A stretch of 64,000 nucleotides of DNA from a virus. This document shows positions 1 to 64,000 of the stretch, in pieces. Numbering within the stretch: position 1 is the stretch's first letter; the number at the start of each line of letters is the position of its first letter. A model generated the notes under the pieces. That model was not told where the DNA came from and did no database searches. It saw only the letters and a list, made by a program, of their open reading frames with translations. The stretch is from positions 62,001-126,000 of the IMG/VR virus record IMGVR_UViG_3300048997_000130; one strand, written 5' to 3'. The position numbers and the translations under genes are program-made.

Positions 1-2
1 TT

Positions 3-428
3 CCAGAATTTGAAGTAGGATCTGCAGCACAAGCAGTAAGCTGGCAACAATCAATAATAGGAAACAGGAATTCGATTCCATACGAAATCGATGGAATCGT
101 AGTTCGAGCCAATAATATTTCTCTCCAAGAAGAGCTTGGAGAAATAAATATGAGACCTAGAGCTCAAATCGCTTATAAATTCGAATCTGCTACCGGGATT
201 TCCCAAGTCATAGATATAAAATGGCAAGTAGGATTGACTGGTCGAATTACAGCAGTAGCATCTGTGGAACCAGTTAATATTGGAGGCGTAGTAATCACTT
301 CCATATCACTTCATAATTTAAAATTATTCCAAGATTTAAAATTATTTAAAGGATGTAGAATATTGATCTCACGTCGTAATGACGTTATTCCGTATTGTGA
401 AAAAAATTTAGATGCAGCGTCAGATTAG
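3..428 (+). CDS. ligA: NAD-dependent DNA ligase, 3' part
   Basis: The last 141 residues of a LigA-type ligase, which seals nicks using NAD+; the 5' part is outside the window. The frame is open from base 3. Visible landmarks are the end of the adenylation domain (PYEIDGIVVR, then RAQIAYKFE) and the OB fold (QVGLTGRITAVASVEPV, ISLHN, RRNDVIPYC). The protein stops right after the OB fold, where cellular LigA continues with a four-Cys zinc finger, helix-hairpin-helix repeats and BRCT. It is therefore a short phage form or a split one. The next gene starts 2 nt later and contains a CPVCG motif, but I see no other link to LigA. Confidence 0.85.
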   Translation, partial: PEFEVGSAAQAVSWQQSIIGNRNSIPYEIDGIVVRANNISLQEELGEINMRPRAQIAYKFESATGISQVIDIKWQVGLTGRITAVASVEPVNIGGVVITSISLHNLKLFQDLKLFKGCRILISRRNDVIPYCEKNLDAASD

Positions 429-430
429 AT

Positions 431-1438
431 ATGATTTATAATACTATCACAGGTATCACTAGTTATTTAACATCTCTAGATGGATTCAATAGATTAATTA
501 TTGATAGAAGGCGAGCTGTAAAAAATGAAGAACTGTTAGATGAATTTATAATTTTAGGCCATTGGACAATTGATAAATTTGGTCAATGTATCAAAATTGG
601 AAGCAGTGAAACTCCAGATGGATATCGGAGACCCGGTGTACAAGAATTAATTAATATATCCAATCCAGGAGAAACTGTGATTTCTAAACAGGGATTTTAT
701 GATGAATGGCCCGGAGTTATATTAACTACGCATTTTGAATCACAAATTCCTAAGTCATCTTTAATATGTCCAGTATGTGGATTGGGTTGGAATATTAAAA
801 ATTGTTATGATACTCAAACGCTCGAAAAATCTATTGATTATCAATTATCCAAACAAATCGGAAAATCATTATACGATTTTCTGAATGAAAATCTCCCACA
901 AGATGAGCTGTGGATATATAGAGGCGAGATTCGGAATGATGCATTAATCGATAATGCTCCTCATCCAAGTGTGATAGGAGCAAAAGTTAATGAACATGGC
1001 TGGTATAGACCAGCCGTTGAATCATGCCATATGATACAAGATGGAGATTATGCAGCGTTTGCAGTGCAAACGTTTTTTCATAAACAATGTTATTCAGCAA
1101 GGATTAGTCAACAAATTAGAAAAAGTTATGTAGAAATGTTAGAAAAATCTGGTTGGGGAGATTCTGAATTGATAGCTATTCCCAATGAATATTCAACATA
1201 CGAGAAGTTCGAACCATGGTTTTTAGTCAAACATCCATTAGGGACGCTCAAAATCGGGTGGAGGAAACGCGTTCTCCAAATTGATTGGTCAGGGACCGGG
1301 ATTCCAATATTTGATGAATTTCGTGATGAAAAAACAACTCATAACACCACATTTATACATGCACATAATCTAGAAAAAGCGGCTGATTATTTAAAAATAA
1401 TCAAATTTAAGATTCAACAGGCGACCGCGTTGCGTTAA
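431..1438 (+). CDS. hypothetical protein, 335 aa
   Basis: Not recognised. Starts 2 nt after ligA stops, so it is probably co-transcribed and translationally coupled. One CPVCG pair near residue 116 and a further Cys (NC) could bind zinc, but no complete zinc site is evident. No membrane segment or signal peptide. Its 3' end overlaps the convergent gene at 1407-1664 by 32 nt. Confidence 0.8.
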   Translation: MIYNTITGITSYLTSLDGFNRLIIDRRRAVKNEELLDEFIILGHWTIDKFGQCIKIGSSETPDGYRRPGVQELINISNPGETVISKQGFYDEWPGVILTTHFESQIPKSSLICPVCGLGWNIKNCYDTQTLEKSIDYQLSKQIGKSLYDFLNENLPQDELWIYRGEIRNDALIDNAPHPSVIGAKVNEHGWYRPAVESCHMIQDGDYAAFAVQTFFHKQCYSARISQQIRKSYVEMLEKSGWGDSELIAIPNEYSTYEKFEPWFLVKHPLGTLKIGWRKRVLQIDWSGTGIPIFDEFRDEKTTHNTTFIHAHNLEKAADYLKIIKFKIQQATALR

Positions 1439-1664
1439 GCATAGACTCGAGCGCTTCCATGGTTTCAAACGAAACTATAGTAAGTCGTATTCTTTTACCG
1501 TCCAAATGTTGTAATGCGACTTGTAAATCCAGTCCTTTATTATCTTCATCCACTAATACAAATCGTTGAGTATTAGGATCTAATGTGACTATGCCATCAA
1601 TAATTAATCCGGCATCAAATCCATGTTGGAATTGATCTCGTTTATTATCATAATCAATTGCCAT
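1407..1664 (-). CDS. hypothetical protein, 85 aa
   Basis: Small soluble acidic protein, not recognised. Convergent with and overlapping the 431-1438 gene by 32 nt. The 97-nt AT-rich gap upstream separates it from the divergent gene at 1762 and must hold the promoters of both. Confidence 0.6.
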   Translation of the reverse strand: MAIDYDNKRDQFQHGFDAGLIIDGIVTLDPNTQRFVLVDEDNKGLDLQVALQHLDGKRIRLTIVSFETMEALESMLNATRSPVES

Positions 1665-1761
1665 TTATAATCTCATGCATCGAATAAATTCCTGAATTAT
1701 ACTCAACCATACTATTATTAGATATAATCCAAGCATCAGCCCTATAATTTCTAATAAAAAT

Positions 1762-2004
1762 ATGGCATCAGGATCTCACGCCTTATTCTTGCAAGGCGCT
1801 AAAGAGTTATATTCTAAGATTAAATCATCTTCTGATTTTAGAGTCCAATCATATACTAGTCCAGTAGAACATTTGATATCGGAATTTGAATCTTGGGAAT
1901 TAGAACCTCCTGAAGATATACGACGAGTTCAATCAATTGTTAAATTGATTGAACTCACCAGAACCATCAATGAGCTCATAGTCAACAGTTCGAAACCAAG
2001 TTAA
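1762..2004 (+). CDS. hypothetical protein, 80 aa
   Basis: Small, mostly helical by composition, not recognised. A perfect 14-bp inverted repeat lies inside its reading frame (1925-1956). The 107 nt that follow, up to the nrdJ stop, contain no gene but include a short inverted repeat (TGATTTCC / GGAAATCA) just beyond the nrdJ stop that could end nrdJ transcription. Confidence 0.6.
   Translation: MASGSHALFLQGAKELYSKIKSSSDFRVQSYTSPVEHLISEFESWELEPPEDIRRVQSIVKLIELTRTINELIVNSSKPS
1925..1956. repeat. intragenic inverted repeat, 14-bp arms
   Basis: Arms 1925-1938 and 1943-1956 are perfectly complementary around a GTTA loop, inside the 1762-2004 reading frame. Confidence 0.8.
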
Positions 2005-2111
2005 ATCGTTGGTTCTCCGGGATTTAGAAAATTAAATTGAATAAATTGCCTTAAACAACATCAAGCCATTAAGTGATTCTTCGTGAATATATGATTTCCG
2101 ATATCAGGAAA

Positions 2112-5100
2112 TCAACTGCATCCCGTAGTATTTCCACAGCTACTACATAAATAGCAACTCCCGCATCTGCGAGTAATCGATCCACAATTGTTACAAGGTG
2201 GAGCATCAATATTCATCTCATTATTAGGAGATGATGATAATTCAGAAGCCGGGATTGCCGTAGGAGTTATGGACTCCGGAGTAGTAGTTGTATTCCCGTA
2301 AGCTTTATCCAAACCAGAATTTTTCCCAGAAAAATAAGTCAAATCGATATATTTAAATATATAGTCATATAGACTATCTGTAAATCGAATCTTAGGATTA
2401 CCCGTATATCCAGATGGTTCAAATTTCGTATTTACGAAACAACGCACCAATTTTTCGAGTGGAACCCCGTGCTGAATAGAAATACTAAGAAGTTTAGTAA
2501 AACTATCCACCAAACCACCCATGGTGGACCCAATTTTCCCTAATCGCACAAATACTTCGCCGGGAGATCCGTCATCATATTCACCAACAATAATATACCC
2601 AGTATGTCCTGCTATATTAAATTTATGACGCCGACTATGTGAATCTATAGGCATTTTGCGTCTATCTGTCACACGGACTTCTCGTATGACTTCCCGAACA
2701 GTTTCCTTAATGCCTGATCCGGATTCCTCTGAAAAACGATTTTTAGTCTTTAGAGGTTGTGATTTCTTGCATCCGTCTCTATATAAAGCTATACATTTGA
2801 GACCGAGTTCCCAACCGATTTTATATAAATCTGCAATTTCTTCCGGAGAAGCTGTTGTTGGTAAATTTACAGTCTTGCTTTGAGCACATGTAATGAGCGG
2901 CTGAATAGCCGCCATCATTTTTAAATGCCCAAGCGGAGGAACGCAACGACCTGATGGTCCGGAAGCCATAGCACAATCAAATATCGGTAAATGTTCTGAT
3001 AGAAGTCCTGGAGCACCTTCAATGAATGAATTTTCCTCTAGATATTCACAAATCCCTTGAATAACCGGCTCTGAATATCCAAGATTGACGAGTGCGGCCT
3101 TCACAGACCCATTCACAAGTTTCATAACACCGCCACCAACAAGCGATTTATATGAAACTAAAGCAAATGCTGGTTCAATCCCTGTCGTATTCATCCCCAT
3201 AAGGAATGAAATCGTATTATGCGACACGAATCCATTGGCAATATATGTAACATTCCCAGGGACTGATATATCATAAGTAAGTTGACGGCCTTGCGATTCC
3301 ACCGTAGTAATTTCATCGTAATAAAAAGAAAGCGCATGTTGCAATCGACCAGCAAAATCAGGAATAAACTTTTCAGCAATATGCCTTGGAATCCGACCAT
3401 CAATATATCTCATTGTAGCGATTTTGCGAAAATCATGACCTATCGGACACACTTCATTAAATAATTCTTCATCAAGATAAATATAATCTCGAGCCCATTC
3501 AGTTTTCCCAAGCACTTTATCAGCCTTACGCGAACATGTAAAACCAACACGTTCCATGAACACACTAGTGAAGTTCCGAGATGTTACCGTTAAACGATAA
3601 ACAGGTTTATCACTATAACCGCCCGTCTGTATATCAAATCTTGTTGGAATCCCAACAGCCAATAACATAGTTTGCACATCACGAATGAAAGCTTCTGATT
3701 TGTTCGTGAGAGATGGTAATCCGTTGGTTACCGAACCATCACAAGTGAATAAACCTCGCAAATAAGCCCCGTATGCTCGCTTATCATTTGTAGCAAGAAT
3801 CGCATCGGGAACATGAGCTTCGAGATGGTCTATTACTTCGATTTTTGCAAATCCAGAAATTGACCACCAAGTTTTGATTTGTGTAGAATTCAAACATAAT
3901 GATATACAGTTATCAGCTGACGTAATAGTTGGATCTTTTCCGAAAAGCTCACGAATGAATCCAGCGCAACGCTCGCGCGCGTCACAATCTTGAGCGTCGA
4001 ATGCAAATCGTAGGCCTTTATGATGCGTCGAACCGTTGGCCGCAAATAATCCACACAATTCCGCCAAACGAATATCGACAATGTTTGGAATTCTAACGCC
4101 TCTATCATAATTCGGGACTAGAGAAGCAGGTAATTTCGGTAACGAAATTTGACGACTCTCGCCGAACAGTTGATTCATACTCAACGGAACAACATCTCCT
4201 TCTTTCAAAGCATCAAAACGGCGCCATTCCCATTGTCCATTCACAATAACTTTGATTTGATGCTTTGGGGTCCCGCGAAGTTGGAATCCACGATCAGTAG
4301 TCACGCCAATAATATCATCTTCACCATTTACATAAAATTGTGTAGCTTGACGTGGTCCAGCATCTGTTTGAACCATGAATTCTACATCTTGCCATTTTTC
4401 ACCATCAGGATTCCCGAGATCTTCAATTCGAATAAGTCCAAGATCTGTTGCGATAAGCGAACCTGCGATAAGGCATCCGAGTGGGGCCTGCAGACTAGCT
4501 TGTGATATACTGAATCCATGGCGCTCACCGAGTTTAATTACTTCTTCCCAAACACTATCCGATAAAGCGCAAACATCATCACCCAATGGATCAAAAGTCC
4601 CTAAATTCCAGCGTTTAGAAATATTCCGGTTGGCTTCTCGATGCATATGCATAATATTCAACATTGCATCGCGATTTTTTTCAAATTCCGAAAATGCAGC
4701 CGTCCGAGCAGCTAATTTGGCTGACCATAAATAAGCATAACCAGTCATGAGACTTGCTAACCGAGCAGCAATAGCACGGCCTTCATCCGAATTATAAGCA
4801 TGACCAAGTTGCATGAGCAGCGATCCAAGATCGCCGTAATTGAGACCGATCGGTCTCAATGCCAACGAATTCTTAGTAATAGAGTCTGTCGGATAGTCGG
4901 CTTTGGCAATAATAGCATTTTGCGCGGTCACGAAAACGCGGACCGAATGCATGAATCGCTGCGTATTTAATTTGCCATCATCAAACATTCGAGTCAAATT
5001 GATAGCACATAAATTGCATGCAGTGTTATCGACATGAGCAAATTCAGCACAGGGATTCGTAGCTCGGATCCTCCCACTACTTGGTGTGGTGTGCCAACGA

Positions 5101-6212
5101 TTTATAGTGTCGGTAAATTGGACACCAGGATCACCGCACATCCATGCAGCCTGTGCTATTTCAGTCCACAGTTCGCGCGCTTTATATTCATGAACAACTT
5201 CTCCAGTTAATCGTTCACGCGTCTTCCACATCCCATCATCAACAACCGCCTGCATAAAAGCGTCGGGAATGCTCACTGAATGATTGGCATTTTGGAATGA
5301 TACCCATTTATATGCAGAATTAGGATCGTCGTAAGCTGCACTATATCCACATTCAATAAGATCATGCGCTCGTTTTTCTTCTATAGCTTTACATCGAATA
5401 AATCCAGGACGCCCATCCATGGTCTCTAAAATATCTGGATGATCCATATCCATAATAGCCATTTTAGCCGCATTCCGAGTGGAACCACCGCTCTTCATGG
5501 CCTTGGCGCCCTTATCAAGCTCCTCCATCCATCCAAGGGGGCCACATACATACGCCCCTGAAGAGAGTTTTTCATATGATGAGCGAATTTTAGATAAATT
5601 GGCTCCTGAACCAGAGCCACCAGCAAATATAATTTTTTCAGATTTGCTGAATTCCATGATTGAATCCAACGTATCATCAACCCCAGAAATAAAACAAGCC
5701 GATGCGGCTTGGCGTCTATCTGGAATACCTACATTAAACCAGACTGGAGAATTGAATGCACCATATTGATGAAGGAGCGCATAAATTAATTCGGCTTCAT
5801 AAATTTCAGCATCTTTAGGAGAATTAAAATATTGTTGCTCATCAGCCCATTGAGTTAGCGTACGAGCAACTCGGCTAAAAAGTTGTTTAGCCGAGGTTTC
5901 TTTCACTCCATTTACCATTCTAAAATATTTACTAACTACTACATTAATGGTTGTCTCGTTCCACCAGTCAGGGACTTCGACATCGAGTTGTTCGAATACC
6001 TTCGAACCATCAGCTCGAACCATCTTAGAATCAACTATTTTCCATTTAATACTGTCAAAAGGATGGACTCCTTCTTGTGTAAAGATACGAGTCCATTTAC
6101 CAGATTCCCTGCCTTCTTTAGAAACACCAATAATGGAATCAAATACTTTCCCTACAGGTGAATCTGATCCGGATTCGGTGTTTTTATTAAGAGCGGCGGA
6201 TCCGTTTGACAT
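2112..6212 (-). CDS. nrdJ: class II (B12-dependent) ribonucleotide reductase with intein
   Basis: Precursor of 1366 aa; reduces ribonucleotides to deoxyribonucleotides using adenosylcobalamin, needing no separate radical subunit. NrdJ landmarks: FNSPVWFNVG, SACFISGVDD, the GSGSGANLSKIR loop, SGGSTRNAAKMAIMDMDHPDI, the active-site NPCAE, and a C-terminal cysteine cluster (CNNCG, CYLCSSCG, GCS) of the type used for re-reduction. An intein occupies residues 580-999 (separate entry); splicing would give about 946 aa, normal for the family. First enzyme of the dNTP genes seen here (ThyX, PurZ, dNMP kinase). The start overlaps the holA 3' end by 26 nt, so the order of expression is holB-holA-nrdJ. 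A GAGG Shine-Dalgarno (tccgaggaggca, minus strand) precedes ATG 6212. Confidence 0.95.
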   Translation of the reverse strand: MSNGSAALNKNTESGSDSPVGKVFDSIIGVSKEGRESGKWTRIFTQEGVHPFDSIKWKIVDSKMVRADGSKVFEQLDVEVPDWWNETTINVVVSKYFRMVNGVKETSAKQLFSRVARTLTQWADEQQYFNSPKDAEIYEAELIYALLHQYGAFNSPVWFNVGIPDRRQAASACFISGVDDTLDSIMEFSKSEKIIFAGGSGSGANLSKIRSSYEKLSSGAYVCGPLGWMEELDKGAKAMKSGGSTRNAAKMAIMDMDHPDILETMDGRPGFIRCKAIEEKRAHDLIECGYSAAYDDPNSAYKWVSFQNANHSVSIPDAFMQAVVDDGMWKTRERLTGEVVHEYKARELWTEIAQAAWMCGDPGVQFTDTINRWHTTPSSGRIRATNPCAEFAHVDNTACNLCAINLTRMFDDGKLNTQRFMHSVRVFVTAQNAIIAKADYPTDSITKNSLALRPIGLNYGDLGSLLMQLGHAYNSDEGRAIAARLASLMTGYAYLWSAKLAARTAAFSEFEKNRDAMLNIMHMHREANRNISKRWNLGTFDPLGDDVCALSDSVWEEVIKLGERHGFSISQASLQAPLGCLIAGSLIATDLGLIRIEDLGNPDGEKWQDVEFMVQTDAGPRQATQFYVNGEDDIIGVTTDRGFQLRGTPKHQIKVIVNGQWEWRRFDALKEGDVVPLSMNQLFGESRQISLPKLPASLVPNYDRGVRIPNIVDIRLAELCGLFAANGSTHHKGLRFAFDAQDCDARERCAGFIRELFGKDPTITSADNCISLCLNSTQIKTWWSISGFAKIEVIDHLEAHVPDAILATNDKRAYGAYLRGLFTCDGSVTNGLPSLTNKSEAFIRDVQTMLLAVGIPTRFDIQTGGYSDKPVYRLTVTSRNFTSVFMERVGFTCSRKADKVLGKTEWARDYIYLDEELFNEVCPIGHDFRKIATMRYIDGRIPRHIAEKFIPDFAGRLQHALSFYYDEITTVESQGRQLTYDISVPGNVTYIANGFVSHNTISFLMGMNTTGIEPAFALVSYKSLVGGGVMKLVNGSVKAALVNLGYSEPVIQGICEYLEENSFIEGAPGLLSEHLPIFDCAMASGPSGRCVPPLGHLKMMAAIQPLITCAQSKTVNLPTTASPEEIADLYKIGWELGLKCIALYRDGCKKSQPLKTKNRFSEESGSGIKETVREVIREVRVTDRRKMPIDSHSRRHKFNIAGHTGYIIVGEYDDGSPGEVFVRLGKIGSTMGGLVDSFTKLLSISIQHGVPLEKLVRCFVNTKFEPSGYTGNPKIRFTDSLYDYIFKYIDLTYFSGKNSGLDKAYGNTTTTPESITPTAIPASELSSSPNNEMNIDAPPCNNCGSITRRCGSCYLCSSCGNTTGCS
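3216..4475 (-). other. intein in NrdJ with LAGLIDADG endonuclease domain
   Basis: Encodes residues 580-999 (420 aa). It begins with Cys (CLIAGSLIATD) after QAPLG and ends in VSHN before Thr, so the spliced junction is APLG-TISFLMG. Residue +1 is Thr. Two LAGLIDADG-type motifs are visible: LCGLFAANGS (Asn at 726 where an acidic metal ligand is expected) and LRGLFTCDGS (Asp 825 kept). Protein splicing looks intact; DNA cleavage by the homing endonuclease may be lost because one of the two catalytic acids is missing. Insertion is in the conserved TISF region of the reductase. Confidence 0.92.
4839..4860. repeat. 22-nt perfect palindrome inside nrdJ
   Basis: Centre GACCGATCGGTC, arms of 11 nt with no loop, inside the N-terminal extein coding sequence. 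Confidence 0.8.
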
Positions 6213-7113
6213 TTTTTGCCTCCTCGGACAAGCGAATTATTTCTATTTCTAGGCCAGTGCGTGCAGAGCCGTCGCCACGTTTATGGAGGATATCCAAATC
6301 ACATAGCATATTATAACTTGTAATTAAAGAGTCCATAGTCCATAAACCTAAACGCGACTCGAACATTTTCTTACACACAAAAGGATGAATGTTCAATAAC
6401 TTGGCAATCTCTGTTTGAGATATACCATGCGATGCAGCATATTCCATTCGTAACTGTTGAATGACATGACGCTGCAGATATGCTAATATCCATCCTGTCT
6501 CATCCATCCGCTCTTGGAGTGCGTCCAAGTAGGCTAATGCTTTGGCAGGATGTCCTTCGCATATCGAATCTATAACTTCCTTCGGAGTAAGATCTGCGGA
6601 AAAACACAATACGGATTTAGCATCTGCTGGTGTTATAACACCAGCAGATGCTATAACCGATAGTTTCATTATCTCAGACGAAATCTTCCGCAGACTCTTC
6701 CCTGAGCTCACAAAAAGCGCACTGGCAACGCAACTTAGATCGATATTAAGCCTTTCGCCTTCTTTTATGATCCAAGGTAGGTATTCATTCTTATCGTCAT
6801 ACGCTTTCAATTTTGAAAAATTATGAATGCGTTTGGCTCGAGAATCTGTTAATTTAATTTTCGGAGTCGAAATTATTATTAATATATCAGATTCCCCAGC
6901 TGGTAGTTGCACAGGGATTTCTTTAGCATTCCATAAAATGAAAACATGACTAGAATGATTGAAAGGTTTGATTGAAATATCATCTAAGTATTGATTTAAA
7001 TTTATCGATGCGTCATATTCAGAAGATTCAAGCAGACTACACGAGACTTCGTCCTTAACTGCTCGTTCTTTCAGGAAATCTTCATCACCATTAATAAGGA
7101 TTAATTGCGGCAC
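6187..7113 (-). CDS. holA: DNA polymerase III delta subunit (clamp loader)
   Basis: 308 aa, close to cellular HolA length. The N-terminus QLILINGDEDFLKERA matches the family pattern of a hydrophobic strand followed by G-x-E-x-F-L, and the middle and C-terminal helices fit delta. Delta opens the sliding clamp together with delta-prime, which is encoded just upstream (13-nt overlap). The window shows no polymerase, clamp or DnaX. A 36-nt perfect palindrome lies inside the frame (6618-6653). Confidence 0.75.
   Translation of the reverse strand: MPQLILINGDEDFLKERAVKDEVSCSLLESSEYDASINLNQYLDDISIKPFNHSSHVFILWNAKEIPVQLPAGESDILIIISTPKIKLTDSRAKRIHNFSKLKAYDDKNEYLPWIIKEGERLNIDLSCVASALFVSSGKSLRKISSEIMKLSVIASAGVITPADAKSVLCFSADLTPKEVIDSICEGHPAKALAYLDALQERMDETGWILAYLQRHVIQQLRMEYAASHGISQTEIAKLLNIHPFVCKKMFESRLGLWTMDSLITSYNMLCDLDILHKRGDGSARTGLEIEIIRLSEEAKNVKRIRRS
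6618..6653. repeat. 36-nt perfect palindrome inside holA
   Basis: Two 18-nt arms with no loop, centred on GTTATAAC, in the codons for ASAGVITPADA. Could form a long hairpin in the mRNA or a cruciform. Confidence 0.85.
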
Positions 7114-7916
7114 GGATCAAAACATCTCGATTGAAGATTAATACAAATCCTATGCCAATGTAATAAAATGTTTGCTGATGGAATCGATTCTAATAGAGCC
7201 GCAAATTTTAAAAACATAATAGCTCCAGGAATATGTTCCTTATTGATAGCAATAGCATGAACCGCCTGCTTGATAACTAATGAAATAGCATCACGTTCAG
7301 GACCATATTCATTTTTATGTTCACAAATAACTGTTGGAATAGGACACAATATTGAATCCATTCCGCCGGTTATCATCTTTTGAACAGTTATATTTAACTC
7401 TGCAAAATTTGAACAGTTAATGGTTCCAAATAATCCAGGGCGACCATAACAAAGATTAATTTTCAAGGCGTCCTCAGATTCAAAAAGGACTGCCATCTCT
7501 GCTGGGTTTAAAGTAGTCCAAGTAATGATTCTTTCGAATCGAGATCGTAATGGAGAAATTGTTGAATCAATATCTGAAGTAACAAAAATGATACGGGAAG
7601 CCGATGGTGTATCTTCACATAATTTTAAATATACATTCTGTGCAGGTTCATTTAATCGATGTAGATTATTGATAACAGCTATTCGAGTAGATCCGAATAT
7701 AGAACGATGAGAAAAAAATTCTCGAACTTCTCGAGCCCCTTCAATACCTTCAGGGACTAATAAATAATCAGTAGATTCAAAATGGTCTTTCAGATATTCC
7801 TGAATGAATGAGTGTTTTCCGATATAATCAGGTCCCGATAATACTAAACTCCGTATATTATTCGGAATTAGATTTTGGATAGTCTGTTGTTGCGAGCAGA
7901 GATTGCCGTGAATCAT
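7101..7916 (-). CDS. holB: DNA polymerase III delta-prime-like clamp loader subunit
   Basis: 271-aa AAA+ protein. The P-loop is degenerate (GPDYIGKHSF), as expected for non-hydrolysing delta-prime. RIAVINNLHRLNEPAQNVYL is the Walker B region, with LKLCEDTPSASRIIFVT after it. PLRSRFERI occupies the place of the SRC arginine motif (SRF here). Pairs with delta, encoded immediately downstream. Its start overlaps the 3' end of the small zinc protein gene at 7858-8040 by 59 nt. Confidence 0.75.
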   Translation of the reverse strand: MIHGNLCSQQQTIQNLIPNNIRSLVLSGPDYIGKHSFIQEYLKDHFESTDYLLVPEGIEGAREVREFFSHRSIFGSTRIAVINNLHRLNEPAQNVYLKLCEDTPSASRIIFVTSDIDSTISPLRSRFERIITWTTLNPAEMAVLFESEDALKINLCYGRPGLFGTINCSNFAELNITVQKMITGGMDSILCPIPTVICEHKNEYGPERDAISLVIKQAVHAIAINKEHIPGAIMFLKFAALLESIPSANILLHWHRICINLQSRCFDPCRN

Positions 7917-8040
7917 AAGTATTAATTTCAGTTAGTTTTATTTCTATTTTATACAATCGACGACATTTCATACATTCAACAACATTAATCAGTCCAGTTG
8001 AATCCAGTCCAGTTGAATCACAAAATAAACAAAAAAACAT
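7858..8040 (-). CDS. small cysteine-rich protein, 60 aa
   Basis: Two CxxC pairs (CLFC near the N-terminus, CMKC about 20 residues later) form a likely zinc ribbon; function unknown. The last 59 nt overlap the start of holB in another frame, so the C-terminus may be longer than the functional part. The reading begins 5 nt after the 8046-8246 gene stops. Confidence 0.5.
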   Translation of the reverse strand: MFFCLFCDSTGLDSTGLINVVECMKCRRLYKIEIKLTEINTYDSRQSLLATTDYPKSNSE

Positions 8041-8045
8041 AACAA

Positions 8046-8246
8046 TTAATAATTAAATGCACCACCAACGGGAACAGACCAAATAAAATTACAGGTCACA
8101 CATTTGAAAATAGATACTGATGAACCTTGTGGATTGATTGAATAACAAGATGTGCTTTTACAACTTTGACCAGAGGTCAATTGATCAGAACCACGCCGGC
8201 ATTTTGCCATTACGATTGGATAACTAGGTGTTTTAGGATCAGACAT
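8046..8246 (-). CDS. small zinc-ribbon-like protein, 66 aa
   Basis: Five cysteines, ending with CVTCNFIW; looks like a zinc ribbon. Member of a run of minus-strand genes leading into holB. Not recognised. Confidence 0.55.
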   Translation of the reverse strand: MSDPKTPSYPIVMAKCRRGSDQLTSGQSCKSTSCYSINPQGSSVSIFKCVTCNFIWSVPVGGAFNY

Positions 8247-8249
8247 GGA

Positions 8250-8582
8250 TTATTTAGTAAACGTTACCGCTACGTAAGCTGCTATACGATTCAAGATATC
8301 TGATGGAGGTTCTGTAAAAAATTGCGATATAGAGATTTGTCCGGCTATTTTCTGGCAAAGTAAAAAATCCGATAATAATAAAGTCCAAGATTCGTGTGAT
8401 TGTTTAGTTTTCAAGAATATAATCTTCGGCATATCAGGCGATTCTTGAATAGACCACAGTAATTGATCTTGCTTATAACGATAAATTAATTTAGGTAATA
8501 ATCGTATAGCTTCCGTCTGAAGGAGCGGACGAAGCCGTCGCCCCTTCACAAATTGATCATTCAGACTCCCGTCAAAGGCCAT
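8250..8582 (-). CDS. hypothetical protein, 110 aa
   Basis: Not recognised. No membrane segment. Begins 6 nt after the 8589-9740 gene stops and ends 3 nt before the start of the next gene (8246), so it lies in the same operon. Confidence 0.6.
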   Translation of the reverse strand: MAFDGSLNDQFVKGRRLRPLLQTEAIRLLPKLIYRYKQDQLLWSIQESPDMPKIIFLKTKQSHESWTLLLSDFLLCQKIAGQISISQFFTEPPSDILNRIAAYVAVTFTK

Positions 8583-8588
8583 TTAATA

Positions 8589-9740
8589 TTATTGATCGAG
8601 TAAACGGCTGGCAATGCTAAATAAATCAAAACTATGTTTTGATTTAGCACCTTTAGGATCAGTCTTAGTGCCTGGATCTGCAAGGCGCTTAGTTAGACGC
8701 GCAAGATCGGCTTCTTCCTTGGGATTCAGTCCATCGGATTCTTGTTTTTCCTTCAAACGCGATAACTTCCGTTCATCCAAACCGCGTTGATAATCATCTT
8801 TCCCTTTGGATTTAGCTTTTTCTAATTCACGAACAACACTCGGATCAACATCTGAAAAAAATTGATCTCGAAGCCGAACATAATCATTATATGACATTTC
8901 GGTTTCAATATATTTCCAAATTTCATCAAGTAATTTTTTACGTAAATCACCAACGAAACCGGACCAACGTTTGGCATTCTTCTCAAACAATTCCGGATAC
9001 TTCTCTTTTAAGGCCGAAGCTTGACCCATATTCTCTTTAATATCAGAACCAAATGAACCAATATCGTCTTCAAAGATCAAATCAAATAATTTCAGAGAAT
9101 CAGGAGATAATGCAGCTCGCAAATCTGGTAAGTGTTCATCAATCAATCCGATAAATTCTTTTATTGCCGCCTTATCATCCAGCGCTTTCCCTAACGCAGT
9201 TTCTTCTCCAGTTGGAATTCGCCCTTCAGCATCTTCGAAATTCCCGTCATCAGTTCGCCGGCCGAATGATTCGTCAATACCTTTTTCGTATTTTTTCTTG
9301 GTTGTCTTGGATTGTGATTGTCCCATAGCTGTCGATTTGATATTGGAATACATCGCCTCAAGAGCTTCTTTCGGTGATTTGAAATCACGAGTGAAATCCC
9401 AAGATTTAGGGTCTTTCCTCGGAATAGGACCATTTTCATCGTGTTGAACAACACCATTCGCATCAGTTTCGTATTTAGATCCAGTCGTTATATAAGTTAG
9501 GAAGTCTTGGACCGAATCCATTGCATCAGAATCATTGCCTTGGAGTTGTCTCCGAGCAATATTCATCAAGTCTCGGCCGATTTGGCCGGGAGTCTTATCG
9601 ACCTTCTGACCCGGGAACTGTTTATTTAAAACATCAATAATTGCTTTCCCGAACTGCGTCTCAATATCCGCATATAATCGGAATAAAGCAAGAATCAACC
9701 GGACAGAATTTGCGATATGAACACGGGAGTAGGTAGCCAT
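8589..9740 (-). CDS. hypothetical protein, 383 aa, charged
   Basis: Highly charged and largely helical, with Lys/Glu-rich stretches in the last 100 residues; ends FSIASRLLDQ. The C-terminal IASRLL resembles the N-terminal LASRVATRF of the 21166-21408 protein, but that may be chance. A structural or DNA-associated phage protein is possible; nothing decisive is visible. Confidence 0.7.
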   Translation of the reverse strand: MATYSRVHIANSVRLILALFRLYADIETQFGKAIIDVLNKQFPGQKVDKTPGQIGRDLMNIARRQLQGNDSDAMDSVQDFLTYITTGSKYETDANGVVQHDENGPIPRKDPKSWDFTRDFKSPKEALEAMYSNIKSTAMGQSQSKTTKKKYEKGIDESFGRRTDDGNFEDAEGRIPTGEETALGKALDDKAAIKEFIGLIDEHLPDLRAALSPDSLKLFDLIFEDDIGSFGSDIKENMGQASALKEKYPELFEKNAKRWSGFVGDLRKKLLDEIWKYIETEMSYNDYVRLRDQFFSDVDPSVVRELEKAKSKGKDDYQRGLDERKLSRLKEKQESDGLNPKEEADLARLTKRLADPGTKTDPKGAKSKHSFDLFSIASRLLDQ

Positions 9741-9769
9741 CGAATTTAGCTACCTACTAAAGGTTTAGT

Positions 9770-11206
9770 TTAGATTGAAACTGGATTGATATTCAATCGA
9801 GTAGCACGCAATCGGGCTGCTACAATTTTATCTCGAGGATAATTGAAATAACTCGACATCATATCTTCAGATATTCCCATAAGATGCAGCCGAGAAAATA
9901 AATCAGTCCGTGCCAATACGCATGATCCAAAAGCACGAATGCCGAATAAATCGGCTCTAGAACAAGAATAACGCTGGCATACAGCGTCGACTACTGATTC
10001 AATCGTAATATCAATATGCGCTATTTTCAATTTCTCAAGTGCAATATTCCGAATCTTATTAATGACATGTGGTTCAATTCCAACAGTTTTGGCATATTGA
10101 CGAACCGTTACTTCCATCAAATCCACGGCTAACAATGCATCACGTTCTTCATTATTTAACTGCGCTGATGCGATGAGTGATGCAATATCTCGTTGGCATT
10201 CCACATTCATATATGAAGCCGCAGAATCTTTATCTCCGGGAATGTTAGATACATATTCATTATCATTGATCACATCATGGTTAGATACTTCTGAATTATC
10301 AGATATTGACTCGGAACCATATGATGTTCGAGACATATCATCAGTTCGACTCAATCGTTTGAAATCATTGATGGTTTCATTATTTATGATTCGACTAACA
10401 TATGCTAAAAGCCCGGCATCAATACCTGGAGGTTGCCCATTAATAGGAGCCAATCTCATAATATATTGAGGTGTCGAAAAAACCATATTGGTTTTGCGCC
10501 AACGTCTTAGGAATCCTTGCAATTGAGAATCGTTCCAGCGCATACGTTTCAATGTTGGAATCAAATCGGCGTTTTGCCAATCGGTGGCAAGCGTGATTCC
10601 ACGAGCTCGAAGCGAAGCCAAACCTCGTTTGCATTCATTACATTCTTTAGGTGACATACCAACATGATTGCGTCGATAGCATTCATGTTCAGTCAATTCT
10701 GCTGGCAAAATGCGCCCCTGTCGCCACAAAGATTGTAATTTATGATATTCATGTGGTTCATATGCCAATAACTGCAACATATGATCGCTATCTATCGTAT
10801 GATTCTGAATCGAATAAAAATAGCGTTCATGATTAAATCGAGCGAAATGAAGTAAATCCGAAACTCGCCAGAGCGAAGTGGATTCAGTCCGGTGACCAAC
10901 CACTGGTTTCAAAGTCCCAATGAAAGTTATTGGAGCTCCACCAAGAATGCGTTCGGCTTGAGTCTTATCAACAAGTTCTTCTTTCAAATGTTTGAAAAAC
11001 CAACGAGCTGTAAATTCTTTCTGCAGAAGTCGGCAACGAACTCGCTGCACAGAATCAGCTATTCTAGATTTATCTCGTTTAAATAAACGAGCCACGCGCA
11101 TATGTGTCCATTGATACCATTGTTTAAGGAAAAATTGTTCATCTGGAATAGGAACAGGTTTATAACAACATTCGGAATCAATAGAATCTATCGCATTCTT
11201 GTTCAT
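9770..11206 (-). CDS. sigma-factor-like protein with DnaA-like C-terminal domain
   Basis: 478 aa. Residues 266-290 (LLAYVSRIINNETINDFKR) resemble the end of region 2 of ECF-type sigma factors. Residues 350-395 (NNEERDALLAVDL, then VRQYAKTVGIEPHVINKIR) look like region 4, which reads the -35 box. Residues 403-470 (VVDAVCQRYSCSRADLFGIR, then ISEDMMSSYFNYPRDKIVAA) resemble DnaA domain IV. A CNEC pair lies near residue 190. Regions 2 and 4 are separated by an acidic Ser/Asn-rich linker. AAGGAGATTTTAG gives a good ribosome site before ATG 11206. It would direct RNA polymerase to phage promoters; whether it reads the array at 36-63 kb is untested. Fold assignments rest on motif reading only. Confidence 0.55.
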   Translation of the reverse strand: MNKNAIDSIDSECCYKPVPIPDEQFFLKQWYQWTHMRVARLFKRDKSRIADSVQRVRCRLLQKEFTARWFFKHLKEELVDKTQAERILGGAPITFIGTLKPVVGHRTESTSLWRVSDLLHFARFNHERYFYSIQNHTIDSDHMLQLLAYEPHEYHKLQSLWRQGRILPAELTEHECYRRNHVGMSPKECNECKRGLASLRARGITLATDWQNADLIPTLKRMRWNDSQLQGFLRRWRKTNMVFSTPQYIMRLAPINGQPPGIDAGLLAYVSRIINNETINDFKRLSRTDDMSRTSYGSESISDNSEVSNHDVINDNEYVSNIPGDKDSAASYMNVECQRDIASLIASAQLNNEERDALLAVDLMEVTVRQYAKTVGIEPHVINKIRNIALEKLKIAHIDITIESVVDAVCQRYSCSRADLFGIRAFGSCVLARTDLFSRLHLMGISEDMMSSYFNYPRDKIVAARLRATRLNINPVSI

Positions 11207-11302
11207 CTAAAATCTCCTTGCGGTGATCACTTCACCGGCTTAATGGAGTCAGTTAAAACTGGCTTGCCATATAATATCACATAGTAAGGAACATTGGCAA
11301 TA

Positions 11303-12115
11303 TTATAAGTCCAGTTCTGGGATTTCCGGACTGACGATGGGAGAAATATTTAGAATATTCAATACTTCAGAATCCGGAAGAGGAGGACGAGAACGCGCTA
11401 ACCAACTCTGAGCCAATCGGACTCGCGAACGAGATACTGCTTGACCATCAGGATTATTACATTTTCCAGAAGCAAAAGCCGATAATCGCTCTTCGAGCGG
11501 TAATCGAGAACAAGCTGAAAATGATTGACGAGCCATACGGAGCCCGACACGATAACACTTAGTTCTATCTTGGACTAAGTCTTCACCACCCCAACCACGG
11601 GAAAAAGTCGGATCGTAAATGAATTTATAACCTGAATTGGTCAACAAAATCCGAGTCTTGGTTTTCCCATCATGATTAGGTTTATCCAACTGAATTTGAA
11701 CTAAACACCACGATCTTCCGCTATCACCACGAGATTGTGAGCCAAGCCCTAAGTCAACATCTTTCCTGTAACCGCTTTCGAAGAATGAAATAGACATCAG
11801 AAGAGCTAATGTTTGAGCCCTTCCATATTTCCCTTGGAATATTGGTTTTTCGGCCGGATCGTACGCCACATGAATGGCAGAAGTAGCGATTTCTTCATAA
11901 CGAATCCGTCCAATATCGGATGATTCTTGAGCGACTTTTATAAAAGAACGACCCGGAGGAGACCAAGTAAGCATTCGATTCACTGCCCATTGATGAAGCG
12001 ATGTTACGTCTTGAGACGTTCTTCCAGAATCATCATTAGCATAACTGACATGAGGACATATAGAAATTAAGAGTATTGATATGATAACTGTTAATATAAT
12101 ATATACGATCCGCAT
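11303..12115 (-). CDS. secreted lytic transglycosylase-like protein
   Basis: 270 aa with an N-terminal signal peptide (hydrophobic residues 3-20, cleavage near SYA-ND). The SLT-like core has SISFFESGY with Glu 113 in the place of the catalytic acid, followed by GRSWCLVQIQL and WGGEDLVQDRTKC, a pattern known from phage lysozyme-like proteins. Expected to cleave peptidoglycan in the periplasm, for lysis or entry. The 96 nt upstream of the neighbouring gene contain only a short hairpin. Confidence 0.65.
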   Translation of the reverse strand: MRIVYIILTVIISILLISICPHVSYANDDSGRTSQDVTSLHQWAVNRMLTWSPPGRSFIKVAQESSDIGRIRYEEIATSAIHVAYDPAEKPIFQGKYGRAQTLALLMSISFFESGYRKDVDLGLGSQSRGDSGRSWCLVQIQLDKPNHDGKTKTRILLTNSGYKFIYDPTFSRGWGGEDLVQDRTKCYRVGLRMARQSFSACSRLPLEERLSAFASGKCNNPDGQAVSRSRVRLAQSWLARSRPPLPDSEVLNILNISPIVSPEIPELDL

Positions 12116-12188
12116 ATTGACACCTGCTTCAAGATTAGATGGAACGGAACTTACTGCGGAAATTTTAAAAAGTCAATGATTTGAGGAA

Positions 12189-12455
12189 TTATCTATTCGA
12201 ACAAGGTTCCCATTCCATATATTGGACAAGCCCTGAACGTTTAGAAGTCAATTTTTCATTAGATATGTACGTGAGTTTACAATTCTTTAAATAATATTTC
12301 CCTTTGATTTCTCGAATTTTCCTTGGATCTTTGGGATTCCTCAACACTAGATCGAATTCTATGATCGTTCCTACAGCCAAATGAGGCATAGGAATGACAC
12401 TATATTCCATATGAACAGGAAGATCCAAAAAAATAAAATAAGTCTTCATATTCAT
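12189..12455 (-). CDS. hypothetical protein, 88 aa
   Basis: Not recognised. Two possible starts (Met1, Met3). Beta-rich in composition; ends WEPCSNR. Confidence 0.5.
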   Translation of the reverse strand: MNMKTYFIFLDLPVHMEYSVIPMPHLAVGTIIEFDLVLRNPKDPRKIREIKGKYYLKNCKLTYISNEKLTSKRSGLVQYMEWEPCSNR

Positions 12456-12472
12456 ATGAATACCATCACATT

Positions 12473-12640
12473 CTATTTAATAACATATATATTTTTTTAT
12501 TCTTTTTTCTTAACTTTCTTCCAACAACAACATTTCTTTTTCTATTGAATTTTCTACTGCTGTCACTTCTACTACTGCTGTTGCTTCTACTGTTCCTACT
12601 GCTACTACGTTCGTTTCCACTGAGTTATCATGCTTTGGAA
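12473..12640. other. low-complexity region with GTA/GCA codon repeats
   Basis: T/C-rich on the plus strand, with repeated CTACTGCTG-type triplets. On the minus strand it reads as VETNVVAVGTVEATAVVEVT and ends EMLLLEES-stop, but no ATG opens that frame. It may be a frameshifted continuation of the 12628-12972 frame. No confident gene. Confidence 0.5.
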
Positions 12641-12972
12641 AAGCATTTGTTGATTTCTTTGTTTATTAATAAACATAGAATGAGATCAAAAAAGAATAAA
12701 GAAAAATAAAAAGATCTAAAAAATAAAAAGATCTTTTTATTTGCTATAGAGGGGCGATGAACGCAAGATTCAGCTACTCTATAGGATCGCAGGTCCAGTG
12801 TCTTTGGATTGTCTGACGGATCTTCAGTTATTCTAGGTTTTCTGGGTAATCCCACCAAAGGATCATGGATGATGAAAGACTCGTTAACACTTCTAGCAGC
12901 ATCCATGGAGGATCCATGTATTGTCATTTGTAGATCCTCGGCCCATTCCATGCGAATATACTCTACATTCAA
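12628..12972 (-). CDS. hypothetical protein, 114 aa, doubtful 3' end
   Basis: The first 80 residues look coded (MNVEYIRMEWAEDLQ). The last 34 are Phe/Leu-rich and come from A/T-rich repeat DNA (12704-12742), so the gene may be decayed or shifted into another frame there. No clear Shine-Dalgarno. Confidence 0.35.
   Translation of the reverse strand: MNVEYIRMEWAEDLQMTIHGSSMDAARSVNESFIIHDPLVGLPRKPRITEDPSDNPKTLDLRSYRVAESCVHRPSIANKKIFLFFRSFYFSLFFFDLILCLLINKEINKCFSKA
12704..12742. repeat. direct repeat and 22-nt palindrome
   Basis: AAATAAAAAGATCT occurs at 12704-12717 and 12721-12734; the second copy extends into a perfect palindrome (12721-12742) centred on AGATCT. Terminator-like on either strand because of the T runs. 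Confidence 0.75.
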
Positions 12973-13008
12973 AAGAATTCGAAGAAATTCATAGAATAAT
13001 TATAATAG

Positions 13009-13034
13009 TAATAGGCCGGTTAACCGGCCTATTA
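13009..13034. repeat. 26-nt perfect palindrome between divergent genes
   Basis: Centre GGCCGGTTAACCGGCC, lying 16 nt before ATG 13050 and upstream of the divergent frame at 12972. An operator or an mRNA leader hairpin are both possible. Confidence 0.75.
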
Positions 13035-13049
13035 GAATAGTTAATCAAA

Positions 13050-13835
13050 ATGATGAAAAAAAGCAGCAAGAAAACCAAGAAACCGAAAAAAGCTTCGGAT
13101 TTGAAACGAGAAAAAGATAATAAACAAAAATTGCTTGATAAAGCCATTGAAGACTGCGTCTACAGGGCTTCATCTTCCAAAGAACGTGAATATTTCCGAG
13201 CAATGATAGTGGAACTCGTTAAGAATAATGTTATCCCTAAAGAATTATTAGACGCAGTCCCCGCTCGTCCAGAAGATACTCAGAAGACTCGTTTTGAGCA
13301 GTTATATGATATGGCTTTGTTCCTAGCATTTCCTGGATATGATCATGAGACTCTAAGGAAATTATTAGGTCCAGAGTCAGAAGATCTCGAAGATTTGAAA
13401 ATCTGGAGGGTGATGTTGCCCCCTAAATTCAAAATAACTCATGTGCTCATTCGGGCAACTGATTTTCGACAAGCATTCGCTTTAGGGTGTGATTATGCCT
13501 GTCGAATGTCCCTGAGGCTTTATAGAAAGATTCCTGTTGACTTAACTATCCGTATTCAATTCGTGAGTCTAAGAAGTGTTCGAAGGATGCTCGAGCTCCG
13601 TTGGGCTAATCGAATGCAGTTGCGACGGAAATATAGACTCGTTGGCCGTGAATTCACCAGTAAAGAACTCACAGGGGCTCGAATGGTGGCTTTAGGGAGT
13701 CCGACCCATCCGGAATATAATATATTCAAATATGCGGAATGGAGAGATCTAATTAAGATTTTGAAGAGTGGGAATCAAATAAGAATTTCTTCGGTCGAAA
13801 CTGAAACCTTCCGACCAACCATCAATGATGATTAA
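13050..13835 (+). CDS. hypothetical protein, 261 aa, Lys-rich N-terminus
   Basis: The first 40 residues are almost all Lys, Ser, Glu and Asp (KKSSKKTKKPKK); the rest is a mixed globular domain with many Arg. It could bind nucleic acid. Not recognised. A palindrome sits just upstream. Confidence 0.65.
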   Translation: MMKKSSKKTKKPKKASDLKREKDNKQKLLDKAIEDCVYRASSSKEREYFRAMIVELVKNNVIPKELLDAVPARPEDTQKTRFEQLYDMALFLAFPGYDHETLRKLLGPESEDLEDLKIWRVMLPPKFKITHVLIRATDFRQAFALGCDYACRMSLRLYRKIPVDLTIRIQFVSLRSVRRMLELRWANRMQLRRKYRLVGREFTSKELTGARMVALGSPTHPEYNIFKYAEWRDLIKILKSGNQIRISSVETETFRPTINDD

Positions 13836-14020
13836 TATGATAGTATCATCCGGGCTTCGGAAATACTTTCTTTTGAATTCATATATTATATATGGCTATT
13901 AGATTAGCTTCTAAAGATCACAGCGTCTCGGAAATATCTCTTCGAGATTCGAACCCTATTAATAGTTATTGATGGTATATTAATATATAATCCAAATATT
14001 GAAAGAAAAGATAACTAAAT
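13836..14020. other. intergenic region, possible 26-aa ORF
   Basis: AT-rich leader of purZ. A 26-codon frame at 13892-13972 (MAIRLASKDHSVSE) exists but has no ribosome-binding site. TATATTAATATATAATCC at about 13976-13993 could hold a promoter for purZ. Confidence 0.35.
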
Positions 14021-15202
14021 ATGCAAGCTGGCAAATTCAATATAATAATCGACGGGTTTTGGGGTTCTTCAGGAAAAGGTAAGATATCTACATACCTCGC
14101 CGATCAATATAATTCTACATTCATATCATCGGCCAATTATCCGAATGCAGGTCATAGTGCTGTGTTTGAGAACGGCGTCAAATTCGTTGCCAAAGCCATT
14201 CCGACTTCAGCCATTCTCAAGAAGGTCAAAGGCACAGACATACAGTGTTTCCTTTCTCCTGGATCTGGATTCAATCCCATACAACTCTTAAAAGAATGGG
14301 AAGAATGCGACAGACCAAACATATTTATCCACGATCGAGCCTCAATAATGACTTCAGAACATGCACTTCGGGAGCGAGAAGGTTCGGATTCGACCAAACA
14401 CATTGCCTCCACCATGCAAGGTTCTGGAGTCGCTATAGCAGATAAAATAATGCGTAGACCGGATGTTCAATTAGCAAAGAATTGGGATCCGAAAGTGACC
14501 CTTCATGATAATGATCATCTTGAATCTGTGTTTGGGGATGATCTCGAGCGGATCCGAATTACGGATGGAATGGAATTCAGGAATTTAGTTCATTCTATGG
14601 TTAATAACGGGCAAACTTGGCTCCATGAAGGTTCCCAAGGTTATTCGTTGTCCATAGATCATGGGTCACAATATCCATATACTACGAGCAGGAACTGCGG
14701 AGTTCAAGCCGCCATGGATTATATGGCGATCCCACCTCAAATAGTTGGTGATGTATATTTGAATCTTCGTACTTATCCTATTCGAGTAGGGAATGTTGTT
14801 GAAAATGGACAACAACTCGGATACTCAGGTGATTTTTATCCGGATTGCACGGAACTCACTTGGAAAGAAGTTGCCCGGCGAGCTGGAATGCCTGATGAAG
14901 AAGCTCAAATGCTAGCTGAACGCGAGCGGACTACAGTGACAAAACGAATTAGAAGGGTTTGTAATTTTTCGTATCTTGGATTACAAGATGCCGTGAGAAC
15001 GAATGGTGCGACCAAACTTTCCATGAATTTTATTCAATATATTGATTGGTCTGACGCTGGTTTACGAGGAGGAAAAGAAGCTTTCAAGAAGCTTTCCAAG
15101 AAAAGCAGAACTTTCATTGATAAAGTCGAAGAAGTTGCTGGAGTCCCGGTTGTTCTTATTGGAACAGGCGCCAGTCATGAAGAAATCATTAATTTGCTGT
15201 AA
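14021..15202 (+). CDS. purZ: PurZ-type adenylosuccinate synthetase homologue (2-aminoadenine pathway)
   Basis: 393 aa, shorter than cellular PurA (about 430). The P-loop reads GFWGSSGKGK: Ser 16 takes the place of the PurA catalytic Asp of GDEGKGK. Phage PurZ enzymes that join Asp to dGMP, giving N6-succino-2-amino-dAMP for Z-DNA, also lack that Asp; it is said to clash with the guanine amino group. Other family landmarks are kept: NAGHS (His 45), MQGSGVA, HEGSQGYSLSIDHGSQYPYT, the Arg-rich KRIRR loop, and a C-terminal GTGASHE. The product would need host PurB and kinases. DatZ, MazZ and a PolA/DpoZ polymerase are not in this window. The next gene starts directly after the stop. Confidence 0.8.
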   Translation: MQAGKFNIIIDGFWGSSGKGKISTYLADQYNSTFISSANYPNAGHSAVFENGVKFVAKAIPTSAILKKVKGTDIQCFLSPGSGFNPIQLLKEWEECDRPNIFIHDRASIMTSEHALREREGSDSTKHIASTMQGSGVAIADKIMRRPDVQLAKNWDPKVTLHDNDHLESVFGDDLERIRITDGMEFRNLVHSMVNNGQTWLHEGSQGYSLSIDHGSQYPYTTSRNCGVQAAMDYMAIPPQIVGDVYLNLRTYPIRVGNVVENGQQLGYSGDFYPDCTELTWKEVARRAGMPDEEAQMLAERERTTVTKRIRRVCNFSYLGLQDAVRTNGATKLSMNFIQYIDWSDAGLRGGKEAFKKLSKKSRTFIDKVEEVAGVPVVLIGTGASHEEIINLL

Positions 15203-15865
15203 ATGGCAAAATCTAAGCATGGGCATTATGTTGGAAATAAACCAAGCCCAGAATATTATACGTGGCGTTCTATTAAAGCAAGATGTTTAAATCCAAAACA
15301 TCATAATTATGATGTTTATGGTGGAGCTGGAATAATTTTAGATGAAGTCTGGGCATCTAATTTTGAAATATTCTTACGTGATATCGGGCTTCGTCCTTCA
15401 CGGCATCATACTTTAGATAGAATCAAAAATGATTTAGGATATGTTCCAGGCAATGTTAGATGGGCAACTCGACACATTCAAAATCGGAATCGCAGTGATA
15501 ATCATTGGATTACGTTTAATAATGAGACATTATGTCTCAAAGATTGGGCTAATAAATTAGGTTGTACGCCCAATGCAATACGTACAAGGGTATTACGTGG
15601 TTGGTCTTGGGAAGCTGCGGTTAGTACTCTACCCAATCCAAAATTACAAACCAAAAAGAAAATATATAATCAATTAGAGACAATCGATAAAGATATTAAG
15701 GTACATATTACACAACAAGCAATAAAATTATATAATGGCGGACAATTGATTCGATCTATAACGAAACATGAATTAAATAATGATAAATCGTTGTCGAATT
15801 CGATATCCAATATTATTGATATAATTCGTGTTTTAGAATCAAATACTATAGCTACGCCGATTTGA
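15203..15865 (+). CDS. HNH-type homing endonuclease-like protein
   Basis: 220 aa. Residues 15-90 follow the phage HNH pattern: YYTWRSIKARCLNPKHHNY, DVYGGAGIILDEVW, TLDRIKNDLGYVPGNVRWAT, then QNRNR. Residues 100-145 (LKDWANKLGCTPNAIRTR) form a helix-turn-helix of the kind attached to such nucleases. Likely a selfish, free-standing nuclease inserted behind purZ with no intergenic space. The last 70 residues are Asn/Ile-rich and AT-biased. Confidence 0.75.
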   Translation: MAKSKHGHYVGNKPSPEYYTWRSIKARCLNPKHHNYDVYGGAGIILDEVWASNFEIFLRDIGLRPSRHHTLDRIKNDLGYVPGNVRWATRHIQNRNRSDNHWITFNNETLCLKDWANKLGCTPNAIRTRVLRGWSWEAAVSTLPNPKLQTKKKIYNQLETIDKDIKVHITQQAIKLYNGGQLIRSITKHELNNDKSLSNSISNIIDIIRVLESNTIATPI

Positions 15866-15895
15866 AAGCCTCTAGTATAATTCTGATATTCAGTA

Positions 15896-16144
15896 ATGGA
15901 TATTCCTAAAGTTTTCCAAACCGGCGTAGCGACAACTGTTCTCAATAAATTTGGGAACCGAGTTTATATTGGTCAGCATGAATTGAAATTCATAAAAAGC
16001 ATTTCAATTCATGCTGACATCCCCTTAGATAAATACCAAGTCACTATTCAATTTCAAAGTCCAGAGACGCTTGACGTCCAAGACGAAATTGAAGAACAAA
16101 TTCGAATTGTTAAGACTTGCGCGTGGATTTCTGTCGTCGAGTAG
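15896..16144 (+). CDS. hypothetical protein, 82 aa
   Basis: Small beta-rich protein, not recognised. A long perfect hairpin (15972-16018) lies within its frame. Its end overlaps the convergent gene at 16110-16415 by 35 nt. Confidence 0.55.
   Translation: MDIPKVFQTGVATTVLNKFGNRVYIGQHELKFIKSISIHADIPLDKYQVTIQFQSPETLDVQDEIEEQIRIVKTCAWISVVE
15972..16018. repeat. intragenic inverted repeat, 18-bp arms
   Basis: Arms 15972-15989 and 16001-16018 are perfectly complementary around an 11-nt loop, inside the 15896-16144 frame. Confidence 0.85.
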
Positions 16145-16415
16145 AACGAACTTTTTTAGCGTTTCGCTTAGCAGTGAGTTCACGCATGATTTGAATTAAA
16201 TAGGCCGTACACCGATATCCATACATCTCGTCTTGATTTTTGAATTTGGTATCAGCTTCAAACAGTTTGATAGTTTGAAATTCAACTTCGAATTTTTCAG
16301 GATTTTTTATATAGCGGCGCATCCATTCATTGAATGCTTGCGCCATATAAATATTAATATTTGGATTTGAATTTTTGGATTGTAACCGGGACTTATTTAT
16401 TGTTTTAGATTTCAT
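16110..16415 (-). CDS. hypothetical protein, 101 aa, basic
   Basis: Contains AFNEWMRRYIKNPEKFEVEF, a pattern I have seen in unannotated proteins of other large phages; both ends are rich in Lys/Arg/Ser. Function unknown. Shares its last base with the next gene's stop. Confidence 0.65.
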   Translation of the reverse strand: MKSKTINKSRLQSKNSNPNINIYMAQAFNEWMRRYIKNPEKFEVEFQTIKLFEADTKFKNQDEMYGYRCTAYLIQIMRELTAKRNAKKVRSTRRQKSTRKS

Positions 16416-16975
16416 TATGGTGACTTCTTTTTGCGTTTTAAATGAATACCAATTTGATCGGTATTCTCAATCATATATTTATGAACTGAATTGAAATATC
16501 CAGCTATCGGATGTGCTGCATCTTTTCGCATTAATCGTTCTAAAATCAACATATTTTCATAATCGGAAAACAACCAATTTTCAGTTATCGGGACTCCGGG
16601 ACTAATTTGACTCCAAACATTTCCAAATGGCAGCATTATTAATACGTATTCAGTCTTTTGGAAATGCGGAGGACTAGAAGTCGGTATGAATTCTTCACGG
16701 CGTTTAACCGAAAAAAAGACTCCAGGAGGTAAATCTATTCCGTTAGGAGTTTGAGTTACCCATCGTTTAATACTTACCCACTTAACTTCAGGGGTTTTTA
16801 TACCTGACAGTTTTCGACATTTTAAAGAACAACTATATAACGCTGATGGTGATAGTTCACATGTCCATGGTCGGAAGTCCGATGGTAAATCGGTATTTAC
16901 ATGTAGTTCATTAAACCAAAAAACTCCAAGCGATGTTATGCGTTGTTGTAATGTTGGTTTTTGTTCTTCATCCAT
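16415..16975 (-). CDS. hypothetical protein, 186 aa
   Basis: Start taken at ATG 16975 (MDEEQKPT) because upstream codons would run into thyX. Divergent from thyX with 16 nt between the start codons, so the two share a promoter region that lies partly inside each gene. Not recognised; C-terminus basic (KRKKKSP). Confidence 0.6.
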   Translation of the reverse strand: MDEEQKPTLQQRITSLGVFWFNELHVNTDLPSDFRPWTCELSPSALYSCSLKCRKLSGIKTPEVKWVSIKRWVTQTPNGIDLPPGVFFSVKRREEFIPTSSPPHFQKTEYVLIMLPFGNVWSQISPGVPITENWLFSDYENMLILERLMRKDAAHPIAGYFNSVHKYMIENTDQIGIHLKRKKKSP

Positions 16976-16991
16976 AGAAAGACTCCATAAA

Positions 16992-18335
16992 ATGACGCAT
17001 AGATCAGCCAATATCTTCTGTCTTACCGATTCAGAAGGGAGATTATTATCTCCAGCTGTACAAGCTACTGTACTAGCAAAATATTCAAGATCCCCATTAT
17101 CAGCTCAAGAATTACTTGCGCAGTTAACTGAAGAAGAAGCTGATAAATTCCAAAGCAAATGGGTTGTTGGATATGGTCATGACTCCGTTGCAGAATTGGC
17201 AACAATACCAATATGTTTAGAAGGTGTATCTATCATAGCTTCCAAGATTCTAGAGTCTTGGCCGCGCGCGGCTTATTCTGAAAAAAGCACTCGATATCAA
17301 ATTTTTTCGAAGGATTCGTTTGTTACGCCTCCTGGCGCTCCTGATACAATGAAACAGTTCGCCGGACGATTTTACGAAGCTTATGCTGCATTAAATGTTC
17401 GAATGATTCGTAAAATCGCCGAACTTGTAGGTGATGATCCGGAAAATCCTAAAACAACTACTAAGGCACGAGCGTTCGATAACGTCCGTTATTTGCTGCC
17501 AGCCGGAACTGGCACTAACGTGGCTGCTGCAATGAACTTACGTGACGTGCGCGACATGATAACAACGTTGCGCGGTCATACCAATAGTGAATTCAAAGCC
17601 ATTGGTGAAGGAGTTTATACTGCTGCCATGAGGATGGCTCCGGCACTCATCAAATATACTGAACCCGATACTTTTTCATTACCAGTTAAAAGCTTAGGAG
17701 CAATAAACTCGGCATTCTCATATGAACATCCACAGCCGTGCGTCAATATTTATAATTCAGAATGCATATCTGATCCTCAAATGGAAATGTCCATTTTTAA
17801 AGCCGCTGTCCAAGATAGACATACTATGAATTGGGAAACATTTAATCAACACATGTTATCTCGACCTTCTCATGCTGGAGTCCCAGATATTTTTAAAACT
17901 ATCAAAATCTCGTTCGAAATTATTATGGATTATGGCGCATTCCGCGATTTACAAAGGCATCGGCGTTGTGATCAATTCACAGAACCCTTCCGATCCGATT
18001 ATGGATATGTGGTCCCTGAAGATATAGTGGGAACCGATTTGGAACCGGATTATCGGTCAGCCATGGAATCTCTATCGTCATATCAAGACGAACGCGTAGT
18101 CCACGATCCGGATTGGTTCCAATATATGATTCCGCTTGGATATTTACATAGATCAATCTTTCAAATGGATTTGAAAGAACTCTATTACATAACTGAACTT
18201 CGTACTAAACCACAGGGACATATTTCGTATAGAAGAATTGCTTATGAAATATATCTGTTAGCACAACAGCGATTCCCGGAGCTTATGCAATGGTGTCGTG
18301 TTGTTAAGCCCGAATCTGTAGGTTTACATACATGA
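16992..18335 (+). CDS. thyX: flavin-dependent thymidylate synthase, long form
   Basis: 447 aa from ATG 16992 (MTHRSANIF); upstream in-frame codons overlap the divergent gene. ThyX methylates dUMP to dTMP using FAD and methylene-tetrahydrofolate. The protein is about twice the classic length. An N-terminal half holds YSEKSTRYQ and FDNVRYLLPAGTGTNVAA. A C-terminal half holds DLQRHRRCDQFTEPFR, in the place of the RHRxxSxxxxSxR ThyX signature, and YITELRTKPQGH. Known long ThyX proteins have this two-half design. The gene fits with NrdJ and PurZ as a dNTP supply set. Confidence 0.85.
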   Translation: MTHRSANIFCLTDSEGRLLSPAVQATVLAKYSRSPLSAQELLAQLTEEEADKFQSKWVVGYGHDSVAELATIPICLEGVSIIASKILESWPRAAYSEKSTRYQIFSKDSFVTPPGAPDTMKQFAGRFYEAYAALNVRMIRKIAELVGDDPENPKTTTKARAFDNVRYLLPAGTGTNVAAAMNLRDVRDMITTLRGHTNSEFKAIGEGVYTAAMRMAPALIKYTEPDTFSLPVKSLGAINSAFSYEHPQPCVNIYNSECISDPQMEMSIFKAAVQDRHTMNWETFNQHMLSRPSHAGVPDIFKTIKISFEIIMDYGAFRDLQRHRRCDQFTEPFRSDYGYVVPEDIVGTDLEPDYRSAMESLSSYQDERVVHDPDWFQYMIPLGYLHRSIFQMDLKELYYITELRTKPQGHISYRRIAYEIYLLAQQRFPELMQWCRVVKPESVGLHT

Positions 18336-18559
18336 AAGATATCAATACACCTGGATTTCTATCATTCGAACTCAGTGGACCAGTTTGTGGAATAAAGGAA
18401 TGTTCAGGTGTATTGATATATAATATCGATTTAAATACCAAAAAGTCTTTTTATCGTTGTTCTGAATGTAAAACCGAATTCGATAGACAATCTGAGTTGT
18501 ATAAAAAACAAAAAGAAACTTTGGAACTCTTAATAAGTTTATTAATAATTATTTTATGA
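18332..18559 (+). CDS. small zinc-ribbon protein with C-terminal hydrophobic tail, 75 aa
   Basis: Four cysteines (CGIKEC, then CSEC) suggest a zinc ribbon. The last 14 residues (LELLISLLIIIL) are hydrophobic and may reach into the membrane. ATG overlaps the thyX stop (ATGA). A long inverted repeat (18339-18419) lies in the frame. Confidence 0.55.
   Translation: MKDINTPGFLSFELSGPVCGIKECSGVLIYNIDLNTKKSFYRCSECKTEFDRQSELYKKQKETLELLISLLIIIL
18339..18419. repeat. inverted repeat, 15-bp arms, 51-nt loop
   Basis: Arms 18339-18353 and 18405-18419 are perfectly complementary. They start 7 nt inside the 18332-18559 gene, so a hairpin would involve its ribosome-loading region. Confidence 0.75.
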
Positions 18560-18777
18560 GAGTCCATATATTCGGAACGCACTTTGTAAATAGGTTCCCG
18601 AATATTCGATTTTCAGAAGAACAATTTGAAGCAATTTGGTTATGTAGTCGCTGTCATTATCGAGTGTCTCGATTTTATTTGATTGACTGTCGGGTCATCG
18701 ACAATCCGCAGCGACTTGTTCCAGAAGAATATAGAGATTGCGATGTTGAAATTGCCCGCCGTATCATGACGAGCTAA
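18556..18777 (+). CDS. hypothetical protein with CxxC, 73 aa
   Basis: Contains LCSRCHYRVSRFY, half of a possible zinc site. Overlaps the previous gene by 4 nt (ATGA). Abuts the convergent PAS gene. Confidence 0.55.
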   Translation: MRVHIFGTHFVNRFPNIRFSEEQFEAIWLCSRCHYRVSRFYLIDCRVIDNPQRLVPEEYRDCDVEIARRIMTS

Positions 18778-19701
18778 TCATATGCTAAAAAATTGATGAA
18801 CCCATCCTTTAATTGTTACCCAATGTTGAATTATCCATTGAGCAGCTGTTCCAACTGCTGCTAAAGTGGAAAGCGGGATAGTAATCTTACGTGAAATCCC
18901 TTTACTGGCTTTGTCCGTCTGATTTTGGATCGATTGAATAGCAATATCAGTCGAATTTTTAATATGGGTTTCAAAAGCGTCCATGCGCCGATCATGGATT
19001 ACATTAGTAGTAATTAATTTTAAAATTTCTTCAGTATGTCTGGCTTGAGAATCTTCATAATCGCTGAATGTTTTCTTGATTTGAGTTTGTACAGCCAATG
19101 AAGTATCTCTAGAAATACCAGCATGTTCTAATGCATTCTTTGCAGCAGTCTTAACATTTTCTACACTGTTTTCGATTTTAGTTAAATGATTTTGTAAACC
19201 TTGGACTTCACGACCAAGTCCCTGAATTTTTCCTTCTGTTGATTTAGTTAAATGTCCAAGCCTATTATTTAACTCCCATTGACGATTTAAAGCTTCCATT
19301 TGCATTTTCATAAATGCAAATGTATGGCCTCCATCTTCAGTATTATTGATGCATTCGACTTGCATCCAATATATTGGAGCTTCGAGCTTAAAGAATGTGT
19401 TATACCACCATATTATTGTATTATTTAATGATTTACTTGGCCAAATAAAATATTGTTGAGGATCCCCAGTTAATGTATTCTGAATCGCTATTCGTAATTG
19501 ATCATGGAACTGAGGTTGGATAAATTCAAATATAGATAGAGATTGCAGTTTAGATAAATCACATCCAAGTTTGGTTAATACGAAATCGTTTGCCCAAGTG
19601 AATCGTTCTTGATCCAGATTGACTTCGAACATACCTTTATCAGTTAGAGATCTCCCATGAGATCGCATGGTTAAGATAGTGCTATCCATCTTATGTTTCA
19701 T
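18778..19701 (-). CDS. PAS-domain protein with coiled coil and C-terminal membrane anchor
   Basis: 307 aa. Residues 20-125 have a PAS layout: FEVNLDQERFTWANDFVLTK, then LGCD, then LSIFEFIQPQFHDQLRIAI and a C-terminal sheet with IYWMQVECINN. Residues 130-270 are a long coiled coil with heptad-like Leu/Ile. Residues 275-300 (LSTLAAVGTAAQWIIQHW) form one membrane helix. A sensor or scaffold tethered to the inner membrane is inferred. No kinase, cyclase or DNA-binding domain is attached. The gene is convergent with the thyX operon. Confidence 0.6.
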   Translation of the reverse strand: MKHKMDSTILTMRSHGRSLTDKGMFEVNLDQERFTWANDFVLTKLGCDLSKLQSLSIFEFIQPQFHDQLRIAIQNTLTGDPQQYFIWPSKSLNNTIIWWYNTFFKLEAPIYWMQVECINNTEDGGHTFAFMKMQMEALNRQWELNNRLGHLTKSTEGKIQGLGREVQGLQNHLTKIENSVENVKTAAKNALEHAGISRDTSLAVQTQIKKTFSDYEDSQARHTEEILKLITTNVIHDRRMDAFETHIKNSTDIAIQSIQNQTDKASKGISRKITIPLSTLAAVGTAAQWIIQHWVTIKGWVHQFFSI

Positions 19702-19779
19702 GGCTTTTATGTTTCATGTTGATAAAAGCCTCCGAAATCCATCCCAATAATACTCCAATACAGTTGGTATTGTCACGAC

Positions 19780-20133
19780 ATGGCGTCATCAATACCTAAC
19801 CGATTAATTATGCAATGTGATAAATGCAGAGTTGCTCAACATTGCCAAAAGCAAGGTTCAAGCCCGCTCTATAATAATACTACGATGTTGTTATGTAGAA
19901 TCGTAGGGGGATATGGGAAAGAGCCAGTTCCTCTTGCTATTTTATCTGAATCTAGTAAAAAGTTGGTTGAAGAACACGGTCCATGTCTTACGATTGCAGA
20001 GATCCCGATTCGAGATGAAGCTTCAGGAGACGTTTATTTCGAAACCATTAAGATTTTCCATGAACCAATATTACATGAAAGAGAAAAGACAAATTTCCAC
20101 TTGGATATGTTATATCCAAGAAGCCATAATTAA
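19780..20133 (+). CDS. hypothetical cysteine-containing protein, 117 aa
   Basis: N-terminal CDKC then C and C within 25 residues could bind zinc. Not recognised. Between it and the divergent PAS gene is a 9-bp hairpin (GGCTTTTAT / ATAAAAGCC). Confidence 0.55.
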   Translation: MASSIPNRLIMQCDKCRVAQHCQKQGSSPLYNNTTMLLCRIVGGYGKEPVPLAILSESSKKLVEEHGPCLTIAEIPIRDEASGDVYFETIKIFHEPILHEREKTNFHLDMLYPRSHN

Positions 20134-20138
20134 AGAAA

Positions 20139-20732
20139 TTAATCTATAATTAATTCTCGGAGTCTGGATTTTATGTATTCCATTCGTTTTTCATAATCCA
20201 AGTGATTTTTACGATATACTCGAATTATATTTTGCGATAAATTTGCTTGCTCGAAATCTTGATTCCAAGGTTGATCTAACATCAACACTAGACCACGAGG
20301 TCTCCATTCTAACCATCGAGTGATATATGGAGGCCAATCATCAAACAAAACTTTCCCATATTGACCACCTTTATCTTGTGTAATAGTTACACTAGCATCA
20401 GGGAGATGTTCCATACACCATTCATATTTTTCAGTCCACGCTGTACTACACCGCTTAGGTCCTTTAGTTAAGACAACCAAAATAAATTGCAATTCTCTGA
20501 ATAAATCAATTATTTTTATGCCTTCTTCAATGAGAGGAAGACTTTTCCAATATCCAGGATTATTTTTAATCAACTCCATTCGGCGCTCAATATAATCAGG
20601 AGCTCCTTCTATCTTGGTAACTGGTGATTCAAATGGAGAACGCAGTTCTTCCAATTTAGCTAACATAGTGGAATTATAATCCACCATGGTCCCATCCATA
20701 TCAATCAAAGCGATGAGTTCAGATTTTTTCAT
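20139..20732 (-). CDS. HAD-family 5'(3')-deoxyribonucleotidase-like protein
   Basis: 197 aa. Motif I is DMDGTMVD at residues 11-18, motif II is VVLTKG, and a basic residue plus VLFDDW form the last motif. The layout matches the small 5'-nucleotidases that dephosphorylate dNMPs. It could adjust nucleotide pools. A second related gene is at 30784-31335. Confidence 0.65.
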   Translation of the reverse strand: MKKSELIALIDMDGTMVDYNSTMLAKLEELRSPFESPVTKIEGAPDYIERRMELIKNNPGYWKSLPLIEEGIKIIDLFRELQFILVVLTKGPKRCSTAWTEKYEWCMEHLPDASVTITQDKGGQYGKVLFDDWPPYITRWLEWRPRGLVLMLDQPWNQDFEQANLSQNIIRVYRKNHLDYEKRMEYIKSRLRELIID

Positions 20733-20767
20733 TTTAATTTAATGAAAAAATACAATTTGGAATAAGC

Positions 20768-21115
20768 TTAATTACTAAATAACACTGGCAGATATTCAGG
20801 AATAGAATAATCTGGAGTTTCTCTCCATCCAGATTTTTTCCCATCAGGAACCATTTGCATCACTTGTAGACGAGATTGTAATCGAATATGATCTGTGACA
20901 ATTATAACACCTGCACAAGTTTCTCCACGTATTTCCGATGGACAAATATTCCCAGATAACGAATAGGTTATACCTATTATTCCTTCACGAGAAGATTCTG
21001 CAATTATCCAAGATCGAATATCATCATTCGGACTGGTGGCTTTTATCCAGCCAGTCCGAGTATATAAAAAACCTTCAGAAGCAATCTCTGTACATGGATG
21101 ACCTTCATCCAGCAA
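20768..21115 (-). CDS. hypothetical protein, at least 115 aa, start uncertain
   Basis: The frame continues to look coded upstream of TTG 21115 (ISFLKSAIDKLLDEG). A non-ATG start (ATT or CTG) inside the end of the previous gene is possible. Not recognised. Confidence 0.5.
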   Translation of the reverse strand: MLDEGHPCTEIASEGFLYTRTGWIKATSPNDDIRSWIIAESSREGIIGITYSLSGNICPSEIRGETCAGVIIVTDHIRLQSRLQVMQMVPDGKKSGWRETPDYSIPEYLPVLFSN

Positions 21116-21165
21116 TTTATCGATTGCTGACTTTAAAAAGGAAATTCGGGCGTCAAACGTAGAAA

Positions 21166-21408
21166 TCAGTGATTTGATTTCTTGTGAGAATTATGTAGAT
21201 CGTCTAAAGCCGATCCAAAAGCTTCCGTATCGCCTTCGCCAAAAGCTTTATTCACTGCATCCAGTTTATGTTTCACCATGTTCAATCCGGGTTTTGACAT
21301 CGGAAGAGCTTGATGTTCTTGTGGAGCTGGAGCTGAATGCTCCGGCATATCGTCCTGAGCTTTGATGAATCGAGTAGCAACACGTGATGCGAGCTTAGAT
21401 AATTCCAT
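21166..21408 (-). CDS. hypothetical protein, 80 aa
   Basis: N-terminus MELSKLASRVATRF followed by a Pro/Ala/Gln-rich linker and a helical C-terminus. Not recognised. Upstream lies a 175-nt AT-rich gap with an ATTATTTAT / ATAAATAAT inverted repeat and no gene. Confidence 0.55.
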   Translation of the reverse strand: MELSKLASRVATRFIKAQDDMPEHSAPAPQEHQALPMSKPGLNMVKHKLDAVNKAFGEGDTEAFGSALDDLHNSHKKSNH

Positions 21409-21583
21409 GTCATTCTTAAATTATCAAAAGTTTACTGAATTAAATAATACATTTCGAATCAATTCCATGCGCATATGTTGGTAATGTGAATGGCCAAGAA
21501 TATATTATTTATTTGATTATAGAAAATGTCTGTTTGATAAATAATCAACCTCTAGTAATTATTAGTAATTGGAGAACTCAACC

Positions 21584-22180
21584 ATGAAAAAGCCCAGTTG
21601 GTTTAGGCCTATTGATTTCCTATCTTTTGCATTACCTGGTGTTGTCCTAATTGGTCTCACCATTTATGCTATGATTGCCGGTGCCGATGCTCCCAAAGGT
21701 GGAATTTGGGGTTGCTGGTTAGTAGCATTTAGCTTCGTAGCGATTTGGGGCCGATTCTGCTGGCTTCGAAAGAAGTGGCTTGATGAATTTACATGGTATC
21801 CAACGTACGGCGTCATGATGCATCCAGGAGCTGGTTATAAATTACCGTCTCCAGAATATTTGGATTCGACAATACAAGCTATTGTGAAGAAATGGACAGT
21901 ATTTTTCCCAAATGCTGAGAGCGCTTTGTTATCTGATGTAAATTGGTGCTGGTTTAAGAAAAATCTTAACGAGACTCCGATGAATCCGGCTGGAAGGAAA
22001 GTTAACGGTTTTACGATTCCTGGTAGCCATGAATTTGAAGTGGATTATGATACGGATACGCAAAATTTAGTCCAGACTGCTTTTCCACATGAACTTGGAC
22101 ATGTAATAATGGGGAATTCGACTGGCAAATGGGATCAAGATACGCATCATAACTTCATGAAAGAACACGGATTGCAATAA
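21584..22180 (+). CDS. membrane-anchored putative zinc metallopeptidase (HELGH)
   Basis: Start set at ATG 21584, because GGAGAA at 21572-21577 is its ribosome-binding site; the in-frame TTG at 21569 would overlap that site. 198 aa with two hydrophobic segments (about residues 13-32 and 43-60) and, at residue 169, HELGHVIMGN. This fits the HExxH zinc peptidase signature with Gly at the usual position after Glu. HH follows about 20 residues later and may supply a ligand. Likely cleaves or modifies an inner-membrane or periplasmic target; family not identified. Confidence 0.55.
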   Translation: MKKPSWFRPIDFLSFALPGVVLIGLTIYAMIAGADAPKGGIWGCWLVAFSFVAIWGRFCWLRKKWLDEFTWYPTYGVMMHPGAGYKLPSPEYLDSTIQAIVKKWTVFFPNAESALLSDVNWCWFKKNLNETPMNPAGRKVNGFTIPGSHEFEVDYDTDTQNLVQTAFPHELGHVIMGNSTGKWDQDTHHNFMKEHGLQ

Positions 22181-22199
22181 TTTTGTAATTGTAAATTGT

Positions 22200-22246
22200 A
22201 TATGGAATTGCCCGATCATAATTTTCATGATCGGGCAATTCCATAT
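22200..22246 (+). promoter_or_regulatory. 20-bp hairpin able to pair with a downstream start codon
   Basis: Arms 22200-22219 and 22227-22246 are perfectly complementary with a 7-nt loop. The first 14 nt of the left arm are repeated at 22268-22281 across the ATG of the dNMP kinase gene. The right arm can therefore pair either with the left arm or with that start. Terminator after the HELGH gene or a translational switch; see findings. Confidence 0.7.
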
Positions 22247-22269
22247 TTAACATAAGTATAGTAGCCAAT

Positions 22270-23181
22270 ATGGAATTGCCCAAACATTTTATGGTATGTA
22301 TATCAGGATATTCTGGAACTGGAAAAGACGAGGTTGCCAAAAGATTAATAGCGAAATTCGGAGCTTTCCAAACAGGACTCGCAGATCCAGCCAAGCGCCA
22401 TATGGCGGATTTATATGGATTTAGTGAAGACCAATTATTCGGTCCTTCGGCTTCTCGAAATGCCGGAGATCTTAGATATCCTAAAGATTCATTTTTTGAT
22501 AAGAATTTGACAGTATCTGAATTCTGTTCTGAGAATTATCCGAAAGATTTGATCGGAAACTTAGAACCAGGAGTTATTTATTGGCAAAGTTCTGGTCGCG
22601 GATTCCATCTTCCTAATAAACCGGCGCTTCCATATATACCACTACGTTTAGGAAGTGGTATAACACTAATTCCGGATAGGCATCCATATTTTTGGCTATC
22701 GCCTCGTGAAGCATTACAAAAATACTGTGAAATCATGAATTCAATGTATTTAGATACCTGGATTCGTAAAGGTATTGAAATCCATAAAAAATTAGCAGAG
22801 TTAGATACTAATAACAAAATATTTACTTATAAATATTCGCCTATGCTTGGGTTAGAATTCAATACTTTAGGTACACGACATCGAGCGGTTGGGAATAGTC
22901 CCATCATCACTTGTTTTGCTGATTTCCGGCATAAGCACGAAATTAATTTAACTCGCAAGACTACAGATTTGATTCCTGTCCTTGTTCGGATTAAAAGGCC
23001 TTCTGTTCCCGATCCACCATATGATCATAGATCAGAAGTTGAACAATCAACCATTCCAGATTCAGTATTCGATTTTATAATCAATAATGATAGCACATTG
23101 GAGAATCTATGGACCAATATCGATAATATGGTGGATGATTTCACAGCATCTCAATGGGAATCTTCAGGAGACACACTATGA
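22270..23181 (+). CDS. deoxynucleoside monophosphate kinase-like protein
   Basis: 303 aa. P-loop GYSGTGKD at residues 13-20, then LADPAKRHMADLYGFSEDQ, which resembles the T4 gp1 type dNMP kinase (dNMP to dNDP). ADFRHKHEI lies in the second half. T4 gp1 accepts modified dNMPs, so this enzyme may serve the unusual base predicted from PurZ, but that is inference. First gene of an operon with the DHH gene (ATGA overlap). Confidence 0.65.
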   Translation: MELPKHFMVCISGYSGTGKDEVAKRLIAKFGAFQTGLADPAKRHMADLYGFSEDQLFGPSASRNAGDLRYPKDSFFDKNLTVSEFCSENYPKDLIGNLEPGVIYWQSSGRGFHLPNKPALPYIPLRLGSGITLIPDRHPYFWLSPREALQKYCEIMNSMYLDTWIRKGIEIHKKLAELDTNNKIFTYKYSPMLGLEFNTLGTRHRAVGNSPIITCFADFRHKHEINLTRKTTDLIPVLVRIKRPSVPDPPYDHRSEVEQSTIPDSVFDFIINNDSTLENLWTNIDNMVDDFTASQWESSGDTL

Positions 23182-24164
23182 AACTTACCGCTGATAATTT
23201 AGTACCATTTACCCACCAAGCTCTTGAACAAATAGAAATAATTTATACGCACGCATCATGTCCGGATGGTACATCAGCTGCAATGATAGCAGCTGCAGCC
23301 TTTGCATCGATTGGGAAATATCCAGCGATTAAGACCATTCAATATGGGACGGAAGAACATTTTCAATTGCTTCCAACTCCCAATACTCTATTTATTGATA
23401 TTACGCCACATATTAATAACTGGAAATCATGGGAATCATATTCACCCATAATTCTCGATCACCATATAACTGCTCGAGATGTTACGTTAGGATTAAATGG
23501 GATTTATGGCGGGACTGATGATTCAGGAGCAACGTTAGCTTATAAATATGTTATGCTACAGTTATGTCCGTTTATTGCTGAAGAATGGAAAGAATTTGCA
23601 TATCTATCGATGGTCAGAGATACTTGGAAAAAGGACCTATCTGAATGGCCGAAGGCTCAAGCTCTGTCTCAAGCTCTGATATTTTATAATATCAATGAAT
23701 TGATTGAAAAAGTTCGTAATGGAACCATTGATTTTGATCCATTTTATTCATTAGGATATTTATTGATTAAGCGTGCACTAGATAAAGCTGAATTATTAGC
23801 CAAAGGCGCTTCATTGGCTTACTTAGTTGTCGATGATCATAAATACAAAATCGGATTTTTCAATTGCACTGAAAAATTGATATCTGAAACTGGAAATCAT
23901 TTGATAGAAGCGCACGATTGTGACATGGCTGTCGGTTATTTTTATTTACATGAAGATAATTGTGACAAAGTTGTCGTATCTTTGCGTTCTAAAGCTGGCG
24001 GAGACATTGCCGTAAATGTCATAACAGAACAGTTCGGGGGCGGTGGACATGCGGCTGCAGCAGGTTTTTCGTTGAAAGATTCAACTACTTTAAGTCTTAA
24101 AAATTTACAAGATTTGATTATTGGAAAGCTTTATAACCTCCTTGTTGAAAATCAAAGGAAATGA
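23178..24164 (+). CDS. DHH/DHHA1-family phosphoesterase
   Basis: 328 aa from ATG 23178, chosen because it overlaps the previous stop as ATGA and has AGGAG 5-9 nt upstream. DHH landmarks: THASCPDGTSAAM, TLFIDITPH, ILDHH. DHHA1: GGDIAVNVITEQFGGGGHAA with the GGGH motif. Such proteins cleave phosphodiesters in oligonucleotides or cyclic dinucleotides. In a phage, nanoRNA recycling or removal of an immune second messenger are both possible. Confidence 0.8.
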   Translation: MKLTADNLVPFTHQALEQIEIIYTHASCPDGTSAAMIAAAAFASIGKYPAIKTIQYGTEEHFQLLPTPNTLFIDITPHINNWKSWESYSPIILDHHITARDVTLGLNGIYGGTDDSGATLAYKYVMLQLCPFIAEEWKEFAYLSMVRDTWKKDLSEWPKAQALSQALIFYNINELIEKVRNGTIDFDPFYSLGYLLIKRALDKAELLAKGASLAYLVVDDHKYKIGFFNCTEKLISETGNHLIEAHDCDMAVGYFYLHEDNCDKVVVSLRSKAGGDIAVNVITEQFGGGGHAAAAGFSLKDSTTLSLKNLQDLIIGKLYNLLVENQRK

Positions 24165-24961
24165 AATGTAGCATTTCTGTACTAACTTCTCCCCAAGAAC
24201 TTAAGAACTATTTTGGTAAAGGTGAGGTATGGAAAAAGGCATTATGGTCGGATGACGGAGCATTTGATGGAGAATCTGATTCATTTTTGGTTCAGTTTAA
24301 ACCTTCGCATATAGAATATAAAGTCGATATTTATGCGATAGATGATCCAACAGATTCTGAAGAAATCATAACTACTAATCCGACCAAAGAACTGGTCAAA
24401 TTCTTGAGTAATGGGGTTCCGGGCGGAGAACACCTTGAAAGAGCTGCAACGAGCCCTTCTGAATTTGCTCAATTGCTCAGATATTTATCCGAAGAAGAAC
24501 CTTCTTCGAACGTACTTAGACGGGTAGCGATACTTCCTGATCAAAGATTAACTCGACAAGTGTTAGCTAGAGTTGTAAGTTTAGCTACAGACACGCAAGA
24601 TGCTGAACTTGATAAAATCAAAGAAGAAATGAAACGGAAGGGGTGGAAAGTGTGGACAGATATTGAAAATAACCACACTCAATTACATGTAGATATATCA
24701 GGGATCTACGAAGCTACTATTGCTGTTGAACAATGTTTGTATGAATACAAATTTTCATTACGAGATAGATCTGATATTGAAGATAGTGGCACGACAGATG
24801 ATCCAATAAAATCCTTTAAGAAATTTTATCGTGACGAAAAAGTGGAAGAATCTAGAAAAGACGCACAACATGAGCGAAAAGAAAAAGCTCGCGAGCAAGA
24901 TGATGTTAAAACAGTTGCTCCTCCACCCAAACGCAAATATGTAGAGGAAATTCCAGCATGA
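24161..24961 (+). CDS. hypothetical protein, 266 aa
   Basis: Not recognised. Helical N-terminal part, then a beta-rich part (residues 150-205) and a charged C-terminal tail with KRKYVEEIPA. Overlaps both neighbours by 4 nt. Confidence 0.65.
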   Translation: MKCSISVLTSPQELKNYFGKGEVWKKALWSDDGAFDGESDSFLVQFKPSHIEYKVDIYAIDDPTDSEEIITTNPTKELVKFLSNGVPGGEHLERAATSPSEFAQLLRYLSEEEPSSNVLRRVAILPDQRLTRQVLARVVSLATDTQDAELDKIKEEMKRKGWKVWTDIENNHTQLHVDISGIYEATIAVEQCLYEYKFSLRDRSDIEDSGTTDDPIKSFKKFYRDEKVEESRKDAQHERKEKAREQDDVKTVAPPPKRKYVEEIPA

Positions 24962-25185
24962 GCTTATGGGATCCGCCAAAACAAGATAGTGAATTAACAG
25001 AAGAAGAAAAGAATTCGCGAGACCGAATGAATGCGGCTCTGGCTAAAGCTGGCAATACTTTGAAAAGTATGACTGAAGTTGAAATCATCCAACTAAAGAA
25101 AAATGTTGAAGAAAGAAATCAGGATCGTTTAAAAGCATATCGGACTAAAATATCCATGCAAACATGGTTCAAAAGATTAGATTAG
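24958..25185 (+). CDS. hypothetical helical protein, 75 aa
   Basis: Very rich in Lys/Glu, predicted helical. Fourth gene of the dNMP kinase operon. A 12-bp hairpin overlaps its stop. Confidence 0.6.
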   Translation: MSLWDPPKQDSELTEEEKNSRDRMNAALAKAGNTLKSMTEVEIIQLKKNVEERNQDRLKAYRTKISMQTWFKRLD

Positions 25186-25218
25186 TAATTTCGAATATGC
25201 GTCGGATTCGAAATTACT
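25184..25218 (+). terminator. hairpin at operon end
   Basis: Perfect 12-bp arms (AGTAATTTCGAA / TTCGAAATTACT), 11-nt loop, overlapping the stop codon of the preceding gene and 3 nt before the next ATG. No T run, so ending transcription is only inferred. Confidence 0.5.
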
Positions 25219-25221
25219 GTT

Positions 25222-25590
25222 ATGCAGAAATACAAAAGACTGCGAACATGGGCTTTGAAAGAAGCCCGATTACCAGCATTTAGTATAATCTGGGCATTAA
25301 TTCCAGAACTCCGAAAATTTGTTACGGAATGTTGTATAGATATCGGAGTAGATCATATTCCACTAAATCACAAAGATTTCCAAAATTGTATAATTGTTCT
25401 CAATATAATTCCGGGTAGTCGTTCTAGATTATTTGAAATTCCTACTATTTTCCCGACTTGGAAAATAATAATCAATAATTGGGAAAAATTGGAAATCGTG
25501 TGTTCCAATAATAATGATATAGCACAGTTCAACGACATAATGACAAGATTGTTGTTAGAATCTCAATATGGAAAAATCCAAGTTCGTTAG
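25222..25590 (+). CDS. hypothetical protein, 122 aa
   Basis: Not recognised. Ile/Asn-rich, no clear motif; overlaps the following gene by 23 nt. Confidence 0.55.
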   Translation: MQKYKRLRTWALKEARLPAFSIIWALIPELRKFVTECCIDIGVDHIPLNHKDFQNCIIVLNIIPGSRSRLFEIPTIFPTWKIIINNWEKLEIVCSNNNDIAQFNDIMTRLLLESQYGKIQVR

Positions 25591-25978
25591 ACCCGGAGAA
25601 TTCTCGGTAACTATTAATCAATATAAACGGGCCGATTTATTAATGAATTTGGTTGATTGGTACCAAATCATTAAATGTTTGACAGAAAAGATTCGGCGAT
25701 TGACTTGGGCATCAGATCCTACGCCATTAGTATTCGCAGAAATCCATCGAACAGCTCGTTTGGCTTTTGAAATTTCCAAAGCTGAACCTGATGATCAGTG
25801 TAAACTCACTGATTTATCTAAAGCGGACTGGGAATTAATAATTCGACTACCTTGTTTAAAAGCTCCAGTGTTTAAGAAACTGGACGTATATACCGAAGCA
25901 TTGCGCAACGATGATGATGTAGATCCGTCAACTGCTGATAAATTAGTAAAAGGATTAACAGAAGTCTTCGAATCTTGA
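25568..25978 (+). CDS. hypothetical protein, 136 aa
   Basis: Not recognised. Helical. Ends directly against the convergent glycosylase gene (no gap). Confidence 0.6.
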   Translation: MEKSKFVRPGEFSVTINQYKRADLLMNLVDWYQIIKCLTEKIRRLTWASDPTPLVFAEIHRTARLAFEISKAEPDDQCKLTDLSKADWELIIRLPCLKAPVFKKLDVYTEALRNDDDVDPSTADKLVKGLTEVFES

Positions 25979-26668
25979 TCAACGAGCGCCTGATTCTCGT
26001 ATAGCTAGCGTTCCAAAATGGCTGGCTGAATACCAAAATATTAAATCTACTATGCCGAGTGGCATTCCTTCCGGACGTACGTTCCTACACATAGTTATTG
26101 GATCTGCTATATTCCAATATTTGGCTAATCTAACAAGATGTAAATCAGGTTTTACGAATTCAAGCAATCCGATATTCCTAGCCAAATGATAACAAGTTAT
26201 CTTCCCGATATATGGAAGTTTTTGCAGCAATTCCGGTTGGGATAAATAATCCGATTTATATTTATCCCAACCAAATACATCAATTCCATCTTGTAATAAT
26301 TTAGAATTCATCCAGATAGCTTTGGCTTTTTGAGGATTATTACATACTCTCAAAACGGGCTCCAGGGCTTCGTTGGATTCTTTCTTGGAAAGTACGCTCC
26401 AATGTCCATACGCTGGAATTAATCGGGCCATCATTTTTCCTACCTGTTTAGCAGAAAATCCAGTAGCATGGACTACCCATATATATTCCAAAAAATACCT
26501 ATCAGGATTGATTTCCTCGAATCGTATTTCAGAAAATTGTTGGAGTTCTTCCGAATAGAATTCGAGAACAAATTGATAAGCTTTATTGAAATAAAGCTGA
26601 GGGCCCGCCGTATGATCAGGCTTCCAATATTCTAGTTGATCGATATTTAATGTTTTATGTGGCTCCAA
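25979..26668 (-). CDS. HhH-GPD DNA glycosylase-like protein
   Basis: 229 aa. Hairpin-helix-hairpin LPYIGKITCYHLARNIG at 151-167, followed by VKPDLHLVRLAKYW with Asp 175 in the place of the catalytic Asp of the endonuclease III/AlkA superfamily. No iron-sulphur cysteines. The Lys of bifunctional glycosylases is not evident, so a monofunctional base-excision enzyme is more likely. The target base is unknown; in a phage with an altered adenine it might remove unwanted bases. Confidence 0.7.
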   Translation of the reverse strand: MEPHKTLNIDQLEYWKPDHTAGPQLYFNKAYQFVLEFYSEELQQFSEIRFEEINPDRYFLEYIWVVHATGFSAKQVGKMMARLIPAYGHWSVLSKKESNEALEPVLRVCNNPQKAKAIWMNSKLLQDGIDVFGWDKYKSDYLSQPELLQKLPYIGKITCYHLARNIGLLEFVKPDLHLVRLAKYWNIADPITMCRNVRPEGMPLGIVDLIFWYSASHFGTLAIRESGAR

Positions 26669-26684
26669 TGTTCCTTAATATACA

Positions 26685-26933
26685 TTACGCGACTGACATC
26701 ATACCTGACGGTTGGACTGGCATGTTACTAACAATAAATATAATATTCTCGTCGTTATTCCAATCGAACGTTATGACATGATAATTGTCAGTATTGGCAT
26801 TCCAACATGCTTGACAAAAAATCCTATGCCAATATTGTGTCGTATATCGACGTACTAGACGAGATATTTGCCCGCACACAGAACATTGGCCGTGTTCAGG
26901 ACTCCATAAGATATACATACTAATGCATTCCAA
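26685..26933 (-). CDS. small zinc-binding protein, 82 aa
   Basis: CSVCGQ and FCQACW give a four-Cys zinc site. Not recognised. Upstream of the glycosylase, same strand. Confidence 0.55.
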   Translation of the reverse strand: MECISMYILWSPEHGQCSVCGQISRLVRRYTTQYWHRIFCQACWNANTDNYHVITFDWNNDENIIFIVSNMPVQPSGMMSVA

Positions 26934-27008
26934 TAAGGTTATATGATAAATCAGAATTCATTTCTTAATATAATATCATAATAGATAGATTCCGATGTAG
27001 ATTATCAT

Positions 27009-27524
27009 ATGACTTCGAAACGAGTATCTATTCAAAATATTGGACAAGTTCGTACCATAAATATATTAAATAATCAAGTTCGCATCACTATCGAATGTCC
27101 TGACATTAAAACAGCTGTTTATTATGAATCCAATATAAATGCAGATTTACCTCAAGTTTGGGAATGGATTTATGTGGAAGCCTGGGGAGAAGTAAATTCT
27201 GGAAAATCGGATGATACACTCATATATAAACCATATTACCATGTGCCATTAGATGGGACTCACAAAGATCAATGGAAATTTATGGAACTGCGCGATTTCA
27301 AATTCATACGTATTCCACCACGGAATTTAATGAATATTTTGGAAAGCTTGTCAGAAAGAATAAAATTACATATTGACCACTGGACTAGTACTAATTCCGA
27401 AGAACAATTATCTAAAACTCTAGAGATTGTGAACCAATTGCAATCAACCATGGAACTGGCTACTCGAATAGCCAGTCGAATCAATATTATTGACTCTTCA
27501 CGCGAGAAAAAGCCATATCTATAA
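27009..27524 (+). CDS. hypothetical protein, 171 aa
   Basis: Beta-rich first half, helical second half; not recognised. Convergent overlap of 38 nt with the 27487-27684 gene. Confidence 0.6.
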   Translation: MTSKRVSIQNIGQVRTINILNNQVRITIECPDIKTAVYYESNINADLPQVWEWIYVEAWGEVNSGKSDDTLIYKPYYHVPLDGTHKDQWKFMELRDFKFIRIPPRNLMNILESLSERIKLHIDHWTSTNSEEQLSKTLEIVNQLQSTMELATRIASRINIIDSSREKKPYL

Positions 27525-27684
27525 TAGATCGTATCGGATCCGTATCAAGATTAGATGTTGATAATAACTGGTTCCGTCTTTTCAATTCCGAAGACACTTT
27601 ATCTAAATGAGAAAGTAATTCATTATCGGACAATTGTTCTAAATCAACCGAATCCAGTAATGTCTTAGATGCGGATTGTTCCAT
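27487..27684 (-). CDS. hypothetical helical protein, 65 aa
   Basis: Start taken at ATG 27684 (MEQSASKT) to avoid overlap with the divergent gene at 27695. Leu-rich helices; not recognised. Confidence 0.5.
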   Translation of the reverse strand: MEQSASKTLLDSVDLEQLSDNELLSHLDKVSSELKRRNQLLSTSNLDTDPIRSIIDMAFSRVKSQ

Positions 27685-27694
27685 ATCGATAATT

Positions 27695-28162
27695 ATGTCC
27701 AATCATACGATGAAATGGTTTTTAGATGAAATCCGGATCGAATTTTCTAATTTACCATACCTTAGGATATGTGTATCTCCACAACATAACATCATTAATT
27801 TAAATCCATTATATGATGATGGATTTGAACCCAAACTTATCATAATTGATTTAAGTAAACAACCAATGAAACAAACAATTTATGATGAATTATCCAAAAA
27901 TATAGGAATAATAACTAATCATCATATAATTCGTGATATTGTGGATTCATTATATTCAACATGTGGAATTGATAATATATTAAGTATTGATCCACAATCT
28001 GTCCATGGATTATCGAGTGTGGAATTATTTAATCAGAAATGGAATATGAAACGTTTTTATGAACTACTGCATCGATTTAATATTAAAGATAATATTAAAT
28101 ATGAAGATGCTCTAGCTATACTCGATAAATATTATATAATAGATCCGATCATGAAGTCATGA
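27695..28162 (+). CDS. hypothetical protein, 155 aa
   Basis: Not recognised. Ends with ATGA overlap into the next gene. Confidence 0.6.
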   Translation: MSNHTMKWFLDEIRIEFSNLPYLRICVSPQHNIINLNPLYDDGFEPKLIIIDLSKQPMKQTIYDELSKNIGIITNHHIIRDIVDSLYSTCGIDNILSIDPQSVHGLSSVELFNQKWNMKRFYELLHRFNIKDNIKYEDALAILDKYYIIDPIMKS

Positions 28163-28758
28163 ATCATCAAGGGAAACATGCACCACCCAGTGCAATAATT
28201 TTGATTGATTGCAAAGAGTATGATATTAATTATTTGAAAATATCATTTATTGAATCTGAGCGCTGGGTACTTGATGCTATGTCCAATAAAGGCGAGCGAT
28301 TCGTAATTGATTTAGTCCAGGGAAAGATTCCGGATACGTCCGGAATCGATTTATCTCAGATAGTTGGAAGCCGACCATTTAAAGAATTGACTAGTTCGCT
28401 ATATCAACGTAAAATCGGGGAAATGCTTCGAATATGGATTGAAATGGTATTCGGATCGCCAGTCGATTTATATGATAGTGGGCTTTTTCCGATTTCTAAA
28501 TCAGAAGATACATATCAAGTCCCGTCTGATGATCATATTATATGCGCTTGGAACACCGTTGCATTTTGCGAATATATAACTCAAAAATCGTCCGACTGGA
28601 TAGCATTACTGGAAAGACCAGCTTTAATTGAAGCCCTTGATCATTATTATTCAGAACAAATCCCGAAATCTAGTTCCAATCCAGACGCTTGCGATGGAAG
28701 TTCTCCTCCCTTAGGTGCAAATACTTCTAATACTATAACATCGGAAGCCGATTCATAA
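28159..28758 (+). CDS. hypothetical protein, 199 aa
   Basis: Not recognised. Ser/Asn/Thr-rich C-terminal 35 residues look disordered. Convergent overlap of 112 nt with the lipoprotein gene, the longest in this half. Confidence 0.6.
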   Translation: MNHQGKHAPPSAIILIDCKEYDINYLKISFIESERWVLDAMSNKGERFVIDLVQGKIPDTSGIDLSQIVGSRPFKELTSSLYQRKIGEMLRIWIEMVFGSPVDLYDSGLFPISKSEDTYQVPSDDHIICAWNTVAFCEYITQKSSDWIALLERPALIEALDHYYSEQIPKSSSNPDACDGSSPPLGANTSNTITSEADS

Positions 28759-29084
28759 TATATTGAAGTGAGTTGAAGATATGTTGCGAATTCTGGTTGA
28801 CGAGCTTTTAAAGTAAATCTTAACTGCCTCTCTATTGGATTGCAAATTACTAATAGATCCGAAATTAATATTGGACCTAATGAATCCTCTGAATGTGCAT
28901 TATATAATGATAATTGCCAAGACTGGTTCCCAGTCTTGGAAGAAGTAAAACTCGTGGCCAATATCTCAACCGGAGTAGGATTGACTTCAATACTGACTGG
29001 ATTATCAGGAATATGATATGATTCCTCATTTGCACAACGACAAGATATGAACATCAAAGCCAACCATGTATATATAATCTTCAT
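28647..29084 (-). CDS. putative lipoprotein next to the endolysin, 145 aa
   Basis: Start ATG 29084 (MKIIYTWLALMFISC), 4 nt after the endolysin stop. A short hydrophobic signal ends in ISC-R, a possible lipobox, so Cys 15 could be acylated. The body is beta-rich with no second membrane segment. The position suggests a lysis accessory such as an outer-membrane spanin, but no inner-membrane partner is visible. Confidence 0.55.
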   Translation of the reverse strand: MKIIYTWLALMFISCRCANEESYHIPDNPVSIEVNPTPVEILATSFTSSKTGNQSWQLSLYNAHSEDSLGPILISDLLVICNPIERQLRFTLKARQPEFATYLQLTSIYYESASDVIVLEVFAPKGGELPSQASGLELDFGICSE

Positions 29085-29088
29085 AAGA

Positions 29089-30216
29089 TTAACATTGATG
29101 ATGAGCTTTCCAAGCTCCAATTAATTCAGTTCGTGTATTCAATCCAACAGAACCCCTGGAATCAATCGAAATTTGATTATCCTGTTGGAATTCTCCGATG
29201 GCCTTTTGGGTCAATTTTCCCATAACGTCGTCTGCACCAGCAGGACCTACGTCATATCCTAAATCAATAAGTAATTCTTGAATATCCTTAGTCGATGTGA
29301 ACGTCGGAGCATTACCAGCGTCGCAAATACTATTTAAATCTAAATGCCAATTTTGCAAATCCTGAAAAAAATCTGGGAGATCTATCCCATAATTTTTCTC
29401 AAGATATGGACGGATTTTATTATATCTATCAGGATAAATCGATATTTTGGGTCCGAATGTTAATTCGCGCAGCATCGTTATGCACCAGTCTTTGGACCAT
29501 TTCAAAGCAGTACTTGATGACGAAGCTACTAATAATGATTTGGAAGCTGCAGCTGGTAAGTTAGATGCAAACGATAAATATGCTGTTCGCATCGCACCCA
29601 CCCACCCTTCGTCAGGGAACGAGGCATCTCGACCCCATAAAATGGCTTGGGCTTCAGGTGTTGCGAATCCTCGTAACCTAGCAATAGTCATGTCCACTTG
29701 AACCGATTCAGCTTCGGGATGCAAGAGCACATCCGAAATACAAGCTGCCCATAACTTAGCGTGAGATTTGGAAACACCGTCCCACGATCCAAGCGATCCG
29801 TTAGAATTTAGAAAATATGTTTGGTGTTGTTCTGGCAATGAGTCTACAATATTGTTAGTACCGCGAACACGTAAACGCCACTTACCAGAACCAACATCTA
29901 CAAAATCTACGTTTGAAGCATCAAGCGCCGGTTTTAGAGGAGTGAGTAATGATAAATTTTTTTCAGCAATTTTCCCTAATAGATTTGAAGACGAAAAATA
30001 CGACGCTTCGCACCATTGAATATATCCAATGGATAATACGCATCTATCATACATATTGATGGCATCAGGAGCCCCGCCTTCAGTCCGTGTTATGACGTCA
30101 AATGCACGTTGACCGGGCGTAGGAGACACCGGGAGAATATATTTTTTGGATCCACCAAAGTATGGGCCTTCCCAGTTTTTATATTTCCCCCAACGTATGT
30201 TAGCAACGCTTGTCAT
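29089..30216 (-). CDS. endolysin with C-terminal peptidoglycan-binding domain
   Basis: 375 aa, no signal peptide. The N-terminal part contains AFDVITRTEGGAPDAINMYD then CVLSIGYIQWCE, the lysozyme-like pattern of jumbo-phage endolysins with Glu in TEGG as candidate acid. The C-terminal 70 residues hold a PG_binding_1-type repeat (DIQELLIDLGYDVGPAGADD, then TQKAIGEFQQDN). AAGGTGGA precedes ATG 30216. Followed by the lipoprotein gene. Confidence 0.75.
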   Translation of the reverse strand: MTSVANIRWGKYKNWEGPYFGGSKKYILPVSPTPGQRAFDVITRTEGGAPDAINMYDRCVLSIGYIQWCEASYFSSSNLLGKIAEKNLSLLTPLKPALDASNVDFVDVGSGKWRLRVRGTNNIVDSLPEQHQTYFLNSNGSLGSWDGVSKSHAKLWAACISDVLLHPEAESVQVDMTIARLRGFATPEAQAILWGRDASFPDEGWVGAMRTAYLSFASNLPAAASKSLLVASSSSTALKWSKDWCITMLRELTFGPKISIYPDRYNKIRPYLEKNYGIDLPDFFQDLQNWHLDLNSICDAGNAPTFTSTKDIQELLIDLGYDVGPAGADDVMGKLTQKAIGEFQQDNQISIDSRGSVGLNTRTELIGAWKAHHQC

Positions 30217-30292
30217 GATTCAATTCCACCTTACTTAATCTATCGAATTAAAACCTTCGAAAATCAATTATATATTTTGGTATTGGTGACTG

Positions 30293-30787
30293 ATGTATAT
30301 AAATAGATATTATGAAGCGGTTTCCAAACTAGACAATGAACAACTATTAAGACTTACTGTTTTAGAATGGCTCTACGACAAGTCCCCAGCTGCGAGCAAA
30401 ACAGGTCGTACTTATTTAACTGCATTGGCTGTTTTAGGTTGCTCGCTTCGGAATCCAAATTATCCGATATTTATAACAGATCACGCTGGAAACGGCACGG
30501 TCGTTAAACAAAATTTGTTTAATGAAATTTCTAAATTAATAGGAATCGTGGATGAAAAAAATTTCATCCAATTTGGAACTCAAATTATGTTTAAATTGCC
30601 TGAAGAAGAACAACCCGACCAGCATATGATTCCGAATATCGCTCCATCTTTGCGCGGGGTTTTTAGACGACTGCTTGTTAAATTGCTTAAAGACGCAGTA
30701 ACATTAGTTATGCGCAACGGACTTTCTTACGAAGAAGTCTGTATTGCGACAAACGAAGTGATTATACTAGGAGTCCAAGACTCTTGA
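30293..30787 (+). CDS. hypothetical protein, 164 aa
   Basis: Not recognised. The N-terminal 110 residues (EWLYDKSPAASKTG, then GRTYLTALAVL) could be a winged-helix-like fold. Its stop overlaps the TTG start of the nucleotidase gene. Confidence 0.55.
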   Translation: MYINRYYEAVSKLDNEQLLRLTVLEWLYDKSPAASKTGRTYLTALAVLGCSLRNPNYPIFITDHAGNGTVVKQNLFNEISKLIGIVDEKNFIQFGTQIMFKLPEEEQPDQHMIPNIAPSLRGVFRRLLVKLLKDAVTLVMRNGLSYEEVCIATNEVIILGVQDS

Positions 30788-31335
30788 AGAAAAGAATTTT
30801 ACTTGACGTGGATGGAGTGCTTGCTGCATTCCATGAACGCGCTATTAAAGAAATACGAGAACTGTTTGATTTAGATATAACAATGCAAGATTTCCCGGAT
30901 TGGGACGTTACTCATGTTCTGGAAAATGAAGAAGACAGGAGTTTATTAAATTCTCGAATTCATGAACCCGGATGGGCAACGTCTCTCGAGCCTTATCCAC
31001 AAGCTATCCATGCGGTCCAAGAACTGCGTCGGAACAATATTGAAATAATGTTCGCGACCAGTCCCAATCAACATTCAGATACTTGGATGCGAGAGCGAGA
31101 CAAATGGCTAATTCGGCACTTTGGTATGAAATTTGACGAAATTGCGCATATTCATAAAAAATATTGGCTGGTTGCTGATATGTTGGTAGATGATAAAATA
31201 TCTAATGTTCTGATTTATTCTCAACATCATCCAGGAAAACATGCGTTGTTGTGGGATCAGACTTATAATAGGAAGGACATACAATGCAAGCGCGCTCTGT
31301 GTTGGGACAAAGATGTTCTAGCTGTATTTATCTGA
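30784..31335 (+). CDS. HAD-family deoxyribonucleotidase-like protein
   Basis: 183 aa from TTG 30784 (TTGA overlap with the previous stop). Motif I LLDVDGVLAAFH, motif II MFATSP, conserved KKYW and LVDDK for the last motifs, as in 5'(3')-deoxyribonucleotidases. Distinct in sequence from the 20139-20732 protein, so two nucleotidases of this type are present. Confidence 0.75.
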   Translation: MKKRILLDVDGVLAAFHERAIKEIRELFDLDITMQDFPDWDVTHVLENEEDRSLLNSRIHEPGWATSLEPYPQAIHAVQELRRNNIEIMFATSPNQHSDTWMRERDKWLIRHFGMKFDEIAHIHKKYWLVADMLVDDKISNVLIYSQHHPGKHALLWDQTYNRKDIQCKRALCWDKDVLAVFI

Positions 31336-31365
31336 CACTCTAGGCTTTTCAAGCAAGGTGATGAT

Positions 31366-31590
31366 ATGGACAATTCATTCCAAATGACTCCAGACGAATT
31401 CAGACATTTGGTAAAGACTTGGGCTATGTGTTCCAATCAATCGCAACGTCCTCGTCAGCAAACTATTGCTGGATTCGATGCAGATATTGCTAAAGCATAT
31501 CAAAATGTTTTGGATGCAGAAGAAGAACTTTTTAAATTGTGCAGTTTCAAAGTGAATGCTAATCCGGATTTCTATAATATAACGGCTTAA
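31366..31590 (+). CDS. hypothetical protein, 74 aa
   Basis: Helical, not recognised; ends 4 nt inside the convergent gene. Confidence 0.55.
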   Translation: MDNSFQMTPDEFRHLVKTWAMCSNQSQRPRQQTIAGFDADIAKAYQNVLDAEEELFKLCSFKVNANPDFYNITA

Positions 31591-31904
31591 CTATTCATTA
31601 TATTGTGGAGTATTGCTAATTTTTGAGCTTCCGAACACGATTCAGGGATTTTAGATTTGAATCGTGTTAGCAGTCGTTCAAGAATGTGAGTGAATAATGA
31701 TTCATGTTTATGGCGATTGATGTTCAGGAATTTATCTGTGACTTTCAAAATGGCAATCCAATCACAATTTTGACAAGTCAGCATATAAGAAGGTAAATGG
31801 GAACTCAAGTCTTTATCTAAAGATTCATGGATGAACAAGATGTGATCACCATGATTGGAGTCGATGTTAAAAGATTTTGGAATGATTATTTGAGGCGAAT
31901 TCAT
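31587..31904 (-). CDS. small zinc-site protein, tandem family member 1, 105 aa
   Basis: CQNC pair; C-terminal SCSEAQKLAILHNIMNS resembles the end of the 32221-32493 protein (SCSPQDIEK, then VWHIMQS). Part of a run of three overlapping minus-strand genes with similar ends. Confidence 0.55.
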   Translation of the reverse strand: MNSPQIIIPKSFNIDSNHGDHILFIHESLDKDLSSHLPSYMLTCQNCDWIAILKVTDKFLNINRHKHESLFTHILERLLTRFKSKIPESCSEAQKLAILHNIMNS

Positions 31905-32242
31905 GTTCGCATGATTTGGCGAATTATTGAAGATTTTTCACAGTCTTTGCATTGTATTGGATGTAAAAATATTTCTTCAGGAGCGACGCCATGGAAGACA
32001 GCGTCAGTGAAGCGTTTATTGTCCTCCGAACATGCTTCGAAAGCGCATCGGAACAAATGGATGGAGTGGCGTTCTTTGTGCAAATCCACGTTCGACAATG
32101 TGAATGATTTTCCATCGCGTGATGTGAAACCTTGGAAACCTGCATGGAAATCTATTATGGGAAAGACATACAAGCCAGTTTGACGAATGTGTTGCGAGAC
32201 TGCGTCGAGGAGCGCTCGTATCATGACTGCATTATGTGCCAA
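31901..32242 (-). CDS. small zinc-site protein, tandem family member 2, 113 aa
   Basis: CKDC pair near the C-terminus, ending RQIMRT. Overlaps both flanking genes (4 and 22 nt). Base composition is already GC-richer than the genes before 31.5 kb. Confidence 0.5.
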   Translation of the reverse strand: MAHNAVMIRALLDAVSQHIRQTGLYVFPIIDFHAGFQGFTSRDGKSFTLSNVDLHKERHSIHLFRCAFEACSEDNKRFTDAVFHGVAPEEIFLHPIQCKDCEKSSIIRQIMRT

Positions 32243-32493
32243 ACGGTTTGATACTTTTCAATGTCTTGCGGCGAACAACTTTGTCCAACGCGATGAATGA
32301 TTTGGCGAATGATGCCCGAAACTGGGACGTCAATGTTGGAATTCAAAATGGGAACGTGGTCTGATTTGTGCGAACCGCAAACGGAACAACTGACGTGAAT
32401 GGGGATGCCATGCCTGACATCTCGGATTTCGGAAAGTTCAAACTGGAAAACATGATTTCCAAATTCAGGACGATGGACGACTTCGGATTTCAT
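32221..32493 (-). CDS. small zinc-site protein, tandem family member 3, 90 aa
   Basis: Start taken at ATG 32493 (MKSEVVHRPEFG). CSVCG pair, then GIIRQIIHRVGQSC and HIMQS. Divergent from the nuclease-like gene at 32541. Confidence 0.5.
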   Translation of the reverse strand: MKSEVVHRPEFGNHVFQFELSEIRDVRHGIPIHVSCSVCGSHKSDHVPILNSNIDVPVSGIIRQIIHRVGQSCSPQDIEKYQTVWHIMQS

Positions 32494-32540
32494 GTTAGGA
32501 CGTGGAAAATCCAAGATTTGGAACGGTACAATGACAAACC

Positions 32541-33347
32541 ATGACAAAAAAGGAAAAACCTCGAGCTTTGGGCCTGACCGCAAGAGACTGCGTCGAAGCG
32601 CTTCGAAAAGCGTTCCCGATGCCCGCTTACGCGCTGTTTGAACAAGTGGGAAATGCGACTGGAGCCCGAACCCAACGCTGGGCAGACGTGCTCATTTTGT
32701 CCATTTGGCCGAGCCGTGGTTTGAACCTTTCCGGATTTGAAATCAAAGTGTTTCGGTCGGACTGGAAAAAGGAACTTGCGGAGCCGGCCAAAAGCGAGGC
32801 TGTGCAAAAATTTTGCGACAACTGGTTCGTGGTGGCTCCGCAAGGTTTGATTGAAGCCTCGGAAATGCCTGAATGCTGGGGCTTGCTTGAAGTGACCGAA
32901 AAGCGAAAACTGGTGACTGCGAAACCAGGGCCGACGTTGCAAGCTTGCCCGATGACCAAAGATTTCTTGGCCGCTTTGTTGCGAAGGCAGGCGGAGAGCT
33001 TTGAAGCCGTTGTGGAAAGTCGATGCCGGGAAGCGCGCCAAGCTGGAGAAGAAACCGGGGCGCCCGAAATGGCTCGGAGACTGAACGTTGTGCAAGAAAA
33101 CTTTCAAGAGCTGTCGAACCAAATGACTGAATTTGAACGTGCCAGCGGCGTGGACGTGCGACATGCTTGGGACTGCGGAAAAATTGGGGAAGCCGTGCGC
33201 AAAGTGATGAATGCAGGCTTTCGACAAACGGCTTCGGAAGTGGCTCGAAATGCTATTGCCGAACACCGGCAAATGATTCAAGCGCTGGAATGCGAACTGT
33301 CATACTTGGAGAGCGTTGGCCAAGACAAGACGCCGAGCTTGACGTAA
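32541..33347 (+). CDS. PD-(D/E)XK nuclease-like protein
   Basis: 268 aa. RWADVLILSIWPSRGLNLSG then FEIKVFRSDWKKEL gives Asp 49 and the E67-x-K69 pair of a PD-(D/E)XK core; the following KSEAVQKFCDNWFVVAP fits the same family of phage and bacterial DNA-repair-type proteins (MmcB-like). The C-terminal 110 residues are a coiled helix. It probably acts on DNA; substrate unknown. First clearly GC-rich gene. Overlaps the convergent AAA+ gene by 48 nt. Confidence 0.65.
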   Translation: MTKKEKPRALGLTARDCVEALRKAFPMPAYALFEQVGNATGARTQRWADVLILSIWPSRGLNLSGFEIKVFRSDWKKELAEPAKSEAVQKFCDNWFVVAPQGLIEASEMPECWGLLEVTEKRKLVTAKPGPTLQACPMTKDFLAALLRRQAESFEAVVESRCREARQAGEETGAPEMARRLNVVQENFQELSNQMTEFERASGVDVRHAWDCGKIGEAVRKVMNAGFRQTASEVARNAIAEHRQMIQALECELSYLESVGQDKTPSLT

Positions 33348-34148
33348 AACTGCAAGCTGGATGGAATGGAAGCTTTCGACGCTGGAAATGGGGACGATTT
33401 CCGAAAGCCCATGTTTTCGGCAGAGACTGGCCACGAACTGGCTGGCCAGACTGGAAGAAGGCGGAGCAAAATGCAGAATGCTGTGAAAGCGCCGAAGCAA
33501 CGCTGTATCCAGCATGTCCGGCCGATTGGTGGTGGCAATGAGAATGCCGTTGGGAACGTTGTCCAGAAGCGCAAGAAGCGTGCAAACTATGCGAGACTCC
33601 TCACGCGACGCCTCGTTGGAATGCGCGGCTCGAACGGTGCCTAGAGCGTCGATTTCATCAAGAATGAGAATGTGGTTCGAACGCAGGACGTCAAAAAGCT
33701 GATTCAAATTTTGACCGGTGGAGCCCAGGAAAGATTCAACGACGCGCGGCAAACTGACCAAAAATGCTGGACGGCCAAGTTCAACCGAAAGCCATTGAGC
33801 GGCTGCGGTTTTGCCGTTGCCAGGTAAACCCTGGAACAAAATGCGAGACCGAGGAACGAGATTTCGAGCGGAAAGCAAATGGGAATGCGCTTGTTCTAAA
33901 ACGATGTCCCGAAGCTCGGACCAAATGTGCGATTCCAAGAACAAATGCGGCTGAACGCACGGAACTGGATGCGTGAGCTCAAGAACGCGCGCAGAAAGCT
34001 TGGCCGGCTTCATGGCCTGTTCGATTTTCTCTCGCTGTTCAAGACTTGGATGCGTGGCCACGACTTGCTCGGACAAAGATTGGAACCGGACAGCGTCACT
34101 GTTGAAATGCGCCAGAATGAGTTCACTTAGCAAATCAGGCTTTTTCAT
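33300..34148 (-). CDS. AAA+ ATPase
   Basis: 282 aa. Walker A GLPGNGKT at 107-114, Walker B ILILDEID, sensor 1 IATTNRP, and ALLRRF as arginine finger region: a complete classical AAA core (FtsH/26S-like). The N-terminal 95 residues are a separate helical domain, probably the substrate adaptor. No protease domain is fused and none is adjacent, so it is a stand-alone remodeller. Confidence 0.8.
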   Translation of the reverse strand: MKKPDLLSELILAHFNSDAVRFQSLSEQVVATHPSLEQREKIEQAMKPAKLSARVLELTHPVPCVQPHLFLESHIWSELRDIVLEQAHSHLLSARNLVPRSRILFQGLPGNGKTAAAQWLSVELGRPAFLVSLPRVVESFLGSTGQNLNQLFDVLRSNHILILDEIDALGTVRAAHSNEASREESRIVCTLLALLDNVPNGILIATTNRPDMLDTALLRRFHSILHFAPPSSSLASQFVASLCRKHGLSEIVPISSVESFHSIQLAVLRQARRLVLANALQV

Positions 34149-34207
34149 TTATGATGTTACCTTCGAATGAAATTTCAACCTTCATGGTTCGAAACCCCCA
34201 AACCAAA

Positions 34208-34435
34208 TCATTCAGATTGAGTGAATTCAATGACGGTCAGATCAAAAATGTCTTGAAGTTCGTCCACGGAAATGTCTGCCGCAAGACAAGTGCGAATGAG
34301 ATGTTGTAAAGACTGCCTGAGGGGAGGAGGACTTGGCGAACCAGAAATGTGATTGTTGACGCTGGATTTCAAATCCGTTAGCATTCGAACCATGTCCGAC
34401 AATGATGGAGGAGCTGGCGGATTTCCTTGAGACAT
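34208..34435 (-). CDS. hypothetical protein, 75 aa, paralogue of next upstream gene
   Basis: Pro-rich N-terminus; C-terminal LRQSLQHLIRTCL, then ISVDELQDIFDLTVIEFTQ matches LRQALRRCFQNN, VPIERIIEIFRLEAIEVTQ of the 34436-34738 protein. Starts where that gene stops. Confidence 0.6.
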   Translation of the reverse strand: MSQGNPPAPPSLSDMVRMLTDLKSSVNNHISGSPSPPPLRQSLQHLIRTCLAADISVDELQDIFDLTVIEFTQSE

Positions 34436-34738
34436 TTATTCTTCTTGCGTGACTTCGATGGCTTCCAGCCTGAAAATTTCTATGATGCGTTCAATGGGAA
34501 CGTTGTTTTGGAAACAACGCCTGAGCGCCTGCCTTAAATCAACTTCCGGAGCGCTTTCTGCGGGAAATGATTTAATGTTTTCCAAATCATGAATGACGGT
34601 GGATAAATCTTCGGTGTAGAACTTGGAGGGAAGATGACCGGGATTGGAAAATGTGCCGTTATGTGCATTCAAATCAACTGGCGATATGGATTGGTTGGAC
34701 GTCGCCAGCAAACGGGCAATGTGTGATTTGATGTCCAT
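34436..34738 (-). CDS. hypothetical protein, 100 aa, tandem paralogue
   Basis: C-terminal 35 residues are shared with the 34208-34435 protein, so the pair arose by duplication. Preceded by a textbook sigma-70 promoter. Confidence 0.6.
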   Translation of the reverse strand: MDIKSHIARLLATSNQSISPVDLNAHNGTFSNPGHLPSKFYTEDLSTVIHDLENIKSFPAESAPEVDLRQALRRCFQNNVPIERIIEIFRLEAIEVTQEE

Positions 34739-34746
34739 TTCACAAA

Positions 34747-34775
34747 ATTATACAGAATTACTCAACCACAGTCAA
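34747..34775 (-). promoter_or_regulatory. consensus-like sigma-70 promoter
   Basis: TTGACT (34770-34775), 17 nt, TATAAT (34747-34752), ending 8 nt before ATG 34738. It could be read by host RNA polymerase straight after infection. It lies within the 3' end of the upstream gene. Confidence 0.65.
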
Positions 34776-35057
34776 ATGTTCTGGGAGATAAGAATATCGA
34801 AGATTTTCAGGCTCCCAACGCACATCGACCTCTGGACCGATGTTTTCCAAGTTAAATCTGGACGTGCCAGGTTTATGATTGTTGAAATCAGTGAGTCCAA
34901 GAACGACTCCTGTCGAATTTCCAAATTCGGCAACGTGCCTGGACGAACAAGCTAGACAATCGTCATCTAAGAACGGACCCGTATGTGCCTGAATGCAGTT
35001 CCCGATGAGCAAAGCTTTAAAGGAATCCGAAAGTCGAACCCGAGTGCCCTTTTCCAT
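34758..35057 (-). CDS. hypothetical protein, 99 aa
   Basis: Contains SFKALLIGNCIQAHTG then DDDCLACSSRH (CLAC pair) and VDVRWEPENLRYSY. Start set at ATG 35057 (MEKGTRVRLSD); an upstream TTG at 35117 would read through an inverted repeat. Not recognised. Confidence 0.5.
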   Translation of the reverse strand: MEKGTRVRLSDSFKALLIGNCIQAHTGPFLDDDCLACSSRHVAEFGNSTGVVLGLTDFNNHKPGTSRFNLENIGPEVDVRWEPENLRYSYLPEHLTVVE

Positions 35058-35070
35058 TTCTAAGTTTACA

Positions 35071-35149
35071 TTTGGAACAAGAAATCCTAATGGCCTTATA
35101 TTGGACAGAGGACCCAAAGCCGCGGGGAAATTTAGATTCTTGTTCCAAA
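35071..35149. repeat. inverted repeat, 13-bp arms, in gene leader
   Basis: Arms 35071-35083 and 35137-35149 (TTTGGAACAAGAA and complement), just upstream of ATG 35057 on the minus strand. Confidence 0.7.
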
Positions 35150-35164
35150 AAGGTTATTTAAAAA

Positions 35165-35554
35165 TTACGTTTTAAGGACGATGTTTCCCCATTTGGTGGT
35201 CTGAGGTCTTCTGTGGGCTCGCACCATAATGCCAGTTTTTACTGCGTCGGATGGAGGATCTTTACCACGGAAATGGCAAGCTTCTAGGAGAATCGGGAAA
35301 TAGAAAGTTTCGTTTCCCGATTCTATTCGAATCATATTACATTGATGTTTAGTGCTTTTAGCAATTTGGAGAATTCCTGAAAGGAGGTCCCAAAGATTGC
35401 GGCGAGTCCTGACGCCTCGTTGTTTCCATGATGTTAGAAGTAAATTCCATTGTTCTAGTGCATAACGAGCGAGAGATCGAGCTTCAGGTGAGGATGATGA
35501 AATGGATACGCGTTTCAACCATTCTGGAGCGGTTTCATGACCATTACGTGGCAT
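35165..35554 (-). CDS. hypothetical protein, 129 aa
   Basis: Basic, with LARYALEQWNLLLTSW and a C-terminal beta-rich half; not recognised. Confidence 0.5.
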   Translation of the reverse strand: MPRNGHETAPEWLKRVSISSSSPEARSLARYALEQWNLLLTSWKQRGVRTRRNLWDLLSGILQIAKSTKHQCNMIRIESGNETFYFPILLEACHFRGKDPPSDAVKTGIMVRAHRRPQTTKWGNIVLKT

Positions 35555-35611
35555 GAATTAAAAATACAATTGAACTCCTCTATGCAAAATTAATATACTC
35601 CAAAATCGAAC

Positions 35612-35866
35612 CTAATCATTTTGGAAAGGCCCCACCACGTACAACTCATTTCCGGAATTTTTTAAAGTAATATGCATCTTTTCCAGAAGGGCTCCGTCAC
35701 ATACAAAATATATTTTTGAAGTAATATATATTTTTCTTTTCGGGCCCCACCACGTACAACCCGGACTACCCATTTGAATAGGGGGACCCGCCCGGATTTC
35801 TCGTGCATCCGGTTCCCCTCCAAAAAGACTTCCCCCGGTGATTCCTATACTATCTATGTATGGCAT
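35612..35866 (-). CDS. doubtful ORF over a DNA repeat, 84 aa
   Basis: Ends with a repeated YVVGP-type unit that comes from the DNA repeat at 35629-35762. No Shine-Dalgarno. May not be translated. Confidence 0.2.
   Translation of the reverse strand: MPYIDSIGITGGSLFGGEPDAREIRAGPPIQMGSPGCTWWGPKRKIYITSKIYFVCDGALLEKMHITLKNSGNELYVVGPFQND
35629..35762. repeat. imperfect tandem repeat, 53-62 nt unit
   Basis: GCCCCACCACGTACAAC-type core near 35630 and again near 35745, with a diverged copy (GCTCCGTCACATACAAA) between them. The spacers AAAGTAATATGCATCTTTT and GAAGTAATATATATTTTTC also match. Non-coding or a very recent duplication. Confidence 0.65.
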
Positions 35867-35998
35867 ATACTAATTATTAGGGGGTGGATATTTATATACT
35901 AGTATCTGGATAGATATTCCCTCCGGGGAGGATGGGACTGTTATCTCCGGGTCCCCTCCTCCCCGCGTCGCGGGGAGGAGGTTAGATTTCTGCGCGGT
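35867..35998. other. gene-free junction before the small-gene array
   Basis: No ORF. Holds the 13-bp GC hairpin at 35955-35981; marks the downstream end of the minus-strand array. Confidence 0.5.
35955..35981 (-). terminator. 13-bp GC-rich hairpin after the array
   Basis: CCTCCTCCCCGCG and its exact complement separated by 1 nt, 18 nt beyond the last array gene's stop (35999). Could stop read-through from the array; no T run. Confidence 0.55.
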
Positions 35999-36295
35999 TT
36001 AGCGCTGGCGGCATTTGCCTTCCATGAGTGACCGGGCTTGCTCGGCGAACAAGATGGCTCGCGAACCTTTCGGCCAGGCTCGGTGGATTTGCGGGTCCGG
36101 ATGGTCCTCATCGATTGTGACAACGATGGCTTCGGACTTGGGGTCGTACATGAACGGGCTGCCTGCTTGTCCGGTGTCGTAGAACCGGACTTGGACAAGT
36201 TTGTTATGGAGCAAGCCACGAACGTAATGGACGCCCGACTTAGCAGCTTCGATTTGTTCCTCGGAATACACTGGCTGGGTCTGCGATTTCTTCAT
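35999..36295 (-). CDS. hypothetical protein, 98 aa
   Basis: Last gene of the array. Contains SGVHYVRGLLHNKLVQVRFY and VVTIDEDHPDPQIHRAW; single soluble domain, not recognised. GGAGGTTC ribosome site. Confidence 0.65.
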   Translation of the reverse strand: MKKSQTQPVYSEEQIEAAKSGVHYVRGLLHNKLVQVRFYDTGQAGSPFMYDPKSEAIVVTIDEDHPDPQIHRAWPKGSRAILFAEQARSLMEGKCRQR

Positions 36296-36316
36296 TTGTC
36301 CGAACCTCCAGTCCTG

Positions 36317-36342
36317 ACTATAGAGGAACCCGGGAGATTTAC
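36317..36342 (-). promoter_or_regulatory. array promoter for 35999-36295
   Basis: GTAAAT, 14 nt, TATAGT; then 7 nt to GGAGG. The upstream gene's TAA stop lies inside the first box. Confidence 0.7.
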
Positions 36343-36536
36343 GAGATTTTCTGCCAGGTCAGCCCGCCCATGTTTTGCCAGACGCCGACCGTGATTTGCG
36401 AATTTGGGGATGCTGTCTGGAATTCCCGCTTCTTCTTGTTAACGCCCGACCGTGATTTGTACAGGCCTGCCGCCGGCTGAGGTTGACCGTTTACTTCCAC
36501 CACCCACCACTGATTTTCTGGAAGAGCTTTAGGCAC
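36339..36536 (-). CDS. hypothetical protein, 65 aa, GTG start
   Basis: GTG 36536 directly behind GGAGGTTCTA. WWVVEVNGQPQP and a C-terminal TVGVWQNMGGLTWQKIS; small beta-rich fold, not recognised. Confidence 0.55.
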   Translation of the reverse strand: MPKALPENQWWVVEVNGQPQPAAGLYKSRSGVNKKKREFQTASPNSQITVGVWQNMGGLTWQKIS

Positions 36537-36553
36537 TAGAACCTCCAGTCCTG

Positions 36554-36579
36554 ACTATAAAGGAACCCGGGAGATTTGC
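36554..36579 (-). promoter_or_regulatory. array promoter for 36339-36536
   Basis: GCAAAT, 14 nt, TATAGT, 7 nt, GGAGG. The first box is the loop of the 36561-36594 hairpin and the spacer is its right arm. Confidence 0.7.
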
Positions 36580-36594
36580 GGCTCCCGGGTTCCT
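36561..36594 (-). terminator. 13-bp hairpin after the pentapeptide gene
   Basis: AGGAACCCGGGAG paired with CTCCCGGGTTCCT, 8-nt loop, followed by TTTATAG on the minus strand; shares bases with the promoter of the next gene. Confidence 0.6.
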
Positions 36595-36599
36595 GATTT

Positions 36600-36791
36600 T
36601 CAGCGGAAAAGGGCGTTTTCGAGGTTGGCGTCGTCGAACTTGGCACCCGAGAGATTCGCGTCACGGAAGTCCGCATTGCGGAGGTCGGCCCCACGGAAGT
36701 CCGCATTGCGGAGATTAGCGCCTTGGAAATTAGCACACTGGAGGTTGGAACCTGCAAAATTGCCATTCTCGAGATTTTGAACGTTGGTCAT
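36600..36791 (-). CDS. pentapeptide-repeat protein, 63 aa
   Basis: Start ATG 36791 with GGGAGA upstream. From residue 9 it is about eleven A(D/N)LxN-type pentapeptides (NFQGANLRNADFRGADLRNA), giving less than three turns of a right-handed quadrilateral beta helix. Larger members mimic DNA and inhibit gyrase; this one is minimal, so function is open. Confidence 0.8.
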   Translation of the reverse strand: MTNVQNLENGNFAGSNLQCANFQGANLRNADFRGADLRNADFRDANLSGAKFDDANLENALFR

Positions 36792-36813
36792 TTTCTGGAA
36801 TCTCCCAATTTCT

Positions 36814-36839
36814 GCTAAAGCGCCCGGGACCAAATTTCC
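36814..36839 (-). promoter_or_regulatory. array promoter for the pentapeptide gene
   Basis: GGAAAT, 14 nt, TTTAGC, then 7 nt to GGGAG; first box in the loop of the 36819-36860 hairpin. Confidence 0.6.
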
Positions 36840-36860
36840 GCTTTCTGGTCCCCGGGCGCT
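36819..36860 (-). terminator. 14-bp GC-rich hairpin
   Basis: AGCGCCCGGGACCA arm with one bulged C opposite, 13-nt loop. Follows the 36873-37199 gene on the minus strand. Confidence 0.6.
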
Positions 36861-36872
36861 TGGTTCGAGCTG

Positions 36873-37199
36873 TTAGCGACCGGCGAGCAGGATCTCACTG
36901 GTTCCGGCCTGGCTTGTGAAGCCCGAGCCGCCGTGCGTGCGTGAAGATCCCGGCCCGAACCAGCGGTCATTGGACGAAGTGGTGAAACCTCGGGTGCGCT
37001 TGAGCGCCAGGCGAGTCTCCAGGGCAAGCCCGAAGCTCTCGAGCGCCTGGCGAATGCTGGCGACCGGCGTGCGCAGCCGAAAGTTCAGGGCGGTCAGGTC
37101 TTCGTGGGAAAAAGTCTCTTTGTCGTCGTCCATGCAAAACTGCACGAACGCTTCGATGCTTGCGAACTCAGGTGCCGACTTGAACGTGATATTTGCCAT
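36873..37199 (-). CDS. hypothetical protein, 108 aa
   Basis: N-terminal helical part (SHEDLTALNFRLRTPVASIR) may be a winged helix; the tail DRWFGPGSSRTHGGSG is Gly/Ser-rich and seems a conserved phage motif from memory. GGAGG site sits in an 11-bp stem (37204-37241). Confidence 0.6.
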   Translation of the reverse strand: MANITFKSAPEFASIEAFVQFCMDDDKETFSHEDLTALNFRLRTPVASIRQALESFGLALETRLALKRTRGFTTSSNDRWFGPGSSRTHGGSGFTSQAGTSEILLAGR

Positions 37200-37221
37200 T
37201 TTGCCAGTGCCTCCATTCCCT

Positions 37222-37247
37222 TCTATGCTCGGAGGCACTGGATTTAC
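37222..37247 (-). promoter_or_regulatory. array promoter for 36873-37199
   Basis: GTAAAT, 14 nt, CATAGA, 7 nt, GGAGG. An 11-bp inverted repeat (CCAGTGCCTCC) spans the second box and the ribosome site. About 100 nt upstream of this, to 37351, hold no clear gene. Confidence 0.7.
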
Positions 37248-37351
37248 GAAGACCGGGAAACGGCCTTTTGGAGACACTGGACGCCCTGATATAGCTAGGG
37301 GATTAATTCAAGCGCAAGGAAAACCCCACGGAACGTCAGGACTACCCATTC

Positions 37352-37666
37352 CTACATACGAATCTTGGCTTTGCCGTCTTGGACCGACAGCACGTCCAGG
37401 TGTTTCTCTTCTTTCAGATACCTGTAGAATCTGAAATCTTCCTCGTCCGCATCCCGGCAGTCTTCACGTGAGATGAAACCCAGGTCGGGATGTCCAAACG
37501 TGAGATCCGAAAAAGTCAGTTCGAAGGTGACGATTTTGGACGATTTCTTGGCCATAGGCTTTACGCAATCTCCGTTTTGATGTCCGGCCAGGGAAACTTT
37601 CCCGTGCTCTCGAATCCAACTATAACGATAGCCGCAAAATTTGCAGAATTCGGCAGGGACGGTCAT
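37352..37666 (-). CDS. CxxC protein, 104 aa
   Basis: EFCKFCGYRYSW near the N-terminus, one more Cys at about 34; then a Lys-rich link and an acidic C-terminal domain. Starts 1 nt after the upstream stop (TAAGATG). Confidence 0.55.
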   Translation of the reverse strand: MTVPAEFCKFCGYRYSWIREHGKVSLAGHQNGDCVKPMAKKSSKIVTFELTFSDLTFGHPDLGFISREDCRDADEEDFRFYRYLKEEKHLDVLSVQDGKAKIRM

Positions 37667-37667
37667 C

Positions 37668-37922
37668 TTAGCCTCGAATCAATTTTTGCTCGGGTTCGAA
37701 AAGAGCAATACGAATTATTGAAGTCAGTTTATCTGCTTGGACTTCTAGGCCGGTTATCGAATTCCAAATCTCTCTATGCTTTGAAGTCCCGAATTTACGC
37801 TTGGACAGGGCCACGTTGAGCTTGCCAATCGTTTGGTAAATGCTCGGGAGTTCATTCAAAGCTGCCCAAGCCTCGTGTTTTAGATTGGAAATCATCGGGT
37901 TTTTCTCGCGTGCGCGCGTCAT
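37668..37922 (-). CDS. hypothetical helical protein, 84 aa
   Basis: ATG 37922 overlaps the upstream stop (ATGA), which fixes the start at MTRAREKNP. Helical, not recognised. Confidence 0.55.
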   Translation of the reverse strand: MTRAREKNPMISNLKHEAWAALNELPSIYQTIGKLNVALSKRKFGTSKHREIWNSITGLEVQADKLTSIIRIALFEPEQKLIRG

Positions 37923-38053
37923 GCACGTCGCGATTCGCGCGCACAAGGGCATTCAAATTGGGATAATTTCAGGAAAATCGGAAGCTCGTCTCTCCGAGCT
38001 GTCACGCCGAACCACAGGTGGCGTTCCCCGCCCGATCCTTTAGAATCGATCAG
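37919..38053 (-). CDS. small protein, about 44 aa, non-ATG start
   Basis: The frame ends HLWFGVTARRDELPIF, LKLSQFECPCARESRRA and couples to the next gene by ATGA. A promoter lies just upstream, yet no ATG is in frame; CTG 38053 is a guess. Confidence 0.4.
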   Translation of the reverse strand: MIDSKGSGGERHLWFGVTARRDELPIFLKLSQFECPCARESRRA

Positions 38054-38066
38054 GTTAACATTTGCT

Positions 38067-38092
38067 GCTACGAAAGATGGAGGGAAATTTAC
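38067..38092 (-). promoter_or_regulatory. array promoter for the 37352-38053 operon
   Basis: GTAAAT, 14 nt, CGTAGC. Predicted transcript would begin near 38060. Confidence 0.6.
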
Positions 38093-38253
38093 GAGACCGT
38101 CATGACTTCGTAGCGAACGTTTTTGCGTTCGAGAATGACGGCGTTGGGCCGGACGCCCACGACAACGTAGCCCAGATCCGTGAAATGCGCCAGGCCAATG
38201 GCCCGGTCGAGCACATGCTGGAAAGAACAACTTTTGAGAACTTGAATTTCCAT
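38089..38253 (-). CDS. hypothetical protein, 54 aa
   Basis: MEIQVLKSCSFQHVLDRAIG opening, then LGYVVVGVRPNAVILERKNV; a single small alpha/beta unit. GGAGATTCCC in front of ATG 38253. Not recognised. Confidence 0.6.
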   Translation of the reverse strand: MEIQVLKSCSFQHVLDRAIGLAHFTDLGYVVVGVRPNAVILERKNVRYEVMTVS

Positions 38254-38270
38254 GGGAATCTCCACCCCTC

Positions 38271-38296
38271 ACTATAGGAAGAATCTCGGGACTTAC
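38271..38296 (-). promoter_or_regulatory. array promoter for 38089-38253
   Basis: GTAAGT, 14 nt, TATAGT, 7 nt, GGAG. Confidence 0.7.
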
Positions 38297-38547
38297 GCCA
38301 GCCATTCCACGCGGGTTAGACACCACATATACTGGCCATGCGTGGCATTATATACCGATTGCTCTCGGGCAATTCCGAGCTCGGCCAGGTGGTTGAGGCT
38401 GAACACCACGCTGGTCAACGTGAAACCGGCTTCGCGGGCGATTTCGACAGGGTCGGCATGGCCGGCGCGCGACAAATGACGCGCGACAGCACGAGTTTCC
38501 AAGGCCAAGTCATGCGATTTGAGCGTGGCGTTCAGTTCTTGGTTCAT
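38293..38547 (-). CDS. winged-helix protein, 84 aa
   Basis: HADPVEIAREAGFTLTSVVF then SLNHLAELGIA fits a winged helix-turn-helix with recognition helix SVVFSLNHL; likely a small DNA-binding regulator. GGAGGCTC site. Confidence 0.6.
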   Translation of the reverse strand: MNQELNATLKSHDLALETRAVARHLSRAGHADPVEIAREAGFTLTSVVFSLNHLAELGIAREQSVYNATHGQYMWCLTRVEWLA

Positions 38548-38569
38548 TTGGTCCGAGCCTCCACCCTAC

Positions 38570-38595
38570 GCTAAGTTCAAGAAACCCAGATTTAC
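38570..38595 (-). promoter_or_regulatory. array promoter for 38293-38547
   Basis: GTAAAT, 14 nt, CTTAGC; 7 nt before GGTGGAGG begins. Confidence 0.6.
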
Positions 38596-39032
38596 ACTGT
38601 CCGGATTTGAGGCCGACAATACTGCGCTTTCCCGCCAATGTGCTCAACGAGCCGCACCTGGATTTCCGACCGGCCGTTCAGAATCTGAGCTGCCACACGC
38701 GTATGATTTTGCACATAATAAACGCCATCTTTCACAACCACCAGAGGCAGTTCTTGAGGCGCGTTTTCCGTGTACTTTCTGAGGCCGTCTCGGTATACGT
38801 AGTCTTGCACGGGAACCAGGACGGAAGCTGGAAGCTCGGTTTTAACTGCCAGCTTCAGAAATGCCTTCCTGGAGAACCCGAAAATCACCGGCGTGGAAGC
38901 GTTCTTGAAAATGCTTCCAATATCCACGATGTTCTCGCGTTGGGCGTTGGGTCCAAAGCCTCGCGACACGGTCTCCTCGGGCAAGCTCGGAAGCGCATCA
39001 ATGATGTCCAAAATGTTTTGTCGTGAGTTCAT
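38592..39032 (-). CDS. hypothetical protein, 146 aa
   Basis: C-terminal part has QELPLVVVKDGVYYVQNHTR then VAAQILNGRSEIQVRLVEHI. The pattern recalls ParB/Srx-like folds (VVVKDGxxxVxNGHHR, AAxxxG), though the catalytic motif is not clear. Start ATG 39032 behind GGAGG. Confidence 0.6.
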   Translation of the reverse strand: MNSRQNILDIIDALPSLPEETVSRGFGPNAQRENIVDIGSIFKNASTPVIFGFSRKAFLKLAVKTELPASVLVPVQDYVYRDGLRKYTENAPQELPLVVVKDGVYYVQNHTRVAAQILNGRSEIQVRLVEHIGGKAQYCRPQIRTV

Positions 39033-39054
39033 TTCCCGGGTGCCTCCAGTCCGT

Positions 39055-39080
39055 TCTAAACCTTGGAGACTCGGATTTAC
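39055..39080 (-). promoter_or_regulatory. array promoter for 38592-39032
   Basis: GTAAAT, 14 nt, TTTAGA, 7 nt, GGAGG. Directly downstream of the tRNA-like end of the RNA at 39084-39300. Confidence 0.7.
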
Positions 39081-39083
39081 GCG

Positions 39084-39300
39084 TGGACACGACGGGATTC
39101 GAACCCGCGATGACTTGGGAATGTTCATGGACTTGCTCCGGGGAACGCCATGCCCGACCTTTGCCAGTCTGAGGTATCGTGCCCCCGGCAGCCATCACTT
39201 CTCGAAGGACAAGGTCAAATCCGGTGCAAATTAGACAGTTGGGGGTCCATCTAATCGGCTGGTTTTGGATTTGACCTTATCTCTCGAGAAGTGATGTCCT
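39084..39300 (-). ncRNA. structured RNA with nested 5' hairpin and tRNA-like 3' domain
   Basis: The predicted start is just after an array promoter. 5' domain: 13-bp stem (39193-39205 with 39284-39296), 5x5 internal loop, 12-bp stem (39211-39222 with 39267-39278), then 6-bp stem (39230-39235 with 39250-39255). 3' domain (39084-39184, 101 nt): acceptor GGGCACG / CGTGTCC with one G-U, D-arm-like ACCTCAGACTGGCAAAGGT, and a canonical T arm with TTCGAAT. Between D and T arms no standard 5-bp/7-nt anticodon arm can be drawn. No CCA is encoded. Either a degenerate or unusual tRNA or a tRNA-mimicking RNA. Confidence 0.6.
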
Positions 39301-39307
39301 GTCCAAT

Positions 39308-39333
39308 TTTACACTTGGAACCCGGGAATTTAC
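39308..39333 (-). promoter_or_regulatory. array promoter for the tRNA-like RNA
   Basis: GTAAAT, 14 nt, TGTAAA; no ribosome site follows, and 7 nt later the long hairpin of the RNA begins. Confidence 0.65.
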
Positions 39334-39340
39334 GGAATTT

Positions 39341-39544
39341 TCAATCTTCCAGCGGGCGATTGACGTAGATGAGCGATTCCAAGTGTCGGCTTCCCCGCGC
39401 AAATTCGGCTTTAGCATCCGGCCGACTGATAACAAACGGATCGAATCGCAGCAAGCCCTGAATCAGAATGGCGTTGCCATGGACTTCACTTGTGCAAAGC
39501 GTCTTCCTGACCGACCCACCAATGTTCCAAGTTGCGTCTTTCAT
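39341..39544 (-). CDS. hypothetical protein, 67 aa
   Basis: GNAILIQGLLRFDPFVISRP core, not recognised. GGAGGTTC site before ATG 39544. Confidence 0.55.
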   Translation of the reverse strand: MKDATWNIGGSVRKTLCTSEVHGNAILIQGLLRFDPFVISRPDAKAEFARGSRHLESLIYVNRPLED

Positions 39545-39566
39545 TTAGGTGAACCTCCAGTTGGGA

Positions 39567-39592
39567 ACTACGGGAAGAATCTAGAAATTTAC
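39567..39592 (-). promoter_or_regulatory. array promoter for 39341-39544
   Basis: GTAAAT, 14 nt, CGTAGT; 8 nt to GGAGG. Confidence 0.65.
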
Positions 39593-39596
39593 ACAC

Positions 39597-40076
39597 TCAG
39601 TTGTGTTGGATTTCGTAGACTTGGACAGCTTTTTGAAGAAATGGGATTTGTTTTAGCAACTGCTGGTCTCGGACCGAAATAAAAGGTTGCACGAGTTGTT
39701 CGAAAGAAACCCTATCCAAAAGTTCTTGCTCACTGAACGAGCCCGGGAACGCTACCCAGAAATCCATGAGAGCCGTCGTTTCCCATCGGGGAGTTCCTTT
39801 TTGAGCGGCCGGCTTCGGAGCCCCTTCCAGAAGCCGGGAGAGCACTTGGTCTTTCGACAACACTCCAGCTTTGGCAAATTCCACCAACCGCCGGAAGTCC
39901 GTGTCCGACATATTGGAATGAAAGAACGCCGACAGTACATCATCTTCAGAAATGTCCCAACGGACTAAAGCATCTCGATTGATCTTTTTCAACAAGAACT
40001 TGCTAAGGACGTTGGTATTCCGATTTTCCATATGACGCAAAAATTGGTCTTTGGAAAGATTTCCTGGAATCGCCAT
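39597..40076 (-). CDS. hypothetical helical protein, 159 aa
   Basis: Start ATG 40076 (MAIPGNLSKDQFLRHMENR) with GGAGATTCC. Recurring short helical units of the form LSKDQ / FSEQELL suggest a helical repeat; not recognised. Confidence 0.6.
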   Translation of the reverse strand: MAIPGNLSKDQFLRHMENRNTNVLSKFLLKKINRDALVRWDISEDDVLSAFFHSNMSDTDFRRLVEFAKAGVLSKDQVLSRLLEGAPKPAAQKGTPRWETTALMDFWVAFPGSFSEQELLDRVSFEQLVQPFISVRDQQLLKQIPFLQKAVQVYEIQHN

Positions 40077-40098
40077 TCGGTTGGAATCTCCATCCCCT

Positions 40099-40124
40099 AC
40101 TATGGGTGGAGTCCGGGAATTTAC
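40099..40124 (-). promoter_or_regulatory. array promoter for 39597-40076
   Basis: GTAAAT, 14 nt, CATAGT, 7 nt, GGAG. Confidence 0.7.
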
Positions 40125-40360
40125 GAAGCTTGAGACTGATCGAACGCTCCAAGCGGGCAAATTTCGACCCAAACTTCCTGAACGGGGGTGTTAAGCCCCA
40201 AATTCGGATCTGCAGGAACCCAGACCTCGCCTTGCAGTTGGGCAGACACGAAGTTCCCATATGCGCCGGCTTCCTCGGCGGCCGCGACGAGTTCAGGCGA
40301 GGGCTTTCCCAAAACCCGGCACGTATCTACACTCATCACTCTTGGGAAATCTGAATTCAT
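40121..40360 (-). CDS. hypothetical protein, 79 aa
   Basis: Contains KPSPELVAAAEEAGAYGNFV and VWVPADPNLGLN; not recognised. Weak ribosome site (GAAAGAAA). Confidence 0.5.
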   Translation of the reverse strand: MNSDFPRVMSVDTCRVLGKPSPELVAAAEEAGAYGNFVSAQLQGEVWVPADPNLGLNTPVQEVWVEICPLGAFDQSQAS

Positions 40361-40394
40361 TTGTTAATTTCTTTCATGAAACTCTCTATCTTGG

Positions 40395-40420
40395 AGTACA
40401 TAAAGCCCGTTCAGACTTAC
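40395..40420 (-). promoter_or_regulatory. array promoter for 40121-40360
   Basis: GTAAGT, 14 nt, TGTACT; a longer leader than usual (about 27 nt). Confidence 0.5.
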
Positions 40421-40743
40421 GACGAACTGGCCTCAAACATCAACCAGGTGTCTTGTGCCGGACCGTTCGGACCGCGCCAAGCCAACTCCAGGGTCCCGTC
40501 ACAGTCAAACATTTTAGCCAAGTCCGATTCGCCTGGCAAAGTCTCGTGAGGGGCCCAAACCCTGAGGCCGAGACCCCCAGCTGAGCTCGGAAAAAATTGT
40601 GCCAATTTTTGGCCAGTCATCGGGAATGGCAAAACACTGAAAAATCCGGTTTCGCCATGGACCGTCCACAATTTATCCGCTCCCGGGCCTTGCAGGAACT
40701 CCAGCAAAGCTGGCATCTCAACATCAACGATTACGTCTTCCAT
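40417..40743 (-). CDS. hypothetical protein, 108 aa
   Basis: Acidic alpha/beta protein (MEDVIVDVEMPALLEFLQG). Starts 18 nt after the 40762-41238 gene stops, no own promoter, so co-transcribed with it. Confidence 0.6.
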   Translation of the reverse strand: MEDVIVDVEMPALLEFLQGPGADKLWTVHGETGFFSVLPFPMTGQKLAQFFPSSAGGLGLRVWAPHETLPGESDLAKMFDCDGTLELAWRGPNGPAQDTWLMFEASSS

Positions 40744-40761
40744 GGTTTTTCCGGAGCCTTT

Positions 40762-41238
40762 TCAGGCTTTCTCGTAAGCTTCCTTCACTTGCGCCATGGT
40801 CAGTGTGCCCTCGGCAACCAGAACGTCCAGAATGCCAGGAGCAGCGTGGATTCTGCCGTGTTCGCGCTTGAGCCACAGCGACGGCGTGTCCTCGACCGGT
40901 TCCAACGCGCGCACCAAATCCGGGACATCTTTGAGGAGTACAGCCTCGTGTTCATAGCCCCCGTCCGGGAAAATGTGCCAACGCTTATAGACGTCGCAAT
41001 AGCGAACTGCGAGCAGTTCGCCTTTTTTGATTGGCATGGCCCGCCAATCGCGCGTCTTGCGCTTGTCCGGGCGGACCGCAGGCAGGTCTTGGGTGACGCG
41101 GAAAGTCCCGGATTCCGGACTCCAATGCGATTCAATGGCCACGCAACATCGCCCGCAACAAAGCGTTCCAAGATGTTTGTCACCACGCCCGGACCAATCC
41201 CCGAGGCATCCAATGCTTCCTTTTTGAATTTCCGACAT
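40762..41238 (-). CDS. cysteine-rich hypothetical protein, 158 aa
   Basis: Start ATG 41238 (MSEIQKGS), set by GGAG 9 nt upstream. N-terminal CLGDWSGRGDKHLGTLCCGRCC may bind zinc; C-terminal LDVLVAEGTLTMAQVKEAY resembles a helix-turn-helix or domain-end motif. Confidence 0.6.
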   Translation of the reverse strand: MSEIQKGSIGCLGDWSGRGDKHLGTLCCGRCCVAIESHWSPESGTFRVTQDLPAVRPDKRKTRDWRAMPIKKGELLAVRYCDVYKRWHIFPDGGYEHEAVLLKDVPDLVRALEPVEDTPSLWLKREHGRIHAAPGILDVLVAEGTLTMAQVKEAYEKA

Positions 41239-41258
41239 TTGCATCATCTCCAATTTCA

Positions 41259-41284
41259 AATACGGTGACGGGGGCCCGATTTAC
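41259..41284 (-). promoter_or_regulatory. array promoter for 40417-41238
   Basis: GTAAAT, 14 nt, CGTATT, 7 nt, GGAG; first box forms the loop of the 41264-41301 hairpin. Confidence 0.65.
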
Positions 41285-41301
41285 GCCGGGTCCCCGTCAC
41301 C
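41264..41301 (-). terminator. 15-pair GC-rich hairpin with GCGTAAAT loop
   Basis: GGTGACGGGG / CCCCGTCACC plus CCCG / CGGG around the promoter box. Follows the 41309-41668 gene. Confidence 0.65.
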
Positions 41302-41308
41302 AAAGCTG

Positions 41309-41668
41309 TCAGACCGGGAAGAACTGGATGCGGTCGGCACCCGAACCGCGCGACCAGCGGCCGCTTGACAGGTAGTACCAGGCGCCCTCGTCGCCTCCAG
41401 GAATCTCCCGGGCCACCAGGTACAGGCCGTGCCCGTACTCGCCCGCGTCCTGCTTCGCCTGGGCCGCTCTCAGGCTCGAAACGCCCTCAGCGCGCAGGGC
41501 TTCCCGGACGCTGCCGTAGCGGACGCCGCTTTCGCCGTATTTCTGGCTAGTGTCTGTGACCCCCAAGATTTCGACGGTTTCTTCCTTGATGAAACCGGCG
41601 TTGCGGTAGACCACGCGAACCTTCATGCCCCGAGCGATGTCCGAACCCTTGATTGCTGACGTTTCCAT
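41309..41668 (-). CDS. hypothetical protein, 119 aa
   Basis: N-terminal beta domain (IARGMKVRVVYRNAGFIKEE) and C-terminal YLVAREIPGGDEGAWYYL; not recognised. GGAGGTTC site, ATG 41668. Confidence 0.6.
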   Translation of the reverse strand: METSAIKGSDIARGMKVRVVYRNAGFIKEETVEILGVTDTSQKYGESGVRYGSVREALRAEGVSSLRAAQAKQDAGEYGHGLYLVAREIPGGDEGAWYYLSSGRWSRGSGADRIQFFPV

Positions 41669-41689
41669 TTTCCTGAACCTCCATCTCTT

Positions 41690-41715
41690 TCTACGTGGGA
41701 ACCCGGGAGACTTAC
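41690..41715 (-). promoter_or_regulatory. array promoter for 41309-41668
   Basis: GTAAGT, 14 nt, CGTAGA, 7 nt, GGAGG. Confidence 0.7.
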
Positions 41716-41993
41716 GAACCGGACTCCAGCCGGGTCCGTCTGAACGCAAATTCGGCATCTGTGGATGTAAATGCGAACACGTCCACCAAATAGAAGTAGA
41801 TGGTCGGAGCAGACGTGGACAGGACTCGACCTTTAAAAGTCTCGCAGATTTTTTCCAGGCTGAACGAATGATCGTAGGCGTTTAGTATCGCCAGTTCCGC
41901 ATCTTTGAAGCTATGGTACGTGCTCCCAACTTCATTACATGGAACCCAAGTGTCATTCTGTCGAACCAACACCACGATCATTGCATTCACCAT
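41712..41993 (-). CDS. hypothetical protein, 93 aa
   Basis: Start ATG 41993 (MVNAMIVVLVRQND): the earlier in-frame codon lies in the GGAGG site. Beta strands, then a helix, then strands; not recognised. Confidence 0.55.
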   Translation of the reverse strand: MVNAMIVVLVRQNDTWVPCNEVGSTYHSFKDAELAILNAYDHSFSLEKICETFKGRVLSTSAPTIYFYLVDVFAFTSTDAEFAFRRTRLESGS

Positions 41994-42013
41994 TGCCTCA
42001 ACCTCCAATCTTG

Positions 42014-42039
42014 ACTACGAAAGGAGTCTGGGAATCTAC
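42014..42039 (-). promoter_or_regulatory. array promoter for 41712-41993
   Basis: GTAGAT, 14 nt, CGTAGT. Confidence 0.55.
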
Positions 42040-42293
42040 AGATTATCCCAGACGAACCGAGCCAAATCGCCGCGCCAGGTGCAAGACCTCTGGCCAGTTT
42101 TGGGCACCGGGAAATCATGGAAGGCGTGTTTGATGTGCTCGAGTTCGTCGCCATCCGCATAGCATTCGAGCACTTGAATGTCTTCACTGTTTCTGTTTTT
42201 GTGCTCACCCATCCGAGTCCTCGGAGGTTTTTCTCCGACATGCCATTCCAGTTCTCGATTTTTCCCTGCGTTCTGAATCATAAAGTATAGCAT
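42036..42293 (-). CDS. hypothetical protein, 85 aa
   Basis: Start ATG 42293 (MLYFMIQNAGK), the first ATG after the promoter; DIQVLECYADGDELEHIKHA in the middle. Weak ribosome site GAAAGAC. Confidence 0.55.
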   Translation of the reverse strand: MLYFMIQNAGKNRELEWHVGEKPPRTRMGEHKNRNSEDIQVLECYADGDELEHIKHAFHDFPVPKTGQRSCTWRGDLARFVWDNL

Positions 42294-42303
42294 CTTGTCT
42301 TTC

Positions 42304-42329
42304 TGTATCGATGAAGTGTTGAAATTTAC
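42304..42329 (-). promoter_or_regulatory. array promoter for 42036-42293
   Basis: GTAAAT, 14 nt, GATACA. Confidence 0.55.
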
Positions 42330-42562
42330 GAACCGGACAGCGAACCGGGCCAGACGGCCCGAAAGGAACTTCGAATCCAAAATGATAACTTCGAAAACCA
42401 AATGATTCCCTTGGGAATCATTTGGACTGTGGATGGGTTCCGGAGCTTTTCGTATCCCGACAATGCGAGCTCGACGGTTCCACGTCCATATTGTTGTTCA
42501 AAATGCAACAAATCTCGCCAAAGATTTGTTGCAAAACCTTGTTGGAATTTGGCGTCGTACAT
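42326..42562 (-). CDS. hypothetical protein, 78 aa
   Basis: MYDAKFQQGFATNLWRDLL start, 2 nt after the wHTH gene stops. A perfect 13-bp hairpin (42398-42425) is inside the second half, so the C-terminus may be unusual. Confidence 0.5.
   Translation of the reverse strand: MYDAKFQQGFATNLWRDLLHFEQQYGRGTVELALSGYEKLRNPSTVQMIPKGIIWFSKLSFWIRSSFRAVWPGSLSGS
42398..42425. repeat. intragenic inverted repeat, 13-bp arms
   Basis: CCAAATGATTCCC and exact complement, 2-nt loop, inside the 42326-42562 frame; TTTTC follows on the minus strand. Confidence 0.75.
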
Positions 42563-42564
42563 GA

Positions 42565-42735
42565 CTAATTGGAAACCAATCGAACTTGCGAATCTTCAGA
42601 GACGCGGATGAGACCGGCTTCCTCGAGAACTTCCAAACCAGTGCTGGTTTCCTCGATGCCGAAATCATCCACGAGCTCTGCCAAAGGCGCTTGTCCGTAT
42701 TTCTCGAGCAGCCCCAGAATCTGTGCGCTGAACAT
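42565..42735 (-). CDS. winged-helix protein, 56 aa
   Basis: FSAQILGLLEKYGQAPLAEL, then TGLEVLEEAGLIRVSEDSQV: a complete small winged helix with the recognition helix around ETSTGLEVL. Probably a DNA-binding regulator. GGAGGTTC before ATG 42735. Confidence 0.65.
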   Translation of the reverse strand: MFSAQILGLLEKYGQAPLAELVDDFGIEETSTGLEVLEEAGLIRVSEDSQVRLVSN

Positions 42736-42757
42736 CTTGCTTGAACCTCCAGCTCTG

Positions 42758-42783
42758 CATACGGAAAGGGCTGGGAGATTTAC
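42758..42783 (-). promoter_or_regulatory. array promoter for 42326-42735
   Basis: GTAAAT, 14 nt, CGTATG, 7 nt, GGAGG. A second, incomplete copy of the first box (GGAAAT at 42819-42824) lies upstream, followed by the three-codon frame ATG-TTT-AAG-TAA. Confidence 0.65.
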
Positions 42784-42852
42784 TTAAACATGAATTTTGT
42801 TCTGAAAAAGGCCGGGAGATTTCCGCCTTCCCAGCCTTCGGATTCCGCTATA

Positions 42853-43092
42853 TCAAGCCCAAAATTTATATGCTCTAGTAGGGAGTTCCGTTCCTTCCAC
42901 ATTGTGGGCTCCCGGATCCTGGCATTCTTCGTCCTCATCATCGCCACCATAGGCTCCAGGAGCTTGACATTCCTCGCCATCCTCGCAGCCGGCTTTCTCG
43001 CACTCATTGCAGAAGTCCGGATGCTCCACGTCATCCGAAATGGCGATTTCGAAGCAGTCCCGACATTTGCAGCTCGTGTATCCACTTGACAT
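42853..43092 (-). CDS. cysteine-rich acidic protein, 79 aa
   Basis: CKCRDC, CNECEKAGC and two further Cys, with Asp/Glu-rich stretches; likely one or two zinc sites. GGAGGTTCGG site. Confidence 0.65.
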   Translation of the reverse strand: MSSGYTSCKCRDCFEIAISDDVEHPDFCNECEKAGCEDGEECQAPGAYGGDDEDEECQDPGAHNVEGTELPTRAYKFWA

Positions 43093-43113
43093 TTGACCGA
43101 ACCTCCAATCCTG

Positions 43114-43139
43114 GATATGGAAGAACCCAGGAGATTTAC
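43114..43139 (-). promoter_or_regulatory. array promoter for 42853-43092
   Basis: GTAAAT, 14 nt, CATATC, 7 nt, GGAGG. Confidence 0.7.
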
Positions 43140-43447
43140 TGGTTCCTTAGCCTATCCAAATATGGTTGATATTCATCAAAAAAGCTTCCTACTTGGCGAG
43201 CGCAATTCGGAGATTCGCAACCCTCAGACAGATAAACATCGAAATTCTTGGTCTGCACGAATTCACAAACGCGTCTAGCATACTGCTCGGTAGCAAAATA
43301 TCTTCCAGGCGCACGCCTGCGAATTTCTTCCAGTGTGGTTGAAGCTTCTAAAAGGACTTCAATCGGAAATCCGGAAGCCCATGAACTTTCTCCCAACTCG
43401 AATGACTCTTCATTCGAGTTGGTGACGATGTAAACCGACGAACTCAT
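43136..43447 (-). CDS. hypothetical protein, 103 aa
   Basis: MSSSVYIVTNSNEESFELG start; CESPNC pair late. Not recognised. No GGAGG; leader is about 11 nt. Confidence 0.6.
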   Translation of the reverse strand: MSSSVYIVTNSNEESFELGESSWASGFPIEVLLEASTTLEEIRRRAPGRYFATEQYARRVCEFVQTKNFDVYLSEGCESPNCARQVGSFFDEYQPYLDRLRNQ

Positions 43448-43458
43448 TTCAGTTTCTA

Positions 43459-43484
43459 GATACGGGTTCCCCCGGGAGATTTAC
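43459..43484 (-). promoter_or_regulatory. array promoter for 43136-43447
   Basis: GTAAAT, 14 nt, CGTATC; the first box and the upstream TAA stop form the loop of an 8-bp hairpin (43472-43495). Confidence 0.6.
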
Positions 43485-43702
43485 GAGTCTCCCGGTTTGC
43501 CCCAAGGGCCGGAATCGGTCATGATGGGAGGGTCCCAATTCCGAGCTTCTACGCACAGTTGGAACTGTTCGGTAAGGAGTTTCTGGACATCTTCTTCACG
43601 ATTGGGATTCCTATCATGGAAGACGATCCTGATTTGCCCATTCAAATCTTGAAGCCTTCCAATAATAATGAGAAGATCTCTTCTTGTAGGTTTCCTTTTC
43701 AT
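43481..43702 (-). CDS. hypothetical protein, 73 aa
   Basis: Basic N-terminus MKRKPTRRDLLIII, not recognised; start overlaps the previous stop (TAATG). Confidence 0.55.
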   Translation of the reverse strand: MKRKPTRRDLLIIIGRLQDLNGQIRIVFHDRNPNREEDVQKLLTEQFQLCVEARNWDPPIMTDSGPWGKPGDS

Positions 43703-43914
43703 TAGTTCCTGCGGATAGTCTGCACGAACTCGACGATTTTGGCTTGAAGCGCTGCATCATCGAGGCCTTCCGCAATGCCAACGCGGCCAATTTGGAAAAT
43801 CTTGGGAATGGACATCATTGGAATCTGCACGCCGTTGCAACTCGCCGTATATAGGCGGCTGATGCGGTCGTCTTCTTGTTTTGCCCGAGCTTTTGCCGAA
43901 AGTTGCTTGGCCAT
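43702..43914 (-). CDS. hypothetical protein, 70 aa
   Basis: MAKQLSAKARAKQEDD start, helical; first gene of a pair with 43481-43702. GGAGGTTC site. Confidence 0.55.
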   Translation of the reverse strand: MAKQLSAKARAKQEDDRISRLYTASCNGVQIPMMSIPKIFQIGRVGIAEGLDDAALQAKIVEFVQTIRRN

Positions 43915-43932
43915 TTTTCCAGAACCTCCACC

Positions 43933-44214
43933 TCAAGGTACAGAATTAGAGGACGGATTTACCTTCACGTCCGAGACTCCGAGGAAATCGTAGTCCAGTC
44001 TATGTCCGCAATACTTAAGCATGAAGACTTCCGCCCTTTGTTCGGCCTGGGCATATGTTTCGGCCTCCACTTGGATTTCGAAAGCCAGCGGTTGATTGAT
44101 TTCGAACCATGGAGGGCTTGAAATTTCCACAGATTTGATCGAAGACGGAACAAAGTTATTCAGCTTAACTTGCAGATCGAGACGCGCCGTAACTTTCACT
44201 GTGAATTTTGCCAT
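43933..44214 (-). CDS. MAKF-family hypothetical protein, 93 aa
   Basis: MAKFTVKVTARLDLQVKLNN opening, then FEIQVEAETYAQAEQRAEVF and GVSDVKV. The layout (strand, strand, AEA-rich helix, strand) repeats in the 45064-45489, 47219-47401 and 50526-50708 proteins, so these are probable paralogues. Function unknown. Confidence 0.6.
   Translation of the reverse strand: MAKFTVKVTARLDLQVKLNNFVPSSIKSVEISSPPWFEINQPLAFEIQVEAETYAQAEQRAEVFMLKYCGHRLDYDFLGVSDVKVNPSSNSVP
43937..43962 (-). promoter_or_regulatory. array promoter for 43481-43914, inside upstream gene
   Basis: GTAAAT, 14 nt, TGTACC, 7 nt, GGAGG; lies within the last 30 nt of the 43933-44214 gene, flanked by GGACG / CGTCC. Confidence 0.65.
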
Positions 44215-44235
44215 GTTCCAGAACCTCCAAATTTA

Positions 44236-44261
44236 GATATGGAAGAATCCAGGAGACTTCC
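44236..44261 (-). promoter_or_regulatory. array promoter for 43933-44214
   Basis: GGAAGT, 14 nt, CATATC; divergent from the plus-strand copy at 44271. Confidence 0.5.
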
Positions 44262-44270
44262 GAAGTTGGC

Positions 44271-44296
44271 GTAAATTGTCTTGTAGTCCTTTTATA
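44271..44296 (+). promoter_or_regulatory. array promoter, plus strand, for 44310-44657
   Basis: GTAAAT, 14 nt, TTTATA on the plus strand, ending 13 nt before ATG 44310; 9 nt separate its first box from that of the minus-strand copy. Confidence 0.6.
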
Positions 44297-44309
44297 CTAA
44301 TTATGACTT

Positions 44310-44657
44310 ATGGGACCTCGAGAAGCCGCTGAACAGATTCGTGCTATTGCAAATTACATCGAGCGCGAGGCCAACCCGAAGAAATTAGTGGTCTCCAACG
44401 GCATCTCCAACGTTCTTGCGACTTTGACCGGAGCTCCTGTTCGAACTTCTGGATCCTTGAAGCGGTTCATGGACAAGGACATCGATGGAGCGCTTTCTGG
44501 CATCACGAACTTGGTCGAAAAGCTCCATAAAGTGGTCAGGACTCTCAATCCGCAAAGTCCTTCGAAAGCTTATTTGGAGGGCGTCCAAAAGGAATGGGAC
44601 GCCTTGCGAGATCAAGTTGAAACTCAAATTGAAGATTTCGAGAACGTTGAAATCTAG
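44310..44657 (+). CDS. hypothetical helical protein, 115 aa, plus strand
   Basis: MGPREAAEQIRAIANYIERE start, helical throughout; one of few plus-strand genes in the array, supported by its own plus-strand promoter. No Shine-Dalgarno. Ends 4 nt into the convergent gene. Confidence 0.6.
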   Translation: MGPREAAEQIRAIANYIEREANPKKLVVSNGISNVLATLTGAPVRTSGSLKRFMDKDIDGALSGITNLVEKLHKVVRTLNPQSPSKAYLEGVQKEWDALRDQVETQIEDFENVEI

Positions 44658-44848
44658 CTTTCCTGCACTTGCTTGATTATTTCGATATTGCAATCCACGG
44701 AAATTCCGGCTTTCTTCGCGTAGCGGGTGATGTTCCGTTTGTGCGTGAACCCGGGCAGGTAAACGGGTCCGGCCCCACATTTGGAACAAACATATATTTT
44801 CATATCTCCAGCAAATGTTTTCCGTTCATATTTCCAAGTGTGATTCAT
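44654..44848 (-). CDS. zinc-site protein, tandem duplicate B, 64 aa
   Basis: CSKCGAGP then KRNITRYAKKAGISVDC and QES end. Same plan as the upstream gene (CSRCGVGP, KRNITRYAKKKGISSDC, QES), so a recent duplication. Start overlaps the upstream stop (TAATG). Confidence 0.65.
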   Translation of the reverse strand: MNHTWKYERKTFAGDMKIYVCSKCGAGPVYLPGFTHKRNITRYAKKAGISVDCNIEIIKQVQES

Positions 44849-45057
44849 TAGCTCTCTTGAATCTTCTTAATCATTTCCACTTTGCAATCCGAAGAAATGC
44901 CTTTTTTCTTCGCGTAACGGGTTATGTTCCGTTTATTTAAGGTTTTCATTATGTGAATTGGGCCGACTCCGCATCTAGAGCAAATGTAAGAGTGGATGAA
45001 AGAGTGGATGATTGAAAACTGATGTTTATTGGTTCGAAGCTTCCATTTATGATTCAT
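44848..45057 (-). CDS. zinc-site protein, tandem duplicate A, 69 aa
   Basis: See the downstream copy. Starts with MNHKWKL; the downstream copy starts MNHTWKY. No own promoter; transcribed with 45064-45489. Confidence 0.65.
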   Translation of the reverse strand: MNHKWKLRTNKHQFSIIHSFIHSYICSRCGVGPIHIMKTLNKRNITRYAKKKGISSDCKVEMIKKIQES

Positions 45058-45063
45058 GTTCTA

Positions 45064-45489
45064 CTATTGATCGGGAACCCAGATTTTCGGCAGGGAGTCA
45101 TTGGATTCGAGCATGCCGCCACCCTCATGTTGTGGCGAGTTGAACGTCCTTTGACAGTACTTACAAACCCGTTGATTGCTGGTGTTGGGCGGGCAACCCC
45201 TGTTTAGAAGGATCGTGTGCTTGCAGGCAAGTTTCTCCTCTAGAGATCTGTCAATCTTAGTCTCTGCCACTTTAACATTCCAACATTGGACGTTGAAGCC
45301 AGTTCCCTGGATTATGAGTCGCGCTTGGGCTTCAGCCTCTTCTTGATTGGAAGCTTGGACTGTGACTGTCAGCATTATTTCTGGTGTGAACTTCAATCCG
45401 AGTTGTATACCAGTAACTTGCCCAGACATCGGGTAAACATCCATCCCCATTTCAAGCCGACAAAGGACTTTAATTTCAAATTCTTGCAT
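45064..45489 (-). CDS. MAKF-type domain fused to cysteine-rich tail, 141 aa
   Basis: Start ATG 45489 (MQEFEIKVLCRLEMG). The first 90 residues match the MAKF family (VTVQASNQEEAEAQARLIIQ, then WNVKVAET). The tail has CKHTILLNRGC and VCKYCQRTF, a likely zinc site. Confidence 0.6.
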   Translation of the reverse strand: MQEFEIKVLCRLEMGMDVYPMSGQVTGIQLGLKFTPEIMLTVTVQASNQEEAEAQARLIIQGTGFNVQCWNVKVAETKIDRSLEEKLACKHTILLNRGCPPNTSNQRVCKYCQRTFNSPQHEGGGMLESNDSLPKIWVPDQ

Positions 45490-45499
45490 CGTATTTCTT

Positions 45500-45525
45500 C
45501 CTAACCAGAAACCTCTTTGATTTAC
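45500..45525 (-). promoter_or_regulatory. array promoter for 44654-45489
   Basis: GTAAAT, 14 nt, GTTAGG. Confidence 0.6.
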
Positions 45526-45728
45526 CGGGTCCAAGTGCCGGCCGGACCATTGCCCCAGGCTTTGCGCTCCAGGGCTTCCCGGTCCTCCCAGCTCGAATTA
45601 TCAGTTGCAGGCTCGCCAGCTGGCTTTTGGAACTTTATGACTGCAACGGCTCGCAAGATCAAAATGGCTCCAAAGAAAAACACGAACGTGGAGAGCAAGT
45701 AAATCTTGATGAACTTCCCGGTGGTCAT
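45522..45728 (-). CDS. small membrane protein, 68 aa
   Basis: Start ATG 45728 (MTTGKFIKIYLL) chosen because the upstream ATG 45752 lies inside the promoter. One membrane helix (STFVFFFGAILILRAVAVI), C-terminal charged tail; unknown. AAAGGAA site. Confidence 0.6.
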   Translation of the reverse strand: MTTGKFIKIYLLSTFVFFFGAILILRAVAVIKFQKPAGEPATDNSSWEDREALERKAWGNGPAGTWTR

Positions 45729-45735
45729 AATTCCT

Positions 45736-45761
45736 TTTACCGGGAAATTCATTCAATTTAC
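45736..45761 (-). promoter_or_regulatory. array promoter for 45522-45728
   Basis: GTAAAT, 14 nt, GGTAAA; decides the gene start. Confidence 0.6.
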
Positions 45762-46066
45762 AAGGGTCGGTTGGGAACTCGGACCGACAGGCTCTTCCCA
45801 TTCTCCCATTGCGCAAGACCCATTCGAGATGCACAAGGTGTGTTGGTCCAAACTGCAATGCCTCGTTGCACGAGACCAGCCACAAGTTCGGCCGGTTCGG
45901 AAAGCAAGATGCCGCCAAGGGCTCGCGTGAAGATGGTCGGAACGTACCCATCCGACATTGATGCTTGCAGGTCAGTGAGCGTCCGGAACGCGGTATATCG
46001 CTTGAGGAGAACTTCGAGCCGCGACATGAGGACCAAATCAAACTCGGCAATGATTGACGTTTCCAT
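45758..46066 (-). CDS. hypothetical protein, 102 aa
   Basis: METSIIAEFDLVLMSRLEVLL start; not recognised. AGGA ribosome site. Confidence 0.55.
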   Translation of the reverse strand: METSIIAEFDLVLMSRLEVLLKRYTAFRTLTDLQASMSDGYVPTIFTRALGGILLSEPAELVAGLVQRGIAVWTNTPCASRMGLAQWENGKSLSVRVPNRPL

Positions 46067-46073
46067 GTTTCCT

Positions 46074-46099
46074 TCTACTGGGAACCCTGGAAGACTTAC
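46074..46099 (-). promoter_or_regulatory. array promoter for 45758-46066
   Basis: GTAAGT, 14 nt, AGTAGA. Confidence 0.6.
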
Positions 46100-46275
46100 A
46101 GCCCTTCCAGGGTCACATAATCCGAACTCTTGGATATTTCTTCATCTCCCAAGCGCAAAGTCACCGTGGCTTTGACGCTGGCTTTATTGTCATTGTAAAT
46201 TTCTGTCCTCTGGCTGAGTTCGACGAAAACCGAAAGGTTCTCTCGAAGGAACGAGATGAGGTCTTCCTTTTCCAT
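46096..46275 (-). CDS. hypothetical protein, 59 aa
   Basis: MEKEDLISFLRENLSVFVEL, then NKASVKATVTLRLGDEEISK; helix then beta hairpin. Begins 6 nt after the 46282-46875 stop; same transcript. Confidence 0.6.
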   Translation of the reverse strand: MEKEDLISFLRENLSVFVELSQRTEIYNDNKASVKATVTLRLGDEEISKSSDYVTLEGL

Positions 46276-46281
46276 GGATGT

Positions 46282-46875
46282 CTACAGATAGCCGAGTTTC
46301 TGGGCGTGAGTCTTGGCTTCGGGCGTGATGATGTACATCTGGGCTTTATGATCCCACTCGGCAATCCGGAACTTCTTTACGAGCTTCTTGTGGCTCGCGT
46401 CAACCACAGACTCCGTGATGAACTTCTTGAGTGCTCGAAGTTTGGCGCTGTCTGGGTGTAGGTCCTCGGCGAGGTAGACGGGCTTGAGCTTCTTGGCACC
46501 ATTGACCAGCTTCTCGACCGGGCCTTCCAAGGTCTTGAGGAGCTTGAACATGCCTTCAGCTTGCTTGTTCAAGTCGTCCAGAAGTTCTTGCTTCATGTCC
46601 GGGAAATAATCGTCCTTCTTGAAGTCTTCTTCGTTCTCGTAGGAACAACAACCGAGACTGGTAGAAGCTGTCAGGCAACCTTCCCAATTGGCGGTCATGG
46701 TCACACAAGCCCAGGCCCAAACTTCCCCATTTCGGAGGCGCTCCTTGATGTCAGCCACCATCTTTGCATCGGCTTCAGCATCGTCCGTTGCGAAGTGCCC
46801 GTCCACTTCGGCATCATCCACTTCGGCAGAAAGGGTGAAAAGGACGTCTTTTTCGGTGATCTTACGCAGGGTCAT
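46282..46875 (-). CDS. hypothetical protein, 197 aa
   Basis: Start ATG 46875 (MTLRKITEKDVLFTLSAEVD). Acidic beta-rich first half with CLTASTSLGCCS, helical Lys-rich second half (VYLAEDLHPDSAKLRALKKF). Not recognised. Confidence 0.6.
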   Translation of the reverse strand: MTLRKITEKDVLFTLSAEVDDAEVDGHFATDDAEADAKMVADIKERLRNGEVWAWACVTMTANWEGCLTASTSLGCCSYENEEDFKKDDYFPDMKQELLDDLNKQAEGMFKLLKTLEGPVEKLVNGAKKLKPVYLAEDLHPDSAKLRALKKFITESVVDASHKKLVKKFRIAEWDHKAQMYIITPEAKTHAQKLGYL

Positions 46876-46894
46876 TTGAAAATCTCCAACCGGA

Positions 46895-46920
46895 ACTATG
46901 AAGGGATGGCCCAGATTTAC
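46895..46920 (-). promoter_or_regulatory. array promoter for 46096-46875
   Basis: GTAAAT, 14 nt, CATAGT, 7 nt, GGAG. Confidence 0.7.
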
Positions 46921-47174
46921 AAGACTGCAGCGAACCGGGACTCGTCGCGCTCGGCTCGATTCGGCCGGTTGGCCTTGAGCCGACCGTGCTTGATGAGCCA
47001 TTTGGCTTCGTCGCCCGAACAAATCGAACACTTCACCACGAACGGCACGTTGCCGTTGCGTTCGACATGTTGCTTCCAACGCCTGATGGCTCGACGTTGG
47101 GCTCGCGGCGTGTCCGTATGGGCTTTCAGAAACGATTCAAGCGTTGTGTAGACCTGCGAGCAGTGTTTTGCCAT
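46917..47174 (-). CDS. small basic CxxC protein, 85 aa
   Basis: AQRRAIRRWKQHVERNGNV, then CSICSG; basic, may bind nucleic acid. Ribosome site AAGGA. Confidence 0.55.
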   Translation of the reverse strand: MAKHCSQVYTTLESFLKAHTDTPRAQRRAIRRWKQHVERNGNVPFVVKCSICSGDEAKWLIKHGRLKANRPNRAERDESRFAAVL

Positions 47175-47186
47175 TGGGTTCCTTTT

Positions 47187-47212
47187 CCTACTGAGAAATT
47201 ATTCGAATTTCC
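47187..47212 (-). promoter_or_regulatory. array promoter for 46917-47174
   Basis: GGAAAT, 14 nt, AGTAGG. Confidence 0.55.
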
Positions 47213-47218
47213 AGACTT

Positions 47219-47401
47219 CTATTCCGGGAAGGAGCCGGCAAATTCAGCTTCTTTTTTGAGGAGTTCTTCCTCAAGCAGCCGTTCAAGCACAGACTCGAGT
47301 GCCTCTTGGACCAAGCCTTGAGTCGCCCATTTGGGGGCATTAACCACCAATCTGAGATCATTGGACCCATGAGTCACTACATTGATTACGAATTTTGCCA
47401 T
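47219..47401 (-). CDS. MAKF-family protein, 60 aa
   Basis: MAKFVINVVTHGSNDLRLVV, then a Glu/Leu-rich helix; shares the family opening with 43933-44214. TGATG overlap with the upstream stop. Confidence 0.55.
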   Translation of the reverse strand: MAKFVINVVTHGSNDLRLVVNAPKWATQGLVQEALESVLERLLEEELLKKEAEFAGSFPE

Positions 47402-47607
47402 CAAGCGGCCTTGGAAACTTTCACAACGCTGGATTCGATGCTGGTTGCTGCGGCTTGCCATTCGGCCTTTTCGAAACCGCGAGCGAACGCCGCGGCGTCT
47501 TGCGCCAGCTGCCATAGGCGCCTCAAACTTTCGATGTCCTGATCTGCCGCTGCCCGAATTGCACTGATAAGAACCGCTTCGCTCGTCACCTTGATTGAAA
47601 TCGCCAT
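47401..47607 (-). CDS. hypothetical helical protein, 68 aa
   Basis: MAISIKVTSEAVLISAIRAA, helical, Ala-rich; first of a pair with 47219-47401. AGGTTAGGG before ATG. Confidence 0.6.
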   Translation of the reverse strand: MAISIKVTSEAVLISAIRAAADQDIESLRRLWQLAQDAAAFARGFEKAEWQAAATSIESSVVKVSKAA

Positions 47608-47627
47608 TTCCCTAACCTCCAGTTTTT

Positions 47628-47653
47628 GATATGAAGGTTAGGGCAGGATTTAC
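47628..47653 (-). promoter_or_regulatory. array promoter for 47219-47607
   Basis: GTAAAT, 14 nt, CATATC. Confidence 0.65.
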
Positions 47654-47820
47654 GCGTTTTGCAGGAACTGCAAGTGATCCCGGTCATAACGCCAGATTTT
47701 TCCGTCCGACCATTTGACCGACACTGAAGACTTTCCATGGCGAACGACTCGGCCAAGACGCCATGGCCACCACGTGTCGCACACCGGCCGGCGCAATGAG
47801 AATTGCTCGAACTTCCTCAC
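47650..47820 (-). CDS. hypothetical protein, 56 aa, GTG start
   Basis: Coupled to the upstream gene by GTGA. CDTWWPWRLGRVVRHGKSSV then WSDGKIWRYDRDHLQFL: Trp-rich, SH3-like small barrel by composition. Not recognised. Confidence 0.6.
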   Translation of the reverse strand: MRKFEQFSLRRPVCDTWWPWRLGRVVRHGKSSVSVKWSDGKIWRYDRDHLQFLQNA

Positions 47821-47999
47821 GCGCCAGGCACCTTCGGGTCACGACGGAGGTCGCGTTCCCAAAGCTTGAGTTCCGGGCCGCATTCCTTCGGAATCCCTCG
47901 GGAAAGCGTCTGGCCCCATGGCTTATTCACTGCCGCACAATAGGGATCCAAGTCCATATCCATGCAACGATTCAAACAAGTGTGACAACTTCTTTCCAT
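47817..47999 (-). CDS. cysteine-rich protein, 60 aa
   Basis: RSCHTCLNRCMDMDLDPYC and a later ECG; a zinc-binding module. Nearly leaderless behind its promoter. Confidence 0.6.
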   Translation of the reverse strand: MERSCHTCLNRCMDMDLDPYCAAVNKPWGQTLSRGIPKECGPELKLWERDLRRDPKVPGA

Positions 48000-48006
48000 T
48001 GTTTAT

Positions 48007-48032
48007 TTTACATCCATATCAGGCGGACTTAC
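48007..48032 (-). promoter_or_regulatory. array promoter for 47650-47999
   Basis: GTAAGT, 14 nt, TGTAAA; only 7 nt to the ATG, so a leaderless mRNA is predicted. Confidence 0.6.
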
Positions 48033-48237
48033 AAGCGATTCCTAGATCCGGCCGAACAACCGCCAATTCGAGCTTGTTGATGGTGTCGTTGGCTTCAGCC
48101 GCTTTCAGATAGTGAAGCGCCATTGAGAACTGGCCCCGGCTCACGCAGTCCTGGATGAGCTTCGCGTATTTGCCGACTGTCATATCATAGCCGCGAATTT
48201 CGCATGGCAATTCAGCCCAAACTTTGGAATTATCCAT
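48019..48237 (-). CDS. hypothetical helical protein, 72 aa
   Basis: LIQDCVSRGQFSMALHYLKA looks like a single TPR-like helical pair. GAAGAA site, ATG 48237. Confidence 0.55.
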   Translation of the reverse strand: MDNSKVWAELPCEIRGYDMTVGKYAKLIQDCVSRGQFSMALHYLKAAEANDTINKLELAVVRPDLGIACKSA

Positions 48238-48244
48238 ATTCTTC

Positions 48245-48270
48245 AGTATGTTCAGACATATCCGACTTAC
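48245..48270 (-). promoter_or_regulatory. array promoter for 48019-48237
   Basis: GTAAGT, 14 nt, CATACT. Confidence 0.6.
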
Positions 48271-48298
48271 CGGATATTTGTTTCTCGAGCACAGCCTT

Positions 48299-48385
48299 TT
48301 ATCGAGATCGAGGTCTCAGCGAGAGAATCGTAATCAAAATAATCACGCACCCTAAGATTCCCCAAACGAAAAAGACCTCTCTCAC
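48299..48385 (-). CDS. 28-aa membrane peptide, GTG start
   Basis: VREVFFVWGILGCVIILITI, then LSLRPRSR: one membrane helix and a basic tail, like small regulatory membrane peptides. GTG 48385 overlaps the stop of the 12-codon frame upstream (GTGA). Confidence 0.45.
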   Translation of the reverse strand: MREVFFVWGILGCVIILITILSLRPRSR

Positions 48386-48420
48386 AGCGTCCCCGACAAT
48401 GATATGAATTCCTTATTCAT
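48382..48420 (-). CDS. 12-aa leader peptide
   Basis: MNKEFISLSGTL from ATG 48420 behind AAGGAAT and an array promoter. Its only visible role is to bring ribosomes to the coupled GTG start. Confidence 0.4.
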   Translation of the reverse strand: MNKEFISLSGTL

Positions 48421-48427
48421 ATTCCTT

Positions 48428-48453
48428 CCTATATATGGGATGGGTGAATTTCC
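48428..48453 (-). promoter_or_regulatory. array promoter for 48299-48420
   Basis: GGAAAT, 14 nt, TATAGG; directly after the 48452-48504 hairpin. Confidence 0.6.
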
Positions 48454-48504
48454 ATACAGCTGAAGGGGAGGCCGGGAAAACCGGCCTCCCCTTCAGCTGT
48501 ATGG
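48452..48504 (-). terminator. 24-bp perfect hairpin, 5-nt loop
   Basis: Arms 48452-48475 and 48481-48504, GC-rich centre GAGGCCGG, placed 9 nt after the secreted-protein gene's stop. The longest perfect stem in the window. No T run. Confidence 0.7.
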
Positions 48505-48513
48505 CCCGACTTT

Positions 48514-48828
48514 TCAGATGTCCGAGTAGCAAGTCCGAACGTGGGGATGATAGATGCAGAGCGTGCTGCTGGTTTCGATGAGAATCGGTTGAAGCGTGAT
48601 GGTGCGATGCGTCTGCTTGGCCGGACCTTTGACCGTCATGGCCTGGAGCTCCTCGACCACGGCAGGAGGCGCGGGATAACTGACGACGTCCTCGAACCTG
48701 TGCGGAGCTTCCTGCGTGGCCGTGTGGACCGGGGTTTGCACCGTGTTCAAGCACAACGCGAACGCCGGGATTGCCACTGCCATCATCACAACCAGAGCCA
48801 CCGCGAAAGTCTTGATTTGATTTTTCAT
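48514..48828 (-). CDS. small secreted or membrane-anchored protein, 104 aa
   Basis: Start ATG 48828 (MKNQIKTF). Signal peptide FAVALVVMMAVAIPAFALC, cleavage near AFA-LC; the mature part has Cys pairs (TLCIYHPHVRTC). Periplasmic role unknown. GGAGGTTCGG site. Confidence 0.6.
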   Translation of the reverse strand: MKNQIKTFAVALVVMMAVAIPAFALCLNTVQTPVHTATQEAPHRFEDVVSYPAPPAVVEELQAMTVKGPAKQTHRTITLQPILIETSSTLCIYHPHVRTCYSDI

Positions 48829-48850
48829 TGGAACCGAACCTCCATCCCCT

Positions 48851-48876
48851 TCTATGGAATCAATCCAGTGATTTAC
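48851..48876 (-). promoter_or_regulatory. array promoter for 48514-48828
   Basis: GTAAAT, 14 nt, CATAGA, 7 nt, GGAGG. Confidence 0.7.
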
Positions 48877-48903
48877 CGAAGCGGTTTTTAAAAGAGATTC
48901 TTC

Positions 48904-48929
48904 GTAAATCCTCCATATAGCCGTATAGC
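48904..48929 (+). promoter_or_regulatory. array promoter, plus strand, for 48937-49062
   Basis: GTAAAT, 14 nt, TATAGC; 7 nt to ATG 48937. Confidence 0.65.
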
Positions 48930-48936
48930 TTGGAAC

Positions 48937-49062
48937 ATGAACAACGTGAAGATGACCGCCGAGGAAGCCGCGTTGCTTGCAAAAATTCGTGAGCAATTGG
49001 CATTGCAAGCTCGCAGGATTGCCATTTATCCGAGCTTGCATGGTGGGCGACGCCCCCTCTGA
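48937..49062 (+). CDS. small protein, 41 aa, plus strand
   Basis: MNNVKMTAEEAALLAKIREQ, then LALQARRIAIYPSLHGG: helical, basic end. Recognised only because a plus-strand copy of the array promoter stands 7 nt before its ATG. No Shine-Dalgarno. Confidence 0.5.
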   Translation: MNNVKMTAEEAALLAKIREQLALQARRIAIYPSLHGGRRPL

Positions 49063-49063
49063 T

Positions 49064-49333
49064 TCAAGAAGTTTGGATAGATGCCACTAACTGAATATCG
49101 CAATCTGGTTGATATCCGTAGAGATCCAACCAGGCATCAGTATCAGTCTCGAATTCCGGCCAGTCAGGACCGGATTCATCATTATTGGGTTGATTCTGGG
49201 GATCCACGATGGTGTAGCCACAACGTTGGCATACGTACGTGTGAGATAATATCAGGGATTGCCCAGTTCTCGGATCACGGGAACCGTGTTCTTCAACGAA
49301 CTCCTCTAAATGATCAAAGTTATGGCTCTTCAT
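49064..49333 (-). CDS. CxxC protein, 89 aa
   Basis: MKSHNFDHLEEFVEEHG start, YVCQRCGYTI then an acidic half with C near the end; zinc ribbon-like. Overlaps the membrane gene upstream by 14 nt. Confidence 0.55.
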   Translation of the reverse strand: MKSHNFDHLEEFVEEHGSRDPRTGQSLILSHTYVCQRCGYTIVDPQNQPNNDESGPDWPEFETDTDAWLDLYGYQPDCDIQLVASIQTS

Positions 49334-49547
49334 CGGGTTCCGGAGTTTTTTCTTTATCCTTTGGGACGAAGCCTTCACAAAATAAATCAATGGCTACGAA
49401 TGACCAAATGAACAAGACGATGAACGGTCCGTGCCAATGCAGGCACCCAAGAATGGATTCAATGATAGCAGCCAAAAGGGATACGAGAGCGAAACCTATC
49501 CCAAGTTTGGTTGCGTTTTTAAGCGATTCGAAAAGAGTTTTTAACAC
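49320..49547 (-). CDS. small membrane protein, 75 aa, GTG start
   Basis: Two membrane helices (LGIGFALVSLLAAIIESILG and GPFIVLFIWSFVAIDLF) and an acidic tail (KTPEPDEEP); holin-like in layout but no other support for that. Confidence 0.55.
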   Translation of the reverse strand: MLKTLFESLKNATKLGIGFALVSLLAAIIESILGCLHWHGPFIVLFIWSFVAIDLFCEGFVPKDKEKTPEPDEEP

Positions 49548-49556
49548 CTGGAAGAC

Positions 49557-49582
49557 TTTACATCTCAGGTGCCCAAATTTAC
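49557..49582 (-). promoter_or_regulatory. array promoter for 49064-49547
   Basis: GTAAAT, 14 nt, TGTAAA. Confidence 0.6.
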
Positions 49583-49586
49583 GATT

Positions 49587-49790
49587 TCATTCTTGGCCGT
49601 GATAACTGTTGACCAGACTGGACATTTCATCCACTTTCTTGTTCCACAGCTCAATGAGCTCGGGAGAAGGATTGACGGACATCCGGCCAGTGAGAATATC
49701 AATTTCCTCTCCAAGCGCTTCCACTTTTTCCCAAAGCTCTTGGTGAGCAGTTTCCTCAACCGAAAAATCATCCATAGCAGAGGATTCCAT
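49587..49790 (-). CDS. hypothetical coiled-coil protein, 67 aa
   Basis: Start ATG 49790 (MESSAMDDFSVEETA) or 49775; HQELWEKVEALGEEIDILTG then IELWNKKVDEMSS: two helices of a short coiled coil. Confidence 0.55.
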   Translation of the reverse strand: MESSAMDDFSVEETAHQELWEKVEALGEEIDILTGRMSVNPSPELIELWNKKVDEMSSLVNSYHGQE

Positions 49791-49797
49791 AGGGTAT

Positions 49798-49823
49798 GCT
49801 ATATGGGCGGTGTTGGAATTTAC
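49798..49823 (-). promoter_or_regulatory. array promoter for 49587-49790
   Basis: GTAAAT, 14 nt, TATAGC; 7 nt to ATG 49790. Confidence 0.6.
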
Positions 49824-49834
49824 AAGATTCAAAG

Positions 49835-49870
49835 CGATACTGTGGATGTTCATGAACATCCACAGTATCG
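49835..49870 (-). terminator. 36-nt perfect palindrome
   Basis: 18-nt arms, centre GTTCATGAAC, 5 nt beyond the 49876-50103 stop. Confidence 0.6.
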
Positions 49871-49875
49871 GAAAG

Positions 49876-50103
49876 CTACGATGCGACTTCCACAGCTCCA
49901 GGGAGCTGATAAAACACGTCGTGACAGTGAATGGAAGCCTGCACTTGCCCGGCTTTTGCCAGCTCATTGAGCTTCTTTCGGATTCTCCGCAAATCCGACC
50001 GGTTCACTTCAATGAGGACCTTCTCGGCCAAGGTTGCAGAGGTATAGGCCTTGCCACTTTGCAAAGCGGCAAGGAGCGAAATTTCGAGAGCTCCAGTATC
50101 CAT
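49876..50103 (-). CDS. winged-helix protein, 75 aa
   Basis: ISLLAALQSGKAYTSATLAE, then RSDLRRIRKKLNELAKAGQV: winged helix of the replication/transcription regulator type. Nearly leaderless. Confidence 0.6.
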   Translation of the reverse strand: MDTGALEISLLAALQSGKAYTSATLAEKVLIEVNRSDLRRIRKKLNELAKAGQVQASIHCHDVFYQLPGAVEVAS

Positions 50104-50112
50104 CTGTTTTTT

Positions 50113-50138
50113 TATATGAGGGAGATGTCAGAACTTAC
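50113..50138 (-). promoter_or_regulatory. array promoter for 49876-50103
   Basis: GTAAGT, 14 nt, CATATA. Confidence 0.6.
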
Positions 50139-50455
50139 GCTTGCAGGATTTCGAGCGTGAGCAGACGCCCCACGCTCGGATTGAAAGTGCGGAAGGCGCC
50201 AACTTCGCCGGTGACCGAGTTGTCACGGTTGGCCACGAAAACGGTCATCGTGACCTCACCATGCCGGTTCATGTTGATGGCTTTGAACGTGCCGACATAA
50301 TGACGGGGGCTAATGCCCATTTCGTCCGAAACTCGAGCTTCTGCACGAGCTTTGGCTGAAGCTGTACGACCGGCCACATACGAAATGAACAGTTCAGAAC
50401 CTTCACGAACGCCTTCGAGTTTCCGGAGCATCTCTTCGGTCGTCATAGCTTTCAT
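50135..50455 (-). CDS. hypothetical protein, 106 aa
   Basis: Start ATG 50455 (MKAMTTEEMLRKLEGVR). GTFKAINMNRHGEVTMTVFV beta half; not recognised. Confidence 0.6.
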   Translation of the reverse strand: MKAMTTEEMLRKLEGVREGSELFISYVAGRTASAKARAEARVSDEMGISPRHYVGTFKAINMNRHGEVTMTVFVANRDNSVTGEVGAFRTFNPSVGRLLTLEILQA

Positions 50456-50475
50456 CGGTGCAACCTCCACCTCTG

Positions 50476-50501
50476 AATATAAAGGTGGAGGATGAATTTA
50501 C
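50476..50501 (-). promoter_or_regulatory. array promoter for 50135-50455
   Basis: GTAAAT, 14 nt, TATATT, 7 nt, GGAGG. Confidence 0.7.
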
Positions 50502-50525
50502 GCAAGCCCGGCCAGAGAACCCGGA

Positions 50526-50708
50526 TCAATCAACGGGTTCGAATTGGACGGTCTCCGTGCCTCGAGCAATGATGTTCTTCGTGATGTAGGCCCTGTCATA
50601 AGGTCTCATGTTTGCGACCTTCTCAACGGCTTCATCAAAAGATTCCGCTGTGACATCAAGCGTGGTTTCGATGAAGATGCGAACCGGGATCTTATGAACT
50701 GTGAACAT
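50526..50708 (-). CDS. MAKF-like protein, 60 aa
   Basis: MFTVHKIPVRIFIETTLDVT then AESFDEAVEKVANM: same strand-strand-helix plan as the MAKF proteins. Not recognised otherwise. Confidence 0.6.
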   Translation of the reverse strand: MFTVHKIPVRIFIETTLDVTAESFDEAVEKVANMRPYDRAYITKNIIARGTETVQFEPVD

Positions 50709-50730
50709 TTGAACCGAACCTCCAGCGCAT

Positions 50731-50756
50731 ACTATTGAGACAGGATTTGAATCTAC
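50731..50756 (-). promoter_or_regulatory. array promoter for 50526-50708
   Basis: GTAGAT, 14 nt, AATAGT, 7 nt, GGAGG. Confidence 0.6.
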
Positions 50757-50762
50757 ACTAGC

Positions 50763-50810
50763 CTGGCCACGGGATCCGGAGCAGTAAGGAAAGACGGATC
50801 CCGTGGCCAG
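50763..50810 (-). terminator. 16-bp hairpin, 16-nt loop
   Basis: CTGGCCACGGGATCCG and exact complement, 9 nt after the 50819-51046 stop; upstream of the next array promoter. Confidence 0.6.
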
Positions 50811-50818
50811 CGAAGTCT

Positions 50819-51046
50819 TTAGCGACCCCGAACCATGGCTCGCGAATCTTCGTCGAGCATGTCGGAAATATCCTTGACGAGTTCGTAGCTGCCGACCGTG
50901 TTGCCGTTGAGGTCCATGATATTGCCGTCAGTGCGACCGACTTTGACGCACTTGGCCACGTACTTGAGGGCGTCTGCCACTTCATTGGGCGACCTCATGC
51001 CATCATTGCCGAGCTCGATAGAAACCGTGAATTTGCCGTTGTCCAT
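50819..51046 (-). CDS. hypothetical protein, 75 aa
   Basis: MDNGKFTVSIELGNDGMRSP, then VADALKYVAKCVKVG and GNIMDLNGNTVGSYEL; a compact alpha/beta protein, not recognised. Confidence 0.6.
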   Translation of the reverse strand: MDNGKFTVSIELGNDGMRSPNEVADALKYVAKCVKVGRTDGNIMDLNGNTVGSYELVKDISDMLDEDSRAMVRGR

Positions 51047-51067
51047 TTTGCCGAACCTCCATCAGAT

Positions 51068-51093
51068 AGTAAACAGAAAGAACTCGGATTTAC
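51068..51093 (-). promoter_or_regulatory. array promoter for 50819-51046
   Basis: GTAAAT, 14 nt, TTTACT, 7 nt, GGAGG. Confidence 0.7.
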
Positions 51094-51106
51094 GATCAAG
51101 TCTTAG

Positions 51107-51379
51107 CTATTGGCGTTTGTTCCACCACTTCCAGATGTCCGGACCATAGAACGTTTCCATGGTCTTTTCGAAAACGTCATGTGCGAAGTCCTTGGGAGGG
51201 AATCCACGATCTGCGACCGATTGGATTCCGTCCGCCAGACGTTGTAGCAGACCCGAATAATCACGCTTGCAATCGGCCAACAGCTTTGGGGCTTGAGGAA
51301 CTCGCTTCTCAGCTTCGCGCCGCTCGAGTTCCTTTTGCAGTTCGTTCACCGAGAACTTCTTCAAAACTTCTTTGCTCAT
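51107..51379 (-). CDS. hypothetical protein, 90 aa
   Basis: Start ATG 51379 (MSKEVLKKFSVNELQKEL); helical, ends DIWKWWNKRQ. Not recognised. Confidence 0.55.
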   Translation of the reverse strand: MSKEVLKKFSVNELQKELERREAEKRVPQAPKLLADCKRDYSGLLQRLADGIQSVADRGFPPKDFAHDVFEKTMETFYGPDIWKWWNKRQ

Positions 51380-51386
51380 GTTGGTT

Positions 51387-51412
51387 CCTATGGAGAAAGG
51401 ATGACGATTTAC
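51387..51412 (-). promoter_or_regulatory. array promoter for 51107-51379
   Basis: GTAAAT, 14 nt, CATAGG; 7 nt to ATG. Confidence 0.65.
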
Positions 51413-51588
51413 GCGTGTAAGGCGGGCATCATGAGTTCGACGCCAATGATTTCCACGTTGCCGTATGTGCGGCGCAAGCGAGCTTTGGCGGATTGTCTGG
51501 AACCAGCCGGGATGGCGACTTTCTTGCTGCCCGAACAGTCCTTGAAAAAGACGTTGAACGTGCGCTCGACCGAAATCCAACTCGTCAT
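51409..51588 (-). CDS. hypothetical protein, 59 aa
   Basis: Start ATG 51588 (MTSWISVERTFNVFFKD); basic, beta-rich. Not recognised. Confidence 0.55.
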   Translation of the reverse strand: MTSWISVERTFNVFFKDCSGSKKVAIPAGSRQSAKARLRRTYGNVEIIGVELMMPALHA

Positions 51589-51608
51589 GTCCGCAACCTC
51601 CATCCCTT

Positions 51609-51634
51609 CCTACATTGGAAATGTAGGCACTTAC
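51609..51634 (-). promoter_or_regulatory. array promoter for 51409-51588
   Basis: GTAAGT, 14 nt, TGTAGG; spacer contains CCTACAT / ATGTAGG inverted repeat. Confidence 0.6.
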
Positions 51635-51646
51635 GACAAGGCCGGT

Positions 51647-52000
51647 TCAGGTCGTGTAATTATATGGAACCAAGCCTTCTTTGCTAGGTTGGACGACCGT
51701 CCGGAAATTGGTTTCAGCGTCGAGCATATCTGCGAGGCTGACTTCGAACATTTCGTAACCCTGCAAAATGCTAGGGCAGCCAGTGCTAGCCCCACTCACG
51801 TAGCAATAAGGACGTGCGAGTTTCACGACCATCCAATGACTATTGGATTCAACCTTGAGCACGACGCAATCCGAGAATGGGACTGCCCTGTTCATATCCC
51901 AAGTGCCGTCTTCGTTCAGGCTATGTAGCATACGAAGCACTGTGCCTGGCGTCAGATCTGACGCCACTATTCTTTTCATCAAACCGTCTTGATTGTTCAT
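51647..52000 (-). CDS. hypothetical protein, 117 aa
   Basis: ASDLTPGTVLRMLHSLNEDG, then VVLKVESNSHWMVVKLARPY: beta barrel-like. Not recognised. Confidence 0.6.
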   Translation of the reverse strand: MNNQDGLMKRIVASDLTPGTVLRMLHSLNEDGTWDMNRAVPFSDCVVLKVESNSHWMVVKLARPYCYVSGASTGCPSILQGYEMFEVSLADMLDAETNFRTVVQPSKEGLVPYNYTT

Positions 52001-52021
52001 TTTGCCGAACCTCCATCCCTT

Positions 52022-52047
52022 TCTACGCAGGACGGGTCTAGACTTAC
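52022..52047 (-). promoter_or_regulatory. array promoter for 51647-52000
   Basis: GTAAGT, 14 nt, CGTAGA, 7 nt, GGAGG. Confidence 0.7.
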
Positions 52048-52051
52048 AGGA

Positions 52052-52327
52052 TCACTCCGGAAGAGTGCCAGTCTTGTCGAAGTGTCGAATGTTGGCCATG
52101 GCAACGCGCATTCCAACTTCGTCTTCTATCAACATGCATAGAGCCGCACGTGCCTGCATGGCCTGTCCGACTTTATCCCGATTGGGACCGGTCGGAGCCT
52201 TCCGGAAACAAGCTCGTGCATATTTCTCGGACCGAGAAACGCTTGCAAGAAGCTCTCGGAGCTTCTTGCGTCTTCCGAGTTTCTGTTTGAGCAAAAAGAT
52301 GTCTACCAACAATTGATTGTCGTCCAT
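52052..52327 (-). CDS. hypothetical helical protein, 91 aa
   Basis: Start ATG 52327 (MDDNQLLVDIFLLKQKL), GAGGAGATTG site; helical, basic middle. Not recognised. Confidence 0.55.
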   Translation of the reverse strand: MDDNQLLVDIFLLKQKLGRRKKLRELLASVSRSEKYARACFRKAPTGPNRDKVGQAMQARAALCMLIEDEVGMRVAMANIRHFDKTGTLPE

Positions 52328-52344
52328 CACAATCTCCTCATGTC

Positions 52345-52370
52345 TATATGAATGAGGCTCCCACATTTCC
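52345..52370 (-). promoter_or_regulatory. array promoter for 52052-52327
   Basis: GGAAAT, 14 nt, CATATA; first box in the loop of an 8-bp hairpin (52354-52381). Confidence 0.55.
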
Positions 52371-52392
52371 GGAGGAGCCTCATTAGAACTTT

Positions 52393-52563
52393 TTATTCTT
52401 CGTCGGACGTCACGAGTTCGAGGATTGAATTCTCGGCGTCGTCATCTTCCCAAGTCTTGCCGTAGGCCTTCTTGGCCTCGTCGAGCAGTGCCCGGATTTT
52501 TTGCGCCGTGTCGTGTTTGACAGTTTCTTGGTTCTTGCGAACTTCGATTTGAGAAATCGTCAT
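52393..52563 (-). CDS. hypothetical acidic protein, 56 aa
   Basis: MTISQIEVRKNQETVKHDTA, then a Glu/Asp-rich helix. Not recognised. AGGAAG site. Confidence 0.55.
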   Translation of the reverse strand: MTISQIEVRKNQETVKHDTAQKIRALLDEAKKAYGKTWEDDDAENSILELVTSDEE

Positions 52564-52570
52564 GCTTCCT

Positions 52571-52596
52571 TCTATGTTGCCAAATATCCAATTTCC
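52571..52596 (-). promoter_or_regulatory. array promoter for 52393-52563
   Basis: GGAAAT, 14 nt, CATAGA; lies in the 3' end of the upstream gene. Confidence 0.6.
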
Positions 52597-53066
52597 GGTT
52601 CTTCCCCAGTCCGAACAACCAGACCTTGCGCACACAGAAAATGGAGGGCGATATTCACCGTCCATGCGGCGTCGTCCGAGTCGTCATCGACGTCCGCATA
52701 TATCTGGTCCGATCCCCAAGCTCCGCTTTCCCGGAGCTTGTCACCAATTTCAGTTACTCGAGCCAGGTCAATCCGGGTTACGCGAGCAATCTCTGCATCT
52801 ACGGGTCCGAACAGGAACGCGGCAATCACTACTCTCAAAAGTTCAAGTTCGGCCTCAGACCGGTTTGGGTACTCGGGCAATTGTAATGCTAGAATCTGCT
52901 CATAGCCCATTTCGGGCGTGAGCCCGATGCAAAGCAAACATTCTTTTTTCCCCAGACCGAAACACCTGAAATGAAGCCATCTCCCGCATTCTTTACACTT
53001 CCGCCTTTGCTCGTGGTACTCCACGGCTTTATTGCAAAGTGGACATTCATGGCGGAAATAAGGCAT
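52572..53066 (-). CDS. C4HC3 zinc-finger (RING/PHD-like) plus winged-helix-like protein, 164 aa
   Basis: C8/C11, C24/C27, H32/C35 and C43/C46 give the spacing C-x2-C-x12-C-x2-C-x4-H-x2-C-x7-C-x2-C of PHD or RING-variant fingers, rare outside eukaryotes. The C-terminal 100 residues (LELLRVVIAAFLFGPVDAEI, then RIDLARVTEIGDKLRESGAW) look like a winged helix. A reader of a modified protein, or a ubiquitin-ligase mimic, cannot be told apart here; a simple treble-clef zinc domain is also possible. Confidence 0.6.
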   Translation of the reverse strand: MPYFRHECPLCNKAVEYHEQRRKCKECGRWLHFRCFGLGKKECLLCIGLTPEMGYEQILALQLPEYPNRSEAELELLRVVIAAFLFGPVDAEIARVTRIDLARVTEIGDKLRESGAWGSDQIYADVDDDSDDAAWTVNIALHFLCAQGLVVRTGEEPEIGYLAT

Positions 53067-53111
53067 TCGCAGAACTCAAGCATTGGAGATCTTCCAATCT
53101 CCATGGAATTT

Positions 53112-53137
53112 ATTATTTTTTCCTAATTCAAATTTAC
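53112..53137 (-). promoter_or_regulatory. array promoter for 52572-53066
   Basis: GTAAAT, 14 nt, AATAAT; a 40-nt leader follows, with a GGAGAT / ATCTCC hairpin before the gene. Confidence 0.5.
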
Positions 53138-53145
53138 AAGTAAGA

Positions 53146-53205
53146 GTGAAGGGGACTGCAGGTTAGCGGGTTGGGGAGGTTGGCGGACCCTGCAGTCCCC
53201 TTCAC
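53146..53205 (-). terminator. 17-bp hairpin, 26-nt loop
   Basis: GTGAAGGGGACTGCAGG and exact complement; G-rich loop (GGGTTGGGGAGGTTGG, plus strand) could add a quadruplex. Lies between the 53260 gene's end and the next promoter. Confidence 0.6.
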
Positions 53206-53259
53206 AAAGTCTTTAGTTCAAATCCACTCGATGCCGAGCATATACATTAAGGCCCGTTA

Positions 53260-53475
53260 TTACTCCCAATATTGTCCGCCAGAACCGCCACGAACTCGGT
53301 GCATTCCGATGGACTCGTAAGCTTCTCGGCGAGCCGCTGCAGCACGACGTGCTTTCTTGTTACGGGCCAGTCGCCGCGCTTCGCCCTCAGCAGTACGAAG
53401 TTCAGCCTCGTACTTCGAGTCTTCTGCTTGTTCCAGAGTTTCACGCAAACGTTTGATTTTTTCGAAATTGTTCAT
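53260..53475 (-). CDS. basic coiled-coil protein, 71 aa
   Basis: MNNFEKIKRLRETLEQAEDS then Arg/Ala-rich helix RRLARNKKARRAAAARR; probable nucleic-acid binder; unknown. Confidence 0.6.
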   Translation of the reverse strand: MNNFEKIKRLRETLEQAEDSKYEAELRTAEGEARRLARNKKARRAAAARREAYESIGMHRVRGGSGGQYWE

Positions 53476-53485
53476 CTCATGTTCG

Positions 53486-53511
53486 ACTATTCAGACTGGA
53501 GTCTGATTTAC
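53486..53511 (-). promoter_or_regulatory. array promoter for 53260-53475
   Basis: GTAAAT, 14 nt, AATAGT. Back-to-back (8 nt) with the plus-strand copy at 53520. Confidence 0.6.
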
Positions 53512-53519
53512 GAGGAAGC

Positions 53520-53545
53520 GTAAGTTCGGACTTCGTGTTTTTAGG
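53520..53545 (+). promoter_or_regulatory. array promoter, plus strand
   Basis: GTAAGT, 14 nt, TTTAGG; then AAGGA and the TTG of the 53551-53703 frame. Confidence 0.55.
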
Positions 53546-53550
53546 AAGGA

Positions 53551-53703
53551 TTGAAGCAGACGGCACCTCGGGGAAATCCCGGAGATCCGGATGAAATAGG
53601 GACGCTTTGGGGAGAACTGTTTTTCGTCGGCCCAACTTTAACACACTTTCGTCCGAAGCCGCTCTACTCCGTATCAGGTTCCCATCTTAGTGACGGCCTC
53701 TGA
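53551..53703 (+). CDS. possible 50-aa protein, TTG start
   Basis: KQTAPRGNPGDPDEIGTLWG then ELFFVGPTL; the ribosome site almost touches TTG, so translation is doubtful. The DNA AATAGGGACGCTT in it is repeated near 53830. Confidence 0.3.
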   Translation: MKQTAPRGNPGDPDEIGTLWGELFFVGPTLTHFRPKPLYSVSGSHLSDGL

Positions 53704-53719
53704 TCCGCTTGGTGATCTT

Positions 53720-53745
53720 TCTATAAAGATATGTCTGGAATTTAC
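53720..53745 (-). promoter_or_regulatory. array promoter without clear gene
   Basis: GTAAAT, 14 nt, TATAGA; only a three-codon frame (ATG-GGA-ACC-TGA) follows. Could drive a short RNA. Confidence 0.55.
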
Positions 53746-53753
53746 GAAGTCCC

Positions 53754-53779
53754 GTAAATCGACGATATTCAGGTGTAGT
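53754..53779 (+). promoter_or_regulatory. array promoter, plus strand, without clear gene
   Basis: GTAAAT, 14 nt, TGTAGT, then AGGAG directly against an ATG with 16 codons (53785-53835). Confidence 0.55.
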
Positions 53780-53858
53780 AGGAGATGAAGCGGCGACACC
53801 GTTTGCACCAGGCAAACATAGGATCGGCGGAATAGGGACGCTTGGCGGAAAAGTATTT

Positions 53859-54080
53859 CTAAATTTTAGTGAGCTTCCAAGTCCAAAATATCTGATATTG
53901 GTATGTGGATATGGTACATACAGCTGTATTTATTAGTTGATATTCATATGATGATTCGTCATCATTCAGTTCATTGCAGTTTGGAGATTCTGGTTGTGGA
54001 ATGAAGTCGATCGTATTTATTGGTTTAATTTGACCGATCGCTGACGTGGTTACGTATTCGGCTGTTGATTTAACTATCAT
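53859..54080 (-). CDS. hypothetical protein, 73 aa
   Basis: Ser/Asn/Thr/Tyr-rich, AT-richer than neighbours; ATGA overlap with 54077-54292. Not recognised. Confidence 0.45.
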   Translation of the reverse strand: MIVKSTAEYVTTSAIGQIKPINTIDFIPQPESPNCNELNDDESSYEYQLINTAVCTISTYQYQIFWTWKLTKI

Positions 54081-54292
54081 GGATAAGGGTCTTTTTCAGA
54101 TTGTTTCCTGATATGATTTATTAGAGTTACGTGTTGGAGGCAAGAGACTGCTTTCCCAATGATGTCTCGAAGATGGCCTTCAAAAGGCAAATCAATCGAA
54201 ACTGGCTGCGTTCGACAGGCGGTTTCAACCATTCCCTTCAATATTTGAAGTTGTCTTTCCAGTTTTGCTGTTTCCAACTTTAAGTTATCCAA
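54077..54292 (-). CDS. hypothetical helical protein, 71 aa, TTG start
   Basis: DNLKLETAKLERQLQILKGM coiled-coil start, then a compact helical part. No array promoter in front. Confidence 0.5.
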   Translation of the reverse strand: MDNLKLETAKLERQLQILKGMVETACRTQPVSIDLPFEGHLRDIIGKAVSCLQHVTLINHIRKQSEKDPYP

Positions 54293-54332
54293 AGTTCACT
54301 TATCTTTCTCTCGGAACTCACTTCGGAGATTT

Positions 54333-54578
54333 TTAGAAGGTGGGCTGAATTGAATCTCTCGGAATTTCCGGTTCGAGTTGTTCAGTGCAGTTAAGCAGTG
54401 CGTGTTTCATGATCTGATATCGAACGTTAGGGTCTCGAATAACGCTCCAAATCGGAGGATCATTGGACACTCTCAACTGGACAAGCAGCGTGTCGGCTCC
54501 GATTTGGACGATACGGTATTCATCCAAGTCTTTATCCAAGCCTGTCCAAATCGTTTTAGTTTTTTTGATTTCGCTCAT
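54333..54578 (-). CDS. hypothetical protein, 81 aa
   Basis: Start ATG 54578 (MSEIKKTKTIWTGLDKD); RIVQIGADTLLVQLRVSND beta part. The 70-nt leader upstream contains a 19-nt palindrome (54622-54640) and a TGGCA / TGCCA stem, but no array promoter. Confidence 0.55.
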   Translation of the reverse strand: MSEIKKTKTIWTGLDKDLDEYRIVQIGADTLLVQLRVSNDPPIWSVIRDPNVRYQIMKHALLNCTEQLEPEIPRDSIQPTF

Positions 54579-54648
54579 GTGACATATGTGTATTATGGCA
54601 TATAGGCAAGTGACCCCTGCCATATATTTCGGAAATATATATTAGAAA

Positions 54649-54924
54649 TCAGGCTTTACAACTTACAGGCGGAGGTTCGGAATCTTCTTCAAATTCTTTA
54701 GTGGCTCGAACGTGTGTGATTTCTTCCTCTCGCAAGACTTTATCCGTAAGTTCGTCGAATGTGATCCTGCCTGCCACGTACGCTTCAATATATTTGCGAG
54801 GACCGGAGGCAGCAACAAGACCTGCGCCAATGCGCTGCCCGTCCAGTTCGGTGTGGATGATGAGTTGAGCATCAGTCCGTTTGTTAGGATTTATCCTAAT
54901 TTCGTGATAGCTTTCGAGTTTCAT
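54649..54924 (-). CDS. hypothetical protein, 91 aa
   Basis: YHEIRINPNKRTDAQLIIHT, then GPRKYIEAYVAGRITFDELT; small alpha/beta, acidic tail. Not recognised. Confidence 0.6.
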   Translation of the reverse strand: MKLESYHEIRINPNKRTDAQLIIHTELDGQRIGAGLVAASGPRKYIEAYVAGRITFDELTDKVLREEEITHVRATKEFEEDSEPPPVSCKA

Positions 54925-54934
54925 TTCGGTCAGT

Positions 54935-54960
54935 CCTACTGCTAACCCCCTCAGATTTAC
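54935..54960 (-). promoter_or_regulatory. array promoter for 54649-54924
   Basis: GTAAAT, 14 nt, AGTAGG. Confidence 0.6.
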
Positions 54961-54983
54961 GAATATACTTTACGAGCAAATAT

Positions 54984-55247
54984 CTAAGACCAAAGAGCTC
55001 TCGCCATTTCTACGAGCTCTTCCGGAGAATGCAAACGAATGTCCATATGTAAGCTTCTGGACGAAGCTGCTGAATCACCCACCCAAACGGCTTGCTGGTG
55101 GAACCATAAACGGATGGATTTATCTGGACTTGTAGCGTGCGGCACCTTCATGGCCTTCATGGTTTGCATGTTGAACGACTTGACGTCCCAACCAAATTGT
55201 CCAAGATGCGCTAGAATCTCTTCACGAGCTTTCTTGAAAGTCTTCAT
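54984..55247 (-). CDS. hypothetical protein, 87 aa
   Basis: Start ATG 55247 (MKTFKKAREEILAHLGQFG). IRLWFHQQAVWVG middle; fits a small alpha/beta fold. Not recognised. Confidence 0.6.
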   Translation of the reverse strand: MKTFKKAREEILAHLGQFGWDVKSFNMQTMKAMKVPHATSPDKSIRLWFHQQAVWVGDSAASSRSLHMDIRLHSPEELVEMARALWS

Positions 55248-55269
55248 TTTTCCCAAACCTCCAGCCTTT

Positions 55270-55295
55270 GCTATTGAGATCGGAGCTTGATTTCC
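55270..55295 (-). promoter_or_regulatory. array promoter for 54984-55247
   Basis: GGAAAT, 14 nt, AATAGC, 7 nt, GGAGG. Confidence 0.65.
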
Positions 55296-55303
55296 GTTGG
55301 AAT

Positions 55304-56002
55304 TCAAGCCGTTCGGACGAGACGAAGCCTGTCGCCGTCGAGAACCGAAACTTCGAATGAACGCTTCTTTTGTTCGAACGTGGCAGTCACATGCTTATGG
55401 TCGAGTTTGTGGTCGTCCACATGTACGACTTTTTCAACACCCTTGAGCAGCCCTTTGGTCTCTTCCTTCACCAGTTCAACCAGTTTCTGACGAACAGCAT
55501 CCTGCTCCATTGCCAGTTCTTGGTCACGAGTCTGCATGAGTTCGTAGAGCTCTCCTTCGAGCTTTTGTTGAAGACGCACGCCGAATTCGGCCACACGATT
55601 GTAGAATTTGAGAACGCCAATCGCTTCGACACATCCCATATTCCCGAAAGATGCCCAATTGATATTCACGGTAGGATTCTGGAATTTCCGATATATGTTG
55701 CCAGACACGGAATCGCGCAGAATTACCTGATCCCCAGGCTCCCATTGGAAATCGATGTTCAATGTCACATCGATACGGTTACTGAATTTGAACCTGAAGT
55801 ATCCATCCAAGAGACTTGAACCGGCTTCTTTATTGAGGAAGTTTTCCACACGAGCCTGGCCATGTTTATCCAACGTAATCGGCGATCCGCCGACCGCAGA
55901 ATCATTCACAAACTCCAGAATCATTCTTCCGGCGATGCGAAGCGCATCTTCCATATTGGATTTGCTGTCCAGACCGTCCGCCAATTCGTAATGCTTTGTC
56001 AT
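55304..56002 (-). CDS. hypothetical protein, 232 aa
   Basis: One of the largest array proteins. Beta-rich middle (RFKFSNRIDVTLNIDFQWEP), helical Gln/Glu-rich part (residues 145-200), beta C-terminus. Not recognised. Confidence 0.65.
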   Translation of the reverse strand: MTKHYELADGLDSKSNMEDALRIAGRMILEFVNDSAVGGSPITLDKHGQARVENFLNKEAGSSLLDGYFRFKFSNRIDVTLNIDFQWEPGDQVILRDSVSGNIYRKFQNPTVNINWASFGNMGCVEAIGVLKFYNRVAEFGVRLQQKLEGELYELMQTRDQELAMEQDAVRQKLVELVKEETKGLLKGVEKVVHVDDHKLDHKHVTATFEQKKRSFEVSVLDGDRLRLVRTA

Positions 56003-56024
56003 GTGAACCGAACCTCCACTCCTG

Positions 56025-56050
56025 AATACTTAGACAGATATGTGATTTAC
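56025..56050 (-). promoter_or_regulatory. array promoter for 55304-56002
   Basis: GTAAAT, 14 nt, AGTATT, 7 nt, GGAGG. Confidence 0.7.
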
Positions 56051-56052
56051 AA

Positions 56053-56619
56053 CTAGATGATTTGGCCGGTATTCAAATCGATAATAACCAAGAATCCATC
56101 GTTGCGAGTCTTCTGATGATCGTGGTAAGTCGCAACGATGGATTCGGCTTCAGTCAAGGTCTGGACGACCTTATGGACTTTCACCTTATCGCTCTGAATT
56201 GCCAGAATGGAGAAGTTCGGACGATCCGACGATTGGAAGCTGGATTCAAAATTGAGTTCGAGTTCTTTGGCCAGCAGCTCGCCTTCCTGCAGAGCTGATT
56301 TCGGCGGCTTGGATGAATCTTCCAATCCAAGATTCTTGAGAGGAATGCCGGATTCGTCTTCCATATAACAAGAGCCCTTTTCGGAAAGCTTGTTATATTT
56401 GGGTGGAGCAAAAAATGGATACTGCTCTGCGAAAGCTCGCCCAGCTTCGGTCGGAAGAGCAATCCCATGTCCATACGATCCTGCTACGAAATCCACAAAG
56501 CCTTTCTCTTGGAGCGCTAACATGGGCTTAAAAGTTCCGATACACCGCGATCCTTTAGGATTGTGGAGAACTTGCTTGAGAAATTCGGCTTGCGCCTTGG
56601 AGAGTTTCGGTTTTGCCAT
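56053..56619 (-). CDS. hypothetical protein with winged-helix-like N-terminus, 188 aa
   Basis: SKAQAEFLKQVLHNPKGSRC, then TFKPMLALQEKGFVDF and ALPTEAGRAFAEQ: the MarR/PadR-like plan of helix-turn-helix, wing and T-E-x-G. The second half is beta-rich (KVKVHKVVQTLTEAESIVAT). Probably a DNA-binding regulator. Confidence 0.6.
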   Translation of the reverse strand: MAKPKLSKAQAEFLKQVLHNPKGSRCIGTFKPMLALQEKGFVDFVAGSYGHGIALPTEAGRAFAEQYPFFAPPKYNKLSEKGSCYMEDESGIPLKNLGLEDSSKPPKSALQEGELLAKELELNFESSFQSSDRPNFSILAIQSDKVKVHKVVQTLTEAESIVATYHDHQKTRNDGFLVIIDLNTGQII

Positions 56620-56627
56620 GTTTTGGA

Positions 56628-56653
56628 CTACTGGGAAAGGAATGTAGATTTAC
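56628..56653 (-). promoter_or_regulatory. array promoter for 56053-56619, 15-nt variant
   Basis: GTAAAT and AGTAGT; here the spacer is 15 nt, the only clear exception found. Confidence 0.5.
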
Positions 56654-56659
56654 GTTCGG

Positions 56660-56953
56660 TCAATGACCGAAATTGAATCCATATTTATAAGTATGGAACA
56701 GCGGAGACGGGCCGAATTCAATCTCATACGATCCGCAGCAACCACTAAGTTCTTGCTCCACGAAAAATAGTTCAGAAAGCTCATCGCCAATCAAGCAAAG
56801 TCGGAAATTATCTGTGAATTCAAACGCATCCGGGTCTGTCCGAGCCCAGAACATTTCGATTTGATATTTCAGCCAATTGGCTTCTTCTTGACCAAAGATC
56901 CTGGCCAAATTATCCAAGCTGGATTCATTTTTGGCGGCGATTGCAGTTTCCAT
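56660..56953 (-). CDS. hypothetical acidic protein, 97 aa
   Basis: RIFGQEEANWLKYQIEMFW, then FRLCLIGDELSELFFVEQEL; not recognised. Confidence 0.6.
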   Translation of the reverse strand: METAIAAKNESSLDNLARIFGQEEANWLKYQIEMFWARTDPDAFEFTDNFRLCLIGDELSELFFVEQELSGCCGSYEIEFGPSPLFHTYKYGFNFGH

Positions 56954-56963
56954 GTTCTTTATT

Positions 56964-57173
56964 TTAATACTGAAAAAACAGGAGAGTTTCCGGATTTTTA
57001 GTGTCCAGCGTGGTTTGGATTTCGGAATCTTCCCAGATTTTGCGATTGAATACGTAAATCAACCGGTGAGGCTTAAACCCTTTCACCAGCAAATTCCCGT
57101 AGGCATAGAATCGAACTTCCTGCTTCGATTCTTGGAGATAATGGCCGTTAGGCGCTCTGAACTTCTCGTTCAT
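56964..57173 (-). CDS. hypothetical protein, 69 aa
   Basis: Start ATG 57173 (MNEKFRAPNGHYLQESKQ), 26 nt inside the end of the upstream gene. KQEVRFYAYGNLLVKGFKPH, YVFNRKIW; not recognised. Confidence 0.55.
   Translation of the reverse strand: MNEKFRAPNGHYLQESKQEVRFYAYGNLLVKGFKPHRLIYVFNRKIWEDSEIQTTLDTKNPETLLFFQY
56966..56991 (-). promoter_or_regulatory. array promoter for 56660-56953
   Basis: GGAAAC, 14 nt, AGTATT; weak first box. Confidence 0.45.
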
Positions 57174-57327
57174 TTTCCGTCTCGAGTTCTTCGTCAAGCT
57201 CGGCCAGCAAATCGCGCTGGTCATTGCGCTGACCGCCACGTGGCGCACGCCGGTCGCGATGGACCGAATTGGTTTGACCGTAACGCTTGCGCATCGCAAC
57301 TGCCGTGGGACTGGTTAATCGGTTCAT
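57148..57327 (-). CDS. hypothetical charged protein, 59 aa
   Basis: MNRLTSPTAVAMRKRYGQTN start, Arg-rich middle, Glu-rich helix at the end; probably disordered. GGAGGCTCG site. Confidence 0.6.
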   Translation of the reverse strand: MNRLTSPTAVAMRKRYGQTNSVHRDRRAPRGGQRNDQRDLLAELDEELETENEREVQSA

Positions 57328-57349
57328 TGGAATCGAGCCTCCACACAGT

Positions 57350-57375
57350 GTTATGTCTGGAATGTTAGAATTTAC
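57350..57375 (-). promoter_or_regulatory. array promoter for 56964-57327
   Basis: GTAAAT, 14 nt, CATAAC, 7 nt, GGAGG. Confidence 0.7.
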
Positions 57376-57929
57376 ACTTCATTTGGCGCCAGTTCTTCGC
57401 CTTCAATTTTAATGTGTTCAGTGGGCTTAATAACCACTTGTTCATCTCCGAATATGACCACGTCGTATCCGGTTTCAATAACAAACCTATCTACCGCATG
57501 AATCCATTGCACGGGATTCTCAGCCATTATAGCCCGGAATTCAACGGTCCGGGCTTCGTCATTTTTAGTGTTGGTTTGGGCATCAAATTCCGCAACGGTG
57601 TCGAAAAGTCCTGACGGAGCTTGCGCCGGATCGGTGGACGCCACTAGGATTCGAGCTCCCGGCAAAATTCGAATCCTGCTAATTACCGGTCCATACCAGC
57701 GCCGGACATAATCCGGATCGAACGCCACATAGAATCCCCAGCCATACCAACCATCGAATATACTGTCGTCAATGTTCGACACAAGAGCTTTCCCAGCATG
57801 ATAGAGCATGGGGACTGCTGAAGCATCAATTTCGTACTTTTCGGTCGGCACCTGGGTGGGCTTCAAAGCAGCTATCCGATAATCCATAGGACCGGCAGCC
57901 AGTTTGAAAGCAATGCTAGGCAGATTCAT
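57372..57929 (-). CDS. ADP-ribosyltransferase-like protein, 185 aa
   Basis: Residues 42-47 LYHAGK, then GWYGWGFYVAFDPDYVRRW, ILPGARILV, GYDVVIFGDEQVVIKPTEHI. The order (H-x-G strand, G-x-Y/F strand, Y, late Glu before VVI-P) fits the ART fold, H-Y-E class. If correct it would modify host proteins or RNA early in infection, as T4 Alt/Mod do. Catalytic Glu tentatively the E of GDEQ. No confident subfamily. Confidence 0.45.
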   Translation of the reverse strand: MNLPSIAFKLAAGPMDYRIAALKPTQVPTEKYEIDASAVPMLYHAGKALVSNIDDSIFDGWYGWGFYVAFDPDYVRRWYGPVISRIRILPGARILVASTDPAQAPSGLFDTVAEFDAQTNTKNDEARTVEFRAIMAENPVQWIHAVDRFVIETGYDVVIFGDEQVVIKPTEHIKIEGEELAPNEV

Positions 57930-57952
57930 ACGAATCCCAAAAACATAAAGGA

Positions 57953-58261
57953 CTAAGCAACGTCCTCGATGTGTCCGGCGTCTTGAAGACCGGTGGAATG
58001 AGCTTCCTGGAACATGTCGAATATCGACCCGTCATCAATCTCGAGCAAGAACTCGAGCTTCTGGATAAGTCCGCCCGTGCCGTACACGAAGTCCGCATCG
58101 CTCGAGAATTCTTGGTCCGGCCAGTAGCCTTGGATACCAAAACTGTAACCGGATTCGCACACGTCCATGATTTCGCACGCCGTCTCGTTGTTGCACGAGA
58201 ACTTGGTCTTGATACTGTCCACCGTCACGTCATTTTTACCACAATAAACTGGATTTGCCAT
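57953..58261 (-). CDS. hypothetical protein, 102 aa
   Basis: Start ATG 58261 (MANPVYCGKNDVTVDSIK), four Cys; acidic. Not recognised. Transcribed with the ART-like gene, which has no promoter of its own. Confidence 0.6.
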   Translation of the reverse strand: MANPVYCGKNDVTVDSIKTKFSCNNETACEIMDVCESGYSFGIQGYWPDQEFSSDADFVYGTGGLIQKLEFLLEIDDGSIFDMFQEAHSTGLQDAGHIEDVA

Positions 58262-58285
58262 TTTTAAATCTTGCCTCCACATCTA

Positions 58286-58311
58286 ATTATTTTAAAAGAT
58301 ATTGGATTTCC
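58286..58311 (-). promoter_or_regulatory. array promoter for 57372-58261
   Basis: GGAAAT, 14 nt, AATAAT, 7 nt, GGAGG. Confidence 0.6.
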
Positions 58312-58360
58312 GGAATTTTCAAGTTTTTGATTAATGGAATTTTACGAAGGAGTTACCCCG

Positions 58361-58789
58361 ATGCATAAATTCGTAAATGGACTTTTGTTATTGATATTTG
58401 CGTTGTTTGTTACTATATCCGCTTGCAGTGGTGATGGTTGCGGAACCGTGACCTGTATGAGTCCTGGAACTGGATCATACACTATTGCAGAAGTTGTAGT
58501 TTCTGGCAGCCCATCGAGCTGCCAGCAGCTAATTACTAATTCTACGTCAGTCTGGGCGTCTTATACTTGGACACAAGTTTCGCAGGCTCCGACTTGCGAA
58601 TATGATACGACATTCACCATTACTTCCCCTATCACCGGGAATCATTCCACTTCAACATTGAAGATGTATATGGGGATGAGCCAGGTAGATGTACCTGGTT
58701 ACGGAACTAAGACTTGCAGTCAAGCGCAGCCCGGTGCGCCTGTGGTCGTTAATGGTTGTAGTTATAACGTATATGTTTGTCAGAACTGA
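58361..58789 (+). CDS. putative lipoprotein, 142 aa, plus strand
   Basis: Start ATG 58361 behind AAGGAG. Signal MHKFVNGLLLLIFALFVTIS ends in ISAC, a good lipobox; the mature protein has about ten Cys, suggesting disulphides in the periplasm or outer membrane. AT-richer than the surrounding array. A surface or superinfection-exclusion lipoprotein is possible. Confidence 0.65.
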   Translation: MHKFVNGLLLLIFALFVTISACSGDGCGTVTCMSPGTGSYTIAEVVVSGSPSSCQQLITNSTSVWASYTWTQVSQAPTCEYDTTFTITSPITGNHSTSTLKMYMGMSQVDVPGYGTKTCSQAQPGAPVVVNGCSYNVYVCQN

Positions 58790-59038
58790 TTATTGAAGTT
58801 GACTGTGGGGATCCGATCCGGGCCGCTGAATAATGCACGACAAGAATTGATTTCCACGAATGAATTCGACATGGATGTCGCCAAATTCCGTGTAACTATC
58901 AATATAATCTTGGACAGTCCGGATCGGACTCCCGTTACTTGATATGATTTTATCACCCACAAGGAGTCCAGCTTTTTCAGCTGGACTATCCGGCTGGATG
59001 TGCCAAATCCGGAATCCGTCGATTTGAGTGTCAGTCAT
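58790..59038 (-). CDS. single PDZ-domain protein, 82 aa
   Basis: Start ATG 59038, 1 nt after the upstream stop. FRIWHIQPDSPAEKAGLLVG then DKIISSNGSPIRTVQDYID and VEFIRGNQ: a full PDZ domain with nothing else, no protease. PDZ binds protein C-termini, so it may target HtrA-type partners or compete with host PDZ proteins. Confidence 0.75.
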   Translation of the reverse strand: MTDTQIDGFRIWHIQPDSPAEKAGLLVGDKIISSNGSPIRTVQDYIDSYTEFGDIHVEFIRGNQFLSCIIQRPGSDPHSQLQ

Positions 59039-59039
59039 C

Positions 59040-59255
59040 TTATTTGATTGTAAAAGATTCCGGGTCTGATCTACTGGCCCGAATATTATCGTTCCTGTTG
59101 CAACCCGGACAAGGCTTTCGAGTCCAAAGTTGGAAAGCCCCGTCCACCATGACGGCTTTGGAATGCGATCGAAATGACTTTCCACAATGACATTCAATAC
59201 TGGATTCCGGAAATCCATCCAGGACTAACCAATTAATTTCCGTAGGGGATTCCAT
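59040..59255 (-). CDS. zinc-ribbon-like protein, 71 aa
   Basis: CHCGKSF and CPGCNRND give a four-Cys site. No array promoter upstream; a 22-nt palindrome (59278-59299) lies there. Confidence 0.6.
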   Translation of the reverse strand: MESPTEINWLVLDGFPESSIECHCGKSFRSHSKAVMVDGAFQLWTRKPCPGCNRNDNIRASRSDPESFTIK

Positions 59256-59277
59256 GTGAGCTTATGTGGTGGAGTGT

Positions 59278-59299
59278 ACGTGTTGCACGTGCAACACGT
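59278..59299. repeat. 22-nt perfect palindrome
   Basis: ACGTGTTGCAC and exact complement, upstream of the 59040-59255 gene; terminator or operator. Confidence 0.7.
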
Positions 59300-59306
59300 T
59301 GCGTTA

Positions 59307-59597
59307 TCAGATAGATTCCCGAACATTCTTCATGAAACGCAAAACGGCTGCCTGGATCCCGCCTCCCGTAAGATCTGCGAACCCAAGAATCCCACGAAGC
59401 CGGCCTAGTTGAGGGGAGATGGAATCTCTGGATAGATTACGATTTCTCATCTCTTCATGCACAACCATTACCATTTCCTGGCAGATTTTCTGTTGTCGAT
59501 TGACACGCATGGTTGGAGGTTTCTTAACTCCATATAGTTCTTCGAGCGTCGCCAAGTCCCATTCAGTGGCTTTGCAGTATTCTTGAAAAATGTCCAT
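59307..59597 (-). CDS. hypothetical protein, 96 aa
   Basis: WDLATLEELYGVKKPPTMRV, then helices; GFADLTGGGIQAAVLRFMKN. Not recognised. Confidence 0.6.
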   Translation of the reverse strand: MDIFQEYCKATEWDLATLEELYGVKKPPTMRVNRQQKICQEMVMVVHEEMRNRNLSRDSISPQLGRLRGILGFADLTGGGIQAAVLRFMKNVRESI

Positions 59598-59618
59598 GGA
59601 AATTCAACCTCAACCGGA

Positions 59619-59644
59619 ACTAAGCCATGAATGATTGTATTTAC
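59619..59644 (-). promoter_or_regulatory. array promoter for 59307-59597
   Basis: GTAAAT, 14 nt, CTTAGT, 7 nt, GAGG. Confidence 0.6.
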
Positions 59645-59653
59645 GGAGCTGGA

Positions 59654-59914
59654 TTATCCACCATCCACAAATTTATACTCATATTTCGGGACTTCGACGA
59701 GCTCGTAATCTTTACGATCGAAACCAAGCTTAGAAAGCCATTCTTCGGCCTTTCCAGATTGAGTTTCCACGCTGAAAGCGGCCGGATATTTTCCGGGGTC
59801 TTTAGCCTCCATATCCGGGAATGGTGATGGACAATCTTCGACGACAAAATCGATTTTGTCGGTTCCACCACGACGCAGGACTTGAATTTTATGTATTTGG
59901 AGTTGTAGCAACAT
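59654..59914 (-). CDS. hypothetical protein, 86 aa
   Basis: Start ATG 59914 (MLLQLQIHKIQVLRRGG), 1 nt after the membrane gene stops; acidic C-terminus. Not recognised. Confidence 0.55.
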   Translation of the reverse strand: MLLQLQIHKIQVLRRGGTDKIDFVVEDCPSPFPDMEAKDPGKYPAAFSVETQSGKAEEWLSKLGFDRKDYELVEVPKYEYKFVDGG

Positions 59915-59915
59915 T

Positions 59916-60233
59916 TTAATCCAATCGGACTGATAGATACCAAAAAGCAAAAAAACTCAGGACGGCTTTATAGGTTACTGCCCCGAATGAGCCAAGGAGC
60001 GTAATGATTATCGCAGCGTGGTTGGTGAACCCCACCATTTGACCAAGTGCCATATATATGAGAATTGCCATGCCGGCTGCGATGAAAAATTTCATTTTAA
60101 CTTGGCTCCAGCTCCAAATACGGAAACGGGACTTGGATTTGCGAACTGGCCTCGACTTTGGAGGTTTGGCCAAAGCCTGCGCAAGTCGGTCTCGTGATTC
60201 CTTATTGGCTTGACCGGACAAGTTTCCATCCAA
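59916..60233 (-). CDS. small membrane protein, 105 aa
   Basis: Basic N-terminal 45 residues, then two membrane helices (FFIAAGMAILIYMALG and HAAIIITLLGSFGAVTY). The basic part would face the cytoplasm. Overlaps the upstream gene by 32 nt. Confidence 0.6.
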   Translation of the reverse strand: MDGNLSGQANKESRDRLAQALAKPPKSRPVRKSKSRFRIWSWSQVKMKFFIAAGMAILIYMALGQMVGFTNHAAIIITLLGSFGAVTYKAVLSFFAFWYLSVRLD

Positions 60234-60486
60234 CCGTTGCCATTTTTCGTATGGGCAACGCTGCGAATTTGGTTTGATTCTCGGCGTTCAGAACGTCATG
60301 CACCTGCACAAGCATGCTGGCCGTGGTGGCGTCAACAAACAGACCATCCACGCGATTGGCTTGATGGCCGGCCACAATTTCTCGGAGTTTCTCAATGCGA
60401 GTCTTCTTGACGGACTTAGGAATGCTTTTTACGGCTCTCGCCAAATCGTCCCTGTGTAGTTGCTCTTCAGGATTCCGGAGTCTCAT
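60202..60486 (-). CDS. hypothetical helical protein, 94 aa
   Basis: Start ATG 60486 (MRLRNPEEQLHRDDLAR), 20 nt inside the ligase-like gene. Basic helices, then RVDGLFVDATTASMLVQVHD. Not recognised. Confidence 0.55.
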   Translation of the reverse strand: MRLRNPEEQLHRDDLARAVKSIPKSVKKTRIEKLREIVAGHQANRVDGLFVDATTASMLVQVHDVLNAENQTKFAALPIRKMATVGWKLVRSSQ

Positions 60487-61033
60487 GTTCTTGCATATGT
60501 TCAGGCGCTTCAAATTTCCGAAACGGCAAGACTTCTCGAGCTTTTAAATCGAGAGCTCGAGCTCGAAGCAGAGATTTAGAACGGCCGGCCTTATAAAGAG
60601 ACCCGGGTTCATAGAGCAAAAGTTCATAACTGCGCACTTGCAGGAGCTCATTTATCAAATGCTCATGTGACAGGAGTTTTTGAGGTTCATCGAGAATCCA
60701 AATTTTGGTGGTGAGCGTGGAGCGCCATAAACGCTCAAGTTCTTCTTGCCGTTTTTCGAACGGCACTGTCGTAAAACTTGGCAAATCCACCAAACACAAT
60801 TTAATGATTGGTTGCGAATCATCATAAAACCCATCGAGTGGAATGTTCGGGAAACCGTCCAAGAATTCGTCCGGAGTGGACAAAACGTTGCCATGCCGGT
60901 CAAGAAGCATCTTCCCATCCCAATATACATGTTGCCCTTCGGGTTGAATGGTTATCCACCAACCGACGGGATTCACGTCCGGAAAATCTTCTAGATTTCG
61001 GGCACGCATGAGAGGTGGACTATTGGGTTTCAT
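60467..61033 (-). CDS. degenerate ATP-dependent DNA ligase-like protein, 188 aa
   Basis: Aligns by eye with the adenylation domain of small ATP ligases (LigE type): GWWITIQPEGQHVYWDGK corresponds to W-x-S-E-K-L-D-G-V-R-A-Y-W-D-G-K; LLDRHGNV, PNIPLDG, LVDLPSF, PFEKRQEEL and YEPGSLYKAGRSKSLLRAR also fit. The catalytic Lys is Gln 30, the Asp is Glu 32, the Arg is His 35, the metal-binding Glu after LDG is Phe 69, and the K-x-K motif V is R-A-R. It should not form ligase-AMP; a DNA- or protein-binding role is likelier. No OB domain. Confidence 0.65.
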   Translation of the reverse strand: MKPNSPPLMRARNLEDFPDVNPVGWWITIQPEGQHVYWDGKMLLDRHGNVLSTPDEFLDGFPNIPLDGFYDDSQPIIKLCLVDLPSFTTVPFEKRQEELERLWRSTLTTKIWILDEPQKLLSHEHLINELLQVRSYELLLYEPGSLYKAGRSKSLLRARALDLKAREVLPFRKFEAPEHMQEHETPES

Positions 61034-61074
61034 GCAGTATCATACATCTTTGAACGCTCTTGCTGCGAGAAACA

Positions 61075-61317
61075 CTAACCGAGCAATGTCGGAAGTCGCT
61101 TCTTCCTTCGATTTTGAACTTCTCGCAGAATTGGTTTGAAGCCTTGAATTTGATTGAACACTGAACTCAAGAAACCAAATTTATCTCCGGTGAAATTCAA
61201 AAATTTTTTCACGAGAATGTGTTCGCAGCGATGACGATAACTGAGCAAAATTTTCTCAGCAACTTCAGGTGAATCGCTGGACAGAATGTCATAAACGACG
61301 TCAGCTTCCATGGACAT
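61075..61317 (-). CDS. hypothetical helical protein, 80 aa
   Basis: ADVVYDILSSDSPEVAEKIL then HRCEHILVKKFLNF; basic end. No array promoter. Not recognised. Confidence 0.55.
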   Translation of the reverse strand: MSMEADVVYDILSSDSPEVAEKILLSYRHRCEHILVKKFLNFTGDKFGFLSSVFNQIQGFKPILREVQNRRKKRLPTLLG

Positions 61318-61332
61318 TATTTTGCCTTAGAT

Positions 61333-61367
61333 TATCTGCCATATATTTTTAGATTATATGGCAGATA
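61333..61367 (-). terminator. 13-bp AT-rich hairpin
   Basis: TATCTGCCATATA and exact complement, 9-nt loop, right after the 61368-61622 stop. Confidence 0.6.
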
Positions 61368-61622
61368 CTACGCAACTCGAACTGACGGCATGTCCTGACG
61401 GGTGGTCCGGTTCTGGCGAGCCGCCTGTTCAGCCGCCCGAATGAATTTGGTGTCTGCATGATTGCGCACTGCAGCATCGAGTTGCCGGACTGTCCATCCC
61501 GAAGTTCGGGCAACATAGCAAAAAACTTGGCATTTGGTTTCGATGTCCATGCCTGCAAGAGCCGCTTTCATGGCCACCAGACGATGCATGACTGATTTGA
61601 ACTCGAGACGATTTCGTTCCAT
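61368..61622 (-). CDS. hypothetical protein, 84 aa
   Basis: Start ATG 61622 (MERNRLEFKSVMHRLVAM), AGGAGC site; TSGWTVRQLDAAVRNHADT may be a helix-turn-helix. Basic C-terminus. Confidence 0.55.
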   Translation of the reverse strand: MERNRLEFKSVMHRLVAMKAALAGMDIETKCQVFCYVARTSGWTVRQLDAAVRNHADTKFIRAAEQAARQNRTTRQDMPSVRVA

Positions 61623-61629
61623 GTTTGCT

Positions 61630-61655
61630 CCTAAATCGAAATCAGTCAGATTTCC
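61630..61655 (-). promoter_or_regulatory. array promoter for 61368-61622
   Basis: GGAAAT, 14 nt, TTTAGG; overlaps the upstream gene's end. Confidence 0.6.
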
Positions 61656-61995
61656 GCAATTGCTCGAGAAGCGACTTGCGCCAAGGATTCCCGCCGTCGT
61701 CAACAAACCGAATGTTTTGGATTTGATCTGGCAAAGCTACGCCATAATAACCATGGCAATGGCTTTCCAGATTATCGTCTCGGATTCCGACATGTCCAAA
61801 ACGTGAGTAGCAAGTTATGAAGACTTTGGTGCCGGCCGTGGCCGTGTGGACTTCGGTGTTGGCGTCCGACGGATGCGTGCCGTTCCAAACGCGCATTTCA
61901 ATGGGTTCGAGGAGTTCCGCATGTGCGAAAACTTCCCGACCTTCATGTTTGCGGAGATAGATTTCTTCCCAGGCTGCTGCGTCTTCAGGATTCAT
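61642..61995 (-). CDS. hypothetical protein, 117 aa
   Basis: AHAELLEPIEMRVWNGTHPS, then AGTKVFITCYSRFGHVGIRD: beta-rich; not recognised. Confidence 0.6.
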   Translation of the reverse strand: MNPEDAAAWEEIYLRKHEGREVFAHAELLEPIEMRVWNGTHPSDANTEVHTATAGTKVFITCYSRFGHVGIRDDNLESHCHGYYGVALPDQIQNIRFVDDGGNPWRKSLLEQLRKSD

Positions 61996-61999
61996 ATTC

Positions 62000-62155
62000 T
62001 TAACTATTCCAAGAGATTTTGAATTTCCGTTTGAAAAGTGCCCCGGTCACGCAGCCGAATGCAAAAATCGCAGCGTGCAGCGCCCCATAAAGCCCGAACC
62101 AAAAGCCGGCAAAAGCTACGGCGAACATGATGAGCGCAAGATCACGATTTTGCAT
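62000..62155 (-). CDS. small membrane protein, 51 aa
   Basis: Start ATG 62155 (MQNRDLALIMFAVAFAG), 14 nt inside the upstream gene. Two short hydrophobic segments, then KRKFKISWNS. Not recognised. Confidence 0.5.
   Translation of the reverse strand: MQNRDLALIMFAVAFAGFWFGLYGALHAAIFAFGCVTGALFKRKFKISWNS
62003..62028 (-). promoter_or_regulatory. array promoter for 61642-61995
   Basis: GGAAAT, 14 nt, AATAGT. Confidence 0.6.
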
Positions 62156-62441
62156 GATTGTCCAGATAAACTTGGAAACCCCGCAAGGCTCCCGCAATGG
62201 ATTCAAAATCATTACAAATGGCAGACATGGGCCGGTTGCCAACTTTTGGGAACCGGGGTCTCAAGAAATCTGAATAATCACCCAAGAAATTTTGCATGTT
62301 CCGCACGCGCTGAAGCCGTAAACTGTGTCGAATTTCAAGCAGGAGCAAAACTTGGAGTTCGAACGCTTCGGGCCCGCCCCAGTTGCGAGGATGCTCAAGC
62401 ATCATTTCTATGCGCGTCTCAATGAACGATTCGATGTCCAT
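62142..62441 (-). CDS. hypothetical helical protein, 99 aa
   Basis: Start ATG 62441 (MDIESFIETRIEMMLEH); helical throughout. Located 20 nt behind a structured RNA that could be its leader. Confidence 0.55.
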   Translation of the reverse strand: MDIESFIETRIEMMLEHPRNWGGPEAFELQVLLLLEIRHSLRLQRVRNMQNFLGDYSDFLRPRFPKVGNRPMSAICNDFESIAGALRGFQVYLDNHAKS

Positions 62442-62444
62442 GGC

Positions 62445-62697
62445 TTTTTCAAAAACAAAAACGGGCAACGCACCCCGAGGACTAAAATGTCCTCTTTCCC
62501 CCGGCAAGAGGCGATCGATTCGTACCTTTGGACATTTTTGCCGAATGCCACGTCTTATCGATCCTTACTTTGGGGTGCGTTGCCCGCGAATTTAATTTTC
62601 CTTTTATAACTGTGCTTTATTTTACATTTAAACCGACAAGACTGTCCAAGACTGCTTAAATCAAAACTTTACTGAAATTTTTTGGTGTTCGATTTCT
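62445..62697 (-). ncRNA. structured RNA or leader ending in a terminator
   Basis: Begins after an array promoter that has no ribosome site or ORF behind it. Closing stem of 15 bp (62462-62476 with 62572-62586), then GCCCGTTTTTGTTTTTG, as in an intrinsic terminator. Inside: 7-bp stem (62512-62518 with 62557-62563), CCTCTT / AAGAGG, and two exclusive options for GGAC: a local GGAC / GTCC hairpin or a 9-bp pairing of 62484-62492 with 62530-62538. An independent RNA, or a switchable leader of the 62142-62441 gene. Confidence 0.5.
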
Positions 62698-62704
62698 GAA
62701 AATT

Positions 62705-62730
62705 CTTACAACATCACTCCGGAGATTTAC
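62705..62730 (-). promoter_or_regulatory. array promoter for the structured RNA
   Basis: GTAAAT, 14 nt, TGTAAG. The 165 nt between this and the next gene (62896) hold two CAACGGTTGA copies and an AATTTGGTT / AACCAAATT stem, no ORF. Confidence 0.55.
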
Positions 62731-62895
62731 AAATTTGGTTCACGTATTTTTCGAAAACCAAATTACGACGCCGTCAACGGTTGATTGAGACTTCAAACCG
62801 TAAACTTCAACGGTTGAATGCAATGGAAACTTGGCTTCCAACGCCGTGACTGGACCTCTCGAAACCGCCGACAATTTCAATGGGACTGGGCATTT

Positions 62896-63096
62896 TTAAT
62901 TTATTTGACCTTTGCAACACGGGCACGAGATTTTTCGCATTTGACTCGAACAATAAATGCGAGTGGAACATTCAGGACAACACACGGAACGCAGTGTCTT
63001 TTGAACGGGAGATTTCCTGCGAGCCAGCCAGGTTTGAGAAACCACGAAGCTGAACAACGCAAGAGTTATGAGGAGGAGGACCACTGAAAAATTCAT
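62896..63096 (-). CDS. membrane-anchored zinc-ribbon protein, 66 aa
   Basis: N-terminal helix FSVVLLLITLALFSFVVSQ, then CCPEC and CPCC with spacing of a zinc ribbon. ATGA overlap with the upstream gene. Confidence 0.6.
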   Translation of the reverse strand: MNFSVVLLLITLALFSFVVSQTWLARRKSPVQKTLRSVCCPECSTRIYCSSQMRKISCPCCKGQIN

Positions 63097-63329
63097 TTTT
63101 TCAAAATAAGAGTGGGGGATTCCAATTTGCGAAGACCTTCACGCTCGAGCTCCCACAACATTGCATAGACAATGATGGGAGGTTTGCGTGCGTCCTGGAA
63201 ATGGATCCACCAAGACAAAACTGATTGTGCAGGTTCGAAACGAATGGCCCCTAAAAGCTTGCCCGTTTTCCGGGCGATTTCAATTTTGCCCTTCCAAATT
63301 TGCCGAACCGGCTTTGTGATTTCTGCCAT
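63093..63329 (-). CDS. hypothetical protein, 78 aa
   Basis: Start ATG 63329 (MAEITKPVRQIWKGKIE), GGAGCGGG site; LSWWIHFQDARKPPIIVY middle. Not recognised. Confidence 0.6.
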   Translation of the reverse strand: MAEITKPVRQIWKGKIEIARKTGKLLGAIRFEPAQSVLSWWIHFQDARKPPIIVYAMLWELEREGLRKLESPTLILKK

Positions 63330-63345
63330 TTTTCCCGCTCCAAAT

Positions 63346-63371
63346 TCTATAAATTCGCCCATTGGATTTAC
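63346..63371 (-). promoter_or_regulatory. array promoter for 62896-63329
   Basis: GTAAAT, 14 nt, TATAGA. First, most upstream copy on the minus strand in the window. Confidence 0.65.
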
Positions 63372-63385
63372 GGTTGGCGGAGTTT

Positions 63386-63411
63386 GTAAATTAATGGGCG
63401 GGCCGGTTAGG
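63386..63411 (+). promoter_or_regulatory. array promoter, plus strand, for 63419-63652
   Basis: GTAAAT, 14 nt, GTTAGG, overlapping the AGGAGG ribosome site; divergent from the minus copy, 14 nt between first boxes. Confidence 0.6.
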
Positions 63412-63418
63412 AGGGAAC

Positions 63419-63652
63419 ATGGAAAAGAATTCAACTCAAATCGTTTGGTCCGGCGTGGTTTTCAGTGCACACAGCGGGAAGGAATTCCCTGTTCAAATTC
63501 GACAGGTGAACGCCGACCCGGACGATGGACTGGTCGAAATTCAAGTGGACGAGAAATGGGTGGCCGCTGACGACACTTTGGCCATGAATGCCTACATGCA
63601 AGCTTTCTTCGACGCTCGCAAGCAATTGCTTCTTCAAGAAGATAATCTGTAG
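63419..63652 (+). CDS. hypothetical acidic protein, 77 aa
   Basis: MEKNSTQIVWSGVVFSAHSG, beta strands, then AYMQAFFDARKQLLLQ helix. AGGAGGGAAC before ATG 63419. Not recognised. Confidence 0.65.
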   Translation: MEKNSTQIVWSGVVFSAHSGKEFPVQIRQVNADPDDGLVEIQVDEKWVAADDTLAMNAYMQAFFDARKQLLLQEDNL

Positions 63653-63676
63653 GAAACCGAGACATAACTAAGCTTT

Positions 63677-63709
63677 TCATGTAGGTGACAAAGTGCGTTA
63701 CCTACATGA
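63677..63709 (+). promoter_or_regulatory. hairpin over the start codon of the last gene
   Basis: TCATGTAGGT (63677-63686) pairs exactly with ACCTACATGA (63700-63709), which contains ATG 63706. May hide the start codon. Confidence 0.6.
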
Positions 63710-64000
63710 TAAAGCAAATTTTTTCGCCGCACCACGGAACTCATGTCAAATTGGGTCGGAAACATCCGACCTCCCGGCCGAAGCTGCATCTCAAAAATTA
63801 TTTGAGTCAGCTTCCTCTCCCGCCGGCTTCCTGTGATTTCAGCGCCAAAGCTCTCCCCGTTTTGTCCGATATTATGGGCAACGATAATTTGGGCGACTGC
63901 GTTATTGCTGGCGGTTACCATATTGTGGGCGTTGAAACTGGCAACGCTTCTACTTTATATCATGCAAATCCCGCTCAAATTATTCATGATTACTCGGCCA
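63706..64000 (+). CDS. GDC-motif protein, 5' part
   Basis: 98 residues visible; runs off the window. KLGRKHPTSRPKLHLKNYLS, PPASCDFSAKA, then DIMGNDNLGDCVIAGGYHIV. The NDxxGDCxxAxxxH pattern is known from phage proteins with a possible papain-like fold (Cys and His as catalytic pair); function uncertain. Confidence 0.55.
   Translation, partial: MIKQIFSPHHGTHVKLGRKHPTSRPKLHLKNYLSQLPLPPASCDFSAKALPVLSDIMGNDNLGDCVIAGGYHIVGVETGNASTLYHANPAQIIHDYSA

What the first reader, a model, noticed from the sequence alone, without database searches (positions are those of the whole stretch)
39084..39333. A promoter-driven RNA with a tRNA-like end and a long nested hairpin
The RNA predicted from the promoter at 39308 starts within 4 nt of a 13-bp stem that continues as a 12-bp and a 6-bp stem. 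It ends in an acceptor stem, D-arm-like element and canonical T arm, but no standard anticodon arm can be drawn in the 48 nt between D and T arms, and the 3' CCA is absent. I know of no phage RNA with this layout. It could be tRNA-mimicking RNA that recruits RNase P, CCA enzyme or EF-Tu, or a decoy for a host tRNA nuclease.
Basis: partly seen in the sequence, partly recalled or inferred. Interest (0 to 1): 0.85.

Follow-up and report, generated by a model that had tools for sequence, protein, structure and literature searches.

The report
Phage hairpin plus alanine-type tRNA-like RNA
A large phage carries a small non-coding RNA gene with its own promoter, made of a strong hairpin followed by a deformed copy of an alanine transfer RNA; it is probably a phage tRNA variant or tRNA mimic rather than a new class of RNA, and its function is untested.

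Summary
The anatomy is real. On the minus strand, a phage promoter (CGTAAAT-N14-TGTAAAA, 39334-39307) drives about 220 nt that hold no ORF and end 3 nt before the next gene's promoter (39081). The motif recurs 65 times in the window at score >13, mostly in front of ORFs. The RNA opens with a 30-bp stem, the best inverted repeat found in the 196.7-kb phage record, followed by a tRNA-like domain (39084-39184).

The claim that no anticodon arm can be drawn is wrong. In the correct register there is CGGGC-AUGGCGUU-CCCCG: four G-C pairs and U33-GGC34-36 in an 8-nt loop. GGC is an alanine anticodon, and the acceptor carries G3·U70 and A73, the alanine identity elements (shuffle chance of the anticodon arm 2.3e-4). 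The anomalies left are the 8-nt loop, a ~30-nt unstructured variable region and a weak cloverleaf. Missing CCA is normal for this phage.

I found no homologue, so the stems have no covariation test. Most likely it is a diverged phage tRNA-Ala(GGC)-type gene with a 5' hairpin, working as an infection-time tRNA or tRNA mimic; a decaying tRNA gene is the main rival.

In passing I found a covarying ~235-nt tRNA-ended RNA in RtcR/Ro60/RtcB operons without an Rfam match.

The parts
39307..39334 (-). phage-type promoter of the RNA: CGTAAAT (39334-39328), 14-nt spacer, TGTAAAA (39313-39307); predicted start about 39298-39302
   Evidence: motif score 23.2; 65 window sites >13 against ~0.4 expected per strand per 33 kb shuffled
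39193..39296 (-). 5'-terminal hairpin; arms 39267-39296 and 39193-39222 (30 pairs, one A.C mismatch), inner stem within 39229-39256
   Evidence: top inverted repeat of the record; the repeat finder I1; MFE -102.2, z -6.8
39084..39184 (-). tRNA-like domain, alanine type
   Evidence: sequence; Rfam tRNA 20.8 bits in another register; arms listed below
39178..39184 (-). acceptor 5' strand GGGCACG (next base A can extend it to 8 bp)
   Evidence: pairs with 39085-39091; pair probability about 1.0 in the excised domain
39158..39174 (-). D arm CCU-CAGACUGGCAA-AGG with A14, G15, G18, G19, A21 in place
   Evidence: sequence; pair probability only 0.02 in the thermodynamic ensemble
39139..39156 (-). anticodon arm CGGGC-AUGGCGUU-CCCCG; anticodon GGC at 39147-39149, U33 before it; 8-nt loop
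   Evidence: shuffle frequency of 4 G-C pairs + U33 + Ala anticodon in register 0.00023
39109..39138 (-). oversized variable region, 30 nt, with a CAAGTC direct repeat and no good helix
   Evidence: sequence; inner 49 nt fold no better than shuffles
39092..39108 (-). T arm GCGGG-UUCGAAU-CCCGU
   Evidence: sequence; exact match to the tRNA-end profile A2
39084..39091 (-). acceptor 3' strand CGUGUCC + A73; G3.U70 present; no CCA encoded (CGC follows)
   Evidence: sequence
39054..39081 (-). promoter of the next gene, starting 3 nt after A73 of the tRNA-like domain
   Evidence: score 23.5
38592..39032 (-). next gene, 146 aa, no known family
39341..39544 (-). upstream gene, 67 aa, no known family

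Best explanation
This is a monocistronic non-coding gene of a large tailed phage. From its own phage-class promoter an RNA of about 220 nt is made. Its first ~105 nt form a 30-bp hairpin at the very 5' end, which would shield the 5' end or be cut by RNase III. The rest is a diverged tRNA-Ala(GGC)-type domain with G3.U70, A73, D loop, T arm and U33-GGC. RNase P would trim it at 39184/39185, the 3' end would be cut after A73, and host CCA enzyme would add CCA. It would then act during infection as an extra or altered tRNA-Ala (able to read GCU/GCC if the 8-nt loop allows) or as a tRNA-Ala mimic less sensitive to host anticodon nucleases. Shown here: promoter motif, hairpin, tRNA-like anatomy and absence of an ORF. 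Inferred: transcription, processing, CCA addition, alanylation and function.
For: Promoter copy without ORF, filling exactly the gap between two genes. Hairpin. Two independent alanine signs agree: G3.U70/A73 in the acceptor and U33-GGC in an in-register arm with four G-C pairs, shuffle frequency 0.00023. D-loop CUCAGACUGG is like that of ordinary tRNA-Ala (own knowledge of E. coli tRNA-Ala GGC, loop AUGGCAU). GCT is the commonest Ala codon of the phage. The phage already carries a tRNA set, mostly without CCA. Precedent: phage tRNAs with altered anticodon loops against anticodon nucleases (PMC10264068) and strongly expressed phage tRNAs that blunt defence (PMC11555353).
Against: The 8-nt anticodon loop with a C.C closing mismatch, the 30-nt variable region without a helix, and a cloverleaf 9.2 kcal/mol above the MFE (other phage tRNAs 0-7.9). 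In the unprocessed transcript the leader CCGG competes with the acceptor. No tRNA program calls it without an intron. No homologue shows the domain is conserved.
Confidence: 0.45

Rival explanations
1. A decaying tRNA-Ala gene (pseudogene). A former phage tRNA has gained an extra loop base and ~25 nt in the variable region and lost function; the hairpin and promoter are left over or serve as a leader/insulator.
For: Weak cloverleaf, unstructured insert with a CAAGTC direct repeat (sequence), Rfam tRNA below threshold, inner region folds like shuffled sequence. Another damaged tRNA is present in the same genome (L012:14052-14268).
Against: All core tRNA positions (acceptor, U8/A14, G15, G18/G19, U54/U55/C56/A58, G3.U70, U33, anticodon) are intact; the promoter is intact and of ordinary score.
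Confidence: 0.3
2. A tRNA mimic that does not translate: the acceptor/T-arm end recruits RNase P, CCA enzyme, AlaRS or EF-Tu, or soaks up a host tRNA nuclease, and the hairpin is the effector part.
For: An alternative fold 0.4 kcal/mol above the MFE keeps acceptor and T arm and makes a long central hairpin (CAUGG/CCAUG) in place of the anticodon arm (pair probability ~0.7). A tRNA-like RNA proposed as competitor of an anticodon nuclease is on record for YrlA (PMC7790460).
Against: That central hairpin is no better than chance, and the in-register alanine anticodon would be a coincidence.
Confidence: 0.13
3. A relative of the ~235-nt tRNA-ended RNA of RtcR/Ro60/RtcB operons (L024-L029, L039, L044), i.e. 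part of an RNA-repair system.
For: The 23-nt T-arm/acceptor string GGGTTCGAATCCCGTCGTGTCCA has 5 exact matches in genome contigs and 1 in viral contigs, and all six belong to that RNA. The acceptor GGGCACG is identical in L024 and L029.
Against: The covariance model of that RNA scores the window at 21.6 bits, only through the ends, while short tRNA-sized matches in ordinary genomes score about 25-35. No other shared sequence. No Ro60 or RtcB in the record.
Confidence: 0.07
4. A split or intron-bearing tRNA (ARAGORN: tRNA-Phe GAA with a 22-nt intron).
For: ARAGORN with introns allowed.
Against: Low score (59), anticodon stem with a mismatch, no known 22-nt self-splicing intron, and Phe disagrees with G3.U70.
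Confidence: 0.03

Closest known systems
Bacterial tRNA-Ala(GGC) and phage-encoded tRNAs
   Same: G3.U70, A73, D loop, T arm, U33-GGC; a phage tRNA set present in the genome
   Different: 8-nt anticodon loop, ~30-nt variable region, 5'-terminal 30-bp hairpin, lies ~44 and ~93 kb away from the phage's other tRNAs, not called by tRNA programs without an intron
tmRNA (RF00023)
   Same: alanine-type acceptor and T arm; extra sequence between D and T arms; 23.4 bits
   Different: below the gathering score of 47; no tag reading frame called and only ~100 nt between the ends; D stem present
YrlA / bacterial Y RNA (RF02553)
   Same: tRNA-like domain plus a long stem
   Different: 11.5 bits against 69; element order differs; no Ro60 in the record
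Unnamed ~235-nt tRNA-ended RNA of RtcR/Ro60/RtcB operons (found here)
   Same: 23-nt T-arm/acceptor string and G3.U70
   Different: its core of covarying helices is absent in the window RNA; it encodes CCA
T4 small stable RNAs C and D (own knowledge)
   Same: phage stable RNAs made with a tRNA set
   Different: not compared by sequence here

Membership tests
tRNA (RF00005 / ARAGORN) | score over the family cut-off with a full cloverleaf | tested here: not met
   20.8 bits against 29, in a different register; ARAGORN none without intron
tRNA-Ala | G3.U70 with A73 in the acceptor | tested here: met
   sequence GGGCACG / CGUGUCCA
tRNA-Ala | U33 and NGC anticodon in register on a paired stem | tested here: met
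   CGGGC-AUGGCGUU-CCCCG, four G-C pairs, shuffle frequency 0.00023; loop is 8 not 7 nt
tRNA-Ala | short (about 5 nt) variable loop | tested here: not met
   30 nt
tRNA-Ala | charging with alanine | not testable with these tools
   needs an aminoacylation assay
tmRNA | family score and tag reading frame | tested here: not met
   23.4 bits against 47; ARAGORN finds no tmRNA in the window
YrlA / Y RNA | family score | tested here: not met
   11.5 bits against 69
YrlA / Y RNA | Ro60 (TROVE) partner in the genome | tested here: inconclusive
   none in the record, but the record may be incomplete and the host could supply it
RtcB/Ro60-operon tRNA-ended RNA (model R1) | match over the covarying core | tested here: not met
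   21.6 bits from the ends only; short tRNA-sized matches in ordinary genomes reach 25-35 bits

The most novel reading that the evidence does not exclude
A phage-made alanine-tRNA mimic: an RNA processed and charged like tRNA-Ala but with an altered decoding loop and a large variable insert, joined to a 30-bp hairpin, used as decoy or nuclease-proof substitute against host tRNA-cleaving defence, or as an 8-nt-loop tRNA that shifts frame.
Probability: 0.15. Interest if true: 0.7.

Novelty: new variant of a known kind. Interest (0 to 1): 0.4.

Why it matters
If expressed and charged, it would be a phage tRNA with an enlarged loop and variable region, useful for asking how far tRNA shape can be bent while staying a substrate of RNase P, CCA enzyme and AlaRS, and whether such bending protects against anticodon nucleases. 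If not, it is one more decaying phage tRNA.

Tried and rejected
Relatives by neighbour protein, AAA protein and RNR in IMG/VR: none close. Hairpin pattern, D-arm+T-arm pattern, anticodon+T-arm pattern and promoter+SD pattern: no homologue. Distant blastn against phages: only short tRNA-like or chance matches. attP explanation: rejected, because no ordinary bacterial tRNA turned up with the 23-nt 3' end in the 84,980-genome collection, the 5' acceptor strand and D arm are present as well, and no integrase turned up among the neighbouring proteins tested. YrlA match of 33.6 bits at L012:14211-14333: judged to be a T arm followed by the next tRNA's D arm, not a Y RNA. Kinship to the RtcB/Ro60-operon RNA: looked striking from the exact 23-mer but fell when the control showed tRNA-sized matches in ordinary genomes scoring higher with the same model.

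Full report
Setting. The window is 62001-126000 of a 196,676-base phage record. Left of about 31 kb it is AT-rich and codes for replication and nucleotide proteins; inteins or intein-like LAGLIDADG insertions occur in the record's class II ribonucleotide reductase, a RecD2-like helicase and the terminase. To the right the window is GC-richer with many short genes, none of the ten tested around the element having a known Pfam family. No close relative was found in IMG/VR or among cultured phages.

Promoter. Direct repeats around the element turned out to be a promoter-like motif. A weight matrix started from CGTAAAT-N14-[CT][AG]TAG gave the consensus CGtAAATc..............aTAg. It has 76 sites >13 in the record, 65 of them in the window, against 0.4 per strand (at the laxer score >11) in 33 kb of shuffled sequence; most stand just before an ORF. 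The copy at 39334 scores 23.2 and has no ORF directly after it. The next copy begins at 39081, 3 nt after the tRNA-like domain, and precedes the 146-aa gene at 38592-39032. The RNA therefore has a gene-like slot of its own. That the motif is a promoter is inferred from its shape and position, not shown by experiment.

Hairpin. The arms 39267-39296 and 39193-39222 give 30 pairs with one mismatch, beginning 2-6 nt from the predicted start. In a scan of the whole record this was the best-scoring inverted repeat. The full RNA folds at -102.2 kcal/mol, z = -6.8. Nothing similar is found elsewhere in the record apart from its own two arms or, by exact pattern, in IMG/VR.

tRNA-like domain. The acceptor GGGCACG pairs with CGUGUCC (seven pairs including G3.U70), followed by A73; the T arm is GCGGG-UUCGAAU-CCCGU; the D arm is CCU-CAGACUGGCAA-AGG. 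Reading on from the D arm, U26 is followed by CGGGC-AUGGCGUU-CCCCG. That is four G-C pairs, a C.C mismatch at 31/39, and an 8-nt loop with U33 before GGC. In 200,000 shuffles of the 49-nt interval, with six registers allowed, four G-C pairs arise in 1.2% and four G-C pairs plus U33 plus an alanine anticodon in 0.023%. G3.U70 with A73 is the known identity signal for alanyl-tRNA synthetase (own knowledge). Two independent alanine marks thus agree, which makes descent from a tRNA-Ala(GGC)-like gene the best reading. The register was chosen after seeing the sequence, so the shuffle figure is a guide, not a strict probability. What is abnormal is the extra loop base, a 30-nt variable region in which I see no helix, and a cloverleaf 9.2 kcal/mol above the MFE, where five other phage tRNAs lie 0-7.9 above theirs. 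Rfam tRNA gives 20.8 bits in a different register. ARAGORN finds nothing unless introns are allowed.

Is lack of CCA odd? No. Of the five ARAGORN-called tRNAs in the 145-kb and 194-kb regions, four end without CCA.

A striking lead that did not hold. The string GGGTTCGAATCCCGTCGTGTCCA has only six exact matches in the 84,980-genome and IMG/VR collections. All six lie in one RNA of about 235 nt that sits behind a sigma-54-like sequence, next to Ro60-like and RtcB genes and opposite rtcR. Seven copies fold with 26 of 65 pairs changed on both sides in at least one sequence, and Rfam has no match over threshold. A model of it scores the window RNA at 21.6 bits, using only the two ends. The needed control, 398 genomes of the phylum, gave many short (about 80-100 nt) matches at about 25-35 bits, the size of ordinary tRNAs. 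Kinship is therefore not supported.

Function. Phage tRNAs with changed anticodon loops have been proposed to escape host anticodon nucleases (PMC10264068). Strongly expressed phage tRNAs blunt tRNA-cleaving defence (PMC11555353). [quoted passage not shown] The window RNA fits the same general use, but nothing here tests it. A decaying gene explains the odd features nearly as well. I rate the two at 0.45 and 0.30.

Noticed in passing
L024:1678-1909(-), L025:3520-3748(-), L026, L027, L028, L029:2983-3214(-), L039:2990-3233(+), L044: A conserved ~235-nt RNA with tRNA ends (G3.U70 acceptor, T arm, encoded CCA) in RtcR/Ro60/RtcB operons of Pseudomonadota and on one viral contig; 26 pairs with double changes, no Rfam match over threshold, 2 clear members in 398 phylum genomes. 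Possibly an undescribed RNA family and perhaps more interesting than the finding itself.
   Followed up: partly
window 36000-64000, both strands: Phage promoter-like motif CGTAAAT-N14-[CT][AG]TAG before most short genes (65 window sites >13).
   Followed up: partly
window 53519-53890 (+): Two neighbouring promoter copies (53519+, 53753+) each followed by similar non-coding stretches sharing GAATAGGGACGCTT-like sequence; opposing promoters at 53512- and 53746-. Possible paralogous small RNAs.
   Followed up: partly
L012:14052-14268 (record 194052-194268): A tRNA 3' half (T arm, acceptor CGGATCC) whose matching 5' strand GGATCTG lies ~150 nt upstream, with a complete tRNA (14080-14151) in between: a split or interrupted tRNA gene.
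   Followed up: partly
window 48452-48504: Perfect 24-bp GC-rich hairpin with 5-nt loop beside a promoter copy at 48454- that has no long ORF after it.
   Followed up: no
window 2112-6212(-); L007:15750-19277(-); L006:13105-16707(-): LAGLIDADG inteins or intein-like insertions in class II ribonucleotide reductase, RecD2-like helicase and terminase of the same phage.
   Followed up: no
L012:13921-14003: tRNA-Tyr of the phage with mismatches in the anticodon stem (38.3 bits), another divergent phage tRNA.
   Followed up: no

Follow-up and report, generated by a model that had tools for sequence, protein, structure and literature searches.

The stretch of DNA analysed here, hereafter the window, comprises 64,000 nucleotides and corresponds to bases 62001-126000 of a viral record of 196,676 bases. 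At 60467..61033 on the minus strand lies an open reading frame (ORF) for a protein of 188 residues, P0001, which phmmer, NCBIfam and the predicted structure identify as a homologue of the Lig E adenylation domain, very probably inactive. The frame opens with an ATG immediately after an in-frame stop and contains no internal stop, in agreement with the position and the intact frame given in a preliminary description of this DNA. The annotated frame also shows a modest preference in codon use, with a score of 0.10 compared to -0.01 or less in the other five frames. A Shine-Dalgarno sequence is absent before the gene; however, this is uninformative, because one is also lacking for 19 of the 25 ORFs in the left half of the window that start with ATG and span 150 residues or more. 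The same description had given P0001 overlapping neighbours, which is correct on the downstream side, where an ORF of 103 residues with a TTG start (60202..60513, minus strand) overlaps it by 47 bp, but not on the upstream side, where the 3' end of an ORF of 80 residues (61075..61317, minus strand) lies 41 bp before P0001. A phage that encodes an intact Lig E fusion has a weak relative of the 103-residue ORF at a distance of about 9 kb from the fusion gene; a pattern search starting from this ORF found no relative. No nucleotide similarity to known phages was detected for window positions 58000-62500.

Searching the solved structures with phmmer matched P0001 to 4d05 (E 1.2e-11), 8u6x (E 5.4e-8) and 6gdr (E 7e-4). 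The NCBIfam Lig E model (NF006592) matched with an E-value of 8.9e-15 and 54.4 bits, thus not reaching its curated cut-off of 200 bits, and BLASTP against a phage Lig E gave 34% identity over 177 columns with an E-value of 5e-27, calculated for that pair alone. These E-values rule out a chance resemblance to Lig E. The homology to a small ATP-dependent ligase claimed from the letters alone is therefore borne out, with Lig E as the family, and an HMM match to a ligase exists in NCBIfam, though Pfam and PHROGs searches with P0001 returned zero matches. The Pfam ligase model PF01068 is insensitive for OB-less Lig E relatives: of three that keep the catalytic Lys, two scored below the cut-off and one gave no match. 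Scanning viral contigs with P0001 alone yielded one relative, compared to 20 with a three-row alignment, and plasmid records held two weak partial matches, both gonococcal. We conclude that P0001 is a real Lig E homologue, very probably inactive and stripped down to the adenylation domain.

Structure prediction by AlphaFold2 with a 28-row alignment resulted in a model of P0001 with a mean pLDDT of 87.7, compared to 39.8 for the single sequence in the same program; the model is homology-borne and leans on the alignment of active relatives. Superposition of this model against 4d05 yields a Z-score of 20.9 over 155 residues at 2.0 Å, indicating a predicted adenylation-domain fold, and the nearest solved structures are three Lig E ligases with Z-scores of 18.6-20.9. 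P0001 resembles Psy-Lig (4d05), Ame-Lig (6gdr) and Neisseria gonorrhoeae Lig E (8u6x) in this fold, at 24-28% identity over 152-159 residues. However, these enzymes possess the catalytic Lys, the Glu, the motif V Lys and the OB domain that P0001 lacks, and P0001 further differs by a deletion and a score below the family cut-off. The adenylation framework over 160 residues that had been described thus holds in fold and homology, once a gap of about 19 residues beyond F69 is allowed for. The m3G-cap-binding domain of snurportin-1 (1xk5) ranks sixth in the fold search, with a Z-score of 17.1 over 155 residues at 2.5 Å. This ligase-like domain is a non-catalytic binder that has the nucleotidyltransferase fold as a single domain without an OB domain, and P0001 is likewise a lone domain devoid of both the OB domain and the catalytic residues. 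However, the two share 16% identity, and snurportin-1 is a eukaryotic protein with a cap ligand.

Differences from Lig E were found in the active site. Eleven catalytic or AMP-contacting positions were compared, nine of them from Ame-Lig, the other two being the motif I Asp and the motif IV Glu, which we take to be catalytic in this family. The Ame-Lig report names the nine AMP-touching residues as S32, K34, R39, R50, E73, F133, M191, K209 and K211 (PMC6144786). Ten of the eleven positions are changed in P0001, the sole survivor being R46, which corresponds to Ame-Lig R50. The motif I region (residues 28-35, 60929..60952, minus strand as for all motifs here) has T28, Q30, E32, G33 and H35 where the relatives have S-x-K-x-D-G-x-R, with the Lys replaced by Gln30 and the Arg by His35. 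By alignment, the motif III Glu has become Phe69 (60827..60829), motif IV reads Y-E-L-L-L-Y instead of E-G-L-M-L-R (residues 136-141, 60611..60628), and motif V reads R-A-R instead of K-V-K (residues 157-159, 60557..60565). The motif IV Glu sits in a gap of the multiple alignment, and its replacement by Tyr136 was assigned from the pairwise alignment. The residues that sandwich the adenine are altered too, from F to V82 and from M to L139. The motif I K-x-D-G-x-R, the motif III Glu, the motif IV Glu and the motif V Lys pair that define membership of Lig E are thus all missing, and the changes listed in the preliminary description (Q30, E32-G33, H35, F69 and the motif V lysines, here R157/R159) are those found. 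Judged from these residues, P0001 should be unable to form the lysyl-adenylate.

The loss is uneven along the protein. Among columns at least 75% conserved across 27 relatives, P0001 keeps 1 of the 11 catalytic ones compared to 23 of the 39 others (Fisher p 0.005), a contrast that could partly reflect the replaceability of buried and exposed residues. With the nine published positions alone and gaps counted, the figures are 1/9 and 23/41 (p 0.024), and p ranges from 0.001 to 0.047 across all twelve settings. When each of the 27 relatives was left out in turn, it kept 7-11 of the 11 catalytic positions; the motif I Lys and Arg, absent in P0001, are present in all 27 aligned viral relatives. Removed from the alignment before these counts were L030 and L039 (odd or partial), L002 and L022, the repeated or truncated copies L037, L038, L040, L041, L044, L047, L048, L050 and L054, and the non-ligases L034, L051 and L053.

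The closest viral sequences to P0001, at 31-35% identity, are proteins of large phages in which a SWIM-like zinc finger is fused to Lig E. An N-terminal CxC...CxH segment resembling the SWIM zinc finger is borne by 16 of the 21 relative ORFs, L002 and L031 being the same protein; large-phage examples include L001, L013, L015 and L055. The SWIM-like label rests on the look of this segment, the Pfam SWIM match of L002 being below the cut-off (E 0.07) and none being listed for L001. Unlike P0001, the fusions (L001, L013, L055) retain the active site and have, besides the CxC...CxH segment, an OB region, which is a clear OB domain in L001 and L002; from their sequences they look active. Like the phage of P0001, some of the phages that encode such fusions have a LigA as well. 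No paper joining 'SWIM domain', 'DNA ligase' and 'phage' was found, and neither an inactive phage ligase nor a SWIM-ligase fusion is described in the titles and abstracts listed by searches of the open-licence literature. P0001 is also similar in length to the OB-less viral Lig E homologues of 169-210 residues (L035, L042, L043, L045, L049), which consist of the adenylation domain alone. However, these keep the motif I Lys and Arg and form a separate clade with a support of 100/99. In a tree of 55 rows, for which every third bacterial locus was sampled (27 of 80), P0001 has the longest branch, 8.46 compared to a median of 0.63, and its placement is not resolved.

No other inactive homologue was seen among the ligase relatives examined. 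A pattern scan of viral contigs without the motif I constraint returned 22 stretches, 19 of them with a Lig E motif I, in which the Lys is always present (19/19), and the 4 stretches from a looser pattern are all non-ligases. The Lys and Arg are found in 114 of 114 further loci, a biased count in that the patterns demanded the Arg and one set was the best 80 of 571 loci. Since none of the relatives lacks the catalytic Lys, several of the patterns favouring intact motifs, inactive forms such as P0001 may be rare. Two second matches were rejected. The match in G009 is an HNH endonuclease to which an OB domain is attached; the match in G017 is another ORF resembling a ligase, and it carries the motif K-x-D-G-x-R. 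At L175:1255-1896 on the minus strand, an intact SWIM-like/Lig E gene is followed directly downstream by an HNH endonuclease joined to an OB domain of Lig E type, which looks like a homing-endonuclease event in the ligase gene. Synteny of the P0001 region with intact Lig E loci was rejected as well, the shared genes being weak and scattered. A short ORF at window positions 36600-36833 (minus strand) matches a repetitive protein that is encoded next to Lig E in L001; it may be a low-complexity match.

The phage also encodes the NAD-dependent ligase LigA, a protein of 381 residues with adenylation and OB domains. Its gene, on the plus strand, occupies positions 61283-62428 of the record and starts left of the window, with its 3' end at window positions 1..428. 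The LigA claimed previously is thus real, lying mostly to the left of the window. The record has no additional Lig E that could be the active one, as the Lig E profile matches P0001 only. In addition, the idea that LigA and intact Lig E are mutually exclusive is refuted, both being carried by 5 of the 17 records with intact Lig E, many of which may be fragments. Therefore, the presence of LigA is not enough to render Lig E dispensable; Lig E may be needed less where LigA is present, yet LigA does not replace it by rule.

P0001 stops 29 residues past motif V, and the OB domain expected there is entirely missing. No OB remnant was seen in the frames downstream, the OB model PF14743 has no match across the whole record at E<=1, and the record contains no separate SWIM gene. 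The pairwise alignment also places the deletion of about 19 residues directly after F69, where it removes the DNA-contacting segment past motif III, and the model has no helix between the strands 66-71 and 78-83. The preliminary description had overlooked the loss of both this segment and the OB domain. In the Lig E study, the key DNA contacts are assigned to the OB domain, the joint change of four OB residues abolishing binding, and further contacts to a segment of the adenylation domain that directly follows motif III (PMC6144786). It had been suggested that P0001 may occupy nicks or block host repair; under this proposal, the inactive protein would sit on nicks and keep the host or phage ligase away. 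The catalytic-Lys mutant of Psy-Lig, as described in that study, retains DNA binding, though at lower affinity (PMC6144786), and the charge at motif V of P0001 is preserved by the change of both Lys to Arg. However, because P0001 has neither an OB domain nor the segment that follows motif III, DNA binding of the Lig E type and nick blocking appear unlikely from the sequence, and we regard such a nick occupier as quite improbable. Still more remote is a P0001 that remains a nucleotidyltransferase through a relocated nucleophile or as a subunit: the fold retained by homology, R46 and some conserved charge would be compatible with it, but the motif I Lys and Asp, the motif III Glu, the motif IV Glu and the motif V Lys are all replaced together.

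The explanation that we favour, with a probability of roughly one half, is that P0001 is a non-catalytic, stand-alone binding domain derived from Lig E, in which the adenylation fold is kept. Its ancestor would have been a Lig E ligase, probably of the large-phage kind, from which three parts would have disappeared: the OB domain, the DNA-contacting segment past motif III and, in case the ancestor possessed it, the SWIM-like segment at the N-terminus. Nearly all AMP-binding residues would have been lost while the adenylation fold was retained. The resulting domain would most likely bind either a protein or some small ligand resembling a nucleotide, in the manner of the ligase-like domain of snurportin-1; a nucleotide itself appears doubtful, because V82 and L139 replace the adenine-sandwich residues. 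Both selection on the fold and a binding activity of P0001 are inferred. Quite possibly, it is a phage pseudoenzyme, that is, a Lig E stripped of its active site and OB domain that serves as a dedicated binder, for example by acting as an adaptor or by antagonizing a host factor, and it would then be a parallel to snurportin-1 in a virus of bacteria. If P0001 is functional, the ligase adenylation fold would be reusable as a binding module in phage.

It is also possible, and has to be taken seriously, that P0001 is a decaying relic, a dispensable Lig E that was truncated and is drifting, with its frame open by chance. Its C-terminal and internal losses, its single copy with no orthologue found in the viral-contig scans, its longest branch in the tree and the presence of LigA would all be expected of a relic, although the long branch also fits long evolution under a new constraint, and intact Lig E and LigA occur together in other records. 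However, under neutral decay catalytic and structural columns should be lost alike, which is contradicted by the preferential loss of catalytic positions. In addition, much change has accumulated with neither a stop nor a frameshift, and the indels relative to the relatives preserve the frame. Neutral non-catalytic losses would predict 2.1-5.1 stops compared to 0 observed (P 0.006-0.12 in twelve settings), with the reservation that its open frame is what drew attention to this ORF in the first place. Selective loss and zero stops therefore lean towards retention of P0001, without settling between relic and reuse, as no orthologue was found. The claim that P0001 is not a pseudogene fares accordingly, being favoured by the open frame and the selective catalytic loss yet unproven. 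If P0001 is a relic, it would show a LigA-bearing phage far advanced in losing its second ligase.

The G+C content is clearly raised over about 36 kb around P0001, and LigA lies outside this region. This island covers window positions of about 32000-64000 and continues to about position 130000 of the record, with a G+C of about 0.44-0.53 compared to about 0.34-0.45 outside, measured in 4-kb steps. Horizontal gain and chimeric assembly are both possible origins; in the case of a chimeric assembly, the two ligase genes would be unlinked, and the reading of P0001 would be unaffected. Among 19 other island proteins searched against Pfam, two exceeded a cut-off, an AAA ATPase and a PDZ protein. A small PDZ-domain protein, which seems unusual in a phage, is encoded at window positions 58790-59218 on the minus strand. 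Window positions 2112-6212, on the same strand, encode a class II ribonucleotide reductase of 1366 residues with an intein that bears a LAGLIDADG domain.
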